In this document: one piece after another, positions 1 to 53,560 of the stretch
How positions within the stretch are numbered: the first letter of the stretch is position 1
Layout of the letters: the number at the start of each line of letters is the position of its first letter
NCBI GenBank assembly: GCA_017541025.1
Contig: JAFXZY010000064.1
Coordinates: 1 to 53,560, forward strand
DNA: 53,560 nt
Origin: Bacteroidaceae bacterium
Lineage (GTDB): Bacteria > Bacteroidota > Bacteroidia > Bacteroidales > Bacteroidaceae
Reading direction: 5' to 3'
Notes under the pieces: model-generated
Told to the model about the DNA's origin: nothing
What the model saw: the letters and a program-made list of their open reading frames with translations, nothing else
Database searches by the model: none
Translations under genes and position numbers: made by a program

Positions 1-1
1 G

Positions 2-250
2 ACTGTTGCTAAAAACACTTGGGAGAAGGGTCTTACCTACGCTTTCCGCGATCGTCGCACCAAGAAGCGTAACTTCCGTGCTTTGTGGATTCAGCGTATC
101 AACGCTGCTGCTCGTATGGAGGGTTTGAGCTATTCTCAGTTGATGGGTCTTCTGCACAAGGCTGGTATCGAGATTAACCGTAAGGTGCTCGCTGACCTCG
201 CAGTTAACCACCCTGAGGCTTTCAAGGCTATCGTTGCTAAGGTTAAGTAA
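2..250 (+). CDS. rplT: 50S ribosomal protein L20, C-terminal part
   Basis: The first 249 bases encode the last 82 residues of ribosomal protein L20, a 23S rRNA-binding protein of the large subunit needed for early 50S assembly. Recognisable L20 segments are [20 protein letters not shown] and the following [16 protein letters not shown], then the [16 protein letters not shown] stretch. The start is outside the window. The gene ends 33 bp before a GC-rich hairpin that can end transcription from both sides. The identification is essentially certain. Confidence 0.97.
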
Positions 251-273
251 TTTCAGTCCTCTCTGAGATTTAC

Positions 274-516
274 AAAAAAAAGTAGCGTGCTTCTCTTTTA
301 AAGGGAGGCACGCTTCATTTTATATAAAACCGCACTGGTGATGTGATGAAACTCCGAAAGAACAAGTTTTGAGTGCTCGCAGCTTTTGTAATCCACCGAC
401 TCAAAGGTTACCCTTCACAGGGCGTGGCCCGCCATTAGCATGCGAAGCGTTCTCGGTTTCATAAATATTACTGATGAGTATCCCGATCTAACCAGTGCGG
501 TATTTTGTCTCATCTT
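274..516 (-). ncRNA. Structured ncRNA downstream of rplT, candidate Bacteroidales-1 RNA
   Basis: A minus-strand promoter (TATCTTTG, 523-530 in reverse) and the terminator at 284-314 bracket about 240 nt without a credible ORF. The ends pair perfectly over 11 bp: ACCGCACTGGT at 329-339 and its complement at 491-501. Inside, on the RNA strand, ATGAAAC pairs with GTTTCAT, GAAC with GTTC, and there are short hairpins GGGC-CAC-GCCC and AAGG-GTAA-CCTT. From memory, the Bacteroidales-1 motif is defined by a Bacteroidetes promoter, a terminator and a usual position next to the L20 gene, which fits. Its role is not established; a 6S-like role is only an idea suggested by the long closing stem. The strand choice rests on promoter and U-tract. 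Confidence 0.65.
284..314. terminator. Bidirectional intrinsic terminator downstream of rplT
   Basis: AGCGTGC at 284-290 pairs with GCACGCT at 308-314, extended inward by TTCTC/GGGAG. On the minus strand the stem is followed by eight T residues (274-281 read in reverse). On the plus strand the tail is TCATTTTAT. It can therefore end both rplT and the convergent minus-strand RNA. Confidence 0.85.
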
Positions 517-522
517 CATTGG

Positions 523-530
523 CAAAGATA
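523..530 (-). promoter_or_regulatory. Bacteroidetes -7 box for the minus-strand ncRNA
   Basis: In reverse the bases read TATCTTTG, matching TAnnTTTG. A weaker CTTG lies at the -33 position (551-554 in reverse). Transcription would begin near 516. Confidence 0.6.
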
Positions 531-604
531 GTCTCATTTTATCATTTAGGCAAGTCTTCGCGTTACTTTTTTTAAAAAAACCTTTTTTTTTCCCGTTTTT
601 TCCC

Positions 605-612
605 TATTTTTG
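605..612 (+). promoter_or_regulatory. Bacteroidetes -7 box for malQ
   Basis: TATTTTTG lies 23 bp before the malQ start codon, predicting a leader of about 17 nt. A T-rich tract precedes it and no clear -33 TTTG is seen. Confidence 0.6.
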
Positions 613-635
613 TGCAAAACTAATGAAATAAGTGT

Positions 636-3314
636 ATGAAATTTCACTTTTCAATCGAATATCGTACCGAATGGGGCCAACAGGTTGGTGTTGTCATCTC
701 ACGTTACATGATAGGTGGAAGGTGTATCACAGAACATATTCTGCTTGATACACAGGATGGATTGTTGTGGAAAGGCGAGGTGTTTTATAATAACAATGAC
801 ACTCAGTCCTTCTCATACCAATATGTAATTTATGAAAATGGCGTGATTGTACGTCGCGAATGGAACCTTGTTCCACGTGCGTTCAATGCCTCTCCCAATC
901 ATGTCTTCATCTTCTCTGATGCCTGGCGCGATATTCCTCTCAGTAACCACATGTACAGTTCTGCCTATACTAACTGTATATCTGGTGTGCCTCCCCAGCA
1001 GGCTTTCTTGGCATATTTCAGTAAGACGCTTGTCTTTCGTATTCAGGCACCTCAGTTGCGCTCAGGTCAGGTGCTGGCTCTGGTAGGCAGCATTCCTCAG
1101 CTGGGCACTTGGGAACCACGCTATTCATTGCGAATGTCGCGTGCCGGTATTAATGAATGGGTACTTGCTATCAGTGCCGAGGGCGTAGACACGCCATTCC
1201 AATATAAATATGTAATACTGGATGAGGAAACAGGAAATCTCATTGCCTGGGAAGAGGGTGACAACCGCCATTCTCCCAACTACTCAGTTGAGCCAAACAG
1301 AATCATTGTCTTGTCAGATAATATTCTTCATCTCTCCGAAGGCCGATGGCGTACGGCAGGGCTTGTAGTTCCCGTATTCTCTTTACGTAGTGAACAGAGT
1401 CAGGGCGTAGGTGATTTTGGCGACCTCTGCAAAATGACCGATTGGGCAGAACGGGCAGGAATGCATGTTATTCAGCTTTTGCCCATCTATGATATCACCC
1501 AGACGCATACCGATGCTGACAGTTATCCGTATAACAGCATCAGCATATACGCGCTGCATCCCATGTACATAGATATAAGGCAGCTACCCGCTATTGAAGA
1601 TAAGGATTTTATGCAGGAGTATGAGAAGGATAGGGCTGCTTTAAATGCAACGGTGCAAATGCAATATGCCAAGGTAAATGCACTTAAGCATCGTTACCTC
1701 CGAAGGCTTTACCAGCAGCAGGCATCTGATTTGCTCGATGATGTTGGCTATGTCACATTCTGTCAGAAGAATAACGACTGGCTGCTTCCCTATACAGTCT
1801 ATAGTCTGCTTCGCGACGAATACGGCACCTGCGATTTCAATCAGTGGCCGGAATATAGCAAATATAATGAGCCTCAGATTCTTTCCTTTGCTAAGGAGCA
1901 TCAGCCACAGTTGGGATATTATGCCTTTGTTCAGTATCTTCTGCACAAGCAACTGTCTGCAGCTACAGAGTATGCTCATAGGCATAAGGTTGTCTTTAAG
2001 GGCGATATTCCCATTGGCATCAGTCGGTATAGCGTGGAAGCCTGGCACGAGCCATATTATTTCCACATGAACAGTCAGGCAGGTGCTCCACCAGATGATT
2101 TCAGCATTACAGGTCAGAACTGGGGATTCCCTACGTATAACTGGGAGCGAATGGCACAGGACGGATACCGATGGTGGGTTCGTCGCCTCCAGAAGATGGC
2201 CGAATACTTCGATGCTTATCGCATAGATCACGTCTTAGGTTTCTTCCGTATCTGGCAGATACCACTTCATAGCGTACAGGGACTTCTCGGATATTTCTCT
2301 CCCTCTCTTCCCTTGAGTGCCGACGAGATAGAACGCTATGGCCTGCGATACCGTTATGACTTCTTCACCCGCCCCTATATTACCGATAGTGTGTTGACGC
2401 AGATTTTCGGGTCCGAAGCCGTTAAGGTTGCCAAGAACTTCCTGATAGATTGCTGCGACGGAACCTATGACCTTAAAGAGGAATTCTCTACCCAGCGTAA
2501 GGTAATGGCATACTTCGAGGGCTCAACTAAGAAGAAAGCTCCACTGTATCGCGATGGGTTGTTTAAACTCATCAATAATGTTCTCTTTATAGCTGATGAC
2601 CAGAATCCTCAGTTGCTTCATCCTCGTATTTCTGTTCAGTCAGAGAGCGTATTCCAGTCACTTTCGGCCGAGGAACAAAAGGCATTCAATAATCTTTACG
2701 AGGATTATTTCTATCATCGTCATAACGACTTCTGGTATGCTCACGCCATGAAGAAACTTCCCATCCTTGTACAGAGTACACGTATGCTGGTTTGTGCCGA
2801 GGATTTGGGAATGGTGCCTTCGTGTGTAGCCCCCGTATTGGATAACCTTAAGATTCTCTCACTCGAGATTCAGACCATGCCCAAGGCCGTTGGTCAGACC
2901 TTTGCCCGTCTCTCAGACAATCCTTATCGTAGTGTGGCAACTATCTTCACGCATGATATGCCAACTTTACGCGGATGGTGGCAAGAGGATTATCAGCGTG
3001 CTCAGCGTTATTATAATCAGGTACTCCAGCATAAGGGTTTTGCACCAGAGCAAATCTCAGGAGAATTGTGCGAGGAAATCGTGGCACGTCATTTGGCGTG
3101 TCCCTCCATGCTTTGTCTCATCAGTCTACAGGATTGGCTTTCCATCGACGAGGGCGTTCGCTTCTCCAATATCGAAGCCGAGCGAATAAATGTGCCCGCT
3201 AATCCTAAGAACTATTGGGGTTATCGTATGCACCTTAACATCGAAGAGCTCCGATCCAATGCAGAGCTTACTTCGCGCATACAACATCTGATTTCCAATA
3301 GCGGTCGATCTTAG
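636..3314 (+). CDS. malQ: 4-alpha-glucanotransferase (amylomaltase), GH77, with two N-terminal starch-binding domains
   Basis: An 892-aa enzyme that moves alpha-1,4-glucan segments between maltodextrins in cytoplasmic starch and glycogen metabolism. Residues about 1-110 and 125-235 look like two CBM20 starch-binding domains. The GH77 barrel follows from about residue 250. Visible catalytic segments are FDAYRIDHVLGFFRIW (nucleophile Asp), VCAEDLGMVPSCV (acid/base Glu) and FTHDMPTLRGWW (third acid). The length is typical of the long Bacteroidetes form and much longer than the roughly 500-aa thermophilic amylomaltases. The start at 636 follows a promoter at 605-612. Its stop overlaps that of the convergent mltG by 4 bp. 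No signal peptide is seen. Confidence 0.95.
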   Translation: MKFHFSIEYRTEWGQQVGVVISRYMIGGRCITEHILLDTQDGLLWKGEVFYNNNDTQSFSYQYVIYENGVIVRREWNLVPRAFNASPNHVFIFSDAWRDIPLSNHMYSSAYTNCISGVPPQQAFLAYFSKTLVFRIQAPQLRSGQVLALVGSIPQLGTWEPRYSLRMSRAGINEWVLAISAEGVDTPFQYKYVILDEETGNLIAWEEGDNRHSPNYSVEPNRIIVLSDNILHLSEGRWRTAGLVVPVFSLRSEQSQGVGDFGDLCKMTDWAERAGMHVIQLLPIYDITQTHTDADSYPYNSISIYALHPMYIDIRQLPAIEDKDFMQEYEKDRAALNATVQMQYAKVNALKHRYLRRLYQQQASDLLDDVGYVTFCQKNNDWLLPYTVYSLLRDEYGTCDFNQWPEYSKYNEPQILSFAKEHQPQLGYYAFVQYLLHKQLSAATEYAHRHKVVFKGDIPIGISRYSVEAWHEPYYFHMNSQAGAPPDDFSITGQNWGFPTYNWERMAQDGYRWWVRRLQKMAEYFDAYRIDHVLGFFRIWQIPLHSVQGLLGYFSPSLPLSADEIERYGLRYRYDFFTRPYITDSVLTQIFGSEAVKVAKNFLIDCCDGTYDLKEEFSTQRKVMAYFEGSTKKKAPLYRDGLFKLINNVLFIADDQNPQLLHPRISVQSESVFQSLSAEEQKAFNNLYEDYFYHRHNDFWYAHAMKKLPILVQSTRMLVCAEDLGMVPSCVAPVLDNLKILSLEIQTMPKAVGQTFARLSDNPYRSVATIFTHDMPTLRGWWQEDYQRAQRYYNQVLQHKGFAPEQISGELCEEIVARHLACPSMLCLISLQDWLSIDEGVRFSNIEAERINVPANPKNYWGYRMHLNIEELRSNAELTSRIQHLISNSGRS

Positions 3315-4312
3315 TGAATATTTCTCTCATTCAGTGCCCGTATATAGTTGCGGGCATTTTTTTTGTGTTCGCTAAAGGTTGCGGCATATTCGTGCGTACC
3401 AGAGAAGTCTGCCTTGGCACACATGTAAAGGTAGTTATGTTTTTGATGGTCCAGCACGGCATCAAGGCCCTTTATACTGGCTATGCGAATGGGACCGGGA
3501 GGCAACCCTATATTAATATAGGTATTATATGCACTTTCTTTTTCTAAATGTTTGCCTAATATACGTCTTAGCGTAAAGTCGCCCACGGCAAACTTTACCG
3601 TTGGGTCGGCCTGTAGCGGCATTCCCTTATGCAAACGGTTCAGATATAACCCAGCTATGGTAGGTTTCTCAGTATCGTTGGCAGTTTCCTCATCAACAAT
3701 ACTTGCCAGCGTGCATATTTCCTCGTGTGTCAGCCCCAGATCCTTAGCTTTCTTTTCCCGTTCGGAGTTCCAGAAAGCCTTATTCTCCTTCTGCATTCGT
3801 TCCATAAAACCCTTTAGGGAAACGTCCCAGTACACCTCGTATGTGTTGGGAATAAACAGAGCGGGTAAGGTAACCGTGTTGTATCCCAATTCTTGGCAGA
3901 ACTCTTCATCCATAAAAGCATTTACCAGCGTTAGGCTGTCCAGCATTAGTTTCTTGGATAATGCGCCTGCCAGACGATCCATTGTCCGGGTTGTGGGTAT
4001 AGTTAGCTGAATAGGAGTCTGCTGTCCATTCCTCAGTTTGCGGTATAGAGTCAGGATGTCCGTGTTGGGTTCTATAACATATCGTCCTGTCCTCACATGT
4101 CTGTAGGGTATAATTCTGTTAAGCAGATTTCCTCTCCAACCTAATTGGGCCTTCAGAAACACACTATCAGGTGTATCGTCTTTATCAATGTAGATAATAC
4201 CCTCTTCCGAAACGCTGGCGGGTTTGCCGAAAAAGAGGCTGCTTGTTATTATTATGCCTGCACATACAGCAGTGCAGACGCCTATAATGGTATATTTTAT
4301 TTTCTTGCTCAT
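3311..4312 (-). CDS. mltG: Endolytic peptidoglycan transglycosylase MltG (YceG-like)
   Basis: A membrane-anchored lytic transglycosylase that cuts nascent glycan strands and helps set strand length. The N-terminal segment after MSKKIKY is one transmembrane helix. The YceG core contains LASIVDEETAN with the catalytic Glu, then GLYLNRL and PLQADPTVKFAVG, all family hallmarks. An ORF reading extends upstream to a GTG at 4336, but a promoter -7 box (CAAAATTA at 4336-4343, TAATTTTG in reverse) overlaps that codon. I therefore place the start at ATG 4312, giving 333 aa, normal for the family. It converges on malQ with a 4-bp overlap of stop regions. Confidence 0.92.
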   Translation of the reverse strand: MSKKIKYTIIGVCTAVCAGIIITSSLFFGKPASVSEEGIIYIDKDDTPDSVFLKAQLGWRGNLLNRIIPYRHVRTGRYVIEPNTDILTLYRKLRNGQQTPIQLTIPTTRTMDRLAGALSKKLMLDSLTLVNAFMDEEFCQELGYNTVTLPALFIPNTYEVYWDVSLKGFMERMQKENKAFWNSEREKKAKDLGLTHEEICTLASIVDEETANDTEKPTIAGLYLNRLHKGMPLQADPTVKFAVGDFTLRRILGKHLEKESAYNTYINIGLPPGPIRIASIKGLDAVLDHQKHNYLYMCAKADFSGTHEYAATFSEHKKNARNYIRALNERNIH

Positions 4313-4335
4313 GTTTCTACGTCTGATTGAGGTCA

Positions 4336-4343
4336 CAAAATTA
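4336..4343 (-). promoter_or_regulatory. Bacteroidetes -7 box for mltG
   Basis: The reverse strand reads TAATTTTG, matching TAnnTTTG, 24 bp before the ATG at 4312. It rules out the upstream GTG start. Confidence 0.6.
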
Positions 4344-4406
4344 CAGAATTCTCTCTACTTTACAGAAAAAAGCCTTGTATAATTTCCCTAATTTGAAAAA
4401 AAGAAT

Positions 4407-4414
4407 TACCTTTG
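4407..4414 (+). promoter_or_regulatory. Bacteroidetes -7 box for tRNA-Thr
   Basis: TACCTTTG ends 11 bp before the first base of the tRNA, the spacing expected if transcription begins a few bases upstream of the mature 5' end. Confidence 0.65.
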
Positions 4415-4425
4415 CACTCGGTTTT

Positions 4426-4498
<73 letters not shown>

Positions 4499-4516
4499 CA
4501 AAAATCATGCATTCAG

Positions 4517-4544
4517 AGAGTTCTTTACAGAACTCTTTTTTTTG
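4517..4544 (+). terminator. Intrinsic terminator of tRNA-Thr
   Basis: AGAGTTCT (4517-4524) and AGAACTCT (4529-4536) form an 8-bp stem with a 4-base loop, followed by eight T residues. Confidence 0.9.
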
Positions 4545-5226
4545 TATTATAACTCCATACCTCTTCCATCTTTCCTCTTCCTTCTTCCATCATTTTGTTT
4601 ATCGTTTCCGTTTATTCTTTGGAGTGTAAACAAATTTTACCTATTTCTCCTAATACACCCTTAATGGCTGGTTTTGCTACTACTAAGGGGCGCAAAATTT
4701 TCCCTTAATAGTAGTAATTGTTTTTATTAACACATGCATTATAGCCCATTTTCATGGCCGTTCAATAATGTAAATAATTTTCTATATGTATTTTTGTTCT
4801 TCTTTTTTTCTGCCCAGTTTGAGAAAACTTGCCGCTTAGTTAGAAATTTTTTACCGCCACGTTAGGCGGTAAAAATTCTTATGCTAAAGAACATCCTTTG
4901 ATATCTTAGCCCAGTCAATGTTTGTCAAGATGTTTTCTTGCTAACTATTCATTATTAATTATTAATTGTTCATTGATTCTCGTTCCCGTTAACGTTCCCG
5001 TACGAAGTTCATCGTTATCTTTGAAGCCAAAATATACCTTAATGATTATCTAATCTTCGATTGTTATCGAGCTTAACCGACGGTATATGTTAGGTACATG
5101 TTGTACAAACATATACCTGTCCTCAACGCCGATAACCATCGTGGCTCCGCGTAAGGTAAGGTATATGTTGTCATAATCAACAACTGTCAACTTTTTCAGG
5201 ACAATTCCGCAAGAAATATGAGAAAT
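4545..5226. other. Non-coding stretch with hairpins and short tandem repeats
   Basis: No credible gene is seen here. It holds a pyrimidine-rich 7-bp periodic tract at 4561-4598, a hairpin at 4678-4715 (ACTACTA/TAGTAGT with GGG/CCC), an AT-rich repeat at 4947-4975, and a perfect 11-bp stem TTTTTACCGCC/GGCGGTAAAAA at 4848-4875 that resembles a bidirectional terminator. A short minus-strand reading frame covers 5050-5346, but it runs through a minus-strand terminator and I do not accept it. Confidence 0.6.
4561..4598. repeat. Degenerate 7-bp tandem repeat, CT-rich
   Basis: The tract reads as consecutive heptamers CTCTTCC, ATCTTTC, CTCTTCC, TTCTTCC, ATCATTT. It belongs to the dispersed heptamer class seen at many gaps in the window. 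Confidence 0.6.
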
Positions 5227-5330
5227 AAAAAAGCCGCACCATACATGATGCAGCCTTTTATTTAAATGGAGCAGTATCGATAAAGCCTTGCTCCCCGCAC
5301 TCAGCGGCGTAGCCAAGAATTTCTTCTTGA
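5227..5330 (-). ncRNA. Candidate minus-strand small RNA of about 105 nt
   Basis: On the minus strand a -33 TTTG (5364-5367 in reverse) stands 20 bp from TTCCTTTG (5336-5343 in reverse), a one-mismatch -7 box. The predicted transcript contains hairpins CCGC-TGAGT-GCGG and GGAGCA...TGCTCC. It ends in a stem of GCTGCATCAT paired with ATGGTGCGGC (some G-U pairs) followed by six T residues at 5227-5232. A minus-strand reading frame starts inside the promoter and crosses the terminator. No family is recognised. Confidence 0.4.
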
Positions 5331-5447
5331 CACTGCAAAGGAACACATTTTATTTTATACCACCAAACTTTTTGTGATTTCTTTGTATTGCCACCAAGTT
5401 TTGTAACCTTTGGCTTGCATCCATATACCGCTAAAGTCTAATTGATT

Positions 5448-5493
5448 CTTCCCTCTTCCTTCTTCAATAACCTATAACCTATAACCAATAACC
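5448..5493. repeat. Degenerate 7-bp tandem repeats (CTTCCNT then NATAACC)
   Basis: A CTTCC-rich tract runs into AATAACC, TATAACC, TATAACC, AATAACC (5466-5493), four consecutive heptamers. They resemble the heptamers in the trpC-trpF gap. Confidence 0.7.
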
Positions 5494-5650
5494 TTTATTT
5501 TTGTTCTCGTTTTTGTTTTTGTCTTCGGTTTTGACCTGCGGTCGAGCCTGCTCACGCTCGGAAAAGTATAAGCAAGCTTTGCTCTCCTCTCGCTCAATCG
5601 CAGCCTTGTACGAAGTTAGTTGTCGTTAGGGTTAAGGTTATCGTTGATAT

Positions 5651-5684
5651 TTCTTCCCTCTTACATCTTCCTTCTTCCATCTTA
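5651..5684. repeat. Degenerate 7-bp tandem repeat, CTT-rich
   Basis: The heptamers CTTACAT, CTTCCTT, CTTCCAT, CTTATCC share the CTT start. A reverse-complement relative lies at 15163-15194. Confidence 0.6.
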
Positions 5685-5741
5685 TCCTTGAACCATAACT
5701 GTTCCGTAAATCCTTTTTTTGCAAAAAAAACAGCAGTTTTC

Positions 5742-5773
5742 TTTGCTTGTATAAAAAAAAAATCCTATTTTTG
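5742..5773 (+). promoter_or_regulatory. Full Bacteroidetes promoter (-33 and -7) of the long structured RNA
   Basis: TTTG at 5742-5745, exactly 20 bp, then TATTTTTG at 5766-5773. This is as good a match to the phylum consensus as those of ileS and ssb. Transcription should begin near 5779. Confidence 0.8.
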
Positions 5774-5778
5774 CGACG

Positions 5779-6114
5779 ACTAAGCCAGCCTAAAAGGGCG
5801 GGTGAGGTCAAAATCTTATTGGAACAGAGACCACAAAGCCGTTTGTAGGGCTGGTCTCGAAAAGGCGTTTACGGACGTTATCATTCTGTAATCTCAAATC
5901 TCGCAAATTTGAATCCAAGTACAGAATATAATGCAACGTGACGCTTACGTGGGTAGATTATATCCCAACTATTGCTTTATATAATAATGTAAAGCATTAA
6001 GTTGTATATATGGTCTCTTGGCGTGGGCTGGCTGCGTTGCTTATCCTTACTTGGAGGCAATGCGAGAGCCTGAGATTAGGGATGGGCAGAAGTAGTGACT
6101 CCCATGCCTTTTTT
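5779..6114 (+). ncRNA. Long structured RNA or leader of unknown class
   Basis: About 335 nt between a consensus promoter and an intrinsic terminator, with no open frame of note. Pairings by eye: AGCCAGCC (5783-5790) with GGCTGGCT (6026-6033), closing a multibranch domain; GAGACCA (5827-5833) with TGGTCTC (5852-5858); ATTCTGTA (5883-5890) with TACAGAAT (5920-5927), capped by TCAAAT/ATTTGA and flanked by ACGTT/AACGT and GCGT/ACGC; CAACT (5966-5970) with AGTTG (6000-6004), enclosing TGCTTTA/TAAAGCA; GCGTTGC (6034-6040) with GCAATGC (6057-6063). The terminator is GGGATGGG (6079-6086) with CCCATGCC (6101-6108), then TTTTTT. I found no hallmark of tmRNA, RNase P RNA, SRP RNA, or the common riboswitches. 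It lies 72 bp before the outer-membrane gene and may be its leader. Confidence 0.7.
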
Positions 6115-6185
6115 ATTTCCATAACCTAACCATGATTATAAACCGCTGACGTGGGAGTTCGGAGGCATTTTATTCTAAAAATGCT

Positions 6186-6718
6186 ATGAATAAAGAGTCT
6201 TTAGTTCAAAAAAAGGTTATACAGATTATTGTTTATACTGTTGTGTTATTTTGTATGCCTTTGATAAGTAATGCGCAAGATGATCGTAAAGCGTTTACCT
6301 TTGAAGTGGGATACGCGGCTTCCACATTTGATGATGTTAAACTTTCTGGCAGTTATGGAATTCTCTGACTGGGTTACCATGGCAAATCAAGAGTAATTTT
6401 TATGCAGGTTACTATTTGTCTCCGTTAAATTTTAACTTCGGCTTGGTTGATAGCGATTATACAAGCGATGTTATCAAACTTGGCCCTGCTTTAGGCTATT
6501 ATTTTAAACCGACCATTTTTGTTACTTTACCTGTTGCAGCTTTATGTAATGTACATTTTCACGGTTCAGATACCCAATTGGCATGGGGCATGGAAATTTC
6601 ACCAACCTTTTATGTAGGTAGCAAAAAATTTGGTTTGTATGCAGGTCCTATGCTAACTGTCGGATTTACAGGTGGGACAAAAGCGGATTTCGGTTTCAAG
6701 GCAGGTATTTACTTTTAA
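6186..6718 (+). pseudogene. Small outer-membrane beta-barrel protein, interrupted by a frameshift
   Basis: The first frame (6186-6368) gives a signal peptide ending LISNAQ, then FTFEVGYAASTFDDVKLSGS, and stops at TGA 6366-6368. The protein resumes in the -1 frame, LPWQIKSNFYAGYYLSPLNF and onward to 6718, ending in FGFKAGIYF, an aromatic end typical of barrels. Joined, it is about 177 aa with alternating strands, a porin-like or OmpW/OmpA-barrel-sized protein. The shift must lie around 6355-6370. No classical slippery heptamer is visible, so a mutation or assembly error is more likely than programmed shifting. It is the first protein gene after the structured RNA and precedes the cysteine-rich precursor by 37 bp, so it may be part of that locus. 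Confidence 0.7.
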
Positions 6719-6755
6719 TTAGATGATTTTTAAGTTCTAAAATAACAAATGGAAT

Positions 6756-7454
6756 ATGGACGGAAAGAAAAAAAATGATGAACTCCACTCTAGACGTGAG
6801 TTCTTCAAGAATGCAGCAAAGCGGGTGCTTCCAATCATTGGTGCTATTGCGTTGTCTAATCCTATTATTCAAGCCGCCGCACCTGAAACACCTGTAAATA
6901 GCTGTCGAGGTAATTGTATGGGGGGATGTTATATTGGTTGTTCAGGTACTTGTTATGGAGGATGTACTGGTGGATGTAAAGAATCATGTCACCATACATG
7001 TACAGGATATTGTGTAGGTACTTGCCAAGGAAATTGTACAGGATCTTGCCAAGGAAGTTGTTCTCTTGATTGTGGTGGTGGTTGTGGTAATGGATGCTCT
7101 GGATCATGTACAGGTTCATGTGCAGGTTCTGCTGATGCGGTTCACAATTGTTCTAACTGCAACACTGTTTGTACGTCTACTTGTAAAGATGGATGTCAAG
7201 AATCATGTACAGGTGGTTGTAAGACAGGATGTGATACAAGTTGTAATGATACTTGTTACAAAGGATGCAAGACTTCTTGCGACTCATCATGCAAGGAAAC
7301 ATGCAAAGGAGGATGTAAAGGCGATTGTCAGGGAAGTTGTTCTAATGGATGCTATACTGGATGTAAGGAAAATTGTTATAATGTTTGTAGAGGTAGTTGT
7401 AAAGGCTTTTGCTGGGGGTATATGAATTTTAATCCATACCCAAGACTTCCCTAA
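6756..7454 (+). CDS. Cys-Xaa-Xaa-Xaa repeat precursor protein with twin-arginine-like leader (radical SAM target)
   Basis: A 232-aa RiPP-type precursor. Residues 1-48 are a leader: SRREFFK (residues 12-18) matches the Tat consensus S-R-R-x-F-L-K, then a hydrophobic LPIIGAIALSNPIIQ segment and an AAA site. From residue 50 cysteine occurs every fourth residue: 19 cysteines at 50-122, a linker ADAVHN, one at 132, then 22 at 135-219, 42 in all. Residues between are Gly, Ser, Thr in the first block and richer in Lys, Asp and Glu in the second. From memory, NCBI names this class 'Cys-Xaa-Xaa-Xaa repeat radical SAM target protein'. The adjacent maturases support it. Tat export of a modified product is inference. 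Confidence 0.88.
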   Translation: MDGKKKNDELHSRREFFKNAAKRVLPIIGAIALSNPIIQAAAPETPVNSCRGNCMGGCYIGCSGTCYGGCTGGCKESCHHTCTGYCVGTCQGNCTGSCQGSCSLDCGGGCGNGCSGSCTGSCAGSADAVHNCSNCNTVCTSTCKDGCQESCTGGCKTGCDTSCNDTCYKGCKTSCDSSCKETCKGGCKGDCQGSCSNGCYTGCKENCYNVCRGSCKGFCWGYMNFNPYPRLP

Positions 7455-7456
7455 TA

Positions 7457-8692
7457 ATGTGTTTCGGTATGGAGGCTATTATTAAGAGTCAAAATGAGCA
7501 ATGGCGGTCTGGAATTGCAAAAGGAATTACGTTCATTGTTACAAAGGACTGCCAGTTAGCTTGCAAATATTGCTATTTGGTTGGCAAGAACTCCAAGGAG
7601 CGTATGCCTTGGAGTATTGCCAAGCAAACTGTTGATTATATTCTTGACCATGAAAATGACTTCAAAGAGGAATCGGTAATTTGGGATTTCATCGGTGGCG
7701 AACCATTCTTGGAGATAGACCTTATTGACAAGATTTGCGACTATATCAAGATGGAAATGTTCCGTCGAAACCATCATTGGTTCAATTCCTATCGCTTCTC
7801 TTTTTCCACAAATGGTATCAACTACCACGAGGAGAAAATTCAGCAATTCATTGAGAAGAATCGCAACCATCTGAGCATAGGCATCACTATCGACGGCACA
7901 CGGCAGAAGCATGACCTTAACCGTGTATATAAGAATTCAGAGCGCGGGTCGTATGATGATGTGGTCAAGAATATTCCGTTGTGGCAGTTCCAGTTCCCTG
8001 GAATGGGAACAAAGGTCACCATCAGCAGTGCCGACCTTCCTTATATCAAAGAGAGTGTGCTGCATTTGTTCTCCCTTGGCATTCCAGAAGTGAACATTAA
8101 TTGTGTTTTTGAGGATGTTTGGAAAGAAGGCGATGACCTTATCTTTCAGAATCAACTGATAGAACTTGCAGATGCCATCATTGACAATGGATTATACGAA
8201 AACAATGTCTGCTCGTTCTTTCAAGAGCATTTAGGTAAACCTCTCGACAGGAAACTGCAAAATCAGAACTGGTGTGGTGCAGGCAAGATGTTAGCTGTTG
8301 ATGCTGCAGGCATCTTTTATCCCTGTACGCGCTTTGCCCAGTACTCTTTGCGCGACAAGAAAGCTTGGATTATTGGCAATGTTAATGAAGGCATTGATAA
8401 GAACAAATTGCGCGGATTCCTAACGTTAGACCGTTGCACACAGAGCACGAAAGAATGTATCGACTGCGAAGTGGCAGAAGGTTGTGCCTGGTGTCAGGGA
8501 GAAAACTACGATGCTGCCGACACCTGCACCGCATTCCAACGTTCAACTGCTATCTGCAAGATGCACAAAGCACGTGTAAGAGCTAACAATTACTATTGGA
8601 ATAAGCTCTTCCGCAAACTGGAACTGGAAGGAATAGAGAGAGAACGCGCAAATGAACATGTGAAACAACCCCAAATGAAGGATATATGCTGA
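7457..8692 (+). CDS. Radical SAM/SPASM peptide maturase for the CXXX-repeat precursor
   Basis: A 411-aa enzyme starting 2 bp after the precursor stop (ATG 7457, with an alternative ATG at 7469). The radical SAM cluster motif is CQLACKYC, with Cys 32, 36 and 39 as CX3CX2C; FIGGEPFLE is the GGE motif binding SAM. The C-terminal half carries SPASM-type cysteines: NWCGAGK, FYPCTRF, RCTQSTKECIDC, EGCAWCQG, DTCTAF, AICKMH, expected to bind auxiliary Fe-S clusters as in anSME and thioether-forming enzymes. It probably installs carbon-centred crosslinks on the Cys repeats; the actual chemistry is not known from sequence. It overlaps the next gene by 7 bp, implying coupled translation. Confidence 0.88.
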   Translation: MCFGMEAIIKSQNEQWRSGIAKGITFIVTKDCQLACKYCYLVGKNSKERMPWSIAKQTVDYILDHENDFKEESVIWDFIGGEPFLEIDLIDKICDYIKMEMFRRNHHWFNSYRFSFSTNGINYHEEKIQQFIEKNRNHLSIGITIDGTRQKHDLNRVYKNSERGSYDDVVKNIPLWQFQFPGMGTKVTISSADLPYIKESVLHLFSLGIPEVNINCVFEDVWKEGDDLIFQNQLIELADAIIDNGLYENNVCSFFQEHLGKPLDRKLQNQNWCGAGKMLAVDAAGIFYPCTRFAQYSLRDKKAWIIGNVNEGIDKNKLRGFLTLDRCTQSTKECIDCEVAEGCAWCQGENYDAADTCTAFQRSTAICKMHKARVRANNYYWNKLFRKLELEGIERERANEHVKQPQMKDIC

Positions 8693-9624
8693 AATACCTT
8701 GTGATATTACTCGATGACACGAGTACATCTTTCTGCCATTACGATAATCGAAAGTCAGAGTCCCGATTGATGCCCATTGAGACACTGAAGGGTGGCATTC
8801 GCTTTGGCATGATGGAAAATCTTATGATTCAGTTTGTATATCCTGTGGACGCATTGCCGTTGGAACATCTTAAAGCAATTGAGACGATAGACCATGGCGT
8901 TATTGCTCCGTCAGGAAGTCCCGTAAGTGCTGACGTTGTTGTGTTTAACGATTGGGATACATTCCTAAAGTTTGACTATCCAGATATGGGCACTTTCGTG
9001 CTTAGAACGGACTCGAAGCAACTTTGTGAGAACCCAAAATACCTCGAATCGGTTCTCTATCAGGTTACACGACTCAACATTGTGTTAACGGATATAGAAA
9101 CAATGAATGACGAGGACTTTGAAAAATACGACAGGTTCTTGGATGAGTTGAGGGGTATAATGAAAAGGCTTTATCTAAAAGGCTATCAGACGCAGTGCAA
9201 CCTGATAACTGACAGGATTGTCCTCGATGCAATGAATAATTGCAATGCAGGAACGGAAAGCATAACCTTAGCTCCAAATGGCAAATTCTACATCTGTCCT
9301 GGTTTTTATTATGATGGGTTGGACGCAGTTGGAAGTCTTGAAGATGGTCTTGACATAAAAAATCCGCAACTTTATCGGCTTGACCATGCACCTCTTTGCC
9401 GGATATGCGAAGCTTATCACTGCAAGCGTTGTATATGGCTTAATCAAAAGACTACGATTGAAGTAAATACGCCAAGCCATGAGCAATGCGTTGTAGCGCA
9501 TATGGAGCGTAATCAAGCCCGTTTGCTCTTGAACGAATTGCAAGACAGAGGTATTTACGACAAGAAACAAGAAATAAAGGAAATCTCATATCTCGACCCG
9601 TTTGATGTAAAAGATGAATGGTAA
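8686..9624 (+). CDS. SPASM-domain partner lacking the radical SAM core (CXXX-repeat peptide maturase)
   Basis: 312 aa. No CX3CX2C cluster motif exists in the N-terminal half. The C-terminal part keeps SPASM-like signatures: NNCNAGTESITLAPNGKFYI followed by CPGFYYDG, PLCRICEAYHCKRCIWLN, and HEQCVVAHMERN. It thus looks like a radical SAM/SPASM relative that has lost the catalytic core and kept the auxiliary cluster or peptide-binding end. From memory NCBI calls a family in this position 'CXXX repeat peptide maturase'. It overlaps the radical SAM gene by 7 bp and precedes a second precursor by 7 bp, so both likely act together. Confidence 0.8.
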   Translation: MLKYLVILLDDTSTSFCHYDNRKSESRLMPIETLKGGIRFGMMENLMIQFVYPVDALPLEHLKAIETIDHGVIAPSGSPVSADVVVFNDWDTFLKFDYPDMGTFVLRTDSKQLCENPKYLESVLYQVTRLNIVLTDIETMNDEDFEKYDRFLDELRGIMKRLYLKGYQTQCNLITDRIVLDAMNNCNAGTESITLAPNGKFYICPGFYYDGLDAVGSLEDGLDIKNPQLYRLDHAPLCRICEAYHCKRCIWLNQKTTIEVNTPSHEQCVVAHMERNQARLLLNELQDRGIYDKKQEIKEISYLDPFDVKDEW

Positions 9625-9631
9625 TATAACT

Positions 9632-9916
9632 ATGGAAGAAAAGAAAACAAGACGAGAATTGTTCCGAAGAGCAGCAAGGATACTTCCAATCATTGCGTTG
9701 GCAAGTATTCCTAGCATTCCGATAATAGCGGATCGAGCAAATGATTGCAAAGGAGCATGTGATGGAAAATGCATTGGTTCCGCGAAAACAGTCACAGACA
9801 CTTTCCCCCGACCCAAATGTGATAGTAGTAAGTGTGAAAACAAAAAAATTAACAAAAATAAAGAAAAATATGGAAAGAAAATTAGTTGGTCAAGTGACCG
9901 AAGAAGAGAAGAATGA
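9632..9916 (+). CDS. Second, shortened CXXX-type precursor with the same leader
   Basis: 94 aa from ATG 9632 (an in-frame ATG at 9614 overlaps the upstream stop). The leader TRRELFRRAARILPIIALAS copies that of the 232-aa precursor: twin Arg, aromatic, basic, then the LPII hydrophobic run. The core has only five cysteines: CKGACDGKC in CXXX register, then two more in PKCDSSKCEN. A Lys/Asn-rich tail follows and overlaps the next start by 47 bp. It may be a decayed precursor or a short natural one. No ribosome-binding site decides the start. Confidence 0.65.
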   Translation: MEEKKTRRELFRRAARILPIIALASIPSIPIIADRANDCKGACDGKCIGSAKTVTDTFPRPKCDSSKCENKKINKNKEKYGKKISWSSDRRREE

Positions 9917-10148
9917 GATTCAAACCCTCTATGAACGCCGGAATGGTCTGAATGAGTTAGCCAAAATTCTTACGCCAGACAATACTGAACTTTACGAGAA
10001 ATTGGTAAAAGACATGGGCGAAACTGGTACCAAGTTCCAGCAGTGGTGGGACAGTAAGTCAAAACAATACGGCTGGGAGAGTCACCCGAAAGGCAATTGG
10101 GAGATTAACTTTCAGACGTGTGAAATTACTTTAGTCGTAAACGAATAA
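9870..10148 (+). CDS. Small CXXX-repeat peptide modification system protein
   Basis: 92 aa starting MERKLVGQVTEEEKNEIQTL. The reading frame stays open upstream to 9741, but that part is the shadow of the precursor, so the ATG at 9870 is preferred. The protein is soluble and mostly helical at the N-terminus (ERRNGLNELAKIL) with a tryptophan-rich middle (KFQQWWDSKSKQYGW) and a beta-like end. From memory it fits NCBI's 'CXXX repeat peptide modification system protein'. A role as scaffold or precursor-recognition partner is a guess. Confidence 0.7.
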   Translation: MERKLVGQVTEEEKNEIQTLYERRNGLNELAKILTPDNTELYEKLVKDMGETGTKFQQWWDSKSKQYGWESHPKGNWEINFQTCEITLVVNE

Positions 10149-10172
10149 AGATTCCTAACATTAATCGAATAT

Positions 10173-10268
10173 ATGCAACGTGGTTGTTTAGATTGTGGAC
10201 ATGACACAAGTTCTCATTTTGCTCAAATTTCAGCTCGAATCACTACCTCAGCAACGAATAGTGAATAA
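10173..10268 (+). CDS. Possible 31-aa peptide with CxxC
   Basis: ATG at 10173 and TAA at 10266-10268 enclose a frame beginning MQRGCLDCGHDTSSHF. It lies 24 bp after the modification protein gene. A CLDCGHD motif so close to a Cys-peptide locus is suggestive, but the frame is too short to score and no ribosome-binding site supports it. Confidence 0.2.
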   Translation: MQRGCLDCGHDTSSHFAQISARITTSATNSE

Positions 10269-10436
10269 TTAAACCAAAACGTATTTTCAGTACGCTTTTA
10301 GAGTGTGTTTCTCCATAACTTTCTAGGGCTTGTGGTGAGCCTGAGCTAGATATGGAAGGTCTGCGTTTTCTTTATATGGGTTAGTGTTAACTGTTGATAT
10401 TTGAACAATGTGTTTTAACCTAAAATTAATTATCTT
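10269..10436. other. Non-coding gap before the FISUMP lipoprotein
   Basis: I see no gene here. CTAG-GGCT...AGCC-TGA-GCTAG at about 10323-10349 can form an imperfect hairpin. No full TAnnTTTG promoter stands before 10437. Confidence 0.4.
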
Positions 10437-12476
10437 ATGAACAAAAAGAATTTTTATGAGAAGTTGCTGGCCATCATGATGGTCACAATTATGGGTGTTT
10501 TTCTCGCCTCATGCAGTGATGATGACAACAACAAAGAGAATGGAGGCGGTAACAGTTCCGATATCATACAGACGCTTAAATCTAACAAATGGATTACAAA
10601 AGACTTTTCATACGGTGAAGGAGCGAATAACCATGCTTGGGTAGATGATGAAACGTGGACTTTATATTTCACATCAGATAATTCCGGCATTAGCTATTGG
10701 ATACAGAAAGATTATGATACAGACCTTGGTAATTCAACAACCAAGGATTATTCTTTGTTCGAATATAAAGTGTCTGGAAACAAAGTAACGCTTACTTATG
10801 AGGATTGGACCACATTGACTTTATATTATCAAGGTGGCTATCTTACTACAGAAAGTATGGGAACGATATTCGAACCATCACGAATGACATATAACGACTA
10901 TGAGTTTGTAAAAACCTTAGGTCCTCAGACAGGGTCAGGTGGGAATGATGTGAGGTATTCATATGACGACAGGACACAAAGGCTAACTATAAGTGGTAAA
11001 GGTAGAATGAATGATTATACTGCTTCTAATCAGCCTTGGTATGATAAAGTCATTTCGGAAATAGTAATTGAAAATGGCATCACCTATATAGGAAGTCATG
11101 CATTTCATAAGTTGAAATGGGGTAGTAATGTTTCCAAAATAGAATTACCCAATTCCATTGAGGAAATCGGAGACTATGCATTCTGCGACTTAGGTATTGA
11201 AGAATTTATGGTTCCGACAGGAGTAAGAAGGATTGGAAATTATGCTTTTTCTGATTGTGATTACTTAAAGAAAGTGAATTTTTACGGATGTGATGCATTA
11301 GAAGAAATAGGTGACTATGCTTTTGCATTTTGCCCTATCAATTTGGGCTATTTTACAGTTCCTAAAAATGTAAAGAAAATAGGCTCCATGGCATTTATTT
11401 CTTCTTCATGTAATAGTTTGACATTGAATGATAAATTAGAATCAATAGGTAACGCTGTATTTGTGAAAATCTCAGCATCCAAGTTAGAAATACCCAATTC
11501 CGTAAAATATATAGGTTCACAGGCATTTAGAGGAAGCTTTAGTGAAATTAGGATTGGAACAGGGCTAACTTCTATAGAAAACATGCCATTTGTGTCATCA
11601 AAGAGTGGAAATATGTATGTAAATTTGGGTATACCATTAGAGATACCTTCATATAATTATATTATATTAAACACTAATGGCGATAATGCAGCTGGTTCAT
11701 GGACGTTATATGTTCCTAAAGGATGTAAATCAGCTTACCAGAAAGCAAATGGCTGGAAAGCATTTAAGTCAATTAATGAAGATTCATCTTTGACAAGTGG
11801 GAATGGTATGCCTGACAACAATGATCAAGAATGGGTTGCAACCGGAACAGTTCAAGGTCACGATTACGTAGACCTAGGACTGCCGAGTGGCACATTTTGG
11901 GCAACAACGAATATCGGTGCAGAAAAGCCAGAAGACTATGGTGATTACTTTGCTTGGGGTGAGACAATAGGGTACAACGGAGGAAAGAAATCATTCAATT
12001 GGAGTACTTATAAGCATTGTGGTGGTTCCTCTACCTCAATGCTGAAATATTGCACTAATAGCGAATTCGGAAATGTTGATAACAAAACGAAACTTGAGCC
12101 AATAGACGATGCCGCTACGGTTATCTGGGGTGAGGTTTGGCATATGCCGACCGAAGATCAGTTCGAGGAATTAATAAACAGCAGTTATACAACTTTAGAA
12201 ATGACAATTGTGAATGGCGTAAATGGATTAAAGATAACAAGTAAAAGTAATATGAAAAGTATTTTCTTGCCCGCTGCAGGCTATCGCAAAGGAACGTCTC
12301 TCGATTACGATAAACAAGATGGTCGTTACTGGTCGCGTTCACTCTCGATAGAGTATCATGGGTACGTTCTGGCGTTCGGCCTCGCTCCCCATTCGTACGG
12401 CAAGGGTTATTCTGGTTCTCTCAACATCAGAGGCAGTACACGCTTCTATGGTTATTCTGTCCGGCCTGTATTTTAA
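10437..12476 (+). CDS. Surface lipoprotein with BspA-like leucine-rich repeats and C-terminal FISUMP domain
   Basis: 679 aa. A signal peptide ends in lipobox LASC with lipidated Cys 26, followed by an acidic SDDDNN tail that favours surface export in Bacteroidetes. Residues about 40-165 look lipocalin-like. About 185-450 hold BspA-type LRR_5 units such as ITYIGSHAFHKL, IEEIGDYAFCDL and VRRIGNYAFSDC. From about 470, YVDLGLPSGTFWATTNIGA begins a Fibrobacter-succinogenes-major-paralogous (FISUMP, C-type-lectin-like) domain with WHMPTEDQFEEL, LPAAGYR, GRYWSRSL and final GYSVRPVF. Such domains are frequent diversity-generating-retroelement targets. It is probably an adhesin or glycan-contact protein. 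It is AT-rich until the last 150 bp, where GC rises. Confidence 0.85.
   Translation: MNKKNFYEKLLAIMMVTIMGVFLASCSDDDNNKENGGGNSSDIIQTLKSNKWITKDFSYGEGANNHAWVDDETWTLYFTSDNSGISYWIQKDYDTDLGNSTTKDYSLFEYKVSGNKVTLTYEDWTTLTLYYQGGYLTTESMGTIFEPSRMTYNDYEFVKTLGPQTGSGGNDVRYSYDDRTQRLTISGKGRMNDYTASNQPWYDKVISEIVIENGITYIGSHAFHKLKWGSNVSKIELPNSIEEIGDYAFCDLGIEEFMVPTGVRRIGNYAFSDCDYLKKVNFYGCDALEEIGDYAFAFCPINLGYFTVPKNVKKIGSMAFISSSCNSLTLNDKLESIGNAVFVKISASKLEIPNSVKYIGSQAFRGSFSEIRIGTGLTSIENMPFVSSKSGNMYVNLGIPLEIPSYNYIILNTNGDNAAGSWTLYVPKGCKSAYQKANGWKAFKSINEDSSLTSGNGMPDNNDQEWVATGTVQGHDYVDLGLPSGTFWATTNIGAEKPEDYGDYFAWGETIGYNGGKKSFNWSTYKHCGGSSTSMLKYCTNSEFGNVDNKTKLEPIDDAATVIWGEVWHMPTEDQFEELINSSYTTLEMTIVNGVNGLKITSKSNMKSIFLPAAGYRKGTSLDYDKQDGRYWSRSLSIEYHGYVLAFGLAPHSYGKGYSGSLNIRGSTRFYGYSVRPVF
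12325..12476 (+). other. Variable-region-like 3' end of the FISUMP gene
   Basis: From GGTCGTTACTGGTCG to the stop the code is GC-richer than the AT-rich body of the gene. It encodes YWSRSL followed by a run of varied, surface-type residues and the invariant SVRPV end. This is the layout of diversity-generating-retroelement variable regions. No reverse transcriptase or template repeat is in the window, so the status is unproven. Confidence 0.4.
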
Positions 12477-12537
12477 AGGGGATAAATAAACTAACACGTA
12501 ATTTCGCTCACAATATTAACATTAAAATTAACAGAAA

Positions 12538-13029
12538 ATGAAAACATTAAAATTTATCTCAATGCTGTTTATCGCTTCAGCATTATGTTTTGGCTTTGCC
12601 TGTTGTAGTGGTGATGATGACAACGAACCACAGAATCCCACAGAGGAAACTGATAAAACAGATTATTCAAAACTAATCCCTGGTCATTGGAGAAGTTCAG
12701 CCTCTAATGACGATGTGGAAGAAACGATAAGTTTCAACCACAAAGGAACTGGTACGATGATTTATTTGTATGATGACGCGATTACAGACTGGGGAATTCT
12801 TGCTGAAGGTAATTATACCTTAAGTTCAAACAAAATCACTGCCAATTTCACCAAAGTCAGCGTATTTAATTATTCAGATAGCAGTAAGAAGTCTTATAAT
12901 GGGTTTACTAACGGACAATCAAAAACTGCTGTATATACTATTCAGTCCTGCGATGGGGAAAAAATGGTTTTGAAGGATGAGAGTGGTAAGACTTTAACCT
13001 ATACGAAGTACGCTGATATAAATAAGTAA
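12538..13029 (+). CDS. Small lipoprotein, lipocalin-like
   Basis: 163 aa. The signal peptide ends FACCSGDDDNEP, a lipobox with two adjacent cysteines and an acidic surface-export tail. The mature part (IPGHWRSSASNDDVEETISF, then GTGTMIYL, LAEGNYTLSSNKITANF and MVLKDESGKTLTYTKY) is an up-and-down beta pattern typical of Bacteroidetes lipocalin-like lipoproteins of unknown ligand. It follows the FISUMP gene by 61 bp and ends before a strong terminator, so the two may be co-transcribed. Confidence 0.75.
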   Translation: MKTLKFISMLFIASALCFGFACCSGDDDNEPQNPTEETDKTDYSKLIPGHWRSSASNDDVEETISFNHKGTGTMIYLYDDAITDWGILAEGNYTLSSNKITANFTKVSVFNYSDSSKKSYNGFTNGQSKTAVYTIQSCDGEKMVLKDESGKTLTYTKYADINK

Positions 13030-13097
13030 AAGAAAGTGGCAACGAATCAGTAATGAGCGAAATGATGCGTTTGTCACTTTAGATGAATGTGAATTTT

Positions 13098-13138
13098 GCG
13101 AGCTGACCTGACATAAACCAAGTTGGCTCGCTTTTTTT
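13098..13138 (+). terminator. Intrinsic terminator after the lipoprotein gene
   Basis: GCGAGC (13098-13103) pairs with GCTCGC (13126-13131), followed by seven T residues. It closes the 10.4-13.0 kb unit. Confidence 0.85.
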
Positions 13139-13258
13139 ATTTCCCTAAACTCACCCCATCCATTTTACAATCTAAATGATTTAAGAAGAAAATTTCAGCA
13201 ACCATATAGGATTTGATCCCAATAATACAAATTAGAGGATGTAACCATACGACATTCT

Positions 13259-13320
13259 CTTTTTTTGGGGGGGCTTTTGGCAATGAAAAATTTCATACCC
13301 GAAAAACGCGTTTTGAAAGG
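13259..13320 (+). other. Conserved T-run/G-run flank element, copy 1
   Basis: A T-run, a G-run, TTTTGGCAATGAAAAA and later CGTTTTG. The same order recurs at 15323-15377 (TTTTTTGGGGG, TTTTTGGCGATGAAAAA, CGTTTTG). Each copy lies close to a 22-bp periodic array, so both seem part of one composite intergenic unit. Confidence 0.5.
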
Positions 13321-13372
13321 GAAAATTCTTTCCAAAAATCAAGTCACCTATATTAGGGTCAAAAACAGGGAC

Positions 13373-13438
13373 TTAACTCGATACATGTCATGAGTTAATT
13401 CGTTACATGTTTTGAATTAACTCATCGCATTATACACG
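13373..13438. repeat. 22-bp periodic array A
   Basis: Three consecutive 22-bp units begin at 13373, 13395 and 13417, each starting TTAAYTC. The first two share TTAAYTCGNTACATGT; the third is degenerate. A TTAGGGT motif precedes it, as at array B. The array lies in a 650-bp gene-free stretch (13139-13787) that otherwise shows only the flank element. Confidence 0.65.
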
Positions 13439-13787
13439 TAAATTCACATTACGTGGAGATAGGGAATAAATCATGAAGATTATCTCTGAATGGCGCAAAG
13501 GTGAGCAAGCCAATTTTTGCAGCTTATTTATGATAATTTTCTAACTTATTTCCGAGCAAAAAGTAGCTTAAATAAAAATTTTTCTAAGTTGATTTTTCCT
13601 CCTCCTGAATAAACCAGATTTTGTGCAAGGAGACGACTTAAAAGCTTATAATTAGACGAAAATAGCCCTCAAATTCTTAAAAAGAGTTAAATTATGAGGA
13701 AAAATTGAAGATTTTTCGAGACTGTGCCACGCTATGGTACAACCCGAATCGTACTTTGCCACTGTAAACCAATAAAACAATAAAATT

Positions 13788-13871
13788 ATGTGGATTGTAT
13801 TTGCAGTGTTTTTTATGCTTTTCATTTTATCTGGTGACAATAATGGAAACGTTTCAGCTCAGCAGGGCTGA
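13788..13871 (+). CDS. 27-aa single-pass membrane peptide
   Basis: ATG 13788 to TGA 13869-13871. The peptide begins MWIVFAVFFMLFILSGDNNG: almost all of it is one hydrophobic helix followed by a short polar tail. Its start, MWI plus hydrophobic AV, is shared with the peptide at 14082-14216, which supports that both are real genes. No function can be assigned. Confidence 0.45.
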   Translation: MWIVFAVFFMLFILSGDNNGNVSAQQG

Positions 13872-13919
13872 ATGAGAGAGAATAATGAGTAAGTGTTGTA
13901 ACCTAAAAACAAGTGTATC

Positions 13920-14069
13920 ATGTTAGATTTTACAGATTTTCTGGCTGTGATGGCCATAGAGGACGCTCATGAAGAATGTGAGCGTGAAAGAGAAAGGGAA
14001 GATAGAAGCCTTTATTCATCAGATGATGATGACAATGATGATGAAGATAGAGAAGATGAGGATTGGTAA
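13920..14069 (+). CDS. 49-aa very acidic small protein
   Basis: ATG 13920 to TAA 14067-14069. It starts MLDFTDFLAVMAIEDAHEEC, then a charged EREREREDR segment and a tail made almost wholly of Asp and Glu ending in DW. It lies between the two MWI membrane peptides with 48 and 12 bp gaps, so the three look like a small operon. The acidic tail could mimic nucleic acid or bind cations; this is speculation. Confidence 0.45.
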   Translation: MLDFTDFLAVMAIEDAHEECEREREREDRSLYSSDDDDNDDEDREDEDW

Positions 14070-14081
14070 TGTGTATCAACT

Positions 14082-14216
14082 ATGTGGATAATAATTGCTG
14101 TGATAGTATTCTTTCTTTTTGCCCGTGCTCTGAATAATGCAAGCAAAAAAGGTAGAAGTCGTTGGACTGCTGAGGATGATTTAACGTGCCAATTGGATGA
14201 AGACCTTGATGATTGA
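14082..14216 (+). CDS. 44-aa single-pass membrane protein with acidic tail
   Basis: ATG 14082 to TGA 14214-14216. It begins MWIIIAVIVFFLFARALNNA, one transmembrane helix, then a basic KKGRSRW segment and an acidic DDLTCQLDEDLDD tail. The topology is N-out/C-in by the positive-inside rule. It resembles the 27-aa peptide upstream in its first residues. No family is recognised. Confidence 0.45.
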   Translation: MWIIIAVIVFFLFARALNNASKKGRSRWTAEDDLTCQLDEDLDD

Positions 14217-14395
14217 AAAATGCCTGATGCATTAGATTATATAGTTTTTGATTCCGTGTACAAAAGTGGCGAAAACGGAGCATTTCCGTTCACTTTTTCC
14301 GATGAATGACAGTTGCACACCCAGGAAACGGAGCATTGTCGAATCGATACCAAAAAGTTTCCTAGTTGGTTATTCCTCCTCCTGAATAAACTAAT

Positions 14396-14818
14396 TTAAG
14401 CACTTTCTAATTCGCGACCAAAGTAGTGAAATGCCTCCCTGATTTCTTGGATTCTTTTGGCGCTGGGTTTAGAAATACCATAGATGTATCTAGCCATTAA
14501 ACTTTTGTTGATATTCAGATAACGAGCCACCTCAGAAACATTTAACCATGGAAAACGACGAAACATTGCGGCAACTTCGTTTTGAGTGTTTGGCTCCGAG
14601 GTTTCGTAGAAACTGGAAATATGCATGTCTACATCTATCTGCTCCCACCTAATAGCCAGTCCGTCATCCTCTAAACTAAAGTTGCTTCGCTGTTCTGCAG
14701 TTGCTTCCTCAAGTTCGGGGTATGCTTCCAAAGGTCTGCTGAGTATTCTGTCGTCGGTGGTCTTAATGTATATTCGGTTTCCTTCGAACCACAAATTCTT
14801 TATTGTTTCCATAATCAT
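14396..14818 (-). CDS. DUF2442 domain protein with C-terminal helix-turn-helix (antitoxin-like)
   Basis: 140 aa. Residues about 5-75 match the DUF2442 pattern (RPLEAYPELEEATAEQR, then DGLAIRWEQIDVDMHI). The C-terminus VSEVARYLNINKSLMARYIY followed by GISKPSAKRIQEI is an XRE-like DNA-binding helix-turn-helix. It follows the DUF4160 gene by 10 bp on the same strand. DUF4160/DUF2442 pairs recur next to each other in many genomes and have been suggested as toxin-antitoxin modules; this one would repress its own promoter. An alternative start is the second Met at 14812. Confidence 0.75.
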   Translation of the reverse strand: MIMETIKNLWFEGNRIYIKTTDDRILSRPLEAYPELEEATAEQRSNFSLEDDGLAIRWEQIDVDMHISSFYETSEPNTQNEVAAMFRRFPWLNVSEVARYLNINKSLMARYIYGISKPSAKRIQEIREAFHYFGRELESA

Positions 14819-14828
14819 ATTAGTTTAA

Positions 14829-15062
14829 TTAGTCAAACCTCTTATGCCACTCACTTATAAAATTCTCCCTGAATGTTTTACATGTGTCTACAGCTTTTCT
14901 TAAATCTTGCTCTTTTAATCCGTGGTTATAAATAACACGTATGTTCGGTTCCAACTCAATTTTTGCGACTTTCCCTCCATAGCTAACATGTACGTGAATG
15001 GGTTCGTGCTCATCCATGTAAAAGAAAAACCTTAGTCCAAATATTGTTAATAATGTGGGCAT
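14829..15062 (-). CDS. DUF4160 domain protein
   Basis: 77 aa starting MPTLLTIFGLRFFFYMDEHE. The frame is open further upstream, but a -7 box (TACTTTTG in reverse at 15079-15086) lies just before this ATG, so the leader is very short. DUF4160 hallmarks are FGLRFFFYMDEHEPIHVHV and the late WHKRF. The partner gene downstream carries DUF2442 and a helix-turn-helix. A role as toxin-like partner is inferred from pairing only. Confidence 0.75.
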   Translation of the reverse strand: MPTLLTIFGLRFFFYMDEHEPIHVHVSYGGKVAKIELEPNIRVIYNHGLKEQDLRKAVDTCKTFRENFISEWHKRFD

Positions 15063-15078
15063 ACATTTATCTTTTTTG

Positions 15079-15086
15079 CAAAAGTA
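15079..15086 (-). promoter_or_regulatory. Bacteroidetes -7 box for the DUF4160/DUF2442 pair
   Basis: Reverse strand reads TACTTTTG, 16 bp upstream of the ATG at 15062, predicting an almost leaderless mRNA. Confidence 0.6.
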
Positions 15087-15162
15087 GGTATAATTTTTTA
15101 TACCACCAATAATTCTCACAATTTTTTTATTTTGTAATGAGTAAGAAGCCTGAATAACTGAT

Positions 15163-15194
15163 GATGTAAGATGTAAGAGGGAAGAAGGAAGATG
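15163..15194. repeat. Degenerate 7-bp tandem repeat, GA-rich
   Basis: Heptamers GATGTAA, GATGTAA, GAGGGAA, GAAGGAA, GATG. This is close to the reverse complement of the tract at 5651-5684. Confidence 0.65.
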
Positions 15195-15261
15195 TTTATT
15201 ACTCTAGAAAATTCAGACTTCAAATTCATGTGATGTTTTTAGTGCCTTTTAGGGTATGCCC

Positions 15262-15327
15262 AAAATGGCTAGAGCCATTTCCCCTTTTGGCTAGAGCCAA
15301 TGCCCTATTTGGCTCGAGCCAGCTTTT
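15262..15327. repeat. 22-bp periodic array B, each unit a 12-14 bp palindrome
   Basis: Palindromes ATGGCTAGAGCCAT (15265-15278), TTGGCTAGAGCCAA (15287-15300) and TGGCTCGAGCCA (15310-15321) have centres exactly 22 bp apart. A TTAGGGT motif precedes them and the T-run/G-run flank element follows. The array sits between the DUF4160 promoter and the end of the ABC transporter gene. Confidence 0.8.
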
Positions 15328-15392
15328 TTGGGGGTTTTTGGCGATGAAAAAACATGTATTCTATAAAATCGTTTTGGTGACTATTGTGCCCG

Positions 15393-17261
15393 TTATGGAT
15401 TTGAGATGGTTTCTGCTATTTTGCCCACATTCATACTTCGGGCACTGGCATCAAAGATATCCTTGTAGAGCCCGCCTTGCTTATATACCTCGTCGGGGTT
15501 ACCACCCTGCATCACCTTGCCATGTTCAAGTACATATATCTGGTCGGCATCTATTATCTGGCCGATATTGTGCGAAATGATAATAACCGTACGCCCCTGC
15601 TTGATGGCATCAATGCTGGCTTTTATCTGCTCTGTGGCTATGGCATCCAGACTGGCTGTTGGCTCGTCAAGGAAGATGATGGGCGGGTTCTTGATGAACA
15701 TACGGGCTATGGCCACGCGCTGCTGCTGTCCACCGCTCAGCTGTAGTGCCGAGGTGTTAAAGCCATTTGGCAACTCTATAACTTGGTCGTACAGGAAGGC
15801 TTGCTTGGCAGCCCAAATCACATCTTCGTGTGTGGCCTCAGGGTTTCCGTATTTTATGTTTTCCTCGATGGTACCGTCGAAGATGTGGTTCTTCTGCAAT
15901 ACCAGTCCTATATGCTCGCGCAGCCATCTGGTGTCCCACTGATTCAGGTTGGTACCATCCAGTTTGATGGAGCCGCCCTGAGGCTGGTAGAATTTGTCAA
16001 GCAGGTTTACGATGGTGGTCTTGCCCGCTCCGCTCAGTCCAACCAGAGCCGTGATTTTGCCGCTTTCTATGCGCATAGATACATCAGTCAGGGCCTTGGT
16101 TCCGCCTGGGTAGGTAAAATCTACGTGGCTGAGCTCAAAGTCGCCTCTCACCTTCTCTGGCTGATAGGTGCCTGTAGGTTCCACCTCTTCCTTAGCCTGT
16201 AAGATGCCAAAGAAACCCTCGGCATAGATAAGTGCATCGTTCATATCGTCATAGATGCGGTGAAGCTGTCGGATAGGCGCACTTACATTGGCAAAGAGCA
16301 TTACATGGTACATGATTTTTCCGATACTCATGCCAGGGTAATCTATTAGCACAAGATAGGCTGTAAGGATAATGATGAGCACCGTTCCTATCTGTTCAAG
16401 GAAACTCTTCAGACCGTTGAACATATAGCTCTGCTTGCGCATATTTATCTGTAATCCAGTCATGTTTCGCTGCAGTTCGGCCTGACGGTTAGCCTCTATC
16501 TCCTCTCGGTTGAACGACTTAATGACATTGATGCTCTCTATGATATTCAGAATGCCTTGGCTTACAGCCTGATGACCTCCGAAGATGCTTCTAAGCCCTC
16601 CCTTCATACGTCCTGCCTGAATATAGGTGACATAAAAATAGATAGGTACTATGCATAAGGCCACAAGTCCCACATATACATTAGCCATGAACATAAGGGC
16701 CAGAGCTAGCACGGCACTGGTGAAGAGCGGCAGAATCTCAATGAAAAAGTTATAGACTGTGTTGCTCAGGCTCATAATACCCCTGTCGATACGTGATTGC
16801 AGACGGCCCGTTTCATTCCCTTCAGTACTGAAGAATGCCATCCGGAATGTCAAGACACGTTCCACCACCTTCAGCGAGAGGTCCTGACTGACAAGGATAC
16901 GCATTCGTTCGCCATAGTAACGCTGAAAGAAGGTTACCAGTGCCGCCACCACCTCTTTACCCAGCAGAATGATGCTGATGACGGTTAGGATGCTCACGGC
17001 ACTTCCCCAAGAGAATCCCCCAGGTATCTGTATGAGTGCGTTGATGCGATCAACGGCGCGGTCAAGTACCACAGCATTCACCTGAGCCATGAGTGAGCCA
17101 ATGAATGTCAGCACAAGTGTGACTGCCACTAACCCACGGTAAGGCAGCACATAAGGCAGGATGTTTTTCAGCAACCCCCAGATGGTCATTTTGGTTGTTT
17201 CGTTAAGGGTGCTGGCGTTCCCTTCGCTTGTTATGTTCTGCATCTCCTTTGTCTTAGTCAT
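15393..17261 (-). CDS. ABC transporter, fused permease and ATPase (MsbA/lipid-exporter type)
   Basis: 622 aa from ATG 17261. The N-terminal half is a six-helix exporter domain. The C-terminal ATPase has Walker A GLSGAGKTT, signature LSGGQQQR, Walker B IIFLDEPTASLD and switch His in IIISHN. It would work as a dimer in the inner membrane, exporting a lipid, peptide or drug; the substrate is not evident. A longer frame begins at a TTG at 17288, but this lies in the -7 box (17286-17293), so it is rejected. It is divergent from ileS and appears to be a single-gene unit. Confidence 0.85.
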   Translation of the reverse strand: MTKTKEMQNITSEGNASTLNETTKMTIWGLLKNILPYVLPYRGLVAVTLVLTFIGSLMAQVNAVVLDRAVDRINALIQIPGGFSWGSAVSILTVISIILLGKEVVAALVTFFQRYYGERMRILVSQDLSLKVVERVLTFRMAFFSTEGNETGRLQSRIDRGIMSLSNTVYNFFIEILPLFTSAVLALALMFMANVYVGLVALCIVPIYFYVTYIQAGRMKGGLRSIFGGHQAVSQGILNIIESINVIKSFNREEIEANRQAELQRNMTGLQINMRKQSYMFNGLKSFLEQIGTVLIIILTAYLVLIDYPGMSIGKIMYHVMLFANVSAPIRQLHRIYDDMNDALIYAEGFFGILQAKEEVEPTGTYQPEKVRGDFELSHVDFTYPGGTKALTDVSMRIESGKITALVGLSGAGKTTIVNLLDKFYQPQGGSIKLDGTNLNQWDTRWLREHIGLVLQKNHIFDGTIEENIKYGNPEATHEDVIWAAKQAFLYDQVIELPNGFNTSALQLSGGQQQRVAIARMFIKNPPIIFLDEPTASLDAIATEQIKASIDAIKQGRTVIIISHNIGQIIDADQIYVLEHGKVMQGGNPDEVYKQGGLYKDIFDASARSMNVGKIAETISNP

Positions 17262-17285
17262 ATTGCTTGTATCTTTTCTGCTGTG

Positions 17286-17293
17286 CAAAGATA
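17286..17293 (-). promoter_or_regulatory. Bacteroidetes -7 box for the ABC transporter
   Basis: Reverse strand reads TATCTTTG, 25 bp before the ATG at 17261. Confidence 0.65.
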
Positions 17294-17403
17294 ATGCAAA
17301 ATTTCCATTATATGAAGAGTATTCGAATACAATTATATTTTAGAATGAGGGAAAATGCCTTTAGTATCACCTTTAGGCGGAATAATGAAAATCCCAGATA
17401 AAA

Positions 17404-17435
17404 TTTGGTTGTTATGTTGTTTTTTGCTATCTTTG
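17404..17435 (+). promoter_or_regulatory. Full Bacteroidetes promoter of ileS
   Basis: TTTG at 17404-17407, 20 bp, TATCTTTG at 17428-17435. Transcription should start near 17441, about 32 nt before the ATG. Confidence 0.8.
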
Positions 17436-17472
17436 CACCCCAAATTAAACAAGGTATTAAATAAAGTGCGAT

Positions 17473-20400
17473 ATGAGCAAGAAATTTGCAGAGCATAATA
17501 AGTTGAATCTCAGTGATGTCAATAAGGAGGTTCTGGAGCAGTGGAAGGGTGAAGACCTTTTCCATAGAAGCATTACGGAACGCGAAGGCTGCCCAGCTTT
17601 CATCTTCTTTGAGGGCCCTCCATCGGCCAACGGACATCCTGGCATTCACCATGTGATGGGTCGTACCATCAAAGATACTTTCCTGCGCTATAAGACCATG
17701 CAGGGATTCCAGGTAAAGCGTAAGGCGGGTTGGGACACGCACGGACTGCCCGTAGAGTTGAGCGTAGAGAAGAGCTTAGGCATTACCAAGGAGGATATCG
17801 GCAAGAAGATTAGCGTGGATGATTACAACAACGCTTGTAAGAAGAATGTGATGATGTACACCGATGAGTGGTCCGACCTTACCAATAAGATGGGTTACTG
17901 GGTGGATCTGGAGCATCCGTACATTACATACGATAATAAGTACATTGAGAGTCTGTGGTGGCTCCTGCAGCAACTTTATAATAAAGACCTGCTGTATAAG
18001 GGTTATACCATTCAGCCTTACAGCCCCGCAGCTGGTACGGGTCTTTCCAGCCACGAGTTGAACCAACCGGGTTGTTACCGCGATGTAAAGGATACCACCG
18101 TTACAGCCCAGTTCAAAGTTGTATTTGATGGGACAGAAAACTCTCAACTCTCAACTTTCAACTCTCAACTTTATATTCTGGCTTGGACCACTACGCCTTG
18201 GACATTGCCTTCGAATACGGCATTGTGCGTTGGCCCTAAGATTGACTATGTGGCAGTTAAGGGCAATAATCCCTATAGCGGTGAAGAGGCTGTTTACATC
18301 TTGGCAGAAAGTCGTTTGAGCGCTTATTTCCAGGCTGAAGAAGGTAAGGAACTGGAGATACTGTGGCGTGGTAAGGGTACAGACTTGGTTGGCCTGCACT
18401 ACCAGCAGCTGATGCCTTGGGTGAAACCATGTGCATTGGAAGGTGACAAGGTAGTGGATAAGAGTGCAGATGCTTTCCGTGTTATTCCCGGTGATTATGT
18501 AACCACCGATGACGGTACAGGTATTGTACACATTGCTCCTACCTTCGGTGCCGACGATGCCAAGGTAGCCAAAGATGCCGGTATACCTTCCTTATTTATT
18601 ATAGACAAGGCTGGCGATACCCGTCCAATGGTTGATTTCCAGGGAAAGTATTTCCTGAAGGAAGATATGAATCCGGAATTCGTAGCAGAATGTGTTAATG
18701 ATTCCTATTGGAAGCATAGCGGAGCCTATGTGAAGAATGCCTACGACCCTAAATACAACCAAGACGGCAAGTATGACGAGAAGGCTGCCAACAAGGATAT
18801 GGACCTGAACGTAGTACTTTGCCTGGAGATGAAGGAAGAGGGTAGTGCCTTCAAGATTGAGAAGCATGTACACAACTATCCCCATTGTTGGCGTACCGAT
18901 AAGCCTGTGCTTTATTATCCCTTGGATTCTTGGTTCATCCGCTCTACTGCCTGCAAGGACCGTATGGTGGAACTGAACAAGACTATCAAGTGGAAGCCCG
19001 AAGCCACTGGTACAGGCCGTTTTGGCAAGTGGTTGGAGAACCTGAACGATTGGAACCTTTCACGTAGCCGTTATTGGGGTACTCCCTTGCCCATCTGGCG
19101 CAATCGCGACACCAAGGAGGAAATCTGCATCGGTAGTGTAGAAGAACTCTACAATGAAATTGAGAAGTCTGTGGTTGCAGGTGTTATGCCCAGCAACCCC
19201 CTGAAAGATAAAGGTTTTGTTCCTGGCGATATGAGTCAGGAGAACTATGACAAGATAGACCTGCACCGTCCCTACGTGGATGATATTAAGTTGGTTGGTA
19301 AGAACGGCGATGTGCTGACACGCGAACTGGACCTCATTGACGTTTGGTTCGACTCTGGTGCAATGCCATACGCACAGGTTCACTATCCATTCGAGAACAA
19401 GGAAGCTCTTGATAACCGTGTATGTTATCCTGCCGACTTCATAGCTGAAGGTGTGGACCAGACCCGCGGATGGTTCTTTACATTGCATGCTATTGCCACC
19501 ATGGTTTTTGATAGCGTTGCATATAAGGCAGTTATCAGCAATGGCTTGGTACTTGACAAGAATGGTATTAAGATGTCAAAGCGTCTGGGTAACGTTATCA
19601 ATCCGTTTGAGTGCATCGAGACATTCGGAACAGACCCTGTACGCTGGTATATGGTAACAAATTCCGCTCCTTGGGACAACCTGAGCTTCGACCCTGATGG
19701 TGTAAAGGAGGTCAGCGGCAGCTTCTTTGTGAAACTGCATCAGACCTACAGCCTACTGGCTATGTACGCCAATGTGGATGGTTGGGACAACTCTCAGCCT
19801 CAGGTTCCATACGCTGAGCGTGCCTTGTTTGACCGTTGGATTATCAGTCAGCTGAATACTCTTATTAAAGAGGTGACAGAGGCGCTGGACGACTATGAGC
19901 CTACACGTGCAGGTCGTGCCATTCAGACATTTGTTATTGATAACCTGAGTAACTGGTATGTACGTCTGGCTAAAAAACGTCTGTGGGGCGAAGGCCTGCA
20001 GCAGGACAAGTTGGCATGCTATCAGACTCTGTATGAGTGTCTGCTAACCGTAAGTAAGCTGATTGCTCCTATTTCTCCTTTCTTTGCAGACCGTCTGTAC
20101 AGAGACCTAACCTTTGGTCAGGCTAAGACAAGCGTACATCTGGATAGCTATCCCGTTGCTAACGAGAGCGTTATAGATAAGTCCCTCGAGCAGAATATGG
20201 ACATCGTTCAGAAGATCTGTTCTATGGCTCTGTCTCTGCGTAAGAAGGAGAAGATTGGTGTGCGCCAGCCCTTGCAGCGTATTGCCATCCCCGTAACAGA
20301 CAGCAGCATAAAAGAAGGCATCATCTTCCTGAAGCAAATCATCCTGGAGGAACTGAACATCAAGGAGATAGAGTTTGTTGAGGGGCAGATGGTAGAAAAG

Positions 20401-20871
20401 AATGTGAAGCCTAATTTCCGTGTGATGGGTAAAAAGTTTGGCAAGCAAATGAAGGCTGCTGCTGAGGTGGTTTCTGCCCTGAGTCAGGAGCAGATAGCTC
20501 AACTGGAGAACGGCACTATCACCATCAATGTGGAAGGTACAGATTATGAGCTGATACGTGAGGATGTAGAGATTTCTGCTCAGGATATGCCTGGATGGAG
20601 CGTTACCAGTGAGGGTATAATGACGGTAGCCTTGGACATCACCATAACACCAGAGTTGCGTCTGGAAGGCGTGGCTCGTGAACTGGTTCGCAGCATTCAG
20701 CAGATGCGTAAAGATACTGGCCTTGAGATAACAGACCGCATAGTTGTAACCGTTCCTACGAATGCAGATAATGAGGCATGCGTAAAGACCTTTGGCGAGT
20801 ACATCACAACTCAGGTATTGGCAGATAGTATCTCTTTAGGTGAAGAACTAACAATAAAAAAAAATAGCTAA
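17473..20871 (+). CDS. ileS: Isoleucyl-tRNA synthetase
   Basis: 1132 aa; charges tRNA-Ile with isoleucine and edits valine. The HIGH motif is seen in PSANGHPGIHHVMGR, the editing-domain WTTTPWTLPSN just after residue 235, and the KMSKR loop in GIKMSKRLGNV. The C-terminal extension of the long (eukaryote-like, DUF5915-type) form is present. A segment encoded by 18141-18172 (NSQLSTFNSQL) is a translated 7-bp tandem repeat inserted in the loop before the editing motif; the frame is kept. It heads an operon with the DksA-like gene (2-bp gap), lspA and the DUF4296 gene. Confidence 0.97.
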   Translation: MSKKFAEHNKLNLSDVNKEVLEQWKGEDLFHRSITEREGCPAFIFFEGPPSANGHPGIHHVMGRTIKDTFLRYKTMQGFQVKRKAGWDTHGLPVELSVEKSLGITKEDIGKKISVDDYNNACKKNVMMYTDEWSDLTNKMGYWVDLEHPYITYDNKYIESLWWLLQQLYNKDLLYKGYTIQPYSPAAGTGLSSHELNQPGCYRDVKDTTVTAQFKVVFDGTENSQLSTFNSQLYILAWTTTPWTLPSNTALCVGPKIDYVAVKGNNPYSGEEAVYILAESRLSAYFQAEEGKELEILWRGKGTDLVGLHYQQLMPWVKPCALEGDKVVDKSADAFRVIPGDYVTTDDGTGIVHIAPTFGADDAKVAKDAGIPSLFIIDKAGDTRPMVDFQGKYFLKEDMNPEFVAECVNDSYWKHSGAYVKNAYDPKYNQDGKYDEKAANKDMDLNVVLCLEMKEEGSAFKIEKHVHNYPHCWRTDKPVLYYPLDSWFIRSTACKDRMVELNKTIKWKPEATGTGRFGKWLENLNDWNLSRSRYWGTPLPIWRNRDTKEEICIGSVEELYNEIEKSVVAGVMPSNPLKDKGFVPGDMSQENYDKIDLHRPYVDDIKLVGKNGDVLTRELDLIDVWFDSGAMPYAQVHYPFENKEALDNRVCYPADFIAEGVDQTRGWFFTLHAIATMVFDSVAYKAVISNGLVLDKNGIKMSKRLGNVINPFECIETFGTDPVRWYMVTNSAPWDNLSFDPDGVKEVSGSFFVKLHQTYSLLAMYANVDGWDNSQPQVPYAERALFDRWIISQLNTLIKEVTEALDDYEPTRAGRAIQTFVIDNLSNWYVRLAKKRLWGEGLQQDKLACYQTLYECLLTVSKLIAPISPFFADRLYRDLTFGQAKTSVHLDSYPVANESVIDKSLEQNMDIVQKICSMALSLRKKEKIGVRQPLQRIAIPVTDSSIKEGIIFLKQIILEELNIKEIEFVEGQMVEKNVKPNFRVMGKKFGKQMKAAAEVVSALSQEQIAQLENGTITINVEGTDYELIREDVEISAQDMPGWSVTSEGIMTVALDITITPELRLEGVARELVRSIQQMRKDTGLEITDRIVVTVPTNADNEACVKTFGEYITTQVLADSISLGEELTIKKNS
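18141..18172 (+). repeat. In-frame 7-bp tandem repeat within ileS
   Basis: CTCTCAA, CTCTCAA, CTTTCAA, CTCTCAA, CTTT in direct succession inside the coding sequence. The same heptamer type (TTTTCAA/CTTTCAA) occurs in the trpF-trpA gap at 28036-28073. Confidence 0.85.
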
Positions 20872-20873
20872 TC

Positions 20874-21263
20874 ATGGAAGAAGAAAAGAAACGTTATTCT
20901 GACGAGGAACTGGAAGAGTTCCGCCAGATTATCCTGGACAAGTTGGCAGTCACACGTCGTGACTATGAAGCTTACATGGACCAGTTGACACGTCGTAACG
21001 ACAATGGTGTTGATGATACAGCACCTACCTATCATCAGTTGGAAGAAGGTTCAGAGGCTTTGTCGAAGGAGACGCTCATGAACATGGCCGTTCGTACCCA
21101 GAAGTTCATTCAGGGTTTGGAGCAGGCATTGGTTCGCATCAACAACAAGACGTATGGTATCTGCCGCGAGACAGGCAAGCTGATTCCCAAGGAGCGCCTT
21201 CGTCTGGTTCCCCATGCAACCCTCAGCATAGAGGCCAAGAACGCCCGCGACAAACGCAAGTAA
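20874..21263 (+). CDS. TraR/DksA-family protein with a degenerate zinc finger
   Basis: 129 aa. The N-terminus is a long coiled-coil hairpin (SDEELEEFRQIILDKLAVTR and LEEGSEALSKETLMN), and the C-terminus YGICRETGKLIPKERLRLVP ATLSIEAK matches the TraR/DksA finger. Such proteins bind the RNA polymerase secondary channel. Only one of the usual four zinc cysteines remains (in GIC); the others read Thr and Ser, so zinc is unlikely to bind and the fold must be held otherwise, as in other Cys-poor DksA forms. It sits 2 bp after ileS and 5 bp before lspA. Confidence 0.85.
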   Translation: MEEEKKRYSDEELEEFRQIILDKLAVTRRDYEAYMDQLTRRNDNGVDDTAPTYHQLEEGSEALSKETLMNMAVRTQKFIQGLEQALVRINNKTYGICRETGKLIPKERLRLVPHATLSIEAKNARDKRK

Positions 21264-21268
21264 ACTTT

Positions 21269-21889
21269 ATGACACGCAGACAGAAACAGACGCTCTTCAG
21301 CGTGATATTCTCCGTGGCCATGCTCTGTGCCGACCAGCTTATAAAGATAGCTGTAAAGACGAGTATGTACCTGCATCAGAGCATCCACGTAACGGATTGG
21401 TTCCAGATAGTCTTTACGGAGAATCGCGGAATGGCTTTCGGTATGGAACTCTTTGATAAGTTCTTTCTTACCTCGTTCCGTATCATAGCTGTTTCATACC
21501 TTATATTTTTTATTGCCAAGCATATACGCAAGGGAATAGGATGGGGGGTTCTGGTTTGTCTGAATCTTATACTGGCCGGTGCAGCAGGCAATATTTTCGA
21601 TTGTGTCTTTTACGGTATGATCTTTAATAATCCGCCTGCTCCCATAGTGGCCGAATTTGTCAGCTGGGGAACCGGTTACGATAAGCTTTTCCTCGGGAAA
21701 GTGGTTGATATGTTCTACTTCCCGTTGGTTGAGTGGGACTGGCCCACGTGGGTTCCCCTGTTGCATGGTCAGCATTTTATCTTCTTTAGTCCCATCTTCA
21801 ATTTTGCTGACGCCTGTATATCATGCGGTGTAATGGCTATACTTATCTTTTATAACAGAAAGGTTGTTCGCTATGATGAAGACGGGTAA
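21269..21889 (+). CDS. lspA: Lipoprotein signal peptidase (signal peptidase II)
   Basis: 206 aa, four transmembrane helices. An aspartyl protease in the inner membrane that removes signal peptides from prolipoproteins. Family motifs: ENRGMAFGM, AGNIFDCVFYG with the first catalytic Asp, and FNFADACISCGV with the second. The long loop between them (APIVAEFVSWGTGYDKLFLG) is typical of Bacteroidetes LspA. It overlaps the DUF4296 lipoprotein gene by 17 bp. The many lipobox proteins in the window are its likely substrates. Confidence 0.95.
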   Translation: MTRRQKQTLFSVIFSVAMLCADQLIKIAVKTSMYLHQSIHVTDWFQIVFTENRGMAFGMELFDKFFLTSFRIIAVSYLIFFIAKHIRKGIGWGVLVCLNLILAGAAGNIFDCVFYGMIFNNPPAPIVAEFVSWGTGYDKLFLGKVVDMFYFPLVEWDWPTWVPLLHGQHFIFFSPIFNFADACISCGVMAILIFYNRKVVRYDEDG

Positions 21890-22877
21890 TGCTTCTGCTT
21901 TCCTTTGCCTTTGCCTACTCTGTTTTTTCCTTGTGGGGTGTAAGCCCAAAAGACCTAAGGGAATCCTTTCGGAAGGAAAAATGGAGAAGGTGATGGTGGA
22001 TTACCATCTGGCACAGGGAATGGCCGATGCTGCCAACGAGGGAGACCTGGAAGCAACCCGTTACAAATATATTCAGGCAGTCTTTAAGAAGCACCACATT
22101 ACCGAGGCGGAATTTGATTCATCGTTGGTTTATTATTTCGAAAATTCCGAAAAATTCTTTGAGATATACAAGAATGTAAGTCTGAAGGTTCAGGCTCAGG
22201 CCGAGAAATTCGGCGTGGATGCACGGGCCACCCATAACCAATACTCGCATCTAACGAATCAGGGCGATACAGCTAACATCTGGACAGACCATTCCAATGC
22301 ATGCATCATCCCCAACAGGCTTCAGAACATCTACCAGTTTACTATCTCTTCTGATAGTACCTTCCAGAAGGGCGATGCCTTTATCTGGCATTTCCATACG
22401 CAGTATATTACTCAGGGATTTGACCGCGAGACATACGCTGTCTTTACCTTGCAATACGATAACGACTCCGTTGTAAGTGTTACACAGCCTATCCGTGGCA
22501 ACAATAACTTTGATTTAAGGTTCACACCTACTGCACCGCTTGATACAGTTATGCTGCGCAAGATGAACGGCTTTGTGTTTATGCCTACATTCCAGCCCAA
22601 CGAGAAAGGTCTGATGGTTCTCCTCTTACAGGATATCTCCATGATTCGTATGCATCCTGAGAAGAAGGATACCACGGCTGTGGATTCTACGTCAACTGAT
22701 TCCTTACTTCATGATACCTTGCCGGCTTCATCCGAGAAGCGCCTCTCTCCGTTAGAGATTCGTGAGATGCAGCAACACGACAAGAAGATTAATGTCACTA
22801 AGGAGAAACCGCTGCGTAACAATAATACAAGGCGCAATCAAGGGAACAGGAAGGTTCGCCGTCGATACCAGCTATGA
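21873..22877 (+). CDS. DUF4296 domain lipoprotein
   Basis: 334 aa from ATG 21873 (the frame opens 9 bp earlier with a TTG). The signal peptide ends FFLVGCKPK with the lipidated Cys. The next 90 residues (EGKMEKVMVDYHLAQGMADA, then YKYIQAVFKKHHITEAEFDS) are the DUF4296 helical domain found in Bacteroidetes lipoproteins. The C-terminal part is beta-rich and ends in a basic tail. The function is unknown. The conserved position after lspA suggests an envelope role. It overlaps the next small gene by 4 bp. Confidence 0.85.
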   Translation: MMKTGNASAFLCLCLLCFFLVGCKPKRPKGILSEGKMEKVMVDYHLAQGMADAANEGDLEATRYKYIQAVFKKHHITEAEFDSSLVYYFENSEKFFEIYKNVSLKVQAQAEKFGVDARATHNQYSHLTNQGDTANIWTDHSNACIIPNRLQNIYQFTISSDSTFQKGDAFIWHFHTQYITQGFDRETYAVFTLQYDNDSVVSVTQPIRGNNNFDLRFTPTAPLDTVMLRKMNGFVFMPTFQPNEKGLMVLLLQDISMIRMHPEKKDTTAVDSTSTDSLLHDTLPASSEKRLSPLEIREMQQHDKKINVTKEKPLRNNNTRRNQGNRKVRRRYQL

Positions 22878-23038
22878 TTAAACGTGGATATCATAGGTTC
22901 AGGACACTTGAGGGAAGGGTAGTGGAAGGCCCTTTGGTGGTGGAGTTGACAGAAGACGGAACTCTGCTGTCTTATCATCTGCTTGAACAAGAGGAAGAAG
23001 CTACTGAATGGATTGGAGGAGAGTTTAAGGCGACCTAA
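22874..23038 (+). CDS. 54-aa conserved-looking small protein
   Basis: ATG at 22874 overlaps the preceding TGA (ATGA). The protein begins MIKRGYHRFRTLEGRVVEGP, then PLVVELTEDGTLLSYHLL and an acidic EQEEEATEWIGGEF end: a small two-strand beta unit. The start overlap and codon use argue for a real gene translated by coupling. The stop TAA is the first unit of a 6-bp tandem repeat. No family name is recalled. Confidence 0.65.
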   Translation: MIKRGYHRFRTLEGRVVEGPLVVELTEDGTLLSYHLLEQEEEATEWIGGEFKAT

Positions 23039-23089
23039 CGATAACGATAACGTTAACGTTAACGCTAACGAAAACAAAAACAAAAAATA
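23036..23089. repeat. 6-bp tandem repeat (TAACGN)
   Basis: Nine consecutive hexamers: TAACGA, TAACGA, TAACGT, TAACGT, TAACGC, TAACGA, AAACAA, AAACAA, then A-rich. It fills the gap to the GH43 gene. Confidence 0.8.
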
Positions 23090-23101
23090 ATAATTAACAA
23101 C

Positions 23102-24091
23102 ATGAAAAGAACCATTATCATTGCGTTGGCACTGCTCTGTGTAGCAGGCAATTCACTTGAGGCCAAAAAGAAGAAAACCAGCGGTAATCCCATTGCTCAG
23201 GGTTGGTATGCCGACCCCGAGGGAGTTGTCCTTGATGGCAAGTATTGGATTTTTCCTACCTATAGTGCACCTTACAAGCAGCAGTTACACTTTGATGCTT
23301 TTAGCAGTCGCGACCTGGTGAACTGGACTAAGCACGAGCGTGTCCTGGAGCAGAAGAACATCCCATGGCTGCACATGGCTCTGTGGGCTCCAGCCATCAT
23401 TGAGGCCAACAACAAGTACTATCTCTTCTTTGGCGGCAATGATGTACACGAGGGCGAAGTGGGTGGTATAGGTGTAGCCGTTTCTGATAAGCCCGAGGGT
23501 CCATACGTTGATGCATTGGGTAAGCCTCTTATTAATGAGATAGTGAACGGAGCCCAACCTATTGATCAGTTCGTTTTCCGCGATGATGATGGTCAGTACT
23601 ATATGTTCTACGGTGGATGGCGCCATTGCAATGTCTGTAAGCTCAGTCCCGACCTTCTCACCATAGTACCTTGGGAGGACGGACAGAAATTCCATGAGAT
23701 TACGCCCAGCCAGACTTATGTTGAAGGTCCCTTCATGTTAAAGCGTAATGGAAAGTACTACTTCATGTGGAGCGAGGGTGGTTGGACTGGCCCCGACTAT
23801 TGTGTAGCATACGCCATTGCCGATAGTCCTTTTGGCCCCTTCCAGCGTATTGGCAAGATCTTAGAGCGTGATGAAAGTATAGCTCGTGGAGCTGGTCATC
23901 ATAGTGTAATCAAGGTTCCAGGCAAAGATGAGTATTATATCATCTATCATCGTCGTCCTCTGGAGGAGACAGATGGTAACCATCGTGTAACGTGTATCGA
24001 CAAGTTGGAGTTCAACCCCGATGGTACTATCAAACCAGTTAAGATGACCTTCGAAGGTGTTAAGGCTAATAAGATTAAGGCACGCAAATAA
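23102..24091 (+). CDS. Glycoside hydrolase family 43 protein, secreted
   Basis: 329 aa with signal peptide ending NSLEA. A five-bladed beta-propeller of the GH43 type, acting on arabinose- or xylose-containing plant glycans in the periplasm. Catalytic candidates are the Asp in WYADPEGVV (base), the Asp in GAQPIDQFVF (pKa modulator) and the Glu in YVEGPFMLKRNGKYY (acid). HHSVIKVPGKDEYYIIYHRR is the usual late blade. The exact substrate cannot be read off. No promoter box is seen; only a 63-bp repeat-filled gap separates it from the lspA operon. The SGNH esterase gene converges on it, and they may serve the same polysaccharide. Confidence 0.85.
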   Translation: MKRTIIIALALLCVAGNSLEAKKKKTSGNPIAQGWYADPEGVVLDGKYWIFPTYSAPYKQQLHFDAFSSRDLVNWTKHERVLEQKNIPWLHMALWAPAIIEANNKYYLFFGGNDVHEGEVGGIGVAVSDKPEGPYVDALGKPLINEIVNGAQPIDQFVFRDDDGQYYMFYGGWRHCNVCKLSPDLLTIVPWEDGQKFHEITPSQTYVEGPFMLKRNGKYYFMWSEGGWTGPDYCVAYAIADSPFGPFQRIGKILERDESIARGAGHHSVIKVPGKDEYYIIYHRRPLEETDGNHRVTCIDKLEFNPDGTIKPVKMTFEGVKANKIKARK

Positions 24092-24111
24092 GCTGGCGAC
24101 ACGGCTATTGC

Positions 24112-25344
24112 TTAATTGCCAGCAGGTTTCTCGGTATGTCCTGACGGGGTAAGTGGCCAATAGAACTGCTGCCAGTCATCGGGTTTAGAAGGGCTGAACC
24201 CTGGCCATTCATAACGTAAATATTTTGTCAGGTCAGTGCTTAATTGTTTCATACCTTCAACAACAAGCTTACTTATTTCAAATGCGCCAAAGGCATTGGC
24301 GTGAGTATTGTCCTTCAACTCTGTCTGCTGGCCAGGGAAAGAGCCCATGGGATAGTGTACCAGCAGATGTTTGCTGCCTTCCTCACCCATAGTATTAAAG
24401 AGTGTTGTAGTTGCTTCTGTTAGATCAATAAGCGGAAGGTGTTCACGTTCTGCTACAGTACGGATGGCGGCAGGATAGTCGCCGTGTGTAGGCTGTGCCT
24501 TTCCGTCTTGAAAATTTCTGCGTTCTGTGGGGGTTACTAGAATGATGCGGGCACCCAAGGGCCTCAAGTCATCAATGAATGTTTTTAGGTTCGTTGTGAA
24601 GTTGTACCATGCTCCACTGCCAGAATGACGGTCTTTCTCATCGTTGTGCCCAAATTCTACGAGAACATAGTCACCCTTTCTCAGTTCCTTCTTAATCTTT
24701 TCTAACCTGTTCTGCTGAATAAATGATGTGGTGCGCAGTCCACTCATGGCAAGATTCTCTACAGAAACCTGTTCGGTAAACCAGAAGGGAAGCATCTGCC
24801 CCCAACTGGCGTATGGTTCTCCGTCCTGATCGGTAACAGTGCTGTTACCACAGAGCCATATCTTACATGCAGGAGTGTTGGGCTCAACACGAATACGGCT
24901 AACAGCAGGGGCATCACCGTTAAACTCAAGTGTCAGACGGTCATCCCAGCCCCAGTCTGTCTTTTCTCGGTTATGAAGTCTAACATTCTTTTTCTCATCA
25001 ATAAATGGCGTATGTACGTTAACGTTGAACGTTACGTCACACAGTTCACCCTTACGAGTTTCTATTTTGTCCACCACCATACGTCGTGTCTCACTTCGCA
25101 CAGATGTAACTCCGGCATATTGCTTGCTGCCTAAAGTTACGGTTACTTTATAATCGCCTTCAGGAACCTTCATGGAGAAAAACATGGGTGCCACCTGTTT
25201 CTTGGATAAGGCAACTGTACCACGGTCATAGCCATATCCCAGGCTGTCGGTATAGGATGGCTGCGGGCGAGTCATGTCAATGTCGTAATGCGAGGTTAAA
25301 AGATTCGAAAGCAAGGCTATTGTAAGAAGAAGTTCTTTCATCAT
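24112..25344 (-). CDS. SGNH-type rhamnogalacturonan acetylesterase (CE12-like), secreted
   Basis: 410 aa from ATG 25344 (another ATG at 25341). A short signal peptide, then a beta-sandwich carbohydrate-binding-like region (residues about 25-150), then the SGNH domain: block I IWLCGNSTVTDQ with Ser, block III FGHNDEKDR with Asn, block V DNTHANAFGAFEISK with the Asp-His pair. Removes acetyl groups from pectic rhamnogalacturonan or related glycans. The longer frame to 25377 is excluded by the -7 box at 25367-25374. It converges with GH43 and diverges from ssb. Confidence 0.85.
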   Translation of the reverse strand: MMKELLLTIALLSNLLTSHYDIDMTRPQPSYTDSLGYGYDRGTVALSKKQVAPMFFSMKVPEGDYKVTVTLGSKQYAGVTSVRSETRRMVVDKIETRKGELCDVTFNVNVHTPFIDEKKNVRLHNREKTDWGWDDRLTLEFNGDAPAVSRIRVEPNTPACKIWLCGNSTVTDQDGEPYASWGQMLPFWFTEQVSVENLAMSGLRTTSFIQQNRLEKIKKELRKGDYVLVEFGHNDEKDRHSGSGAWYNFTTNLKTFIDDLRPLGARIILVTPTERRNFQDGKAQPTHGDYPAAIRTVAEREHLPLIDLTEATTTLFNTMGEEGSKHLLVHYPMGSFPGQQTELKDNTHANAFGAFEISKLVVEGMKQLSTDLTKYLRYEWPGFSPSKPDDWQQFYWPLTPSGHTEKPAGN

Positions 25345-25366
25345 TTTATTCTTATAATTATGGCTA

Positions 25367-25374
25367 CAAAAATA
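25367..25374 (-). promoter_or_regulatory. Bacteroidetes -7 box for the SGNH esterase
   Basis: Reverse strand reads TATTTTTG, 22 bp upstream of the ATG at 25344. It lies back to back with the ssb promoter. Confidence 0.65.
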
Positions 25375-25383
25375 CAAAAGAAA

Positions 25384-25415
25384 TTTGGATAATCACTCGT
25401 TTTGTCGTATCTTTG
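25384..25415 (+). promoter_or_regulatory. Full Bacteroidetes promoter of ssb
   Basis: TTTG at 25384-25387, 20 bp, TATCTTTG at 25408-25415; the ATG follows 19 bp later. Confidence 0.8.
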
Positions 25416-25434
25416 TGACATAAAATTTGGTATT

Positions 25435-25794
25435 ATGAACAAAGTGATGCTAATTGGTAATGTGGGCAAAGAGCCTGAGGTAAGATATGTGGATGCCGGA
25501 GTTTGCGTGGCAAGTGTGAGATTGGCTACCAAGGAGCGTGGATATAAATTGCCAAATGGGGGTGAGGTGCCCGACCGTACAGAATGGCATAACATTATAT
25601 TGTGGCGTAAACTGGCCGAGGTGGTGGAGAAATATGTGCACACTGGCGACAAGCTCTTCATAGAAGGGCAGATACATACCCGTACCTGGGACGATAAGAA
25701 TGGAATAAAACGTTCCATAACAGAAATATGGGCTGACTCTATGGAGATGCTTACTCCTAAGTCTCAAGAACCAACGGAAGGAAATAACGTATAA
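25435..25794 (+). CDS. ssb: Single-stranded DNA-binding protein
   Basis: 119 aa from ATG 25435, after the promoter; the frame is open upstream but that part lies in the promoter. An OB-fold protein: MNKVMLIGNVGKEPEVRYVD, WHNIILWRKLAEVVEKYV, GDKLFIEGQIHTRTWDD. The C-terminal tail is short and lacks the classical DDDIPF tip, as in many Bacteroidetes accessory Ssb proteins. Its stop TAA overlaps the gldE ATG (TAATG), so the two are translationally coupled. Confidence 0.92.
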   Translation: MNKVMLIGNVGKEPEVRYVDAGVCVASVRLATKERGYKLPNGGEVPDRTEWHNIILWRKLAEVVEKYVHTGDKLFIEGQIHTRTWDDKNGIKRSITEIWADSMEMLTPKSQEPTEGNNV

Positions 25795-27140
25795 TGGATA
25801 TAACTTCATACTTTCAGGCACTTGCCGACTCTTTTGATGCCGTATCTTATCATACGCCTACCGTCGGTGTGATAGTAGCTCTCTGCCTGTCAGTCTTTCT
25901 GCTTATGTGCAGCGGCTTTGTGTCGGCAAGCGAGATAGCGTTCTTTAGTCTTACTCCCTCGGATATTAATGAGGTGGAGGAAGAGAAACACAGTTCGGAC
26001 AAAAGTATTCTGGCCCTTCGGGAAGATAGTGAACGACTGCTGGCCAATATTCTTATCTGCAACAATCTGGTGAACATTGCCATCATTACATTGCTGGATT
26101 TTGTGTTCATGAAGGTGGTGGACTTTGGTGGCTCCGAGGTGCTCCAGTTCCTGCTGATGACTGTTGTTCTGACATTCCTGCTGTTACTTTTCGGCGAGGT
26201 AATCCCTAAGATTTACAGCTCACAGCATACGCTTGCATTCTGCCGTTTTGCTGCGCCCAAACTTTGTAAAATAAGTAAGGTGTTGGCGCCAATGAGCAAT
26301 CTTCTTATTAGAAGTAAAGTTGTAACAAGAAGATTTGTACATACTGATACACAGAGTCTTACGGTTGATGATTTGGAGAAAGCCATGGAGCTTACCGATC
26401 AGAAAGACATTGCTCAGGAAAGCAGTATGCTGGAGGGCATTATCCGTTTTGGCGGCGAGATGGCAAAAGAAATCATGACCAGCCGAGTGGACATTGTTGC
26501 GTTGGATATAAATACACCTTTTCCGGAAGTGCTGAAGTGTATTGTAGAGAACAACTATAGTCGTATCCCGGTTTATCAGGGCACGCAGGACAATATAAAG
26601 GGTGTGCTGTATATTAAGGATTTGCTTCCGCATTTGGGTAAACCGACAAGCTTCAGATGGCAGAGCCTGATAAGGCCCCCGTATTTTGTGCCGGAAACCA
26701 AGATGATAGACGACTTGCTGCGCGACTTCCAGTCTAACAGGGTACACATGGCCATTGTGGTGGATGAGTTTGGCGGCACCAGCGGCTTGGTGACAATGGA
26801 GGATATTATAGAAGAGATAGTAGGCGAGATTAGTGATGAGTACGATGATGAGGAGAAACCCTATCAGCGCCTGAATCAGAACACCTATATCTTCGAGGCC
26901 AAGATTCTGCTGGCTGACTTTATGAAGATATTGGATTTAGATGATGATTACTTTGAGGAAGTAGAGGGTGAGGCAGATACCTTGGCAGGCCTGCTTTTGG
27001 AAATAAAAGGAGAATTCCCTCAACTACACGAGAAGATAACATACAAGAGTTTCTCGTTCGAGATTATGGAAATGGACGAGCGCCGCATTGTTAAGGTGAA
27101 GGTGATATTTAAAGCCCCAATCTCTGTTGCCAAAAATTAG
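25794..27140 (+). CDS. gldE: Gliding-motility-associated protein GldE (CNNM/CBS/CorC-HlyC)
   Basis: 448 aa. Residues about 20-190 form a CNNM transmembrane domain (SASEIAFFSLTPSDI and TFLLLLFGEVIPKIYSSQ). Two CBS domains follow (MTSRVDIVALD, NNYSRIPVYQG, then MAIVVDEFGGTSGLVTMEDI), then a CorC_HlyC domain at the end. Relatives export magnesium or cobalt; in Flavobacteria GldE supports the GldD/type IX system. The ssb-gldE order is standard in Bacteroidetes. Here no gldD follows; trpA converges instead, 63 bp away. Confidence 0.88.
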   Translation: MDITSYFQALADSFDAVSYHTPTVGVIVALCLSVFLLMCSGFVSASEIAFFSLTPSDINEVEEEKHSSDKSILALREDSERLLANILICNNLVNIAIITLLDFVFMKVVDFGGSEVLQFLLMTVVLTFLLLLFGEVIPKIYSSQHTLAFCRFAAPKLCKISKVLAPMSNLLIRSKVVTRRFVHTDTQSLTVDDLEKAMELTDQKDIAQESSMLEGIIRFGGEMAKEIMTSRVDIVALDINTPFPEVLKCIVENNYSRIPVYQGTQDNIKGVLYIKDLLPHLGKPTSFRWQSLIRPPYFVPETKMIDDLLRDFQSNRVHMAIVVDEFGGTSGLVTMEDIIEEIVGEISDEYDDEEKPYQRLNQNTYIFEAKILLADFMKILDLDDDYFEEVEGEADTLAGLLLEIKGEFPQLHEKITYKSFSFEIMEMDERRIVKVKVIFKAPISVAKN

Positions 27141-27170
27141 GGCTTGTGGTTAGCGGTTATATCTTTTCTT

Positions 27171-27200
27171 TCTCGCCCTTCATAGAGGGAAAGGGGAGGA
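27171..27200. repeat. Palindromic G-rich dispersed element, degraded copy
   Basis: CCCTT...AGAGGG followed by AAAGGGGAGG, between the convergent gldE and trpA. Related copies are at 29632, 37348 and inside the gene at 47438. Confidence 0.5.
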
Positions 27201-27203
27201 GCC

Positions 27204-27980
27204 TTACTGTTTCAGCGCCTCAAGGAGCGCGGAAACGGTTTTCTGAGGATTTTCCAGTTCATCCAATAAGGTAACAAACTTACTGCCGATGATGGCTCCG
27301 GCGGCATTCTTCTGGGCACTCTCAAGGGTTTGCTTATTGCTGATGCCGAAACCTATCATGCGAGGATGCTTTAACCCCATCTGGTTTACCTTATTAAAAT
27401 AAGCTTGCTTGGCTGCGTCAAACTCCTTCTGTGCACCTGTTGTGGCAGCCGAACTGACCATGTAAATAAAGCCGTCGGTGTTATCGTCGATGAAACGAAT
27501 GCGCTCCTCTGATGTCTCGGGAGTGATAAGCATAATCACGCGTATATCATATTTGTTGGCAATGGGTTTCACTTCTTTCATGTAGTCGCGGAAGGGTAGG
27601 TCAGGGATGATTACGCCATCCACGTCTGCTTCTTTGCATGTACGGAAGAAAGTCTCAAAGCCCATTTGGTAGATGGGGTTCATGTAACCCATAAGTATGA
27701 GGGGCAGTTTTACTCCTTCCTTCCTGACTGCTGTAATCTGCGAAAAGAGTTTGCGCAGCGTCATACCATTGCGCAAAGCCTTGGTGGCAGCATTCTGAAT
27801 GACGGGACCGTCTGCCATCGGGTCGCTAAACGGAATGCCAACCTCTATAAAGTCGATGCCGTTTTTCTCTATAGTCTTGATGATCTCTCCTGTGCTCTCC
27901 AAGGTAGGATGTCCTGCACAGAAGTATAGTGATAGAAGTCCTGACTTCTTCTCCTGGAATATCTTGTCTATTCTGTTCAT
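27204..27980 (-). CDS. trpA: Tryptophan synthase alpha subunit
   Basis: 258 aa, a TIM barrel cleaving indole-3-glycerol phosphate to indole, which passes to TrpB. FIEVGIPFSDPMADGPVIQ holds the catalytic Glu and Asp. GFIYMVSSAATTGA and IGFGISNKQT contain the phosphate-binding loops. It is the last gene of the trp operon, 81 bp after trpF, a gap filled with 7-bp repeats. No strong intrinsic terminator is seen behind it. Confidence 0.95.
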   Translation of the reverse strand: MNRIDKIFQEKKSGLLSLYFCAGHPTLESTGEIIKTIEKNGIDFIEVGIPFSDPMADGPVIQNAATKALRNGMTLRKLFSQITAVRKEGVKLPLILMGYMNPIYQMGFETFFRTCKEADVDGVIIPDLPFRDYMKEVKPIANKYDIRVIMLITPETSEERIRFIDDNTDGFIYMVSSAATTGAQKEFDAAKQAYFNKVNQMGLKHPRMIGFGISNKQTLESAQKNAAGAIIGSKFVTLLDELENPQKTVSALLEALKQ

Positions 27981-28019
27981 TTTTTTTTTTTATTCAAAAT
28001 TTTCTATTTTCAACTCAAA

Positions 28020-28073
28020 CAGTAAACAGTAAACTAATTTTCAACTTTCAATTTTCAATTTTCAACTTCCAAC
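28020..28073. repeat. 7-bp tandem repeats in the trpF-trpA gap
   Basis: CAGTAAA, CAGTAAA, then ATTTTCA, ACTTTCA, ATTTTCA, ATTTTCA, ACTTCCA in exact heptamer register. Confidence 0.85.
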
Positions 28074-28682
28074 TGATCTCAATTTTGTCACGAAGTTGGC
28101 TAATGCCTCGGCATCTTTGTAGGCTGGTGCCGTTTCGAAGCGGGAGTTCAGGTCGATACCTATCAATCTGGAGTGACGCCATCGTCGTACTTTCTCTTCG
28201 TCGCCTGGTCCTATTCCGCCAGAAAGTAGAAATGGGGTATTACCATCGTATTGCTGTAGGATGTCCCAGTCGAACTGCTCACCGCTTCCTCCTATGGTTT
28301 TGCATTTTGTATCGAAGATAAACAGGTTGGCTGCATCCTCGTAATGGATGGTTTCTGCAATGTCGCTTGTTGTTGCAATGCTGAAAGCTTTGATAACAGG
28401 AAGGTTTGTTGCCTCTTTTATGCGACGGCAGAAGTCCGCACTTTCTCCCCCGTGCAGCTGGATGGCATTCAGGCCAAAGTCTTTAACCTTATGTATTATA
28501 TCTTCCCCCGTTGGGTTTACGAATACACCCACTCTTGTGCATTTAGGCAGATATGCAGGAACCTTAGTAACACAACGCTTAGAACCTTCCCAGAATATGA
28601 AACCCATCATATCCGGGTGGACGGCTTCTTCTACAGCGCGTATGTTTTCGGGGTCGCGCATACCACAGACTTTAATTCTCAA
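28062..28682 (-). CDS. trpF: Phosphoribosylanthranilate isomerase
   Basis: 206 aa. Isomerises phosphoribosylanthranilate in tryptophan synthesis. RIKVCGMRDPENI carries the catalytic Cys, NAIQLHGGESADFC the substrate loop, and LFIFDTKCKTIGGSG the catalytic Asp. The only usable start in frame is TTG 28682; a stop lies three codons upstream, and the heptamer repeat array begins about 30 bp further. The native ATG may have been lost when repeats filled the gap. Frame and length are otherwise normal. Confidence 0.92.
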   Translation of the reverse strand: MRIKVCGMRDPENIRAVEEAVHPDMMGFIFWEGSKRCVTKVPAYLPKCTRVGVFVNPTGEDIIHKVKDFGLNAIQLHGGESADFCRRIKEATNLPVIKAFSIATTSDIAETIHYEDAANLFIFDTKCKTIGGSGEQFDWDILQQYDGNTPFLLSGGIGPGDEEKVRRWRHSRLIGIDLNSRFETAPAYKDAEALANFVTKLRSVGS

Positions 28683-28713
28683 TTGGCTTTATACTTTAGG
28701 CTTTAGTTTATTC

Positions 28714-28755
28714 GCTAACCTTTAACCTTTAACCTCTAACCTTTATCCACTAACC
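28714..28755. repeat. 7-bp tandem repeats in the trpC-trpF gap
   Basis: Six heptamers in register: GCTAACC, TTTAACC, TTTAACC, TCTAACC, TTTATCC, ACTAACC. Confidence 0.9.
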
Positions 28756-28757
28756 TC

Positions 28758-29549
28758 TTATAGCTCTGCTATAAATTCCCCAAGGGCTTTGCCAGGGTCG
28801 GCTTGCTTCATAAAGTGTTCACCCATTAGGAAGCCCCGGTACCCGGCTGCTCTCAACAGTTTGATAGTTTCGGGCTTACCAATTCCGCTCTCGCTCACTT
28901 TAACCTTCTCCTCTGGAAGGCGTGATATCATGTGGAACGAATTCTGCACATCTGTATGGAAAGACCCCAGATTGCGGTTGTTGATTCCCAACATATCCAC
29001 ATCCAGTTCGGCATAGTCCTGTTCCTCCAGAGAATGCATTTCCAACAGCACCTCCAGTTTTAACTCATGGGCAATGGTGGTAAGCGCCTTAACCTCTTGC
29101 TTCTTCAGGTCGGCAGCTATGAGGAGGACGGCATCGGCACCTATGTGGCGAGCCTGAAAGAGTTGGTATTCGTCTATAACGAAATCCTTACGCAGTATTG
29201 GGATGTTTACCAAAGGACGAGCTATCTTGACAAACTCCATACTTCCGCCAAAGTATTTCTCGTCGGTTAGGATGCTCAGGGCGGCCGCTCCGTTCTGCTG
29301 GTAGGATAGGGGGATGATTTCGGGTTTTCCTTCCTCCTTAATCCATCCCTTAGACGGACTCTTGCGCTTGAACTCTGCTATGATGCCGTGTGCATCACCG
29401 GACAGTGCCTCCGACATACTTCTGGCTTCAATGCCTTCGGCCATCATCTTCTCGACAATAGCATAGAGTTCGCGGGCCGGCACTTGTTCTTTCTGCTCAG
29501 CTACCTCAATGCGCTTATGGGCAACAATCTCCTCTAATATATCCTTCAT
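28758..29549 (-). CDS. trpC: Indole-3-glycerol phosphate synthase
   Basis: 263 aa TIM barrel. IIAEFKRKSPSKGWI holds the two catalytic Lys, LRKDFVIDEYQLFQARHIGA the next Lys and phosphate contacts, EEKVKVSESGIGKPE the late catalytic Glu/Ser loop. It follows trpD after a 141-bp gap of repeats, and precedes trpF after 75 bp. Confidence 0.95.
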   Translation of the reverse strand: MKDILEEIVAHKRIEVAEQKEQVPARELYAIVEKMMAEGIEARSMSEALSGDAHGIIAEFKRKSPSKGWIKEEGKPEIIPLSYQQNGAAALSILTDEKYFGGSMEFVKIARPLVNIPILRKDFVIDEYQLFQARHIGADAVLLIAADLKKQEVKALTTIAHELKLEVLLEMHSLEEQDYAELDVDMLGINNRNLGSFHTDVQNSFHMISRLPEEKVKVSESGIGKPETIKLLRAAGYRGFLMGEHFMKQADPGKALGEFIAEL

Positions 29550-29550
29550 C

Positions 29551-29606
29551 TTTACCGTTTACTGTTTACCGTTTACTGTTTACTGTTTATCGGTTATCGG
29601 TTATCG
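29551..29606. repeat. 7-bp tandem repeats in the trpD-trpC gap
   Basis: Eight heptamers in register: TTTACCG, TTTACTG, TTTACCG, TTTACTG, TTTACTG, TTTATCG, GTTATCG, GTTATCG. They begin 2 bp upstream of the trpC start codon. An octamer CCTCACAA repeat and a palindromic G-rich element follow. Confidence 0.9.
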
Positions 29607-29631
29607 CCAATTCCTCACAACCTCACAACCT

Positions 29632-29674
29632 CGGCCCCCTCTCCCACGGGAGAGTGCGGGGGGGGAGAGGCCCC
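29632..29674. repeat. Palindromic G-rich dispersed element
   Basis: CTCTCCC (29639-29645) and GGGAGAG (29648-29654) form a tight palindrome, then a run of eight G and GAGAGGCCCC. It lies in the trpD-trpC gap between two copies of a CCTCACAACCTC repeat. Confidence 0.7.
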
Positions 29675-29690
29675 AAACCTCACAACCTCG

Positions 29691-30686
29691 CTACGAATTA
29701 ATCTCCACGAACTTGCGGAAACATTGCAGAGCCCGCCCGCTTTCCAATGATTCGCGGGCCTTCTGGATGGTTTCGGAGATGGTAAGCTCTTCCTCCATAA
29801 GACTGATGCCGCATGCAGCGTTGGCCAGAATGACATTCTTCTGTGCCTCAGTACTCTTGTTCTCAAGTACGTTGTCGAATATCCGCATAGCTTCCTCGGC
29901 CGTTTCTCCTCCATAGATATCAGAGGGCTTAACGTATTTCAGTCCCATCTCCAATGGGGTATAGACCTTCTCGAAATAGCGGGTATTTATCTTAAAACCG
30001 CTGGTAAGGGAAATCTCGTCGTAACCGTCGTAGCTTGTTATCACACCATAGTTGTCGCCAATCTTCTGGTGGATGTTGGTGTAGAGGCGCAACTGACTTT
30101 GATTGGCTGTGCCATGTAGCGAGTTCTTGGGCCTGCATGGGTTAACCAGAGGGCCAAGCAGATTAAAGAATGTAGGTATAGCCAATGCTTTACGAGCGGG
30201 ACCTACATGCTTCATCCCATAGGCAAAGAGTGGAGCATGAAGATAGCAGATGCCAGCTTCATCGAGTGAGCGACGGAGTAAATCTTCGTTGTCTGTAAAC
30301 TTCACTCCATGTCCTGCCAGTACATTGCTGGCCCCGCTTACACTGGTGCTGCCTCCGTTGCCGTGCTTGGAAACCTTGTAGCCGGCTCCTGCAATAACAA
30401 AGGCCGAACAGGTGCTGATGTTAAAGGAGTTCTTTCCATCGCCTCCTGTGCCAACTATATCCAGTGTATTGTAATCGTCGAGGTTTACCCTCTTTCCGGT
30501 TTCTAACAGCCCGTCGCGAAAGCCAAGCATCTCATCTACTGTTACGCCTCTGGTCTGCAATGCCATCAGTAAGGCGGCAATCTGGTGCTCGTTATATTTC
30601 TGTTCGGTGATTCCCAGCATGATGGTGTGGGTGTCATCGCGTGAGAGGGTCGCACCTTCTATGAGTTGTGATAGATATTGTTTCAT
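29691..30686 (-). CDS. trpD: Anthranilate phosphoribosyltransferase
   Basis: 331 aa. Joins anthranilate to PRPP. LDIVGTGGDGKNSFNIST is the PRPP/phosphate signature and KHGNGGSTSVSGASNVLAG the anthranilate site, with LLGPLVNPCRPKN further on. The start overlaps the trpG stop by 4 bp. It is not fused to trpG or trpC. Confidence 0.95.
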   Translation of the reverse strand: MKQYLSQLIEGATLSRDDTHTIMLGITEQKYNEHQIAALLMALQTRGVTVDEMLGFRDGLLETGKRVNLDDYNTLDIVGTGGDGKNSFNISTCSAFVIAGAGYKVSKHGNGGSTSVSGASNVLAGHGVKFTDNEDLLRRSLDEAGICYLHAPLFAYGMKHVGPARKALAIPTFFNLLGPLVNPCRPKNSLHGTANQSQLRLYTNIHQKIGDNYGVITSYDGYDEISLTSGFKINTRYFEKVYTPLEMGLKYVKPSDIYGGETAEEAMRIFDNVLENKSTEAQKNVILANAACGISLMEEELTISETIQKARESLESGRALQCFRKFVEINS

Positions 30687-31249
30687 TTGTGTTTGAGCCA
30701 GTTTCTGATGATTGTTTTACCTGCTTTAGTCAGTACGCTCTCTGGGTGGTACTGAATACCGCGTATGTCATATTCTCTGTGACGGAGCGACATGATATAT
30801 CCTTCCGGGCTGGTGCTTGTAACCTCCAAGCATGCAGGAAAGTTGTCGGTATCCACAACCCAAGAATGGTAGCGCCCTACCTCGAGGGTATTTTCCAATC
30901 CCTCGAAGATATAGTCGTTTACACAGATATGTGTCGGAGTGGCTACTCCGTGGAAGACGCTGCTTAAGTTGGTCAGTTTTCCACCAAAGACTTCACCTAT
31001 AGCCTGATGCCCCAGACAAACGCCTAAGATTGGCTTTTTGCCGGCATAAGTCTTGATGACATCCAGCAGAAGGCCGGCTTCACTGGGTATGCCCGGGCCG
31101 GGGGAGAGGATAATCTTATCGAACTGCTCCAGTTCGGGGAGTTCGAACCTGTCGTTTCTGAGTACGGTTACTTCTGCTCCCAGTTCCTTTACCAAATGCG
31201 AAAGGTTATAAGTAAAGGAGTCGTAATTGTCTATGATAACTATCTTCAT
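30683..31249 (-). CDS. trpG: Anthranilate synthase glutamine amidotransferase subunit
   Basis: 188 aa class-I amidotransferase supplying ammonia to TrpE. PILGVCLGHQAIGEVFGG carries the nucleophile Cys, and IQYHPESVLT the His-Glu pair. It overlaps trpE (ATGA, 4 bp) and trpD (4 bp), implying coupled translation. It could also serve folate synthesis as PabA, but the operon points to tryptophan. Confidence 0.94.
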   Translation of the reverse strand: MKIVIIDNYDSFTYNLSHLVKELGAEVTVLRNDRFELPELEQFDKIILSPGPGIPSEAGLLLDVIKTYAGKKPILGVCLGHQAIGEVFGGKLTNLSSVFHGVATPTHICVNDYIFEGLENTLEVGRYHSWVVDTDNFPACLEVTSTSPEGYIMSLRHREYDIRGIQYHPESVLTKAGKTIIRNWLKHK

Positions 31250-32646
31250 ATCTTGCCTGCAATTTCTATGGCTTTGCGTAGTGCGCCCAGTTTGTTGTTC
31301 ACTTCCTGTAACTCATATTCCACATCGCTCTTGGCTACGATGCCGCCTCCAGCCTGGAACCACAGTTCGTTGTTTCTGCTTACGAAGGTACGTATGGTGA
31401 TGGCTTGGTTCAGACTTTTGTTAAATCCGATGAATCCGATGCAGCCGCCATAGGCACCGCGGTTGTGTGGTTCGTACTTGCTTATCAGCTGCATCGCCAT
31501 CACCTTGGGTGCACCGGACAGGGTGCCGGCAGGGAAGGTGTCTATAAAAGCCTGAACAGGGTCGGCTCCTTCGTCCAGTTCTCCGCTAACCCTGCTTACC
31601 AAGTGAATAACGTGGCTGTAGAACTGCATGTCCTTGTAGAAATCTACCTTTACGTTATGGCAATTGCGGCTCAGATCGTTGCGAGCCAGGTCAACCAGCA
31701 TTACGTGTTCGGCATTTTCCTTGGGGTCGTTGCGCAAGTACTCGGCATTCTTTCGGTCTGTCTCTGCATCACCGGTACGCTTTGTGGTTCCTGCAATGGG
31801 GTCTATATATGCCTTGCGGCCCTCTATACGGCAATGCGTCTCGGGACTGGAGCCGAAGATGCGGAAACCGCCGAAGTCGAAGTAGAACAGATAAGGACTG
31901 GGGTTGATGCTGCGAAGGGCTCGGTAGAGCTTGAAGTCGTCACCCTCGTAACGCTGTTTGAAGCGCCTGGAGAGTACAATCTGGAAAACATCACCTCTCA
32001 GGCAATGAGCAATACCCTTGCGGATATTCTCACGATGCTCATCATCGGTTAGTGTGCTGCAATAATCTCCTACGGGATGAAATTCGTATGTCTGATAGGG
32101 TCGTCCGTTAAGGTCCCGCTCCAGTACATCCAGGTCATCTTCCTCGCCGTCTGTCAGCATTTCTATAATGGTCAGTTCATTTCGGAAATGGTCAAAGACA
32201 ATGACATCTTTATATAAAATATACAATAGGTCGGGAGCGTCATTAGTAGGTTGAGTCTCATCCTTTACTTCTATATTCTCGAAGTAGCGGACAGCGTTAA
32301 AAGAGGTGTAACCGTATAGTCCGCAGTAGTTGCTTTCCGGACCTGTGATATCGAATGAATCAATAAACTGATTAATGAGGTCGGCTGATGTAAACTGCTC
32401 GTTTATAGGTGTTTCCGTAATCTTGTTGTCTGGGTATTTGCAGATACCCATTCCGTGTTCTATGCTCACGCTCCCGATAGGATGAACGGCGATGAACGAT
32501 TTGGCATTCTCGCCTCCGTGGTAGTCGGAACTCTCCATGAGCGCACTTTGTGGGTAAGCGTCCCTCACTTTCAGATAAGCGCTTACGGGAGTTATCAGGT
32601 CGCCAAGGATTTTACGGCTGGCGGTGTGGTATTTATATGGCATCAT
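31246..32646 (-). CDS. trpE: Anthranilate synthase component I
   Basis: 466 aa if started at the ATG 32646; 32643 and 32658 are equally possible, and the longer frame to 32694 lies within trpB. Converts chorismate to anthranilate. The chorismate-binding core includes [55 protein letters not shown] and [13 protein letters not shown]. The start overlaps the trpB end by about 14 bp. Confidence 0.94.
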
Positions 32647-33838
32647 AATCGATTTCATTTTTATGGGAAAGGTATGTAGAGAGGTCCTTGTCACCTCGTC
32701 CGCTGATGGTAAGTACTACCACATCTTCTTTCTTGAATTTCATTTTGGGTAGAATTGCTAAGGCGTGACTGCTTTCCAGGGCAGGTATGATGCCTTCCAG
32801 TCTTGTCAGTTCAAAAGCTGACTGTAACGCCTCGTTGTCGTTGATGGAGAACACTTTTGCACGGCCGGTCTCGTACAGGTTGCAATGCATGGGGCCTGTT
32901 CCGGGATAGTCCAGTCCGGCGCTTATGCTGTAGGGCTCGATAATCTGCCCGTCTCCGGTCTGCATGACTTTGATACGGCTGCCGTGTAGAATTCCTGTAC
33001 TGCCCACATGAAGGGAGGCGGCTGTCTGTTCGGTATCCATTCCCAATCCGCCAGCTTCACCCAGAACCAGCTTCACGCGTTCATCGTCCAGATAGTGGTA
33101 GATGGTTCCTGCGGCATTACTTCCTCCGCCAACACAGGCTATCAGGTAATCGGGGTAATCACGGCCAATCTTCTCCTGAAGCTGGAACTTTATCTCCTGG
33201 CTAATAACACTCTGCAGTCTGGCCACCATCTCGGGGTAGGGATGAGGCCCTACCGTACTGCCTATAATATAGAAGGTATCGGCAGGATGGCAGCACCAGT
33301 CGCGGATAGCCTCGTTGGTAGCATCCTTCAGCGTTTTGTTTCCGCTCTGAACGGGGAATACTTCGGCACCCAGCATACGCATACGCTCTACGTTAACATG
33401 CTGGCGCTCGACATCCAAGGCACCCATATATACGCGGCAGGGCATATTCATCAGGGCACATACTGTGGCTGTGGCTACACCGTGCTGTCCGGCTCCGGTC
33501 TCGGCAATGATACGTGTCTTCCCCATCTTACGAGCCAGCAGAATCTGACCTATGGCATTATTGATTTTATGGGCTCCTGTATGGTTCAGGTCTTCGCGCT
33601 TCAAGTAAAGTTGACAGCCGTATTTCCCGCTCATCCGTTTGGCATAATAGAGGGGCGATGGCCTGCCCACATAGTCACGAAGCAGTTGATAGTATTCCTG
33701 CAGGAACTCTTCGCTTTCGATGATAGATAGGTACTGAGCCTTTAAGTTTTCAACCGTTTTGTATAATATCTCGGGAATATATGCACCGCCATACGGACCA
33801 TAAAACCCATCGTCATTAACTTTGTACGATTTCATCAT
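32633..33838 (-). CDS. trpB: Tryptophan synthase beta subunit
   Basis: 401 aa from the ATG at 33838 (next ATG at 33835); a longer frame to 33961 includes the promoter. PLP enzyme condensing indole with serine. [16 protein letters not shown] holds the PLP Lys, [13 protein letters not shown] the catalytic Glu loop, [11 protein letters not shown] the phosphate site. It is the first gene of trpBEGDCFA, transcribed from a consensus promoter. The predicted leader is only about 20 nt, so no attenuator peptide or T-box fits; control must act at the promoter. Confidence 0.95.
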
Positions 33839-33865
33839 TTTACCTTTAGTTACAAAACACCGTGG

Positions 33866-33896
33866 CAAAGTTAATGTATTTTCTTCTTGTGACAAA
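33866..33896 (-). promoter_or_regulatory. Full Bacteroidetes promoter of the trp operon
   Basis: On the minus strand TTTG, 19 bp, TAACTTTG (33866-33873 in reverse). The start site would be near 33859, about 21 nt before trpB. Confidence 0.75.
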
Positions 33897-33965
33897 CTTT
33901 TGTTAATAAAAATGAGGGAAAAACGTTTGTTTTTGGGCAAAATCAGTCTGTATGATAACAAACTG

Positions 33966-34472
33966 TTATGGAACTTGGAAGGAAAAGACTTTCAGGTCTT
34001 TTAAATCTCCAATTGGGGGCTGCTTAATGTTAAGCAAGATGTATTCTCCCTTAACGAGGGCCTCTAAAGGATGGCATATGAAACCGTCATCTCCATCGGA
34101 CTTGACAAAGAAATGTGCAGGTTCTACCCTTTTGTAGCTGTTTTCCAGAATTTCACTTTTAGGTAATTTCCTGTAGTATTTCTTATTCTGCAAACGTATG
34201 ATGGCATAGTCAGCTAGCACCTCATTTTCTGTTGGAACAATATGGAACTCAGGCATATTGTCGTCGGTCAGCTGTGAAGAATGTCCTCCAGAGAGATAAT
34301 GAATAAGTTTGTCTTTAAGTTTGATGTCGAAAACAATCCATCCAGGTTTAAGTTCACTTTGCGTCTGTTCTGCTTGAATTGTCGCAAAGTTGTCCCGAAC
34401 CTTCAGCTCTACCTTCTGAGCAAACAGATTGACAGGTATGATTAAGAGTATGAATACCTTTAAAATCTTCAT
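33966..34472 (-). CDS. Secreted protein of unknown function
   Basis: 168 aa. A signal peptide [19 protein letters not shown], then a soluble mixed domain: [59 protein letters not shown]. It is periplasmic by prediction. Its promoter box is at 34481-34488 (reverse). The two single-gene promoters around it suggest it stands alone between trpB and nhaD. No family is recognised. Confidence 0.7.
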
Positions 34473-34480
34473 AACAGATG

Positions 34481-34488
34481 CAAAATTA
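34481..34488 (-). promoter_or_regulatory. Bacteroidetes -7 box for the secreted protein gene
   Basis: Reverse strand reads TAATTTTG, 8 bp upstream of the ATG at 34472, so the mRNA would be almost leaderless. Confidence 0.55.
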
Positions 34489-34518
34489 CAGATTTTATGT
34501 GAATTTACAAAAGAAATC

Positions 34519-34549
34519 TTTGTTAAGTGAAAGATTTTTTTTTCCTTTG
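34519..34549 (+). promoter_or_regulatory. Promoter of nhaD
   Basis: TTTG at 34519-34522, 19 bp, TTCCTTTG at 34542-34549 (one mismatch to TAnnTTTG). Confidence 0.55.
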
Positions 34550-34589
34550 CATAACAAAAAATCGTTATCAGTACGAAATAGACTGTGTT

Positions 34590-35987
34590 ATGACCATTGC
34601 AATTGTAATTTTAATGTTATTTGGATATGCTCTTATCTGCTCTGAGCATATTACCAGAATTAACAAAGCTACCGTAGCCCTGTTTTGTGGTGTATGTGGT
34701 TGGGTAATGTTTATGTGTGTAGGGCCGCATTACATTCAGTCATTGCATGGTATGGATTTTATGAACTACTTGGGCGATGATGCTTATAGTGTTCGGGCAG
34801 TTAACGAATATATCTATCATCACGTGTTTGTGAAACACATGGTGCAGATGTGCTGTATAGTGATGTATCTGCTTGCTACAATGGCCATTGTAGAGGTACT
34901 TGCCAGCAACGAGTGTTTTGATTTTATGGTCGATTGGTGTCGTGCTAAGACAAAATGGCAGCTGACGTGTACTTTGGCAGCCTGTAGTTTTCTACTTAGT
35001 GCCAATCTCGACAATCTGGCATCGGCTGTCATCATGCTTACAATCTTAAGCAAGCTTGTGATAAATCCCCGCCAGCGTTCCATTTTAGGAGCCATTGTGG
35101 TGATAGCAACCAGTTGCGGTGGCTGTTTCGGCGTTATCGGAGATGTAACATCTCTGCTGATATGGACCAGTTCTGCTGTTACGCCCACCAACTACACTTC
35201 AGCGCTGATTATACCAACCATTGTGGCAACCGTCATTCCCACTTTCCTTATTGGTAGGATGCTTCCCGAACATGTTGATCTGAAGCGTCCAAGGGTTTTC
35301 TTCCGTGGCGACGATGCTGCAATGCCTGTCTGGCAGCGGGCCGTTATGTTATTCCTGGGCCTGGGCGGACTTTGGTTTGTACCTACCTTCCACCGCCTAA
35401 CCATGCTGCCCCCGTTTCTGGGTGCCCTATGTGTGTTGGGAGTCCTATGGGTGGTGAACGAAATCTTTAACCGCAAGCGTATCACTTCGGGACAGCCTAT
35501 CTCCCTGACGGGTATTCGTTCACTCCAATATGAAATGATTCAGATGATTATGTTCTTTGTTGGTGTCAGTCTCTGCGTGAATTTGTTGGTTGAGGTCGGT
35601 GCTATGCGACATGTTGCAGAGGTATGCGACACCTATATTCATAATATATATCTGCTGTCTGTCGTAATCGGCTTTGTCAGTGCCGTTATGGATAATATAG
35701 CGCTGGTAACGACCTCAATATCCATATTCCCCATTGTGGAAGTGCAGAACGCTATGCCCGATTACGTGGCCGCATTTGCCCAGAACGGACAGTACTGGCA
35801 TCTTGTGGCGTTGAGCGGATGTGTAGGCGGCTGCCTGCTGCCCATAGGTTCCACGTCCGGTTATGCGCTGATGAAGCACGACGGCATTGGTATCTGGTGG
35901 TATTTCAAGTTCATTTCCGGCAAGGTGCTTGTCGGCTGGCTTGTTTCCTTGGGTGTCTATTTCCTTGTTGATTATTTCTTGAGATAA
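34590..35987 (+). CDS. nhaD: NhaD-type sodium/proton antiporter
   Basis: 465 aa from ATG 34590; the open frame back to 34527 overlaps the promoter. A polytopic inner-membrane protein of the ion transporter superfamily. SANLDNLASAVIMLTIL and AVMDNIALVTTSISIF are the paired half-helix motifs with ion-binding Asp. CGGCFGVIGDVTSLLIW and GCLLPIGSTSGYALMK are the conserved hairpins. It would expel sodium under alkaline or saline conditions. It is followed after 10 bp by the helicase gene. Confidence 0.9.
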   Translation: MTIAIVILMLFGYALICSEHITRINKATVALFCGVCGWVMFMCVGPHYIQSLHGMDFMNYLGDDAYSVRAVNEYIYHHVFVKHMVQMCCIVMYLLATMAIVEVLASNECFDFMVDWCRAKTKWQLTCTLAACSFLLSANLDNLASAVIMLTILSKLVINPRQRSILGAIVVIATSCGGCFGVIGDVTSLLIWTSSAVTPTNYTSALIIPTIVATVIPTFLIGRMLPEHVDLKRPRVFFRGDDAAMPVWQRAVMLFLGLGGLWFVPTFHRLTMLPPFLGALCVLGVLWVVNEIFNRKRITSGQPISLTGIRSLQYEMIQMIMFFVGVSLCVNLLVEVGAMRHVAEVCDTYIHNIYLLSVVIGFVSAVMDNIALVTTSISIFPIVEVQNAMPDYVAAFAQNGQYWHLVALSGCVGGCLLPIGSTSGYALMKHDGIGIWWYFKFISGKVLVGWLVSLGVYFLVDYFLR

Positions 35988-35997
35988 TGTCTTTCCG

Positions 35998-37305
35998 ATG
36001 AAATACGATGTTTCCAAGCTCGGCATCGACTACTTGAATCCCATGCAGCAGGAAATGCAGCAGATGGTACGTCGTGAGCATCAGCTGGTTTTGATTAGCC
36101 CAACGGGTTCTGGTAAGACATTGGCGTATCTGTTACCGTTGTTGCAGTTATTGGATTCCAGTCAGGATATGTTACAGGCTTTGGCGCTGGTACCTTCCAG
36201 AGAACTTGCCATTCAGACCGTTGATGTGGTAAAGCGAATCTGTTCAGAGGCTCGTGTTCTGGCCTGCTATGGCGGACGTCCGGCAATGGACGAGCACAGG
36301 CAGATAAATGGTCTTCTCCCTCACCTTATTGTAGCAACACCTGGCAGAATCCTGGATCATATCCGTAAGCAGAATATCACTCCTGCAACAGTCCGTTATC
36401 TGGTTATAGATGAGTTTGACAAGAGTCTGGAGTTGGGATTCCAGGAGGATATGAAAGCCATCATTTCAGAGCTGACATCCGTTGTACGTTGTATTCTCCT
36501 TTCTGCTACAGACAGCCCTTCCATTCCGGATTTTGTGGGTACTGACTATTGTCGTCTTTATTATCTCGATGAGGAAGAGCCCGTCTCTTCCCGGATAAGC
36601 ATCCGTTGTGTTCTCTCGCCTGAGAAGGATAAACTCTCCACCCTGAAGGGCTTACTCTGCACTCTGGGTACCCAGAAGAACTTGGTCTTTGCCAATCACC
36701 GCCAGAGTGTGGAACGTATAGGCTCCTATCTGGCTCAAGAGGGTGTAATGGCTGATATTTTTCACGGCGGTATGGAACAGCGCGACCGCGAACGTGCTTT
36801 GTATCGTTTCATGAACGGATCCTGCAATGTTTTTGTCTGTACTGATTTAGCTTCGCGTGGCCTCGACATCCCTGATGTGGACAACATCATACATTACCAC
36901 CTTCCCATCGACGAGGAATCGTATATCCACCGCAACGGACGAACCGCCCGATGGGATAATGTGGGAAATGTATTTTTGATATTAGGTCCTGAGGAAGCGC
37001 TGCCTCCTTATGCAGAGCTTACTGACGGGGAGTTCCCGCTGCCCGATAGCCTGTCCCTGCCGTCCATGCCCCTATGGGCCACTCTATATATAGGAAAGGG
37101 TAAGAAGGATAAAATCAGTAGGGGAGACATTCTGGGTTTCCTTACCAAGATTGGCGGGCTTGAGGGTAAGCAGATTGGCCGCATTGACGTCCTGCCCCAG
37201 TGGTCATATGTGGCTGTGGAAAGACGTACAGTCAAGGCCCTCCTCTCCCGCATAAAAGGACAGAAAATAAAGGGCATCAAAACCATCTTTGCTTTAGCAG
37301 AATAA
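35998..37305 (+). CDS. DEAD-box-type RNA helicase (DEFD variant)
   Basis: 435 aa. Q-motif region NPMQQEMQQMV, motif I LISPTGSGKTLAY, Ia PSRELAIQTV, II VIDEFDKSLELGF (DEFD rather than DEAD), III LLSATDSP, IV NLVFANHRQSVERI, V TDLASRGLDIPDVD, VI YIHRNGRTARWD. A short C-terminal domain (KKDKISRGDILGFLTKIGGL) resembles the DbpA RNA-binding domain, suggesting a 23S rRNA assembly helicase of the DbpA kind. It lies 10 bp after nhaD and ends at a terminator-like T-run. Confidence 0.88.
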   Translation: MKYDVSKLGIDYLNPMQQEMQQMVRREHQLVLISPTGSGKTLAYLLPLLQLLDSSQDMLQALALVPSRELAIQTVDVVKRICSEARVLACYGGRPAMDEHRQINGLLPHLIVATPGRILDHIRKQNITPATVRYLVIDEFDKSLELGFQEDMKAIISELTSVVRCILLSATDSPSIPDFVGTDYCRLYYLDEEEPVSSRISIRCVLSPEKDKLSTLKGLLCTLGTQKNLVFANHRQSVERIGSYLAQEGVMADIFHGGMEQRDRERALYRFMNGSCNVFVCTDLASRGLDIPDVDNIIHYHLPIDEESYIHRNGRTARWDNVGNVFLILGPEEALPPYAELTDGEFPLPDSLSLPSMPLWATLYIGKGKKDKISRGDILGFLTKIGGLEGKQIGRIDVLPQWSYVAVERRTVKALLSRIKGQKIKGIKTIFALAE

Positions 37306-37347
37306 AAAAACACCTGCCCAATCGGACAGATGCTTATATTTTTTTGT

Positions 37348-37376
37348 GCCCCTCCCTCAGGAGGGCAGGGGTAGGG
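37348..37376. repeat. Palindromic G-rich dispersed element
   Basis: CCTCCCTCAGGAGG followed by GCAGGGGTAGGG, between the convergent helicase and spt genes. It may double as part of a terminator. Confidence 0.65.
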
Positions 37377-37384
37377 TTCCCTTT

Positions 37385-38581
37385 TTATTTCAGTACACCC
37401 AATTCCTTGAATACCTTTTTCAGTTTTACTACCGACTGGTCAACCTGCTCATGAGTATGAGTGGCCATCAAGGCGTAGCGTACCAAAGTGTCTTGAGGAC
37501 CGCATGCAGGTGGAATTACGGGGTTGATGAACACACCCTCTTCAAATGCCATGGCAACGGCCATAAAAGTCTTACGGGTATCTCTTACATACAAGGGGAT
37601 GATGGGGCTCTCAGTCTCGCCAATCTCAAAACCTTCCTCGCGGAAACGTTTCAGAGCGTAGTTGGTAACATCCCACAGAGCCTTCAGTCTTTCGGGCTCA
37701 GCCTGTATAATGTGCAGAGCCTCCAAAGCTGCTGCTGTGGCAGCTGGCGTATTGCTGGCGCTGAAGATGTATGTTCTTGCCGTGTGGCGCAGCGAATCAA
37801 TGATAATCTGATCGGCAGCAATGAAACCGCCAATTGATGCCATACTCTTGGAGAATGTACCCATAATAAGGTCAATGTCATCTGTTACACCAAAGTGGTC
37901 ACAAACACCACGACCCTGTCTGCCGAATACACCCAGACCATGAGCCTCGTCCACCATGATGCTGGCATTGTACTTATGCTTCAACTCTACGATTTCAGGC
38001 AATTTAGCCAAATCACCCTCCATTGAGAATACACCGTCTACAATAATCAGTTTCACCTTATCAGGCTCACAACGCTGCAGCACCCTTTCCAGGTCTGCCA
38101 TATCGTTGTGCTTGTAGTGCAACTGGGTAGCAAAGGAAAGGCGTCTGCCATCTACAATACTGGCATGGTCTCTGTCATCGCAGATGATATAGTCATCCTT
38201 ACTCACCAACTGGGGGATAACACCGCTGTTAACGGTAAAACCGGTTGAGAAACACAATGCATCGTCCTTTCCTACATATTCAGCCAATTCCTTTTCCAAC
38301 TGAACATGGATGTCAAGTGTACCGTTCAAGAAACGGCTGCCAGCGCATCCGCTACCGTATTTGTGCATAGCCTTGCATCCTGCTTCTATAATTCGCTCGT
38401 CACCCGTCAGACCGGTATATGCATTAGAGCCAAACATCAGAACGTGCTTTCCGCCCATTTCAACTTCAGTACCCTGCTTTCCTTCTATTTCACGGAAGTA
38501 AGGGTATATACCTTTCTCCTTTATCTCCTTTGATAAGGAGTAAAAAGGGTGCTTAGAGAGTTTTTCTTGTAATAATCCCAT
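37385..38581 (-). CDS. spt: Serine palmitoyltransferase (alpha-oxoamine synthase family)
   Basis: 398 aa PLP enzyme. The N-terminus VYP/IYPYFREIEGKQGTEVEM type and FGSNAYTGLTGDERIIEAG are those of Bacteroidetes serine palmitoyltransferase, which makes 3-ketosphinganine for sphingolipids. IMVDEAHGLGVFGRQGRG holds the PLP Asp and His, LIMGTFSKSMASIGGF the PLP Lys. Glycine C-acetyltransferase is the main alternative; the exact N-terminal signature and a divergent lipid kinase favour sphingolipid synthesis. The promoter is at 38630-38637 (reverse), leaving a leader of about 40 nt with hairpin GAGGG/CCCTC at 38601-38616. Confidence 0.85.
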   Translation of the reverse strand: MGLLQEKLSKHPFYSLSKEIKEKGIYPYFREIEGKQGTEVEMGGKHVLMFGSNAYTGLTGDERIIEAGCKAMHKYGSGCAGSRFLNGTLDIHVQLEKELAEYVGKDDALCFSTGFTVNSGVIPQLVSKDDYIICDDRDHASIVDGRRLSFATQLHYKHNDMADLERVLQRCEPDKVKLIIVDGVFSMEGDLAKLPEIVELKHKYNASIMVDEAHGLGVFGRQGRGVCDHFGVTDDIDLIMGTFSKSMASIGGFIAADQIIIDSLRHTARTYIFSASNTPAATAAALEALHIIQAEPERLKALWDVTNYALKRFREEGFEIGETESPIIPLYVRDTRKTFMAVAMAFEEGVFINPVIPPACGPQDTLVRYALMATHTHEQVDQSVVKLKKVFKELGVLK

Positions 38582-38629
38582 GTTTGAAATTTATTGTTTC
38601 GAGGGTAGCCTCCCTCATGAAAATTTTTG

Positions 38630-38637
38630 CAAAGTTA
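38630..38637 (-). promoter_or_regulatory. Bacteroidetes -7 box for spt
   Basis: Reverse strand reads TAACTTTG. The leader between it and the ATG holds a perfect 5-bp GC-rich stem at 38601-38616. Confidence 0.65.
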
Positions 38638-38733
38638 CGACAATTTATCAAAAAACACGTTATGTGGATTGAAAAAATACACTTTAATAAGATTATTCAT
38701 GTTCAGAACAGCTTCGTTTTATACACTTTTTAT

Positions 38734-38741
38734 TACCTTTG
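38734..38741 (+). promoter_or_regulatory. Bacteroidetes -7 box for the lipid kinase
   Basis: TACCTTTG, 11 bp before the ATG at 38753, so the mRNA is nearly leaderless. It excludes starts upstream. Confidence 0.65.
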
Positions 38742-38752
38742 TGCAGAAATTT

Positions 38753-39799
38753 ATGCAAAAAAGAGTAACTGTTTGGTTCATTGTAAACCCTATTTCAGGT
38801 ACCACTGATAAAAGCCGTATTATCAACTTGATACCTGACTACATGGATGCAAAGCGCTTCTCTGTGAGGATTCTATATACCCAGTTTCGTGGTCATGCTG
38901 CTCAGTATGCCCGTAAGGCGGTGGAGGAGGGGATAGATGTTTGTGTAGCTGTGGGGGGTGATGGAACCGTAAACGAGGTAGCCCGTAGTCTGATTCATAC
39001 TCAGACTGCTTTGGGCATTATCCCATGCGGCAGCGGCAACGGATTGGCTCGCCATCTTTTTATACCTATGAACCCCGAAGGCTCTTTGCAAGTTCTTTCA
39101 TCATGTACGATAGAGGCTTTGGATTACGGTATGATAAACGACACGCCCTTCTTCTGCACTTGCGGAATAGGGTTTGATGCCTTTGTCAGCAGTATGTTTG
39201 CCAAGAGCGAACGCAGAGGCCTTCTTACATATATCGAGAATACCTTGCGTGAGGGATTGAGATATAAGCCTGATACTTACGAGATAGAAATCGATGGCGA
39301 GAAACAGCATTACAAGGCCTTCCTTATTGCCTGTGCCAATGCCAGTCAGTACGGAAATAATGTATATATAGCACCACAGGCCAGTATGTCGGACGGACTG
39401 ATGGATGTTACCATCATGGAACCCTTCACCATGTTAGAGGCTCCGCAGATAGCTATTCAGCTTTTTAATAAGACCATCGACAAGAACAGCCGCATCCGTA
39501 CCTTCAAGTGCAAAAGCATGCGTATTCATCGTAGTCAACCGGGCGTTATCCATTTTGATGGCGACCCCAAGGACGAAGGAAAAGATATTCAGGTAAGCCT
39601 TGAACCAAAAGGTATTCGCATGGTGGTGAATACCAACGAGCAGTTGTACACACCCCCTCTGATTCGCGCCTTTACCGATTTCTATAACAATATGAATGCT
39701 GAACTGAATGTCATTCGTGAGGACATCAACCGTCAGCATCAGCGAATCCTTTCTATCAACAAAGAAATGTTACGTCGCTTACGTAACTCCAATAAATAA
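38753..39799 (+). CDS. Diacylglycerol/sphingoid-type lipid kinase (YegS/BmrU family)
   Basis: 348 aa from ATG 38753. WFIVNPISGTTDKSRI is the N-terminal signature, VAVGGDGTVNEVARSL the nucleotide-binding GGDGT loop, GIIPCGSGNGLARHL the second, and IHFDGDPKDEGKDIQVS the late GDP/E motif. It phosphorylates a lipid hydroxyl at the inner membrane. The closest neighbour is the divergent spt gene, about 90 bp between promoters, so a sphingoid base or ceramide is a plausible substrate; diacylglycerol is the default alternative. The C-terminal 50 residues form a charged helical tail. Confidence 0.88.
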   Translation: MQKRVTVWFIVNPISGTTDKSRIINLIPDYMDAKRFSVRILYTQFRGHAAQYARKAVEEGIDVCVAVGGDGTVNEVARSLIHTQTALGIIPCGSGNGLARHLFIPMNPEGSLQVLSSCTIEALDYGMINDTPFFCTCGIGFDAFVSSMFAKSERRGLLTYIENTLREGLRYKPDTYEIEIDGEKQHYKAFLIACANASQYGNNVYIAPQASMSDGLMDVTIMEPFTMLEAPQIAIQLFNKTIDKNSRIRTFKCKSMRIHRSQPGVIHFDGDPKDEGKDIQVSLEPKGIRMVVNTNEQLYTPPLIRAFTDFYNNMNAELNVIREDINRQHQRILSINKEMLRRLRNSNK

Positions 39800-39865
39800 C
39801 ATATAAGGAATAGATATAATGTAGAGTTTTAACCGCAAACTTTAAACTTTAAACAATATCACTAC

Positions 39866-40112
39866 TGTCCCGTTAAAGGGTCTAATTGCTCTTTAAAATA
39901 ATTGAATTACAGTCTTTTACGGACAATTTTAGGAGTCAACGGTTTTGAATTTGTGCCTTTGCGGTCTAATTTGGTTGGCTATCACTTACAGGATAAACTC
40001 ACCTACCCGCACTGTTCGATAAGACTAAATTCAACGATGTCAAAGATCAATTTGCCTCCCTATTTTGGGGTTATTTGATTGTTATTTAAACTCGTCCCAT
40101 TTTAACGGGACA
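39866..40112. mobile_element. MITE-like element with 12-bp terminal inverted repeats
   Basis: TGTCCCGTTAAA at 39866-39877 and its exact complement TTTAACGGGACA at 40101-40112 bound 247 bp. CACTA occurs on both sides at the borders (39860-39864 and 40110-40114), a possible target duplication though partly overlapping the ends. A short frame near 40015-40089 (FDKTKFNDVKDQFASLFWGY) could be the tail of a lost transposase. No full transposase is present. It sits directly before the lipoprotein at 40133. Confidence 0.65.
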
Positions 40113-40132
40113 CTAATGAAACAATATATATC

Positions 40133-41056
40133 GTGAAAAATTTGATTAAGAGAGAGCAAAGTCAAACGGGTTTGAGCTTTGCCGAACGTGAAAATTTTCG
40201 ACCACTGGTCATAAAATTTATGCATTGGATGCTTGCCGCCACCCTTATCTGCGGCGCAAGTGTATTTACATCGTGCGATAACAATAGTGACAACCCTGTT
40301 CCTTCCAAGAAGAAATACAGGCTAGTACAGCGCAAGGAGGTATATGATAATACCGATGCCTATTACATCACCGACTACGGGTACGATGATCAGGGACGTC
40401 TGATTTCACTTAAAAGAGTGGGCTATAATACCCAGTATAGTGATGGTGCTTTCGTGGATGCCAATTATACCTACACATACGAAGATCACTGCATTATTGA
40501 GAGACATCTAAACAGTAATTATATTTACTATTATACGCTGAACGATGATGGGCTGGTAGTCAAGGTGCAGTCAGCATCGATAGAAGACGGCGTAGAAACC
40601 CCCGGGTATCCTGATTATCTCCAGTATAAGGACGGCAGGATACTATCTATCGAAGATACTAATGCCAAACATTTGACAGTCTTCCATTACGAAGGTGATG
40701 ACCTGATGTATTTCCAACGGGAAGATGTGGAAGTGTCTCCGGTCTTATATACCTATACGCGTACGGAACTGAGTGTTGATCACGGCTATCTGAATACACC
40801 TTATACCACTATGGATGAGCCACTGTACATGATGGGATATTTCGGCAAGCCATCGAAGCACCTGGAATCACATAAAAAGTCAGAAACTAAAGACTCCAAA
40901 ATCTACGCATTATTTGACTACGATTATACTTACACCATTGCTGACGGACATATCGTGGAAATGGTGGAAGTCACACACATGATAATTGATTATGTGTTTT
41001 ATAAAGATGACTCAACTAAAACAACTACTTCCACTTTCACTTATGAGGAATATTGA
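40133..41056 (+). CDS. Lipoprotein of unknown function
   Basis: 307 aa from GTG 40133; ATG 40220 is an alternative that leaves a clean signal peptide MHWMLAATLICGASVFTSC with lipobox FTSC. The mature part starts with NNSDNPVP, then repeated tyrosine-rich beta segments (ITDYGYDDQGRLISLKRVG, NYTYTYEDHCIIERH, YTLNDDGLVVKVQS) like YD/RHS-type or DUF4595-type sheets of Bacteroidetes surface proteins. The MITE ends 20 bp upstream and may have replaced its promoter; no TAnnTTTG box is seen in between. Confidence 0.65.
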   Translation: MKNLIKREQSQTGLSFAERENFRPLVIKFMHWMLAATLICGASVFTSCDNNSDNPVPSKKKYRLVQRKEVYDNTDAYYITDYGYDDQGRLISLKRVGYNTQYSDGAFVDANYTYTYEDHCIIERHLNSNYIYYYTLNDDGLVVKVQSASIEDGVETPGYPDYLQYKDGRILSIEDTNAKHLTVFHYEGDDLMYFQREDVEVSPVLYTYTRTELSVDHGYLNTPYTTMDEPLYMMGYFGKPSKHLESHKKSETKDSKIYALFDYDYTYTIADGHIVEMVEVTHMIIDYVFYKDDSTKTTTSTFTYEEY

Positions 41057-41106
41057 TAAAGGTTATAGGTTAGTGCTTAGTGAGAACAAAAACCAAAAAC
41101 AAAAAC

Positions 41107-41134
41107 GCTAACCGCTAACCATTAACTGCTAATC
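41107..41134. repeat. 7-bp tandem repeat
   Basis: GCTAACC, GCTAACC, ATTAACT, GCTAATC in register, the same type as in the trpC-trpF gap. An AAACAA-type hexamer tract precedes it. Confidence 0.75.
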
Positions 41135-41154
41135 GAAAAAGGCTTTAGTTAAAG

Positions 41155-41187
41155 GTGAGCTAACCAATGTGTTGGCTCACTTTTTTT
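41155..41187 (+). terminator. Intrinsic terminator after the lipoprotein gene
   Basis: GTGAGC (41155-41160) with TAACCA/TGTTGG inside and GCTCAC (41175-41180), then seven T residues. Confidence 0.85.
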
Positions 41188-41285
41188 ATCCATTGTTATT
41201 TGGCTATGAAAAATAAAAGATGTATCTTTGAAACTTCGTCTCGAAGATACTCTCGCTCGGGAATAAAAATAAAAGCGATTTTATT

Positions 41286-41624
41286 TTGTATTCCGCTCAC
41301 TTATTCGTTACCATCTGCTACAACACAGTGAAGGATGTGAAGTACATCAAACCCATTATCTCCGCCTCCGACATCTGTATCAATCCCGTTAACTGGCGCA
41401 CGGACACCACACCCGCAACACTCCACGACACCATTACCGTCACCGTTTCGTCTGCGTATCATGTCCTTGTAGTCACTGGCTACAGCGGTTCAGAGTATTC
41501 CCCCTACAAAGACTTCCTCAATGTGGGCGATATCCACAGTTGCGAACCCTGGCTCTACAGTGAGTGCCTTGCGAAGAACATCTCTGTTAGAACTAAGAAG
41601 TGGCGCGAAAAGGGTGGGAATTGA
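41286..41624 (+). pseudogene. Open frame of doubtful status, possible gene remnant
   Basis: A 112-codon open frame with only TTG as a start; coding-like codon use begins around VKDVKYIKPIISASDICINP. The tail GYSGSEYSPYKDFLNVGDIH gives no family. The sequence before it (CTCGCTCGGGAATAAAAATA) resembles a dispersed intergenic text common near Bacteroidetes promoters, and the promoter position reads TACCATCTG, a broken -7 box. It is best viewed as a remnant or fortuitous frame. Confidence 0.25.
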
Positions 41625-41730
41625 TGCAATTGGTTTAGAGGTTACTGGCAAGGCGAGAGTTCAGATAGGAAAGCAAATCCTGGAATAATTCTCGCATGTG
41701 TGTTTGGTATAGAATCACTACACTTTTATA

Positions 41731-42195
41731 CTACCACAGGTAGTCCTCTATGTAGCGGTTGAAGGCTATGGGTTTATCCCAACCATAATTTTTGGCGGCC
41801 TGCAGGATGTGTTGTTCATGTTCTGGTGGAACAGGACGGGTACCGTTGTGATACTCGTAGTATCGCTTACGGCTGAAGTAATGGATAAGGTGTTGCTTCA
41901 ACGGCTTGGCAATACGTTCAGGCATGTCGTAGTATATATTTGAGATTCCCATTGGCATACGTACGGTTTGGTCCTTCATATACAGCGGGCACTTATTGGT
42001 CTGTATTAGAGGATGGTTCAGATTGACTGTGTTAGTGTAGTAACGGTCTTCTGGTACGTAGGTGCGCAAAATCCAATGCAGACATTCTTCGCGCAAAGGG
42101 CATGTTTGTGTAAGACATACGCCAAACCCTTTGTCAGCTTTCTCGGCGAATTTCTCTTCGCGCGTCATTGTATAGATGCTTTTTTTCTTTTCCAT
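41731..42195 (-). CDS. DUF6078-like protein
   Basis: 154 aa from ATG 42195; the frame extends to 42255 but crosses the -7 box. After a basic N-terminus come spaced cysteines: GVCLTQTCPLREECLHW and TNKCPLYMKD, a possible metal site of four Cys, then an RMPMGISNIYYDMPER region and an HLIHYFSRKRYYEYHNGTRP helix segment. This layout is that of Prevotella proteins labelled DUF6078, from memory. The function is unknown. It is divergent from the AraC-type regulator across an unusual repeat-bearing region. Confidence 0.65.
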   Translation of the reverse strand: MEKKKSIYTMTREEKFAEKADKGFGVCLTQTCPLREECLHWILRTYVPEDRYYTNTVNLNHPLIQTNKCPLYMKDQTVRMPMGISNIYYDMPERIAKPLKQHLIHYFSRKRYYEYHNGTRPVPPEHEQHILQAAKNYGWDKPIAFNRYIEDYLW

Positions 42196-42225
42196 TTTTA
42201 CTTCCGATAGTTCATAATTCTTATG

Positions 42226-42233
42226 CAAAGATA
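42226..42233 (-). promoter_or_regulatory. Bacteroidetes -7 box for the DUF6078-like gene
   Basis: Reverse strand reads TATCTTTG, 30 bp before the ATG at 42195. Confidence 0.65.
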
Positions 42234-42435
42234 GTGCAAAAATGTGATAGTACAAAATTCTCTTTTCATTTTTTCTTCATTTTTCCCTTTTTTATTCATT
42301 ATTCGTTGTAACCATCTAATATTCAGTTGATTAATGAATGAATGATGCATTCATTTTGTTCATCATTTATTCATAAATCGTCTTTTTTCCGACTTGAATC
42401 AAATTTTTTAAGAGGATAAGTCTTTAAAAATCAAC

Positions 42436-42544
42436 GTGTTTCACGACAGTAACCATAAGTGAAACACTTTGTTCCCTTTGACGAAACACTTTGTTTCCCT
42501 CGGAGAAACACTTTGTTTCCATTAATTGCACATGTGAGAAACAC
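42436..42544. repeat. 22-bp periodic array C (GAAACAC units)
   Basis: GAAACACTTTGTT begins at 42461, 42483 and 42505, exactly 22 bp apart. A further GAAACAC stands at 42538, 33 bp (one and a half periods) on, and an inverted GTGTTTCAC at 42436-42444. It lies in the middle of the 490-bp gap between two divergent promoters, flanked by ATGAATGA-type repeats at about 42333-42372 and 42592-42634. Confidence 0.8.
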
Positions 42545-42725
42545 TATTTGAACGAGTGAAATGTGAGGACCAAAAATCGGTTTTTTCCACATAATGAATG
42601 ATGGATGAATAAATGCAATATTTTATTCATTACTTAATCTCCTGTATTTCAAATAGTTATTTCAAATGATGAATAAATTCTCCATTTTTGTGCAATTTCT
42701 GTTTGGAATTTTTCATGAATTTCGC

Positions 42726-42733
42726 TATCTTTG
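42726..42733 (+). promoter_or_regulatory. Bacteroidetes -7 box for the AraC-type regulator
   Basis: TATCTTTG; transcription near 42740 would give a leader of about 145 nt before the ATG at 42885, long for this window. Confidence 0.65.
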
Positions 42734-42765
42734 CAAACCAAAAAACTAACACAGAGGCGCTAAAA

Positions 42766-42849
42766 ATGCATTTATTTCGCTACACTCTAATAAAGCGGGG
42801 CCCGACCTTGTACACTCCATGCCCTTCATGGACTTCGGATGTGGCTTAA
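42766..42849 (+). CDS. Possible 27-codon upstream ORF in the regulator leader
   Basis: ATG 42766 to TAA 42847-42849 encodes a peptide starting MHLFRYTLIKRGPTLYTPCP. It lies wholly in the long 5' leader. It may be a leader peptide or chance. Confidence 0.2.
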   Translation: MHLFRYTLIKRGPTLYTPCPSWTSDVA

Positions 42850-42884
42850 TTCAAATACTAACAAAAGGCAAAGACTTATCAATC

Positions 42885-44000
42885 ATGTACGATCAGATTA
42901 AGGAGGATCCCGTTTATATTATGCTTTATACAGTAGTGACAGTTACGGCGGTTCTTACCAGCTGTTACTTACTGTTTCGTCGTGGCAACGCTTTTGCCTC
43001 TGACATTACACCTCCAGCACACCTGCGCCGCTGGACGGGAATATTCTTTGCATCCCTCGCTTTGAATCACCTATGGTATATGCCGATCTTCTTTCTCTCC
43101 TCAATTGAGGATATTATGATGATTGACCTTGTAGGCGGATTGCTTGATAGCATGACAGTTTTTCCTTTGGCAATTATCGTGTTGCTCGCCATGCTCCAAG
43201 ACTGCAAACGACCGCTGTGGCCTGTTGCTGTGATGATGGCACCGATTGTTTTAGCAGGGGTATGGTGCGTTTTTACCCGCAGCTATGCCCTCCTCCCAGT
43301 GCTAATAGGCTATCTCTTATTAATGTGCATAGGCTTAATTATATATATGGTACGCGCATTGAGAAAGTATGGGCGCTGGCTGCGCGACAACTATGCCGAC
43401 CTGGAGCACAAGGAGGTGTGGCAGAGTTTCGTGGTGCTGGCCATCATTATGTTGGTGTTCGCCGTCTATGCGTTCATCTACGAAGGCCCGCTTTACCAAT
43501 ATTCCATGCAGGTAATCATCTTAGTACTTGTCTTTTATCTCTTGTGGCGAGTGGAGACGTTAAGCGACCTGAGCCTCTCCCAACAACCAGAAAACCAACC
43601 TATAGATTTGAGAATTCCCGCTAAACGGGAAATCGACGTACGCCAAAAGGCCCCCACCGCCAACTTTGGACCATTGCTGCAGAAGTATTGCGTAGACACT
43701 CAACTCTATTTGCAGCATGACCTTACTCTCTCTCAGTTAGCCCACGCCATTGGTACTAACCGCACTTATCTTACCAACTATTTCATCCATGAAGGCATTA
43801 CATACAATGCCTATATTAACGACTTGCGCATCAATCATTTCGTCAGTCTTTATCACGAGGCTGTTTCTACGGAAAGCCCCATCACTGCCCAACAACTTGC
43901 TCATGACAGTGGCTACCGGAGTTACAGTACTTTCAGCCTCGCTTTCAAGCAGCGCATGGGCCAGTCTGTAACAGCATGGATGCGCAACACTGCTGAATGA
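42885..44000 (+). CDS. AraC-family transcriptional regulator with N-terminal membrane domain
   Basis: 371 aa from ATG 42885 (MYDQIKEDPVYIMLYTVVTV); the open frame back to 42819 is ignored. About six or seven hydrophobic helices fill residues 10-235, with no obvious ligand domain. The C-terminal 100 residues form an AraC double helix-turn-helix: LTLSQLAHAIGTNRTYLTNY and AQQLAHDSGYRSYSTFSLAF, then KQRMGQSVTAWM. A membrane-bound regulator that senses something at the envelope is the likely mode. It probably acts at the direct repeats at 44038-44074. Confidence 0.85.
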   Translation: MYDQIKEDPVYIMLYTVVTVTAVLTSCYLLFRRGNAFASDITPPAHLRRWTGIFFASLALNHLWYMPIFFLSSIEDIMMIDLVGGLLDSMTVFPLAIIVLLAMLQDCKRPLWPVAVMMAPIVLAGVWCVFTRSYALLPVLIGYLLLMCIGLIIYMVRALRKYGRWLRDNYADLEHKEVWQSFVVLAIIMLVFAVYAFIYEGPLYQYSMQVIILVLVFYLLWRVETLSDLSLSQQPENQPIDLRIPAKREIDVRQKAPTANFGPLLQKYCVDTQLYLQHDLTLSQLAHAIGTNRTYLTNYFIHEGITYNAYINDLRINHFVSLYHEAVSTESPITAQQLAHDSGYRSYSTFSLAFKQRMGQSVTAWMRNTAE

Positions 44001-44037
44001 TATATCCCCCTAATTTGGTTTAATAGGAGGGAATGAC

Positions 44038-44074
44038 TTTCAAAATATGCAAAAAGTGTTTCAAAATATGCAAA
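44038..44074 (+). promoter_or_regulatory. Candidate AraC-type operator: two 21-bp-spaced direct repeats
   Basis: TTTCAAAATATGCAAA occurs identically at 44038-44053 and 44059-44074. The start-to-start distance is 21 bp, two helical turns, as for AraC-family half-sites. The second copy ends 21 bp before the -7 box, where the -33 element should be. Confidence 0.7.
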
Positions 44075-44095
44075 TTTTACTTTTATTTGCCCACA

Positions 44096-44103
44096 TAGCT
44101 TTG
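44096..44103 (+). promoter_or_regulatory. -7 box of the hydrolase operon
   Basis: TAGCTTTG matches TAnnTTTG, but no TTTG stands 19-20 bp upstream; the operator repeat occupies that place. It lies 45 bp before the gene at 44149. Confidence 0.65.
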
Positions 44104-44148
44104 TATTTTGAAGAAATTTAACTTACTTTGTGAGCAAACAATAATAAC

Positions 44149-44715
44149 ATGGAAACAAGATTTAAGAAAACTGCTAAGATTTTTGATATTGTCATAACCG
44201 CTGTAGCAGCAATTCTTTCGGTACTTATTGTGCTTTATGGTGTAGTTCACTTTGGCCTGGAGGAGACATGGCCCGAACTGGTGCTCAACATCTTCTACAT
44301 AGCCTGTCTGGTGATGATAGTCATGTACTTTTTCAACCGTATGGATACCAATCGGTTCAACTATTGGTGCTCTATCTCGGCGGGCATCACGGTGTTGCTG
44401 CGCGATGTCCTCTTTCCGCCCGCATTGGCCTGTTACCCTATACGGCTTACGTGTTTCACGCTGTCGGTGCTGCTGGTCTGCATGCTCACTTACTTCTATG
44501 CCCGCAAGGACTGGAAGAGCTACTCGAAGGCTAACCTATGGGCTATCTGCGGCGTAGACATCCTCATAGCCACACTCTACCAAATCGACATCATGTGGTT
44601 CGAGCCGTTCGACGAGTACACCAATTATATGCTGACGGAAATTTGGATACGTCCCACCATTACCTACGGCCTTGTGGCCTGTTTCGTAACGGAAACGAAG
44701 GAAAAGACCCCTTAG
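44149..44715 (+). CDS. Five-helix membrane protein of unknown function
   Basis: 188 aa with about five transmembrane helices (IVITAVAAILSVLIVLYGVV, LVLNIFYIACLVMIVMYFF, SISAGITVLLRDVLF, IRLTCFTLSVLLVCMLTYFY, NLWAICGVDILIATLYQID). No family is recognised. It is the first gene behind the proposed activator-dependent promoter, 108 bp before the first amidohydrolase. The arrangement suggests a small membrane partner of the operon or of the regulator. Confidence 0.7.
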   Translation: METRFKKTAKIFDIVITAVAAILSVLIVLYGVVHFGLEETWPELVLNIFYIACLVMIVMYFFNRMDTNRFNYWCSISAGITVLLRDVLFPPALACYPIRLTCFTLSVLLVCMLTYFYARKDWKSYSKANLWAICGVDILIATLYQIDIMWFEPFDEYTNYMLTEIWIRPTITYGLVACFVTETKEKTP

Positions 44716-44823
44716 CTTAAAAGACTCACAAACAGTAAACCTAAACTAAATTAGACACTAAACCTTAAACATTATAATATAATAAACATTATAGGTTTTA
44801 ACCGTAAACCAAATCAACAATCC

Positions 44824-46464
44824 ATGAAACAAACTATTATTCTTGGTAATATCATCACGATGGATGAGAAGCGGCCTTTTGCCAAAGCTGCTTTAGTGAA
44901 GAGCGGCCTGTTTGCTTATATCGGTAGCGTGGAGGACGTGATGAAACTTGCTAGTCAAGATACAAAGGTGCTGGACTATGGTGATAACTACATTTATCCC
45001 GGCTTCATAGAGGCTCATGCCCACGGTTGTTTTGCCGGTTACCGTGCCGTCGGACAGGCTCCTCTAGCGCAGGCTGGCTTAAAAACCGACTACCCCAAAT
45101 ACCGTGAGATTATCAAAGAATTCATCGCGAAGAATCCACAGCGCCAGATTTACCTGGCTGCTGGATGGATTAAAGATGAGAAATCCATTACCAAAGCATA
45201 TCTGGATGAGATATGTCCCGACAAGCCGTTGATTATGAACACTGGCGACGCTCATTCCTGCCTGCTCAATACCAAGGCGCTGGAGTGGGCTGGTGTTGAC
45301 GCGGCGTTCGCAAAAAAATACGGTTACGATCTGGTGTATGTCGATGAGAACGGCGAACCTACTGGCTTTATCTGCGAGGGACCGGCTTTTGCTATCATCA
45401 ATAAGGTTCCCGTTACAGTTGAGGAGGCCAAGACTTATATCCTTGCATGGCAGGATTTTGCATTCTCCAACGGTTTAACTGCCACCGCTTTTGCCGGCGA
45501 TGATCTTCGCTTTCCGGAAGCTGAGGCATACTACGAGCTGGAGGAGGAGGGCAAGCTGAAGCTACGCACTTATGCCAACGTGATTATTCCAGATAACCCC
45601 ACAGACCCGAAGGCAGAGATTGCCAATGTGGCCGCTATACGCGCAAAATACAGCAACGAATATTATAATATCATCGGTGCCAAGGTTCTTCTGGACGGTG
45701 TGACCGAAGCTCATACGGGTTGGATGATTGAAGACTATAAGGATCAGCCTGGCTATCACGGCGTGGAACGATTCAATGATCACGACAAGATGGTGGAGCT
45801 GATTACTGAGGCAGATAAGGAAGGGCTCTCCGTTCACGCTCACTCTGTAGGAAACGGTGCGACCCACTTCATGCTGGGTTGTATCGAGGATGCTGAGAAG
45901 ATTACCGGAGACAAGGATCAGCGTAACATCCTGGCGCATTTGCAGTATGTTAACGACGAGGATATCCGTCGCATGGCCGAAACTGGTTCCATACCTGCTG
46001 TACCACCGCTATGGTCGGCTAAGATGCCTGGTGGTTATGATATGGAAGTTGCCTATGTCGGTCAGGAGTGGGCTGACAACGCATATCCCATCAAGTCTTT
46101 CTATGATGCTGGTGCCAATGTAGTGTTCCATTCTGACTATCCGGTGTCCCCGTTGATGGATATCAAGCTCAGCATTTACATGGCAGAAAAACGCGCTGCT
46201 CCAAAGGAATTATTTGGCGATTTAGATACCTGTCGTAATGCCAAGGAAGCCATCACCCGCGAACAGTCGCTGCGTGCCATGACCATTAATGTAGCCCGTC
46301 AGTTCCATCAGGAACATCGTATGGGCACTATCGAGTACGGTAAGCTTGCCAACATGACCGTATTCGACTGCGACTTTCTGCACGACGATATTGAGAAGGT
46401 AGCAAAGGCCAACCTCATCGCCACTATCGTTGACGGTGAGGAAGTTTATCAAGTGCAACAATAA
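44824..46464 (+). CDS. YtcJ-like amidohydrolase (amidohydrolase family 3)
   Basis: 546 aa, cytoplasmic. The N-terminal small beta-sandwich contains GNIITMDEKRPFAKAA, the metal-binding entrance YPGFIEAHAHGCFAG (HxH). Further metal and active-site segments are LLDGVTEAHTGWM, LSVHAHSVGNGATHFML, ILAHLQYVNDEDIRRMAE and VVFHSDYPVSPLMD. The family hydrolyses amide or cyclic-imide bonds in diverse small molecules; the substrate is open. It is a paralogue of the gene at 50604. DUF3667 follows 3 bp later. Confidence 0.85.
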   Translation: MKQTIILGNIITMDEKRPFAKAALVKSGLFAYIGSVEDVMKLASQDTKVLDYGDNYIYPGFIEAHAHGCFAGYRAVGQAPLAQAGLKTDYPKYREIIKEFIAKNPQRQIYLAAGWIKDEKSITKAYLDEICPDKPLIMNTGDAHSCLLNTKALEWAGVDAAFAKKYGYDLVYVDENGEPTGFICEGPAFAIINKVPVTVEEAKTYILAWQDFAFSNGLTATAFAGDDLRFPEAEAYYELEEEGKLKLRTYANVIIPDNPTDPKAEIANVAAIRAKYSNEYYNIIGAKVLLDGVTEAHTGWMIEDYKDQPGYHGVERFNDHDKMVELITEADKEGLSVHAHSVGNGATHFMLGCIEDAEKITGDKDQRNILAHLQYVNDEDIRRMAETGSIPAVPPLWSAKMPGGYDMEVAYVGQEWADNAYPIKSFYDAGANVVFHSDYPVSPLMDIKLSIYMAEKRAAPKELFGDLDTCRNAKEAITREQSLRAMTINVARQFHQEHRMGTIEYGKLANMTVFDCDFLHDDIEKVAKANLIATIVDGEEVYQVQQ

Positions 46465-46467
46465 TTA

Positions 46468-47415
46468 ATGGGAAGACTAGGAGACATATACAGGCATTTT
46501 AAGGAGTGGCAACTACAGCCCTATCAGGTGGCGCCACTCTCAGAGGAACAGCGCGAGTGCGCTACTTGTGGAATGCACTACCAGGGCAACTACTGTCCAC
46601 GTTGCGGGCAGTCGGCCATGATAGGGCGCTATTCCTTCAAGAATGCATTCATGCTGTTTCTTGACGTCTGGGGCTTAGGCAATAGGGGTATGCTCCGCGG
46701 CATCCGCGACCTCTTGTTCCGACCCGGCTACATGATTCGCGACTACCTCAGGGGCATGCATATGGCCTATTTCCCACCTTTCAAGATGTACTTCCTGCTC
46801 TTCGCGTTGTCACTGCTGATAGATACGGGCCTAAACATCAAGGGCATAAACCGCTTGGAACAACAAGAGAAGGATATTTCTGAAGTCATTATTAGGGCCA
46901 CTGCAGATAACAAAGAGGATGATGTTCAAGAAAAGAAATCACCAAAAATGACAGAAGAGGAACTCGACAAAGAGAGAAGGTTACATCAAGCAGACAAACA
47001 GTTTGAAGGCATACTGGAAACTTTCAGCAAATGGATGGAAGATCACTATTCAGGTGTGTTACTCGTTAGCCTGCTGCTCTTCTGCTATCCGCTCTGGCTG
47101 CTATTCCGTCATTGTCCTGCCATACCTGATCTACGCCTTTCGGAGTGCTTTGTGGCGATGGTCTATATCAGCAATATGCTTATCATCTATAGCCTTATCC
47201 CCTCGCTACTGTGCTTTAGCACGAATGCAGAAGTCATCTACGGGATACTTACCCTGTTGTTAGTGCTCTTTCCCATTAAACAGCTATCGGGCTACGGCTA
47301 CTGGAACACCATCTGGCGATTAGCCATAGCTGCCTTGTATCTCATCGTTGCTTTGATATTGCTATTCGCTGTCTTAGTATTGGTATTTTTAATATGCTAT
47401 ATGAAACAAGATTAA
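46468..47415 (+). CDS. DUF3667 membrane protein with N-terminal zinc ribbon
   Basis: 315 aa. ECATCGMHYQGNYCPRCGQS is a CxxC-x8-CxxC zinc ribbon. The DUF3667 signature follows: RYSFKNAFMLFLDVWGLGNR, RDLLFRPGYMIRDYLRG, then FPPFKMYFLLFALSLLI. A charged coiled linker (residues about 135-185) and four or five transmembrane helices complete it. DUF3667 proteins are Bacteroidetes membrane proteins of unknown role. It lies in the hydrolase operon with tight spacing. Confidence 0.88.
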   Translation: MGRLGDIYRHFKEWQLQPYQVAPLSEEQRECATCGMHYQGNYCPRCGQSAMIGRYSFKNAFMLFLDVWGLGNRGMLRGIRDLLFRPGYMIRDYLRGMHMAYFPPFKMYFLLFALSLLIDTGLNIKGINRLEQQEKDISEVIIRATADNKEDDVQEKKSPKMTEEELDKERRLHQADKQFEGILETFSKWMEDHYSGVLLVSLLLFCYPLWLLFRHCPAIPDLRLSECFVAMVYISNMLIIYSLIPSLLCFSTNAEVIYGILTLLLVLFPIKQLSGYGYWNTIWRLAIAALYLIVALILLFAVLVLVFLICYMKQD

Positions 47416-47437
47416 TACTAACCAAAAACCAAATATC

Positions 47438-49039
47438 ATGGAATTACAGGAAATTAGAGAAAAACTGAAAGAAATGTACGGCGGCGTGAACATGCCAATT
47501 ACCGATGGTAATTATGACCAGAAGGTGGCCGTAAAGTGCATAAACGGTACTTTCGTGGGCAGAAAGACGGAGAACGTTACTGTCTTCAGGGGCATTCCTT
47601 ATGTAGGCAAGCAACCCGTAGGGGAGCTGCGCTGGAAGGCTCCTGTGGATATCGTTCCGAACGATGGTGTATATGAGGCCTATTACAATGCGAAGAGCGC
47701 TTACGGCAATCCGGGGTTTGAAGTAGGTTCAATATACTATCAGGATGAAGACTGCCTGTATCTGAATGTATTTCGGTCGGACGATGTGGCTCTTCCCCTA
47801 AGGGGGGAAGCGGGGAAGGGGGCTCCTGTCATGGTATGGATTCACGGCGGTGCTTTTGAGTCAGGCGGTACCATCGACCCGATGTTTGACTGTATCAATT
47901 TCGTGAAGGAGAATCCCGATGTTGTTGTAGTTACCATTGCTTACAGACTCGCCTTTATGGGTTTCCTGCATCTGTCCCACCTGTCGGACGGCAAGGATTA
48001 CCCAGACTCACAGAACCTGGGACTCCTGGATCAGGTTAAGGCGCTGAAGTGGGTACATGAGAACATTGCAGGCTTTGGCGGTGACCCCGACAACGTGACC
48101 ATTTTTGGTGAATCTGCAGGTGCTGCCAGCTGTACCTTGCTGCCGTTGATTCCTGGTTCACATCAGTATTTCAAACGACTGATTGCTGAGAGCGGTTCTG
48201 TGAACCAGACCAGATCTCCGGAAGAAGGTATCGCCTGCACCAATAGACTGATGGAAATGCTTGGCTGCAAAACCGTAGCCGACCTTCTGAAGGTAGATGG
48301 CGACAAGCTGTTGGAAGCCTCTTCTGTACTCTTTGTACACCAGATACCTGAAAGAGACGGGAAATATCTACCCACCGATACATTTGAAGCATACGCCAAT
48401 GGCGCTGCAAAGGATTTGGAGATTCTGGTGGGCTGCAACAAAGATGAAATGGACTTCTTTGTGTCCAGTTTCGGAAAGGAAGGTTGGGATAACTTTATTG
48501 CTGAACGCAAGAAGGAGAAGTTTGACAAGTTGCCTGCCGATGAGAAAGCGCTGGTAGAGAGCTACATGAAAGATGTGAAGGGCGACTACTATCAGCCAGA
48601 CAGCTGCCTATTCAGCCAGAGTTGGTTTAACGCACCCATCATCAAACTGTCTGAGTGCCAGGTTATGGGCGGCGGCAAATCGTTTACCTATTATTTCACG
48701 CCCGAGTCACCCGATCCCATCATGAAGTGTGGCCATGCCATCGAGCTTTCGGTAGTATTCAATCATCCGGAGTTTACCGCCGACACAGGACGAGCTTTCG
48801 ACGAGACCTTCTGCAAGACTATGCGCAAGATGTGGGTGCAGTTTGCCAAGACCGGCAATCCGTCGCTTAGCGCCGACCTCTCTCCTGACGGCAAGGCCAA
48901 GGAATGGCCTCTCTACGATATTAAGGACAAGAAGGTGATGGTACTGGATGAGTTCGACATCCATCCTGCCAAGGAATCCGAGAAGAAGATTGTGGATTGG
49001 GAGAGAACCTATTTCCTGACCAAGTATTATATGCTTTAA
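47438..49039 (+). CDS. Type-B carboxylesterase, copy 1, with an in-frame repeat insertion
   Basis: 533 aa alpha/beta hydrolase without signal peptide. VMVWIHGGAFESGG is the oxyanion loop, FGESAGAASCTLLP the nucleophile Ser, GCNKDEMDFF the acidic member, CGHAIELSVVF the His. Compared with copy 2 (49063) it has an N-terminal extension, and a longer loop before VMVWIHGG encoded by 47792-47822 (LPLRGEAGKG), a translated palindromic G-rich element, and a longer loop near SADLSPDGKAK. The ends (IVDWERTYFLTKYYML) are almost identical, so the genes arose by tandem duplication. Confidence 0.88.
   Translation: MELQEIREKLKEMYGGVNMPITDGNYDQKVAVKCINGTFVGRKTENVTVFRGIPYVGKQPVGELRWKAPVDIVPNDGVYEAYYNAKSAYGNPGFEVGSIYYQDEDCLYLNVFRSDDVALPLRGEAGKGAPVMVWIHGGAFESGGTIDPMFDCINFVKENPDVVVVTIAYRLAFMGFLHLSHLSDGKDYPDSQNLGLLDQVKALKWVHENIAGFGGDPDNVTIFGESAGAASCTLLPLIPGSHQYFKRLIAESGSVNQTRSPEEGIACTNRLMEMLGCKTVADLLKVDGDKLLEASSVLFVHQIPERDGKYLPTDTFEAYANGAAKDLEILVGCNKDEMDFFVSSFGKEGWDNFIAERKKEKFDKLPADEKALVESYMKDVKGDYYQPDSCLFSQSWFNAPIIKLSECQVMGGGKSFTYYFTPESPDPIMKCGHAIELSVVFNHPEFTADTGRAFDETFCKTMRKMWVQFAKTGNPSLSADLSPDGKAKEWPLYDIKDKKVMVLDEFDIHPAKESEKKIVDWERTYFLTKYYML
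47792..47822. repeat. Palindromic G-rich element inside a carboxylesterase gene
   Basis: CTTCCCC (47792-47798) with GGGGAAG (47804-47810), then CGGGGAAGGGGG. It has the same design as the intergenic copies at 29632 and 37348, here translated in frame. Confidence 0.75.
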
Positions 49040-49062
49040 CTGATAATATTAAAAATAACACT

Positions 49063-50565
49063 ATGGAACAGAACATGGAAAACAAGAAGATTACAGACGG
49101 CAATTACAACAAGTCTTTGGCCGTAAAGTGTATTAACGGAACCTTCGTCGGCACGAAGGCAGAGAACATAATTTCCTTCAAGGGCATTCCATTCGTAGGG
49201 CAACAACCTGTTGGTAACCTGCGTTGGAAAGCACCCGTAGATGTTACGCCTGACGATGGTGTATATGAGGCCTATTATTTTCCCAAAGCCTCCTGCCAGG
49301 ACAAATCAGTCATTCCGTATCAGGGTGAAGACTGCCTGTATCTGAACGTATGGCGGTCGGATGATGAGCCGGGGAAGAAGAAACCAGTCATGGTGTGGAT
49401 TCATGGCGGTGCTTTTGCTGCTGGAGGAACAAATATCGAGTTGTTTGACTGTGCCAACCTGGCAAAAGAGAATCCGGATGTGATCTTTGTTACCGTCCAG
49501 TACAGGCTTGGACCCCTTGGCTTCCTCCACCTGTCGCACCTCCCGGACGGCAAGGATTATCCTGACTCTCAGAACCTTGGACTGCTGGACCAGAATATGG
49601 CGCTGAAGTGGGTTCATGAGAACATCGCAGCCTTTGGCGGAGACCCCGGCAACGTGACCATCTGGGGTGAATCGGCCGGCGCAGGAAGTGTGACGATGCA
49701 GCCTCTTATCAAGGGCTCGCAGCAGTACTTCAAGAAGGTTATCGCTCAGAGCGGCGCCCCCTGCCAGACCAATTCCCGGGAAGAAGCTATCGAGGCAGCG
49801 AATGATTTTATTGAGGCCCTTGGCTGCAAGACTGTCGCTGACATGATGAAGTTCTCGGCCGATGAGCTTATCGCTGCTGCAGCCGAATCGGTTACCCTGC
49901 GCCTTTTCCCCGAGCGCGACGGACGCATCCTGCCCCTGGAACCCTGGAAGGAATATGAAAACGGCGTGGCTAAGGATATCACCTTCCTGCAGGGTTGCAA
50001 CAAGGATGAGATGAACTGCTTCGTGGCGGATTGGCAAGTGGAAAACTTCAAGGTATGGGCCGCAGACCGCAAGACGAAGAAATACGCCCATCTGCTCTCA
50101 GATGAGGAGAAAGCGAAGATAGAAAGCTACTGCAAGGAAGGGGCCGTAGAGGACTGGGAGCCAGACAGCCGTCTTTTCAGCCATAGCTGGTTTATCGACG
50201 GCTCCATAAAGCTGGCGGAGAGCCAGGCCATAGGCGGCGGTAAGTCCTACACCTATTTCTATAGGGTGGAGTCTTCAGACCCGATCCGCAAGAGTGCACA
50301 TTTTGAAGAAGTGCCAATCGTCTTCGCTCATCCAGAATTTGTTGATGGAAGACCCTATGACCCCGCCTTCTCAAAGGCTATGCGTCAGATGTGGGTCCAG
50401 TTTGCAAGGACCGGTTGCCCGTCACCAGAATGGCCACTCTATGACCTGAAAGACAAGAAGGTCATGGTGTTTGACGAGTTCGACATCCATTCTGCAAAGG
50501 AATCCGAAGTAAAGATTGTGGATTGGGAGAAGACATACTTCCTAACCAAGTATTACATGCTCTGA
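49063..50565 (+). CDS. Type-B carboxylesterase, copy 2
   Basis: 500 aa from ATG 49063; the frame extends into the end of copy 1 but that part is its shadow. VMVWIHGGAFAAGG, WGESAGAGSVTMQP (Ser), GCNKDEMNCF (acid) and SAHFEEVPIVF (His) form the active site. Cytoplasmic, acting on esters of small molecules. The loop before the oxyanion motif is short (DEPGKKKPVM), showing what copy 1 looked like before the repeat insertion. Confidence 0.9.
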   Translation: MEQNMENKKITDGNYNKSLAVKCINGTFVGTKAENIISFKGIPFVGQQPVGNLRWKAPVDVTPDDGVYEAYYFPKASCQDKSVIPYQGEDCLYLNVWRSDDEPGKKKPVMVWIHGGAFAAGGTNIELFDCANLAKENPDVIFVTVQYRLGPLGFLHLSHLPDGKDYPDSQNLGLLDQNMALKWVHENIAAFGGDPGNVTIWGESAGAGSVTMQPLIKGSQQYFKKVIAQSGAPCQTNSREEAIEAANDFIEALGCKTVADMMKFSADELIAAAAESVTLRLFPERDGRILPLEPWKEYENGVAKDITFLQGCNKDEMNCFVADWQVENFKVWAADRKTKKYAHLLSDEEKAKIESYCKEGAVEDWEPDSRLFSHSWFIDGSIKLAESQAIGGGKSYTYFYRVESSDPIRKSAHFEEVPIVFAHPEFVDGRPYDPAFSKAMRQMWVQFARTGCPSPEWPLYDLKDKKVMVFDEFDIHSAKESEVKIVDWEKTYFLTKYYML

Positions 50566-50603
50566 TGGGTTCATCATAACGTTAATTTAAAAAGAAAAAC
50601 AAT

Positions 50604-52268
50604 ATGAAAGCAGATCAGATTATTAAGAACGCGAAGATTTTTACTGCAAACAAGAACAATCTTCAGGCGACCGCACTTGTTGTGAAGGACGGTAAATTTA
50701 TATATGTAGGCGACGAAGCCGGTCTTTCGGCTTATGAGGGAGAGGTCACCGACCTTGGTGGAAAGTTTGTTATGCCTGGTATTATCGACAGTCATGTGCA
50801 TGTGACCACCAGCATCGGATTCGCCTATATGGATCCCGGGGAATATATCTTTTGCGCCAGCAAAAAGGAAGCCCTAGACTTTATGGCGCAAAGCATCAAG
50901 AACAATCCAGGTTTGAAACGTCACAGATTTATTCTGGAGCGCAAATACTTGAATGGGAATGACATCGTCAAGGAAGATCTGGATGCTATCTGTCCCGATG
51001 CCGAAGTCCTGATACTGGAAGGCGAAGGCCACAGCGTCTGGGTGAACTCCAAGGTACTTGACAGGCACGGAATTACCGATGAGACACCCGATCGCGTGCC
51101 CGAGCTGAGTTATTATGTACGTAAAGACGGACACGTGACAGGCAATGCCTTCGAGTCATCGGGTTGGCACATGCTCTTTGATGATTTAGAAGTAACAGAT
51201 GAGCAGATTGATGCAGAGCTTATGCGCTGGATAGATTATTCTGTAAAGGCTGGTGTGACCGTTGTCTTCGACGCAGGTTTTCCTGAGGGCGAGGCTCTTC
51301 ACGAGCGCATCTATGAACGTTTGTACGAACTGGACAAACAAGGCATGCTGCCAGTTTATATCGACGGAAGCATTGCGCTTACCAATCCCCAGAAGACGAA
51401 GGAAGTGGTGGAGGACGTGAAGCGTTTCCGCCAGAAGTTCGACAGCGAGCACCTGAATGTGCATACCTTTAAGGTATTCATGGATGGTACCTTGAGAATC
51501 GAGACGGCTGCCCAGGTGACGCCATACGTAGATACCAACAAGAGAGGTGGTACCACCTACAGCAAGGAGGAGATGGCAGAGGTGATGAAGTTGCTCAACG
51601 AGGCTGGACTGGACTTCCATGCACATACCGTAGGCGAGCGCTCGTCCCGCACCGTGCTCGACGGTGTAGAACTGGCTAGAAAAGAACTGGGCGACAATTT
51701 CCACGTGAAAGTGACCTGTGCACATCTGGAAATCCAGGATGATGCAGATATAGAACGCTTTGCGAAACTCGATGTCACCGCTAATTACACACCATGGTGG
51801 CATTCCGGATGTACAGGTGGTAATCCTTATAAGATATGGTGCAGTCTGTTGGGTGAAGAGCGTGCCAATAAGATGTACCGCAGCAAAACGATGTGGAACA
51901 CAGGTGCCAATGTGACTTTCTCGAGCGATAACATCATTTATGGTGATTTCCTAACCTGGAGTCCCTATCTTGGTATGGAAATCGGTATGACGCGATTTAT
52001 CAACGAAAAGTCGAGCGCCCCTGAAAGGGTCAGAGTTGATGCAGAATACCCGTCTCCCAAAGAGAAGATGAACATAGAGGAAATGATTCTGGGATATACC
52101 ATCAACGGTGCCAAGCAGCTCGGTATCGAAGCCTCCAAGGGTTCAATCGAGGTTGGCAAGGACGCAGACTTCCTGACATTCGACAACGATTTGCTCACCG
52201 CAGCGCATGAAGGATTCAGCCACAATATGCCGAGTGAGGTGTATATTGGCGGAAAGAAAATGAAATAA
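50604..52268 (+). CDS. YtcJ-like amidohydrolase, second paralogue
   Basis: 554 aa. VMPGIIDSHVHVTTSIG is the HxH metal site, LDFHAHTVGERSSRTVLDGV and VTCAHLEIQDDADIERFAKL the central His motifs, TFSSDNIIYGDFLTW the late Asp. The ends carry the usual amidohydrolase-3 sandwich (GSIEVGKDADFLTFDND). It is clearly related to but not close to the gene at 44824, so the substrates may differ. It follows the esterase by 38 bp. Confidence 0.87.
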   Translation: MKADQIIKNAKIFTANKNNLQATALVVKDGKFIYVGDEAGLSAYEGEVTDLGGKFVMPGIIDSHVHVTTSIGFAYMDPGEYIFCASKKEALDFMAQSIKNNPGLKRHRFILERKYLNGNDIVKEDLDAICPDAEVLILEGEGHSVWVNSKVLDRHGITDETPDRVPELSYYVRKDGHVTGNAFESSGWHMLFDDLEVTDEQIDAELMRWIDYSVKAGVTVVFDAGFPEGEALHERIYERLYELDKQGMLPVYIDGSIALTNPQKTKEVVEDVKRFRQKFDSEHLNVHTFKVFMDGTLRIETAAQVTPYVDTNKRGGTTYSKEEMAEVMKLLNEAGLDFHAHTVGERSSRTVLDGVELARKELGDNFHVKVTCAHLEIQDDADIERFAKLDVTANYTPWWHSGCTGGNPYKIWCSLLGEERANKMYRSKTMWNTGANVTFSSDNIIYGDFLTWSPYLGMEIGMTRFINEKSSAPERVRVDAEYPSPKEKMNIEEMILGYTINGAKQLGIEASKGSIEVGKDADFLTFDNDLLTAAHEGFSHNMPSEVYIGGKKMK

Positions 52269-52283
52269 AAGAGGAATGAAAAG

Positions 52284-53297
52284 ATGAAAACGAAAAGTGT
52301 AAATCTCCTTGCAAAAGGATATGAACTGATTGATGGCATAACGGTACCTGTTGGGACATCAAATATAGATTTGGACGTAGAGGGAAAGGAGCCCTTGAAC
52401 GCTGAAAAGCTGACCATTGCCGTAGGGAATGAGAAGATAAACATGTATGTCTTCCGTCCTGCAAACTACAAAGCGGGTGAGACGACACCGCTTGTCTATT
52501 TCATTCACGGTGGTGGCTATCATTTTGGCAATGTCAGCATGGATCAGGAAAAGATACAGGGCGTGGCAGATGGGAGCGGTGCCACGGTTATTGCCCCTGA
52601 CTATACACTTTCTCTGGATCCTTCTTACAAATATCCCATGGAGCTTGAACAGGTATATGCAGGACTTCATTATGCATACGAGCATGCGGATGAATTAAAT
52701 ATCGATCCCGATAATTTTGTCATTGAGGGAGAAAGCGCCGGTGGTGGACTAGCCGCACGTCTGGGTCTCTATAACAAGGACAAAGGAAAGGTTCCCCTGA
52801 AGGGCCAGGTGCTCATCTATCCCATGCTGGACTACCGTACCGGCGGTGAAAAGGATATTTACAAGAATGAATATGCCGGGCATTGTGTATGGACAAAGGA
52901 GAACAACGTCTTTGGATGGGGGAAACTGATTGCCGGACAGGACAAGAAGCTTACCGATGAGGAAATGATCTATTTTTCACCGGCAGTCGCAACCGTTGAG
53001 CAGTTGAAGGGATTGCCTGAGACTTTCATGATTGTCGGCAGTCTGGATCTTTTCTGCGATGAAGACATGAGTTATGCTCAGAAGCTTATGGAGGCCGGTA
53101 TTTTCACAGAGCTCTATGTTGAGCCTGGAGTTCCCCACGCTTATGAGTACTTGTACTGGACGCCTCAGGCAAAAAGGTTTTTTGAACTGAGAGACCATGC
53201 GACGGCTCGGATGCTTGGAGCTGAAAAAGATGTAAAAGAGTCAGATGAAGCAAAAGCTTTCAGAGAGTTATTAATGAAGTATAATCTTGAGCAGTAA
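52284..53297 (+). CDS. HSL-type alpha/beta hydrolase
   Basis: 337 aa, no signal peptide. VYFIHGGGYHFGNVSMDQ is the HGGG oxyanion motif, VIEGESAGGGLAARLGLY the nucleophile Ser in GxSxG, VGSLDLFCDEDMSYAQKL the Asp and GVPHAYEYLYW the His. This is the hormone-sensitive-lipase family of acyl-ester hydrolases on small substrates. It lies 15 bp after the amidohydrolase, at the end of a run of five hydrolase genes. Confidence 0.88.
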   Translation: MKTKSVNLLAKGYELIDGITVPVGTSNIDLDVEGKEPLNAEKLTIAVGNEKINMYVFRPANYKAGETTPLVYFIHGGGYHFGNVSMDQEKIQGVADGSGATVIAPDYTLSLDPSYKYPMELEQVYAGLHYAYEHADELNIDPDNFVIEGESAGGGLAARLGLYNKDKGKVPLKGQVLIYPMLDYRTGGEKDIYKNEYAGHCVWTKENNVFGWGKLIAGQDKKLTDEEMIYFSPAVATVEQLKGLPETFMIVGSLDLFCDEDMSYAQKLMEAGIFTELYVEPGVPHAYEYLYWTPQAKRFFELRDHATARMLGAEKDVKESDEAKAFRELLMKYNLEQ

Positions 53298-53318
53298 TAT
53301 GCGAAATAATCAATAATT

Positions 53319-53560
53319 ATGGTACAAGATTTATACGTTTTGATGATTACGGCAGCCGTAGTCAGTATTCTGTTTAAGTTCTTGAAACAGCCAGTGGTGC
53401 TGGGCTATATCGTAGCAGGTGTCCTGGTAGGGCCTTACCTGTTTGGCAAGAGCCTCGTGAATCCCGACAACGTGAAGCAATGGGGCGACATCGGCGTGCT
53501 GTTCGTGTTGTTCTGCATCGGTCTGGAGTTCCGCCTGAAGAACCTCATCAGCAGCGGTAA
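53319..53560 (+). CDS. Cation:proton antiporter, CPA2 (KefB-like), N-terminal part
   Basis: The 5' part (80 codons) of a membrane protein starting MVQDLYVLMITAAVVSILFK, with QPVVLGYIVAGVLVGPYL and GDIGVLFVLFCIGLEFRLK, hallmarks of the CPA2 family helices 1-3. The gene runs past the window end. It lies 21 bp behind the hydrolase operon and may be co-transcribed. Confidence 0.85.
   Translation, partial: MVQDLYVLMITAAVVSILFKFLKQPVVLGYIVAGVLVGPYLFGKSLVNPDNVKQWGDIGVLFVLFCIGLEFRLKNLISSG

Follow-up and report, generated by a model that had tools for sequence, protein, structure and literature searches.

Riboswitches with terminator platforms are conserved RNAs that have their own promoter, carry mutually exclusive terminator and antiterminator helices, and adjoin the gene that they control. 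The leader described here appears to share this layout. It differs in having no match in Rfam (window copy and eight relatives), in its length of about 390 nt, and in the genes behind it, which are varied accessory genes and not those of one pathway. T-box leaders are large and exchange a terminator for an antiterminator, as we propose here; the T-box covariance model gave no match to the leader (window copy, by permissive search, and eight relatives), and neither amino-acid nor tRNA families are among the 25 downstream families listed as most frequent. In the cobalamin riboswitch, a loop pairing links the core to a hairpin near the ribosome-binding region. The K3 pairing of the leader (Table 1) resembles this arrangement; the leader (window copy and eight relatives) has no Rfam match to that riboswitch. 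Bacteroidales-1 / 6S RNA (RF01693) is also a structured RNA of Bacteroidales, with one copy in the window (322-502, minus strand); it is a separate Rfam hit, and the leader does not match its model. The two RNAs lie within a few kb of each other in the window and in Phocaeicola massiliensis (locus L093, RF01693 at 1052-1228, plus strand). HMP2_1881, a 108-bp candidate RNA found mostly in Bacteroidetes, is reported to lie often near radical SAM domains and to be expressed at all 13 places where its authors found it (Fremin & Bhatt, 2021; PMC8040213). The leader is likewise found in Bacteroidetes and, at some loci, near radical SAM genes, a likeness of description.

The window, that is, the whole stretch of 53,560 nt that was analysed from a Bacteroidaceae contig, contains the leader upstream of genes for a CXXX-repeat peptide (Table 1). 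We consider it probable that the element is a cis-acting transcription attenuator, consisting of a promoter and a bistable leader, roughly 390 nt long, whose end lies close to the start codon of the controlled gene. From the sequence, transcription is expected to start near 5780, and the full element extends to about 6168. The TTTG-N20 promoter reported by the first-pass annotation is present in the window, and the motif recurs in relatives: among 135 parsed elements of the 143 nonredundant ones (8 were unparsed), TAnnTTTG lies upstream in 121, against 15.3 expected from shuffles, and the full two-box form in 59, against 1.1 expected. The box is absent in 14 of the 135. A scan for sigma-70 promoters gave two promoter-like sites, compared with 1.7 in shuffles. 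The predicted fold of positions 5776-6118 has an energy of -132.1 kcal/mol (z -8.25), and none of 100 shuffles was equally low. The element had been said to hold no open reading frame, which is correct for frames of at least 40 aa on the plus strand and not for the minus strand, where two frames of 41-42 aa lie within the element and one of 57 aa extends across its start. Inspection by eye for shorter leader frames, below the 40 aa threshold of the plus-strand scan, found one with an ATG at 5931 in the window that is not visibly conserved.

Table 1. Positions of the leader, its putative helices and strands, and the genes behind it, in window coordinates.
Feature	Position	Strand	Remarks
Bacteroides-type promoter	5742..5773	+	TTTG (5742-5745)-N20-TATTTTTG (5766-5773); sequence read, motif kept in relatives
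Structured leader RNA up to U-tract	5776..6114	+	about 335 nt
P1 5' strand AGCCAGCC	5783..5790	+	pairs with 6026-6033
Switching strand AAAAGGCGT	5860..5868	+	P7 (5864-5868 with 5941-5945) or PA antiterminator (with 6104-6112)
P5 stem	5883..5927	+	ATTCTGT 5883-5889 / ACAGAAT 5921-5927; encloses P4
K1 5' strand TAATCTCA	5889..5896	+	pairs with 6071-6078
P4 local hairpin	5894..5912	+	TCAAA 5894-5898 / TTTGA 5908-5912; K2 5' strand in loop
K2 5' strand TCTCGCA	5899..5905	+	in P4 loop
K4 5' strand GCAACG	5933..5938	+	pairs with 6035-6040
P7 3' strand	5941..5945	+	pairs with 5864-5868
PT (terminator) 5' strand GGCGTGGG	6020..6027	+	pairs with 6101-6108
P1 3' strand GGCTGGCT	6026..6033	+	pairs with 5783-5790
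K4 3' strand CGTTGC	6035..6040	+	pairs with 5933-5938
P2 hairpin	6039..6087	+	6039-6046 / 6080-6087, with P3 6056-6058 / 6068-6070
K2 3' strand TGCGAGA	6061..6067	+	partner of 5899-5905
K1 3' strand TGAGATTA	6071..6078	+	pairs with 5889-5896
K3 strand ACTCCC	6098..6103	+	pairs with P6 loop GGGAGT
PT 3' strand CCCATGCC	6101..6108	+	followed by U-tract 6109-6114 (T6)
PA 3' strand ATGCCTTTT	6104..6112	+	pairs with AAAAGGCGT 5860-5868
P6 hairpin before start codon	6143..6166	+	loop GGGAGT 6153-6158 pairs with ACTCCC (K3)
First downstream reading frame, interrupted	6186..6718	+	pieces 6186-6368 and 6416-6718; secretion-signal-like start (by eye)
CXXX-repeat peptide precursor (TIGR04117)	6756..7454	+
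Radical SAM CXXX maturase (TIGR04115)	7457..8692	+
CXXX repeat peptide maturase (TIGR04119)	8686..9624	+

No family of Rfam 15 (4227 families) matched across the window element at gathering score, and a permissive search returned three hits, all far below gathering scores. The elements of eight relatives were likewise without a match at gathering scores. The description of the element as an unassigned structured RNA is supported. A literature search, judged by titles and the beginnings of abstracts, found no paper naming such an RNA. By Rfam 15 and this limited search, we regard the element as a novel family within an established kind of RNA (attenuator- or riboswitch-like leaders).

Using blastn with the window element, we identified relatives in 35 of 101 genomes, including the window's own, where a second copy has 84% identity. 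An exact pattern of the 3' core matched at least 119 stretches, the titles of which include Prevotella, Prevotellaceae, Bacteroidaceae, Bacteroides, Phocaeicola, Parabacteroides, Paraprevotella, Xylanibacter and Muribaculaceae, among others. Records of named strains with the element are those of Phocaeicola massiliensis DSM 17679, Bacteroides rodentium JCM 16496, B. congonensis, Paraprevotella clara YIT 11840 and Xylanibacter rarus. A covariance model (R1) built from 47 sequences of the 3' domain found five copies in the window's genome, only one of them in the window contig. With stricter filters and few candidates scored per genome, as applied to samples of more than 40 genomes, the model found hits in 31 of 41 genomes of the genus, in 54 of 294 Bacteroidales genomes (37 of the 180 genera sampled) and in 2 of 392 genomes across the phylum, both within Bacteroidales. 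Ten genomes with hits were searched more fully and have 1 to 11 copies each.

The collected loci come from blastn with the window element (L001-L031), from the exact 3'-core pattern (L032-L150) and from the 3'-domain covariance model (L151-L207). The pattern fixes the PT 5', K4 3'/P2 5' and P3/K2 3' strands in its rows. The structure of the model comprises PT, P2, P3 and P6 only, and its sequence profile also spans the 3' strands of K1, K2, K4 and PA. Neither used the 5' strands of K1, K2, K4, PA and P7, or any part of P5 and P4. Of 202 loci with a profile match, 14 had no core anchor or a weak profile match and were dropped; removal of repeats and near-repeats reduced the remaining 188 to 180 distinct and 143 nonredundant elements. 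The source records are mostly metagenome assemblies, and three loci on contigs of 5-16 kb labelled Clostridia, Lachnospiraceae and Clostridium (L052, L055, L109) are probably misbinned. By eye, the layout also seems preserved in three very divergent copies (L194, L195, L196), whose helix sequences differ for the most part.

As shown by sequence comparison, two predicted alternative folds share strands, and both are conserved by compensatory change. Fold A would be local: P1, P7, P5 and P4 would form in the 5' half, while the 3' half would make a PT-P2-P3 hairpin followed by the U-tract. In fold B, the nested long-range helices PA, K1, K2 and K4 would join the halves, with PA engaging the U-tract together with the lower part of the PT 3' strand. 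In an alignment of 55 diverse sequences out of 124 eligible, compared with 500 shuffles (a test inflated by the kinship of the sequences), fold B was paired in 95.5% of cells and had two-sided changes in 191 cells, against 66.5 when shuffled. Four of its five measures, including the covariation score, exceeded all 500 shuffles, and its pair types were reached by 16 shuffles. Fold A was paired in 93.7% of cells, with 162 two-sided changes against 55.8, and all five measures exceeded every shuffle. When partners were slid by 1-3 columns, both folds fell to 35-51% paired. Covariation among relatives, the test named by the first-pass annotation, is very strong, with the scores of both folds above all 500 shuffles. 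In our view, the helices that it saw, at least six, are a mixture of the two folds.

In the same alignment, PT was paired in 97.5% of cells, P7 in 94.2% (with two-sided changes in four of five pairs), P4 in 90.5%, and P5 in 87.6% at the consensus columns, from which the register in the window differs. K4 was paired in 98.5% of cells with low variation, K1 in 76.7% across eight columns and 90.5% across the inner five, and K2 has standard pairs in every one of its 385 cells. The weakest helix is PA, with 90.6% of cells paired, the key pair broken in 11 of 55 sequences, and two of five measures matched by shuffles (34 and 152 of 500). Its covariation score was 0.301, compared with 0.241 when shuffled, and none of 500 shuffles was as high; own against swapped partner strands gave a z of -7.8. 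For 125 elements counted of 136 parsed (7 of the 143 were left unparsed), the key PA dinucleotide agrees with its partner as GA/TC in 44, GG/CC in 19, GG/CT in 12 and AG/CT in 10, and breaks the pairing as GA/CC in 23, GA/CT in 4 and a few other forms. At three columns a single position suits both its P4 and its K1 partner in 41, 46 and 31 of 55 sequences, and at two others both its P7 and its PA partner in 42 of 55 and 45 of 54.

Mutual information with average-product correction yielded 49 pairs above 4.5 SD that are pairable in more than 70% of rows. The strongest pairable columns belong to K1 (up to 38.6 SD), K2 and P4, followed by P5, P2 and P7 (9.7 SD); PA and K4 have one pair each, at 5.0 SD. 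Some strongly covarying column pairs belong to neither fold, for example 85-209 (11.2 SD) and 77-260 (9.3 SD), which speaks against the two-fold reading. Across 143 elements, the duplex energy of K1 and K2 together was -41.6 kcal/mol for own strands and -29.4 kcal/mol for swapped strands (z -37), with the own partner beating all 40 sampled swaps in 90 elements. The same comparison gave z values of -15.1 for P2, -14.4 for P1, -10.5 for PT and -6.3 for P6/K3, against -2.8 for a control segment, and paired positions of P1 gave a z of 8.2. An early idea that GCGTT pairs with a loop AATGC was discarded by eye, as GCGTT varies while the loop does not follow.

Predicted minimum free energy (MFE) structures of the 55 whole elements contain at least two of PA, K1 and K2 in 50 cases and PA in 25; PT is present in none, and fold A is never the predicted minimum. 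When the halves were folded separately, P7 formed in 51 of 55 and PT in 40 of 55. Joining the halves gained a mean of 13.8 kcal/mol, compared with 7.7 for shuffled halves, and the gain was above the mean of an element's own shuffles in 49 of 55. For the window, the halves alone are predicted at -75.8 and -45.9 kcal/mol, the latter being the 3' half with the PT hairpin before T6, and the whole element, in fold B with PA, at -128.7 kcal/mol. Local hairpins that form first and a long-range fold that is the deeper minimum would look like a co-transcriptional switch, from which stopping and read-through may be surmised.

It is unlikely, though the local hairpins offer some grounds for it, that the leader is instead a static pseudoknotted RNA (a scaffold, ribozyme or protein-binding leader) in which K1 and K2 are kissing interactions on local hairpins. 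The K2 strands, paired in every cell, lie precisely within the P4 and P3 loops, so this helix is compatible with the local fold. Few nucleotides are shared between the folds outside PA, PT and P7, and some long-range helices could thus be kissing loops that coexist with local hairpins. Many alignment positions are nearly invariant, and only those 25 minimum structures contain PA. However, PA is incompatible with PT or P7 and K1 overlaps P4, and both sides of these conflicts covary; K4 also overlaps P2. A static RNA would likewise leave unexplained the terminator-like U-tract, as a run of at least four T follows PT in 164 of 180 elements (the other 16 have only 2-3 T).

PT and these T-runs together have the stem and U-run of an intrinsic terminator. 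The first-pass annotation had placed a terminator stem before T6; the T6 is correct, and the conserved stem is that of GGCGTGGG and CCCATGCC rather than one with the proposed 5' arm GGGATGGG (6079-6086). That arm is mostly the 3' strand of P2, and its conservation is better explained by P2 and PT. A simple terminator scan found one terminator-like site (0.5 in shuffles), which is not PT; the PT loop is too long for the scan.

The stretch 6098-6112 has three possible partners: the PT 5' strand, the switching strand through PA, and, through ACTCCC, the P6 loop. The complementarity reported between ACTCCCA (6098-6104) and TGGGAGT (6152-6158) is present and covaries, as at least 6 of 7 positions of K3 pair with their own partner in 117 of 142 relatives, compared with 52.5% for swapped partners. 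In those 117 the partner lies a median of 42 nt past the stem end. The further suggestion that this downstream strand is the antiterminator fails, since in the window GGGAGT begins 39 nt past the last T of the U-tract, on the wrong side of the terminator; the strand does not yet exist when termination is decided, and it cannot prevent it. K3 probably acts after read-through. On sequence grounds, the strand that can act as antiterminator is the upstream AAAAGGCGT, pairing with ATGCCTTTT; PA thus provides a covarying strand, transcribed earlier, that pairs with the terminator. The kind of switch, an attenuator with a terminator that shares a strand with an alternative helix, had probably been recognised correctly, and its antiterminator had been wrongly assigned. 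ATGCC (6104-6108) and GGCAT (6164-6168) are complementary as reported, and this pairing cannot be general, as ATGCC occurs there in only 22 of 142 relatives.

In the attenuator that we propose, the 5' half would be transcribed first and fold locally. The outcome would be set by whether this half, under some signal, holds its strands or exchanges them with the emerging 3' half. Fold A may stop transcription near 6114, and fold B may allow the polymerase to read through. After read-through, the P6 loop beside the start codon could pair with ACUCCC (K3). This pairing excludes full PT and may stabilise fold B or affect translation. If the proposal is correct, the leader would clearly exemplify, in nature, an RNA for which selection maintains two complete, competing folds.

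The distance from the PT stem end to the ATG has a median of 74 nt (quartiles 64 and 81.5, n=176), and conservation persists beyond the U-tract up to shortly before the ATG. Both features, together with the recurrence of some gene classes downstream, argue against a free-standing, trans-acting noncoding RNA behind which the gene is incidental. Its own promoter, the terminator-like end and several copies per genome would suit such an RNA, which we nevertheless consider very improbable.

The cassette seems to have moved or been re-used. Among pairs of elements that are at least 80% alike, 187 of 219 have no detected similarity in either flank, although part of this pattern may instead reflect strong constraint on the RNA itself. 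Closer inspection of 27 pairs, 25 from the 187 and two involving the window copy, shows similarity that begins 194 to 473 nt upstream of the core anchor and stops 100 to 200 nt past it, with the ATG mostly 157 to 173 nt past; in several pairs it already stops at the PT stem. The exact pattern had no match in viral contigs, and blastn with the window copy had none in plasmids or phages; at that sensitivity, nothing pointed to a phage or plasmid origin. An MITE-like mobile element inserting before genes by chance would fit the unrelated flanks, and is the least probable reading given these searches, the set distance to the ATG and helices that covary across Bacteroidales.

The copies mostly end shortly upstream of the start codons of unrelated genes, including CXXX-repeat precursors, BspA-like surface proteins, lipoproteins and some defence genes. 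We identified 128 downstream proteins (open reading frames of at least 45 aa, from nonredundant elements, starting within a set distance). They match 58 Pfam families, the largest being LRR_5 (BspA-type) with 12 proteins; AbiH, TRL and DUF2971 follow with 2 each among the best 25 families shown, and DNA methylase, kinase, SusC-like and other families have single matches. Five proteins match the CXXX target model TIGR04117. Control frames from the same loci (127, after one of 128 was removed as itself a downstream gene) match 160 families, with 3 LRR_5; part of this contrast in family number is length, as controls have at least 100 aa. Starts resembling signal peptides were found by a crude rule in 88 of 137 first frames and 204 of 508 others (both sets at least 100 aa). 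Similar small proteins recur directly behind the leader at five loci (L080, L101, L105, L136, L139), two of which were scanned and gave only sub-threshold helix-turn-helix matches.

A shared pathway, which is typical of riboswitches though not defining, was not found among the downstream genes, and these genes indicate no single signal. The family is widespread in Bacteroidales, where it precedes poorly characterised accessory genes, among them RiPP (peptide-modification) clusters and genes for surface proteins. Should it prove to be a switch, its ligand or trigger would reveal a signal that those genes share. Only tentatively, and with rather more doubt than confidence, can the leader be viewed as an order-wide class of large bistable riboswitch-like RNAs, in which a race between two complete folds subjects a dispersed regulon of genes for CXXX peptides, phage defence, lipoproteins and BspA-like surface proteins to a single shared signal, and which has spread as a portable promoter-plus-switch cassette.

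In the window, neither piece of the interrupted first frame matched a family. By eye, it looks like a secreted or outer-membrane protein split between different frames. Behind the maturases, a second short frame (9614-9916) is weakly similar to CXXX precursors (21.6 bits against a cut-off of 50), and is followed by a BspA-type LRR protein (10437-12476). The placement of the RNA before a Cys-peptide locus, as first described, is correct for the window and does not extend to the family, in which most copies precede other genes. CXXX-type proteins make up 10 of 176 first frames and 4 of 508 other frames. Of 15 TIGR04115 loci above cut-off in the 41 genomes of the genus, 9 are preceded by the RNA on their own strand (matched by eye), in eight cases within about 2 kb and in one at 4.4 kb; the remaining six are without it, and one of these is at a contig start. 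The genome of the window also has a divergent leader copy (L154) some 4.4 kb ahead of a second CXXX radical SAM maturase.
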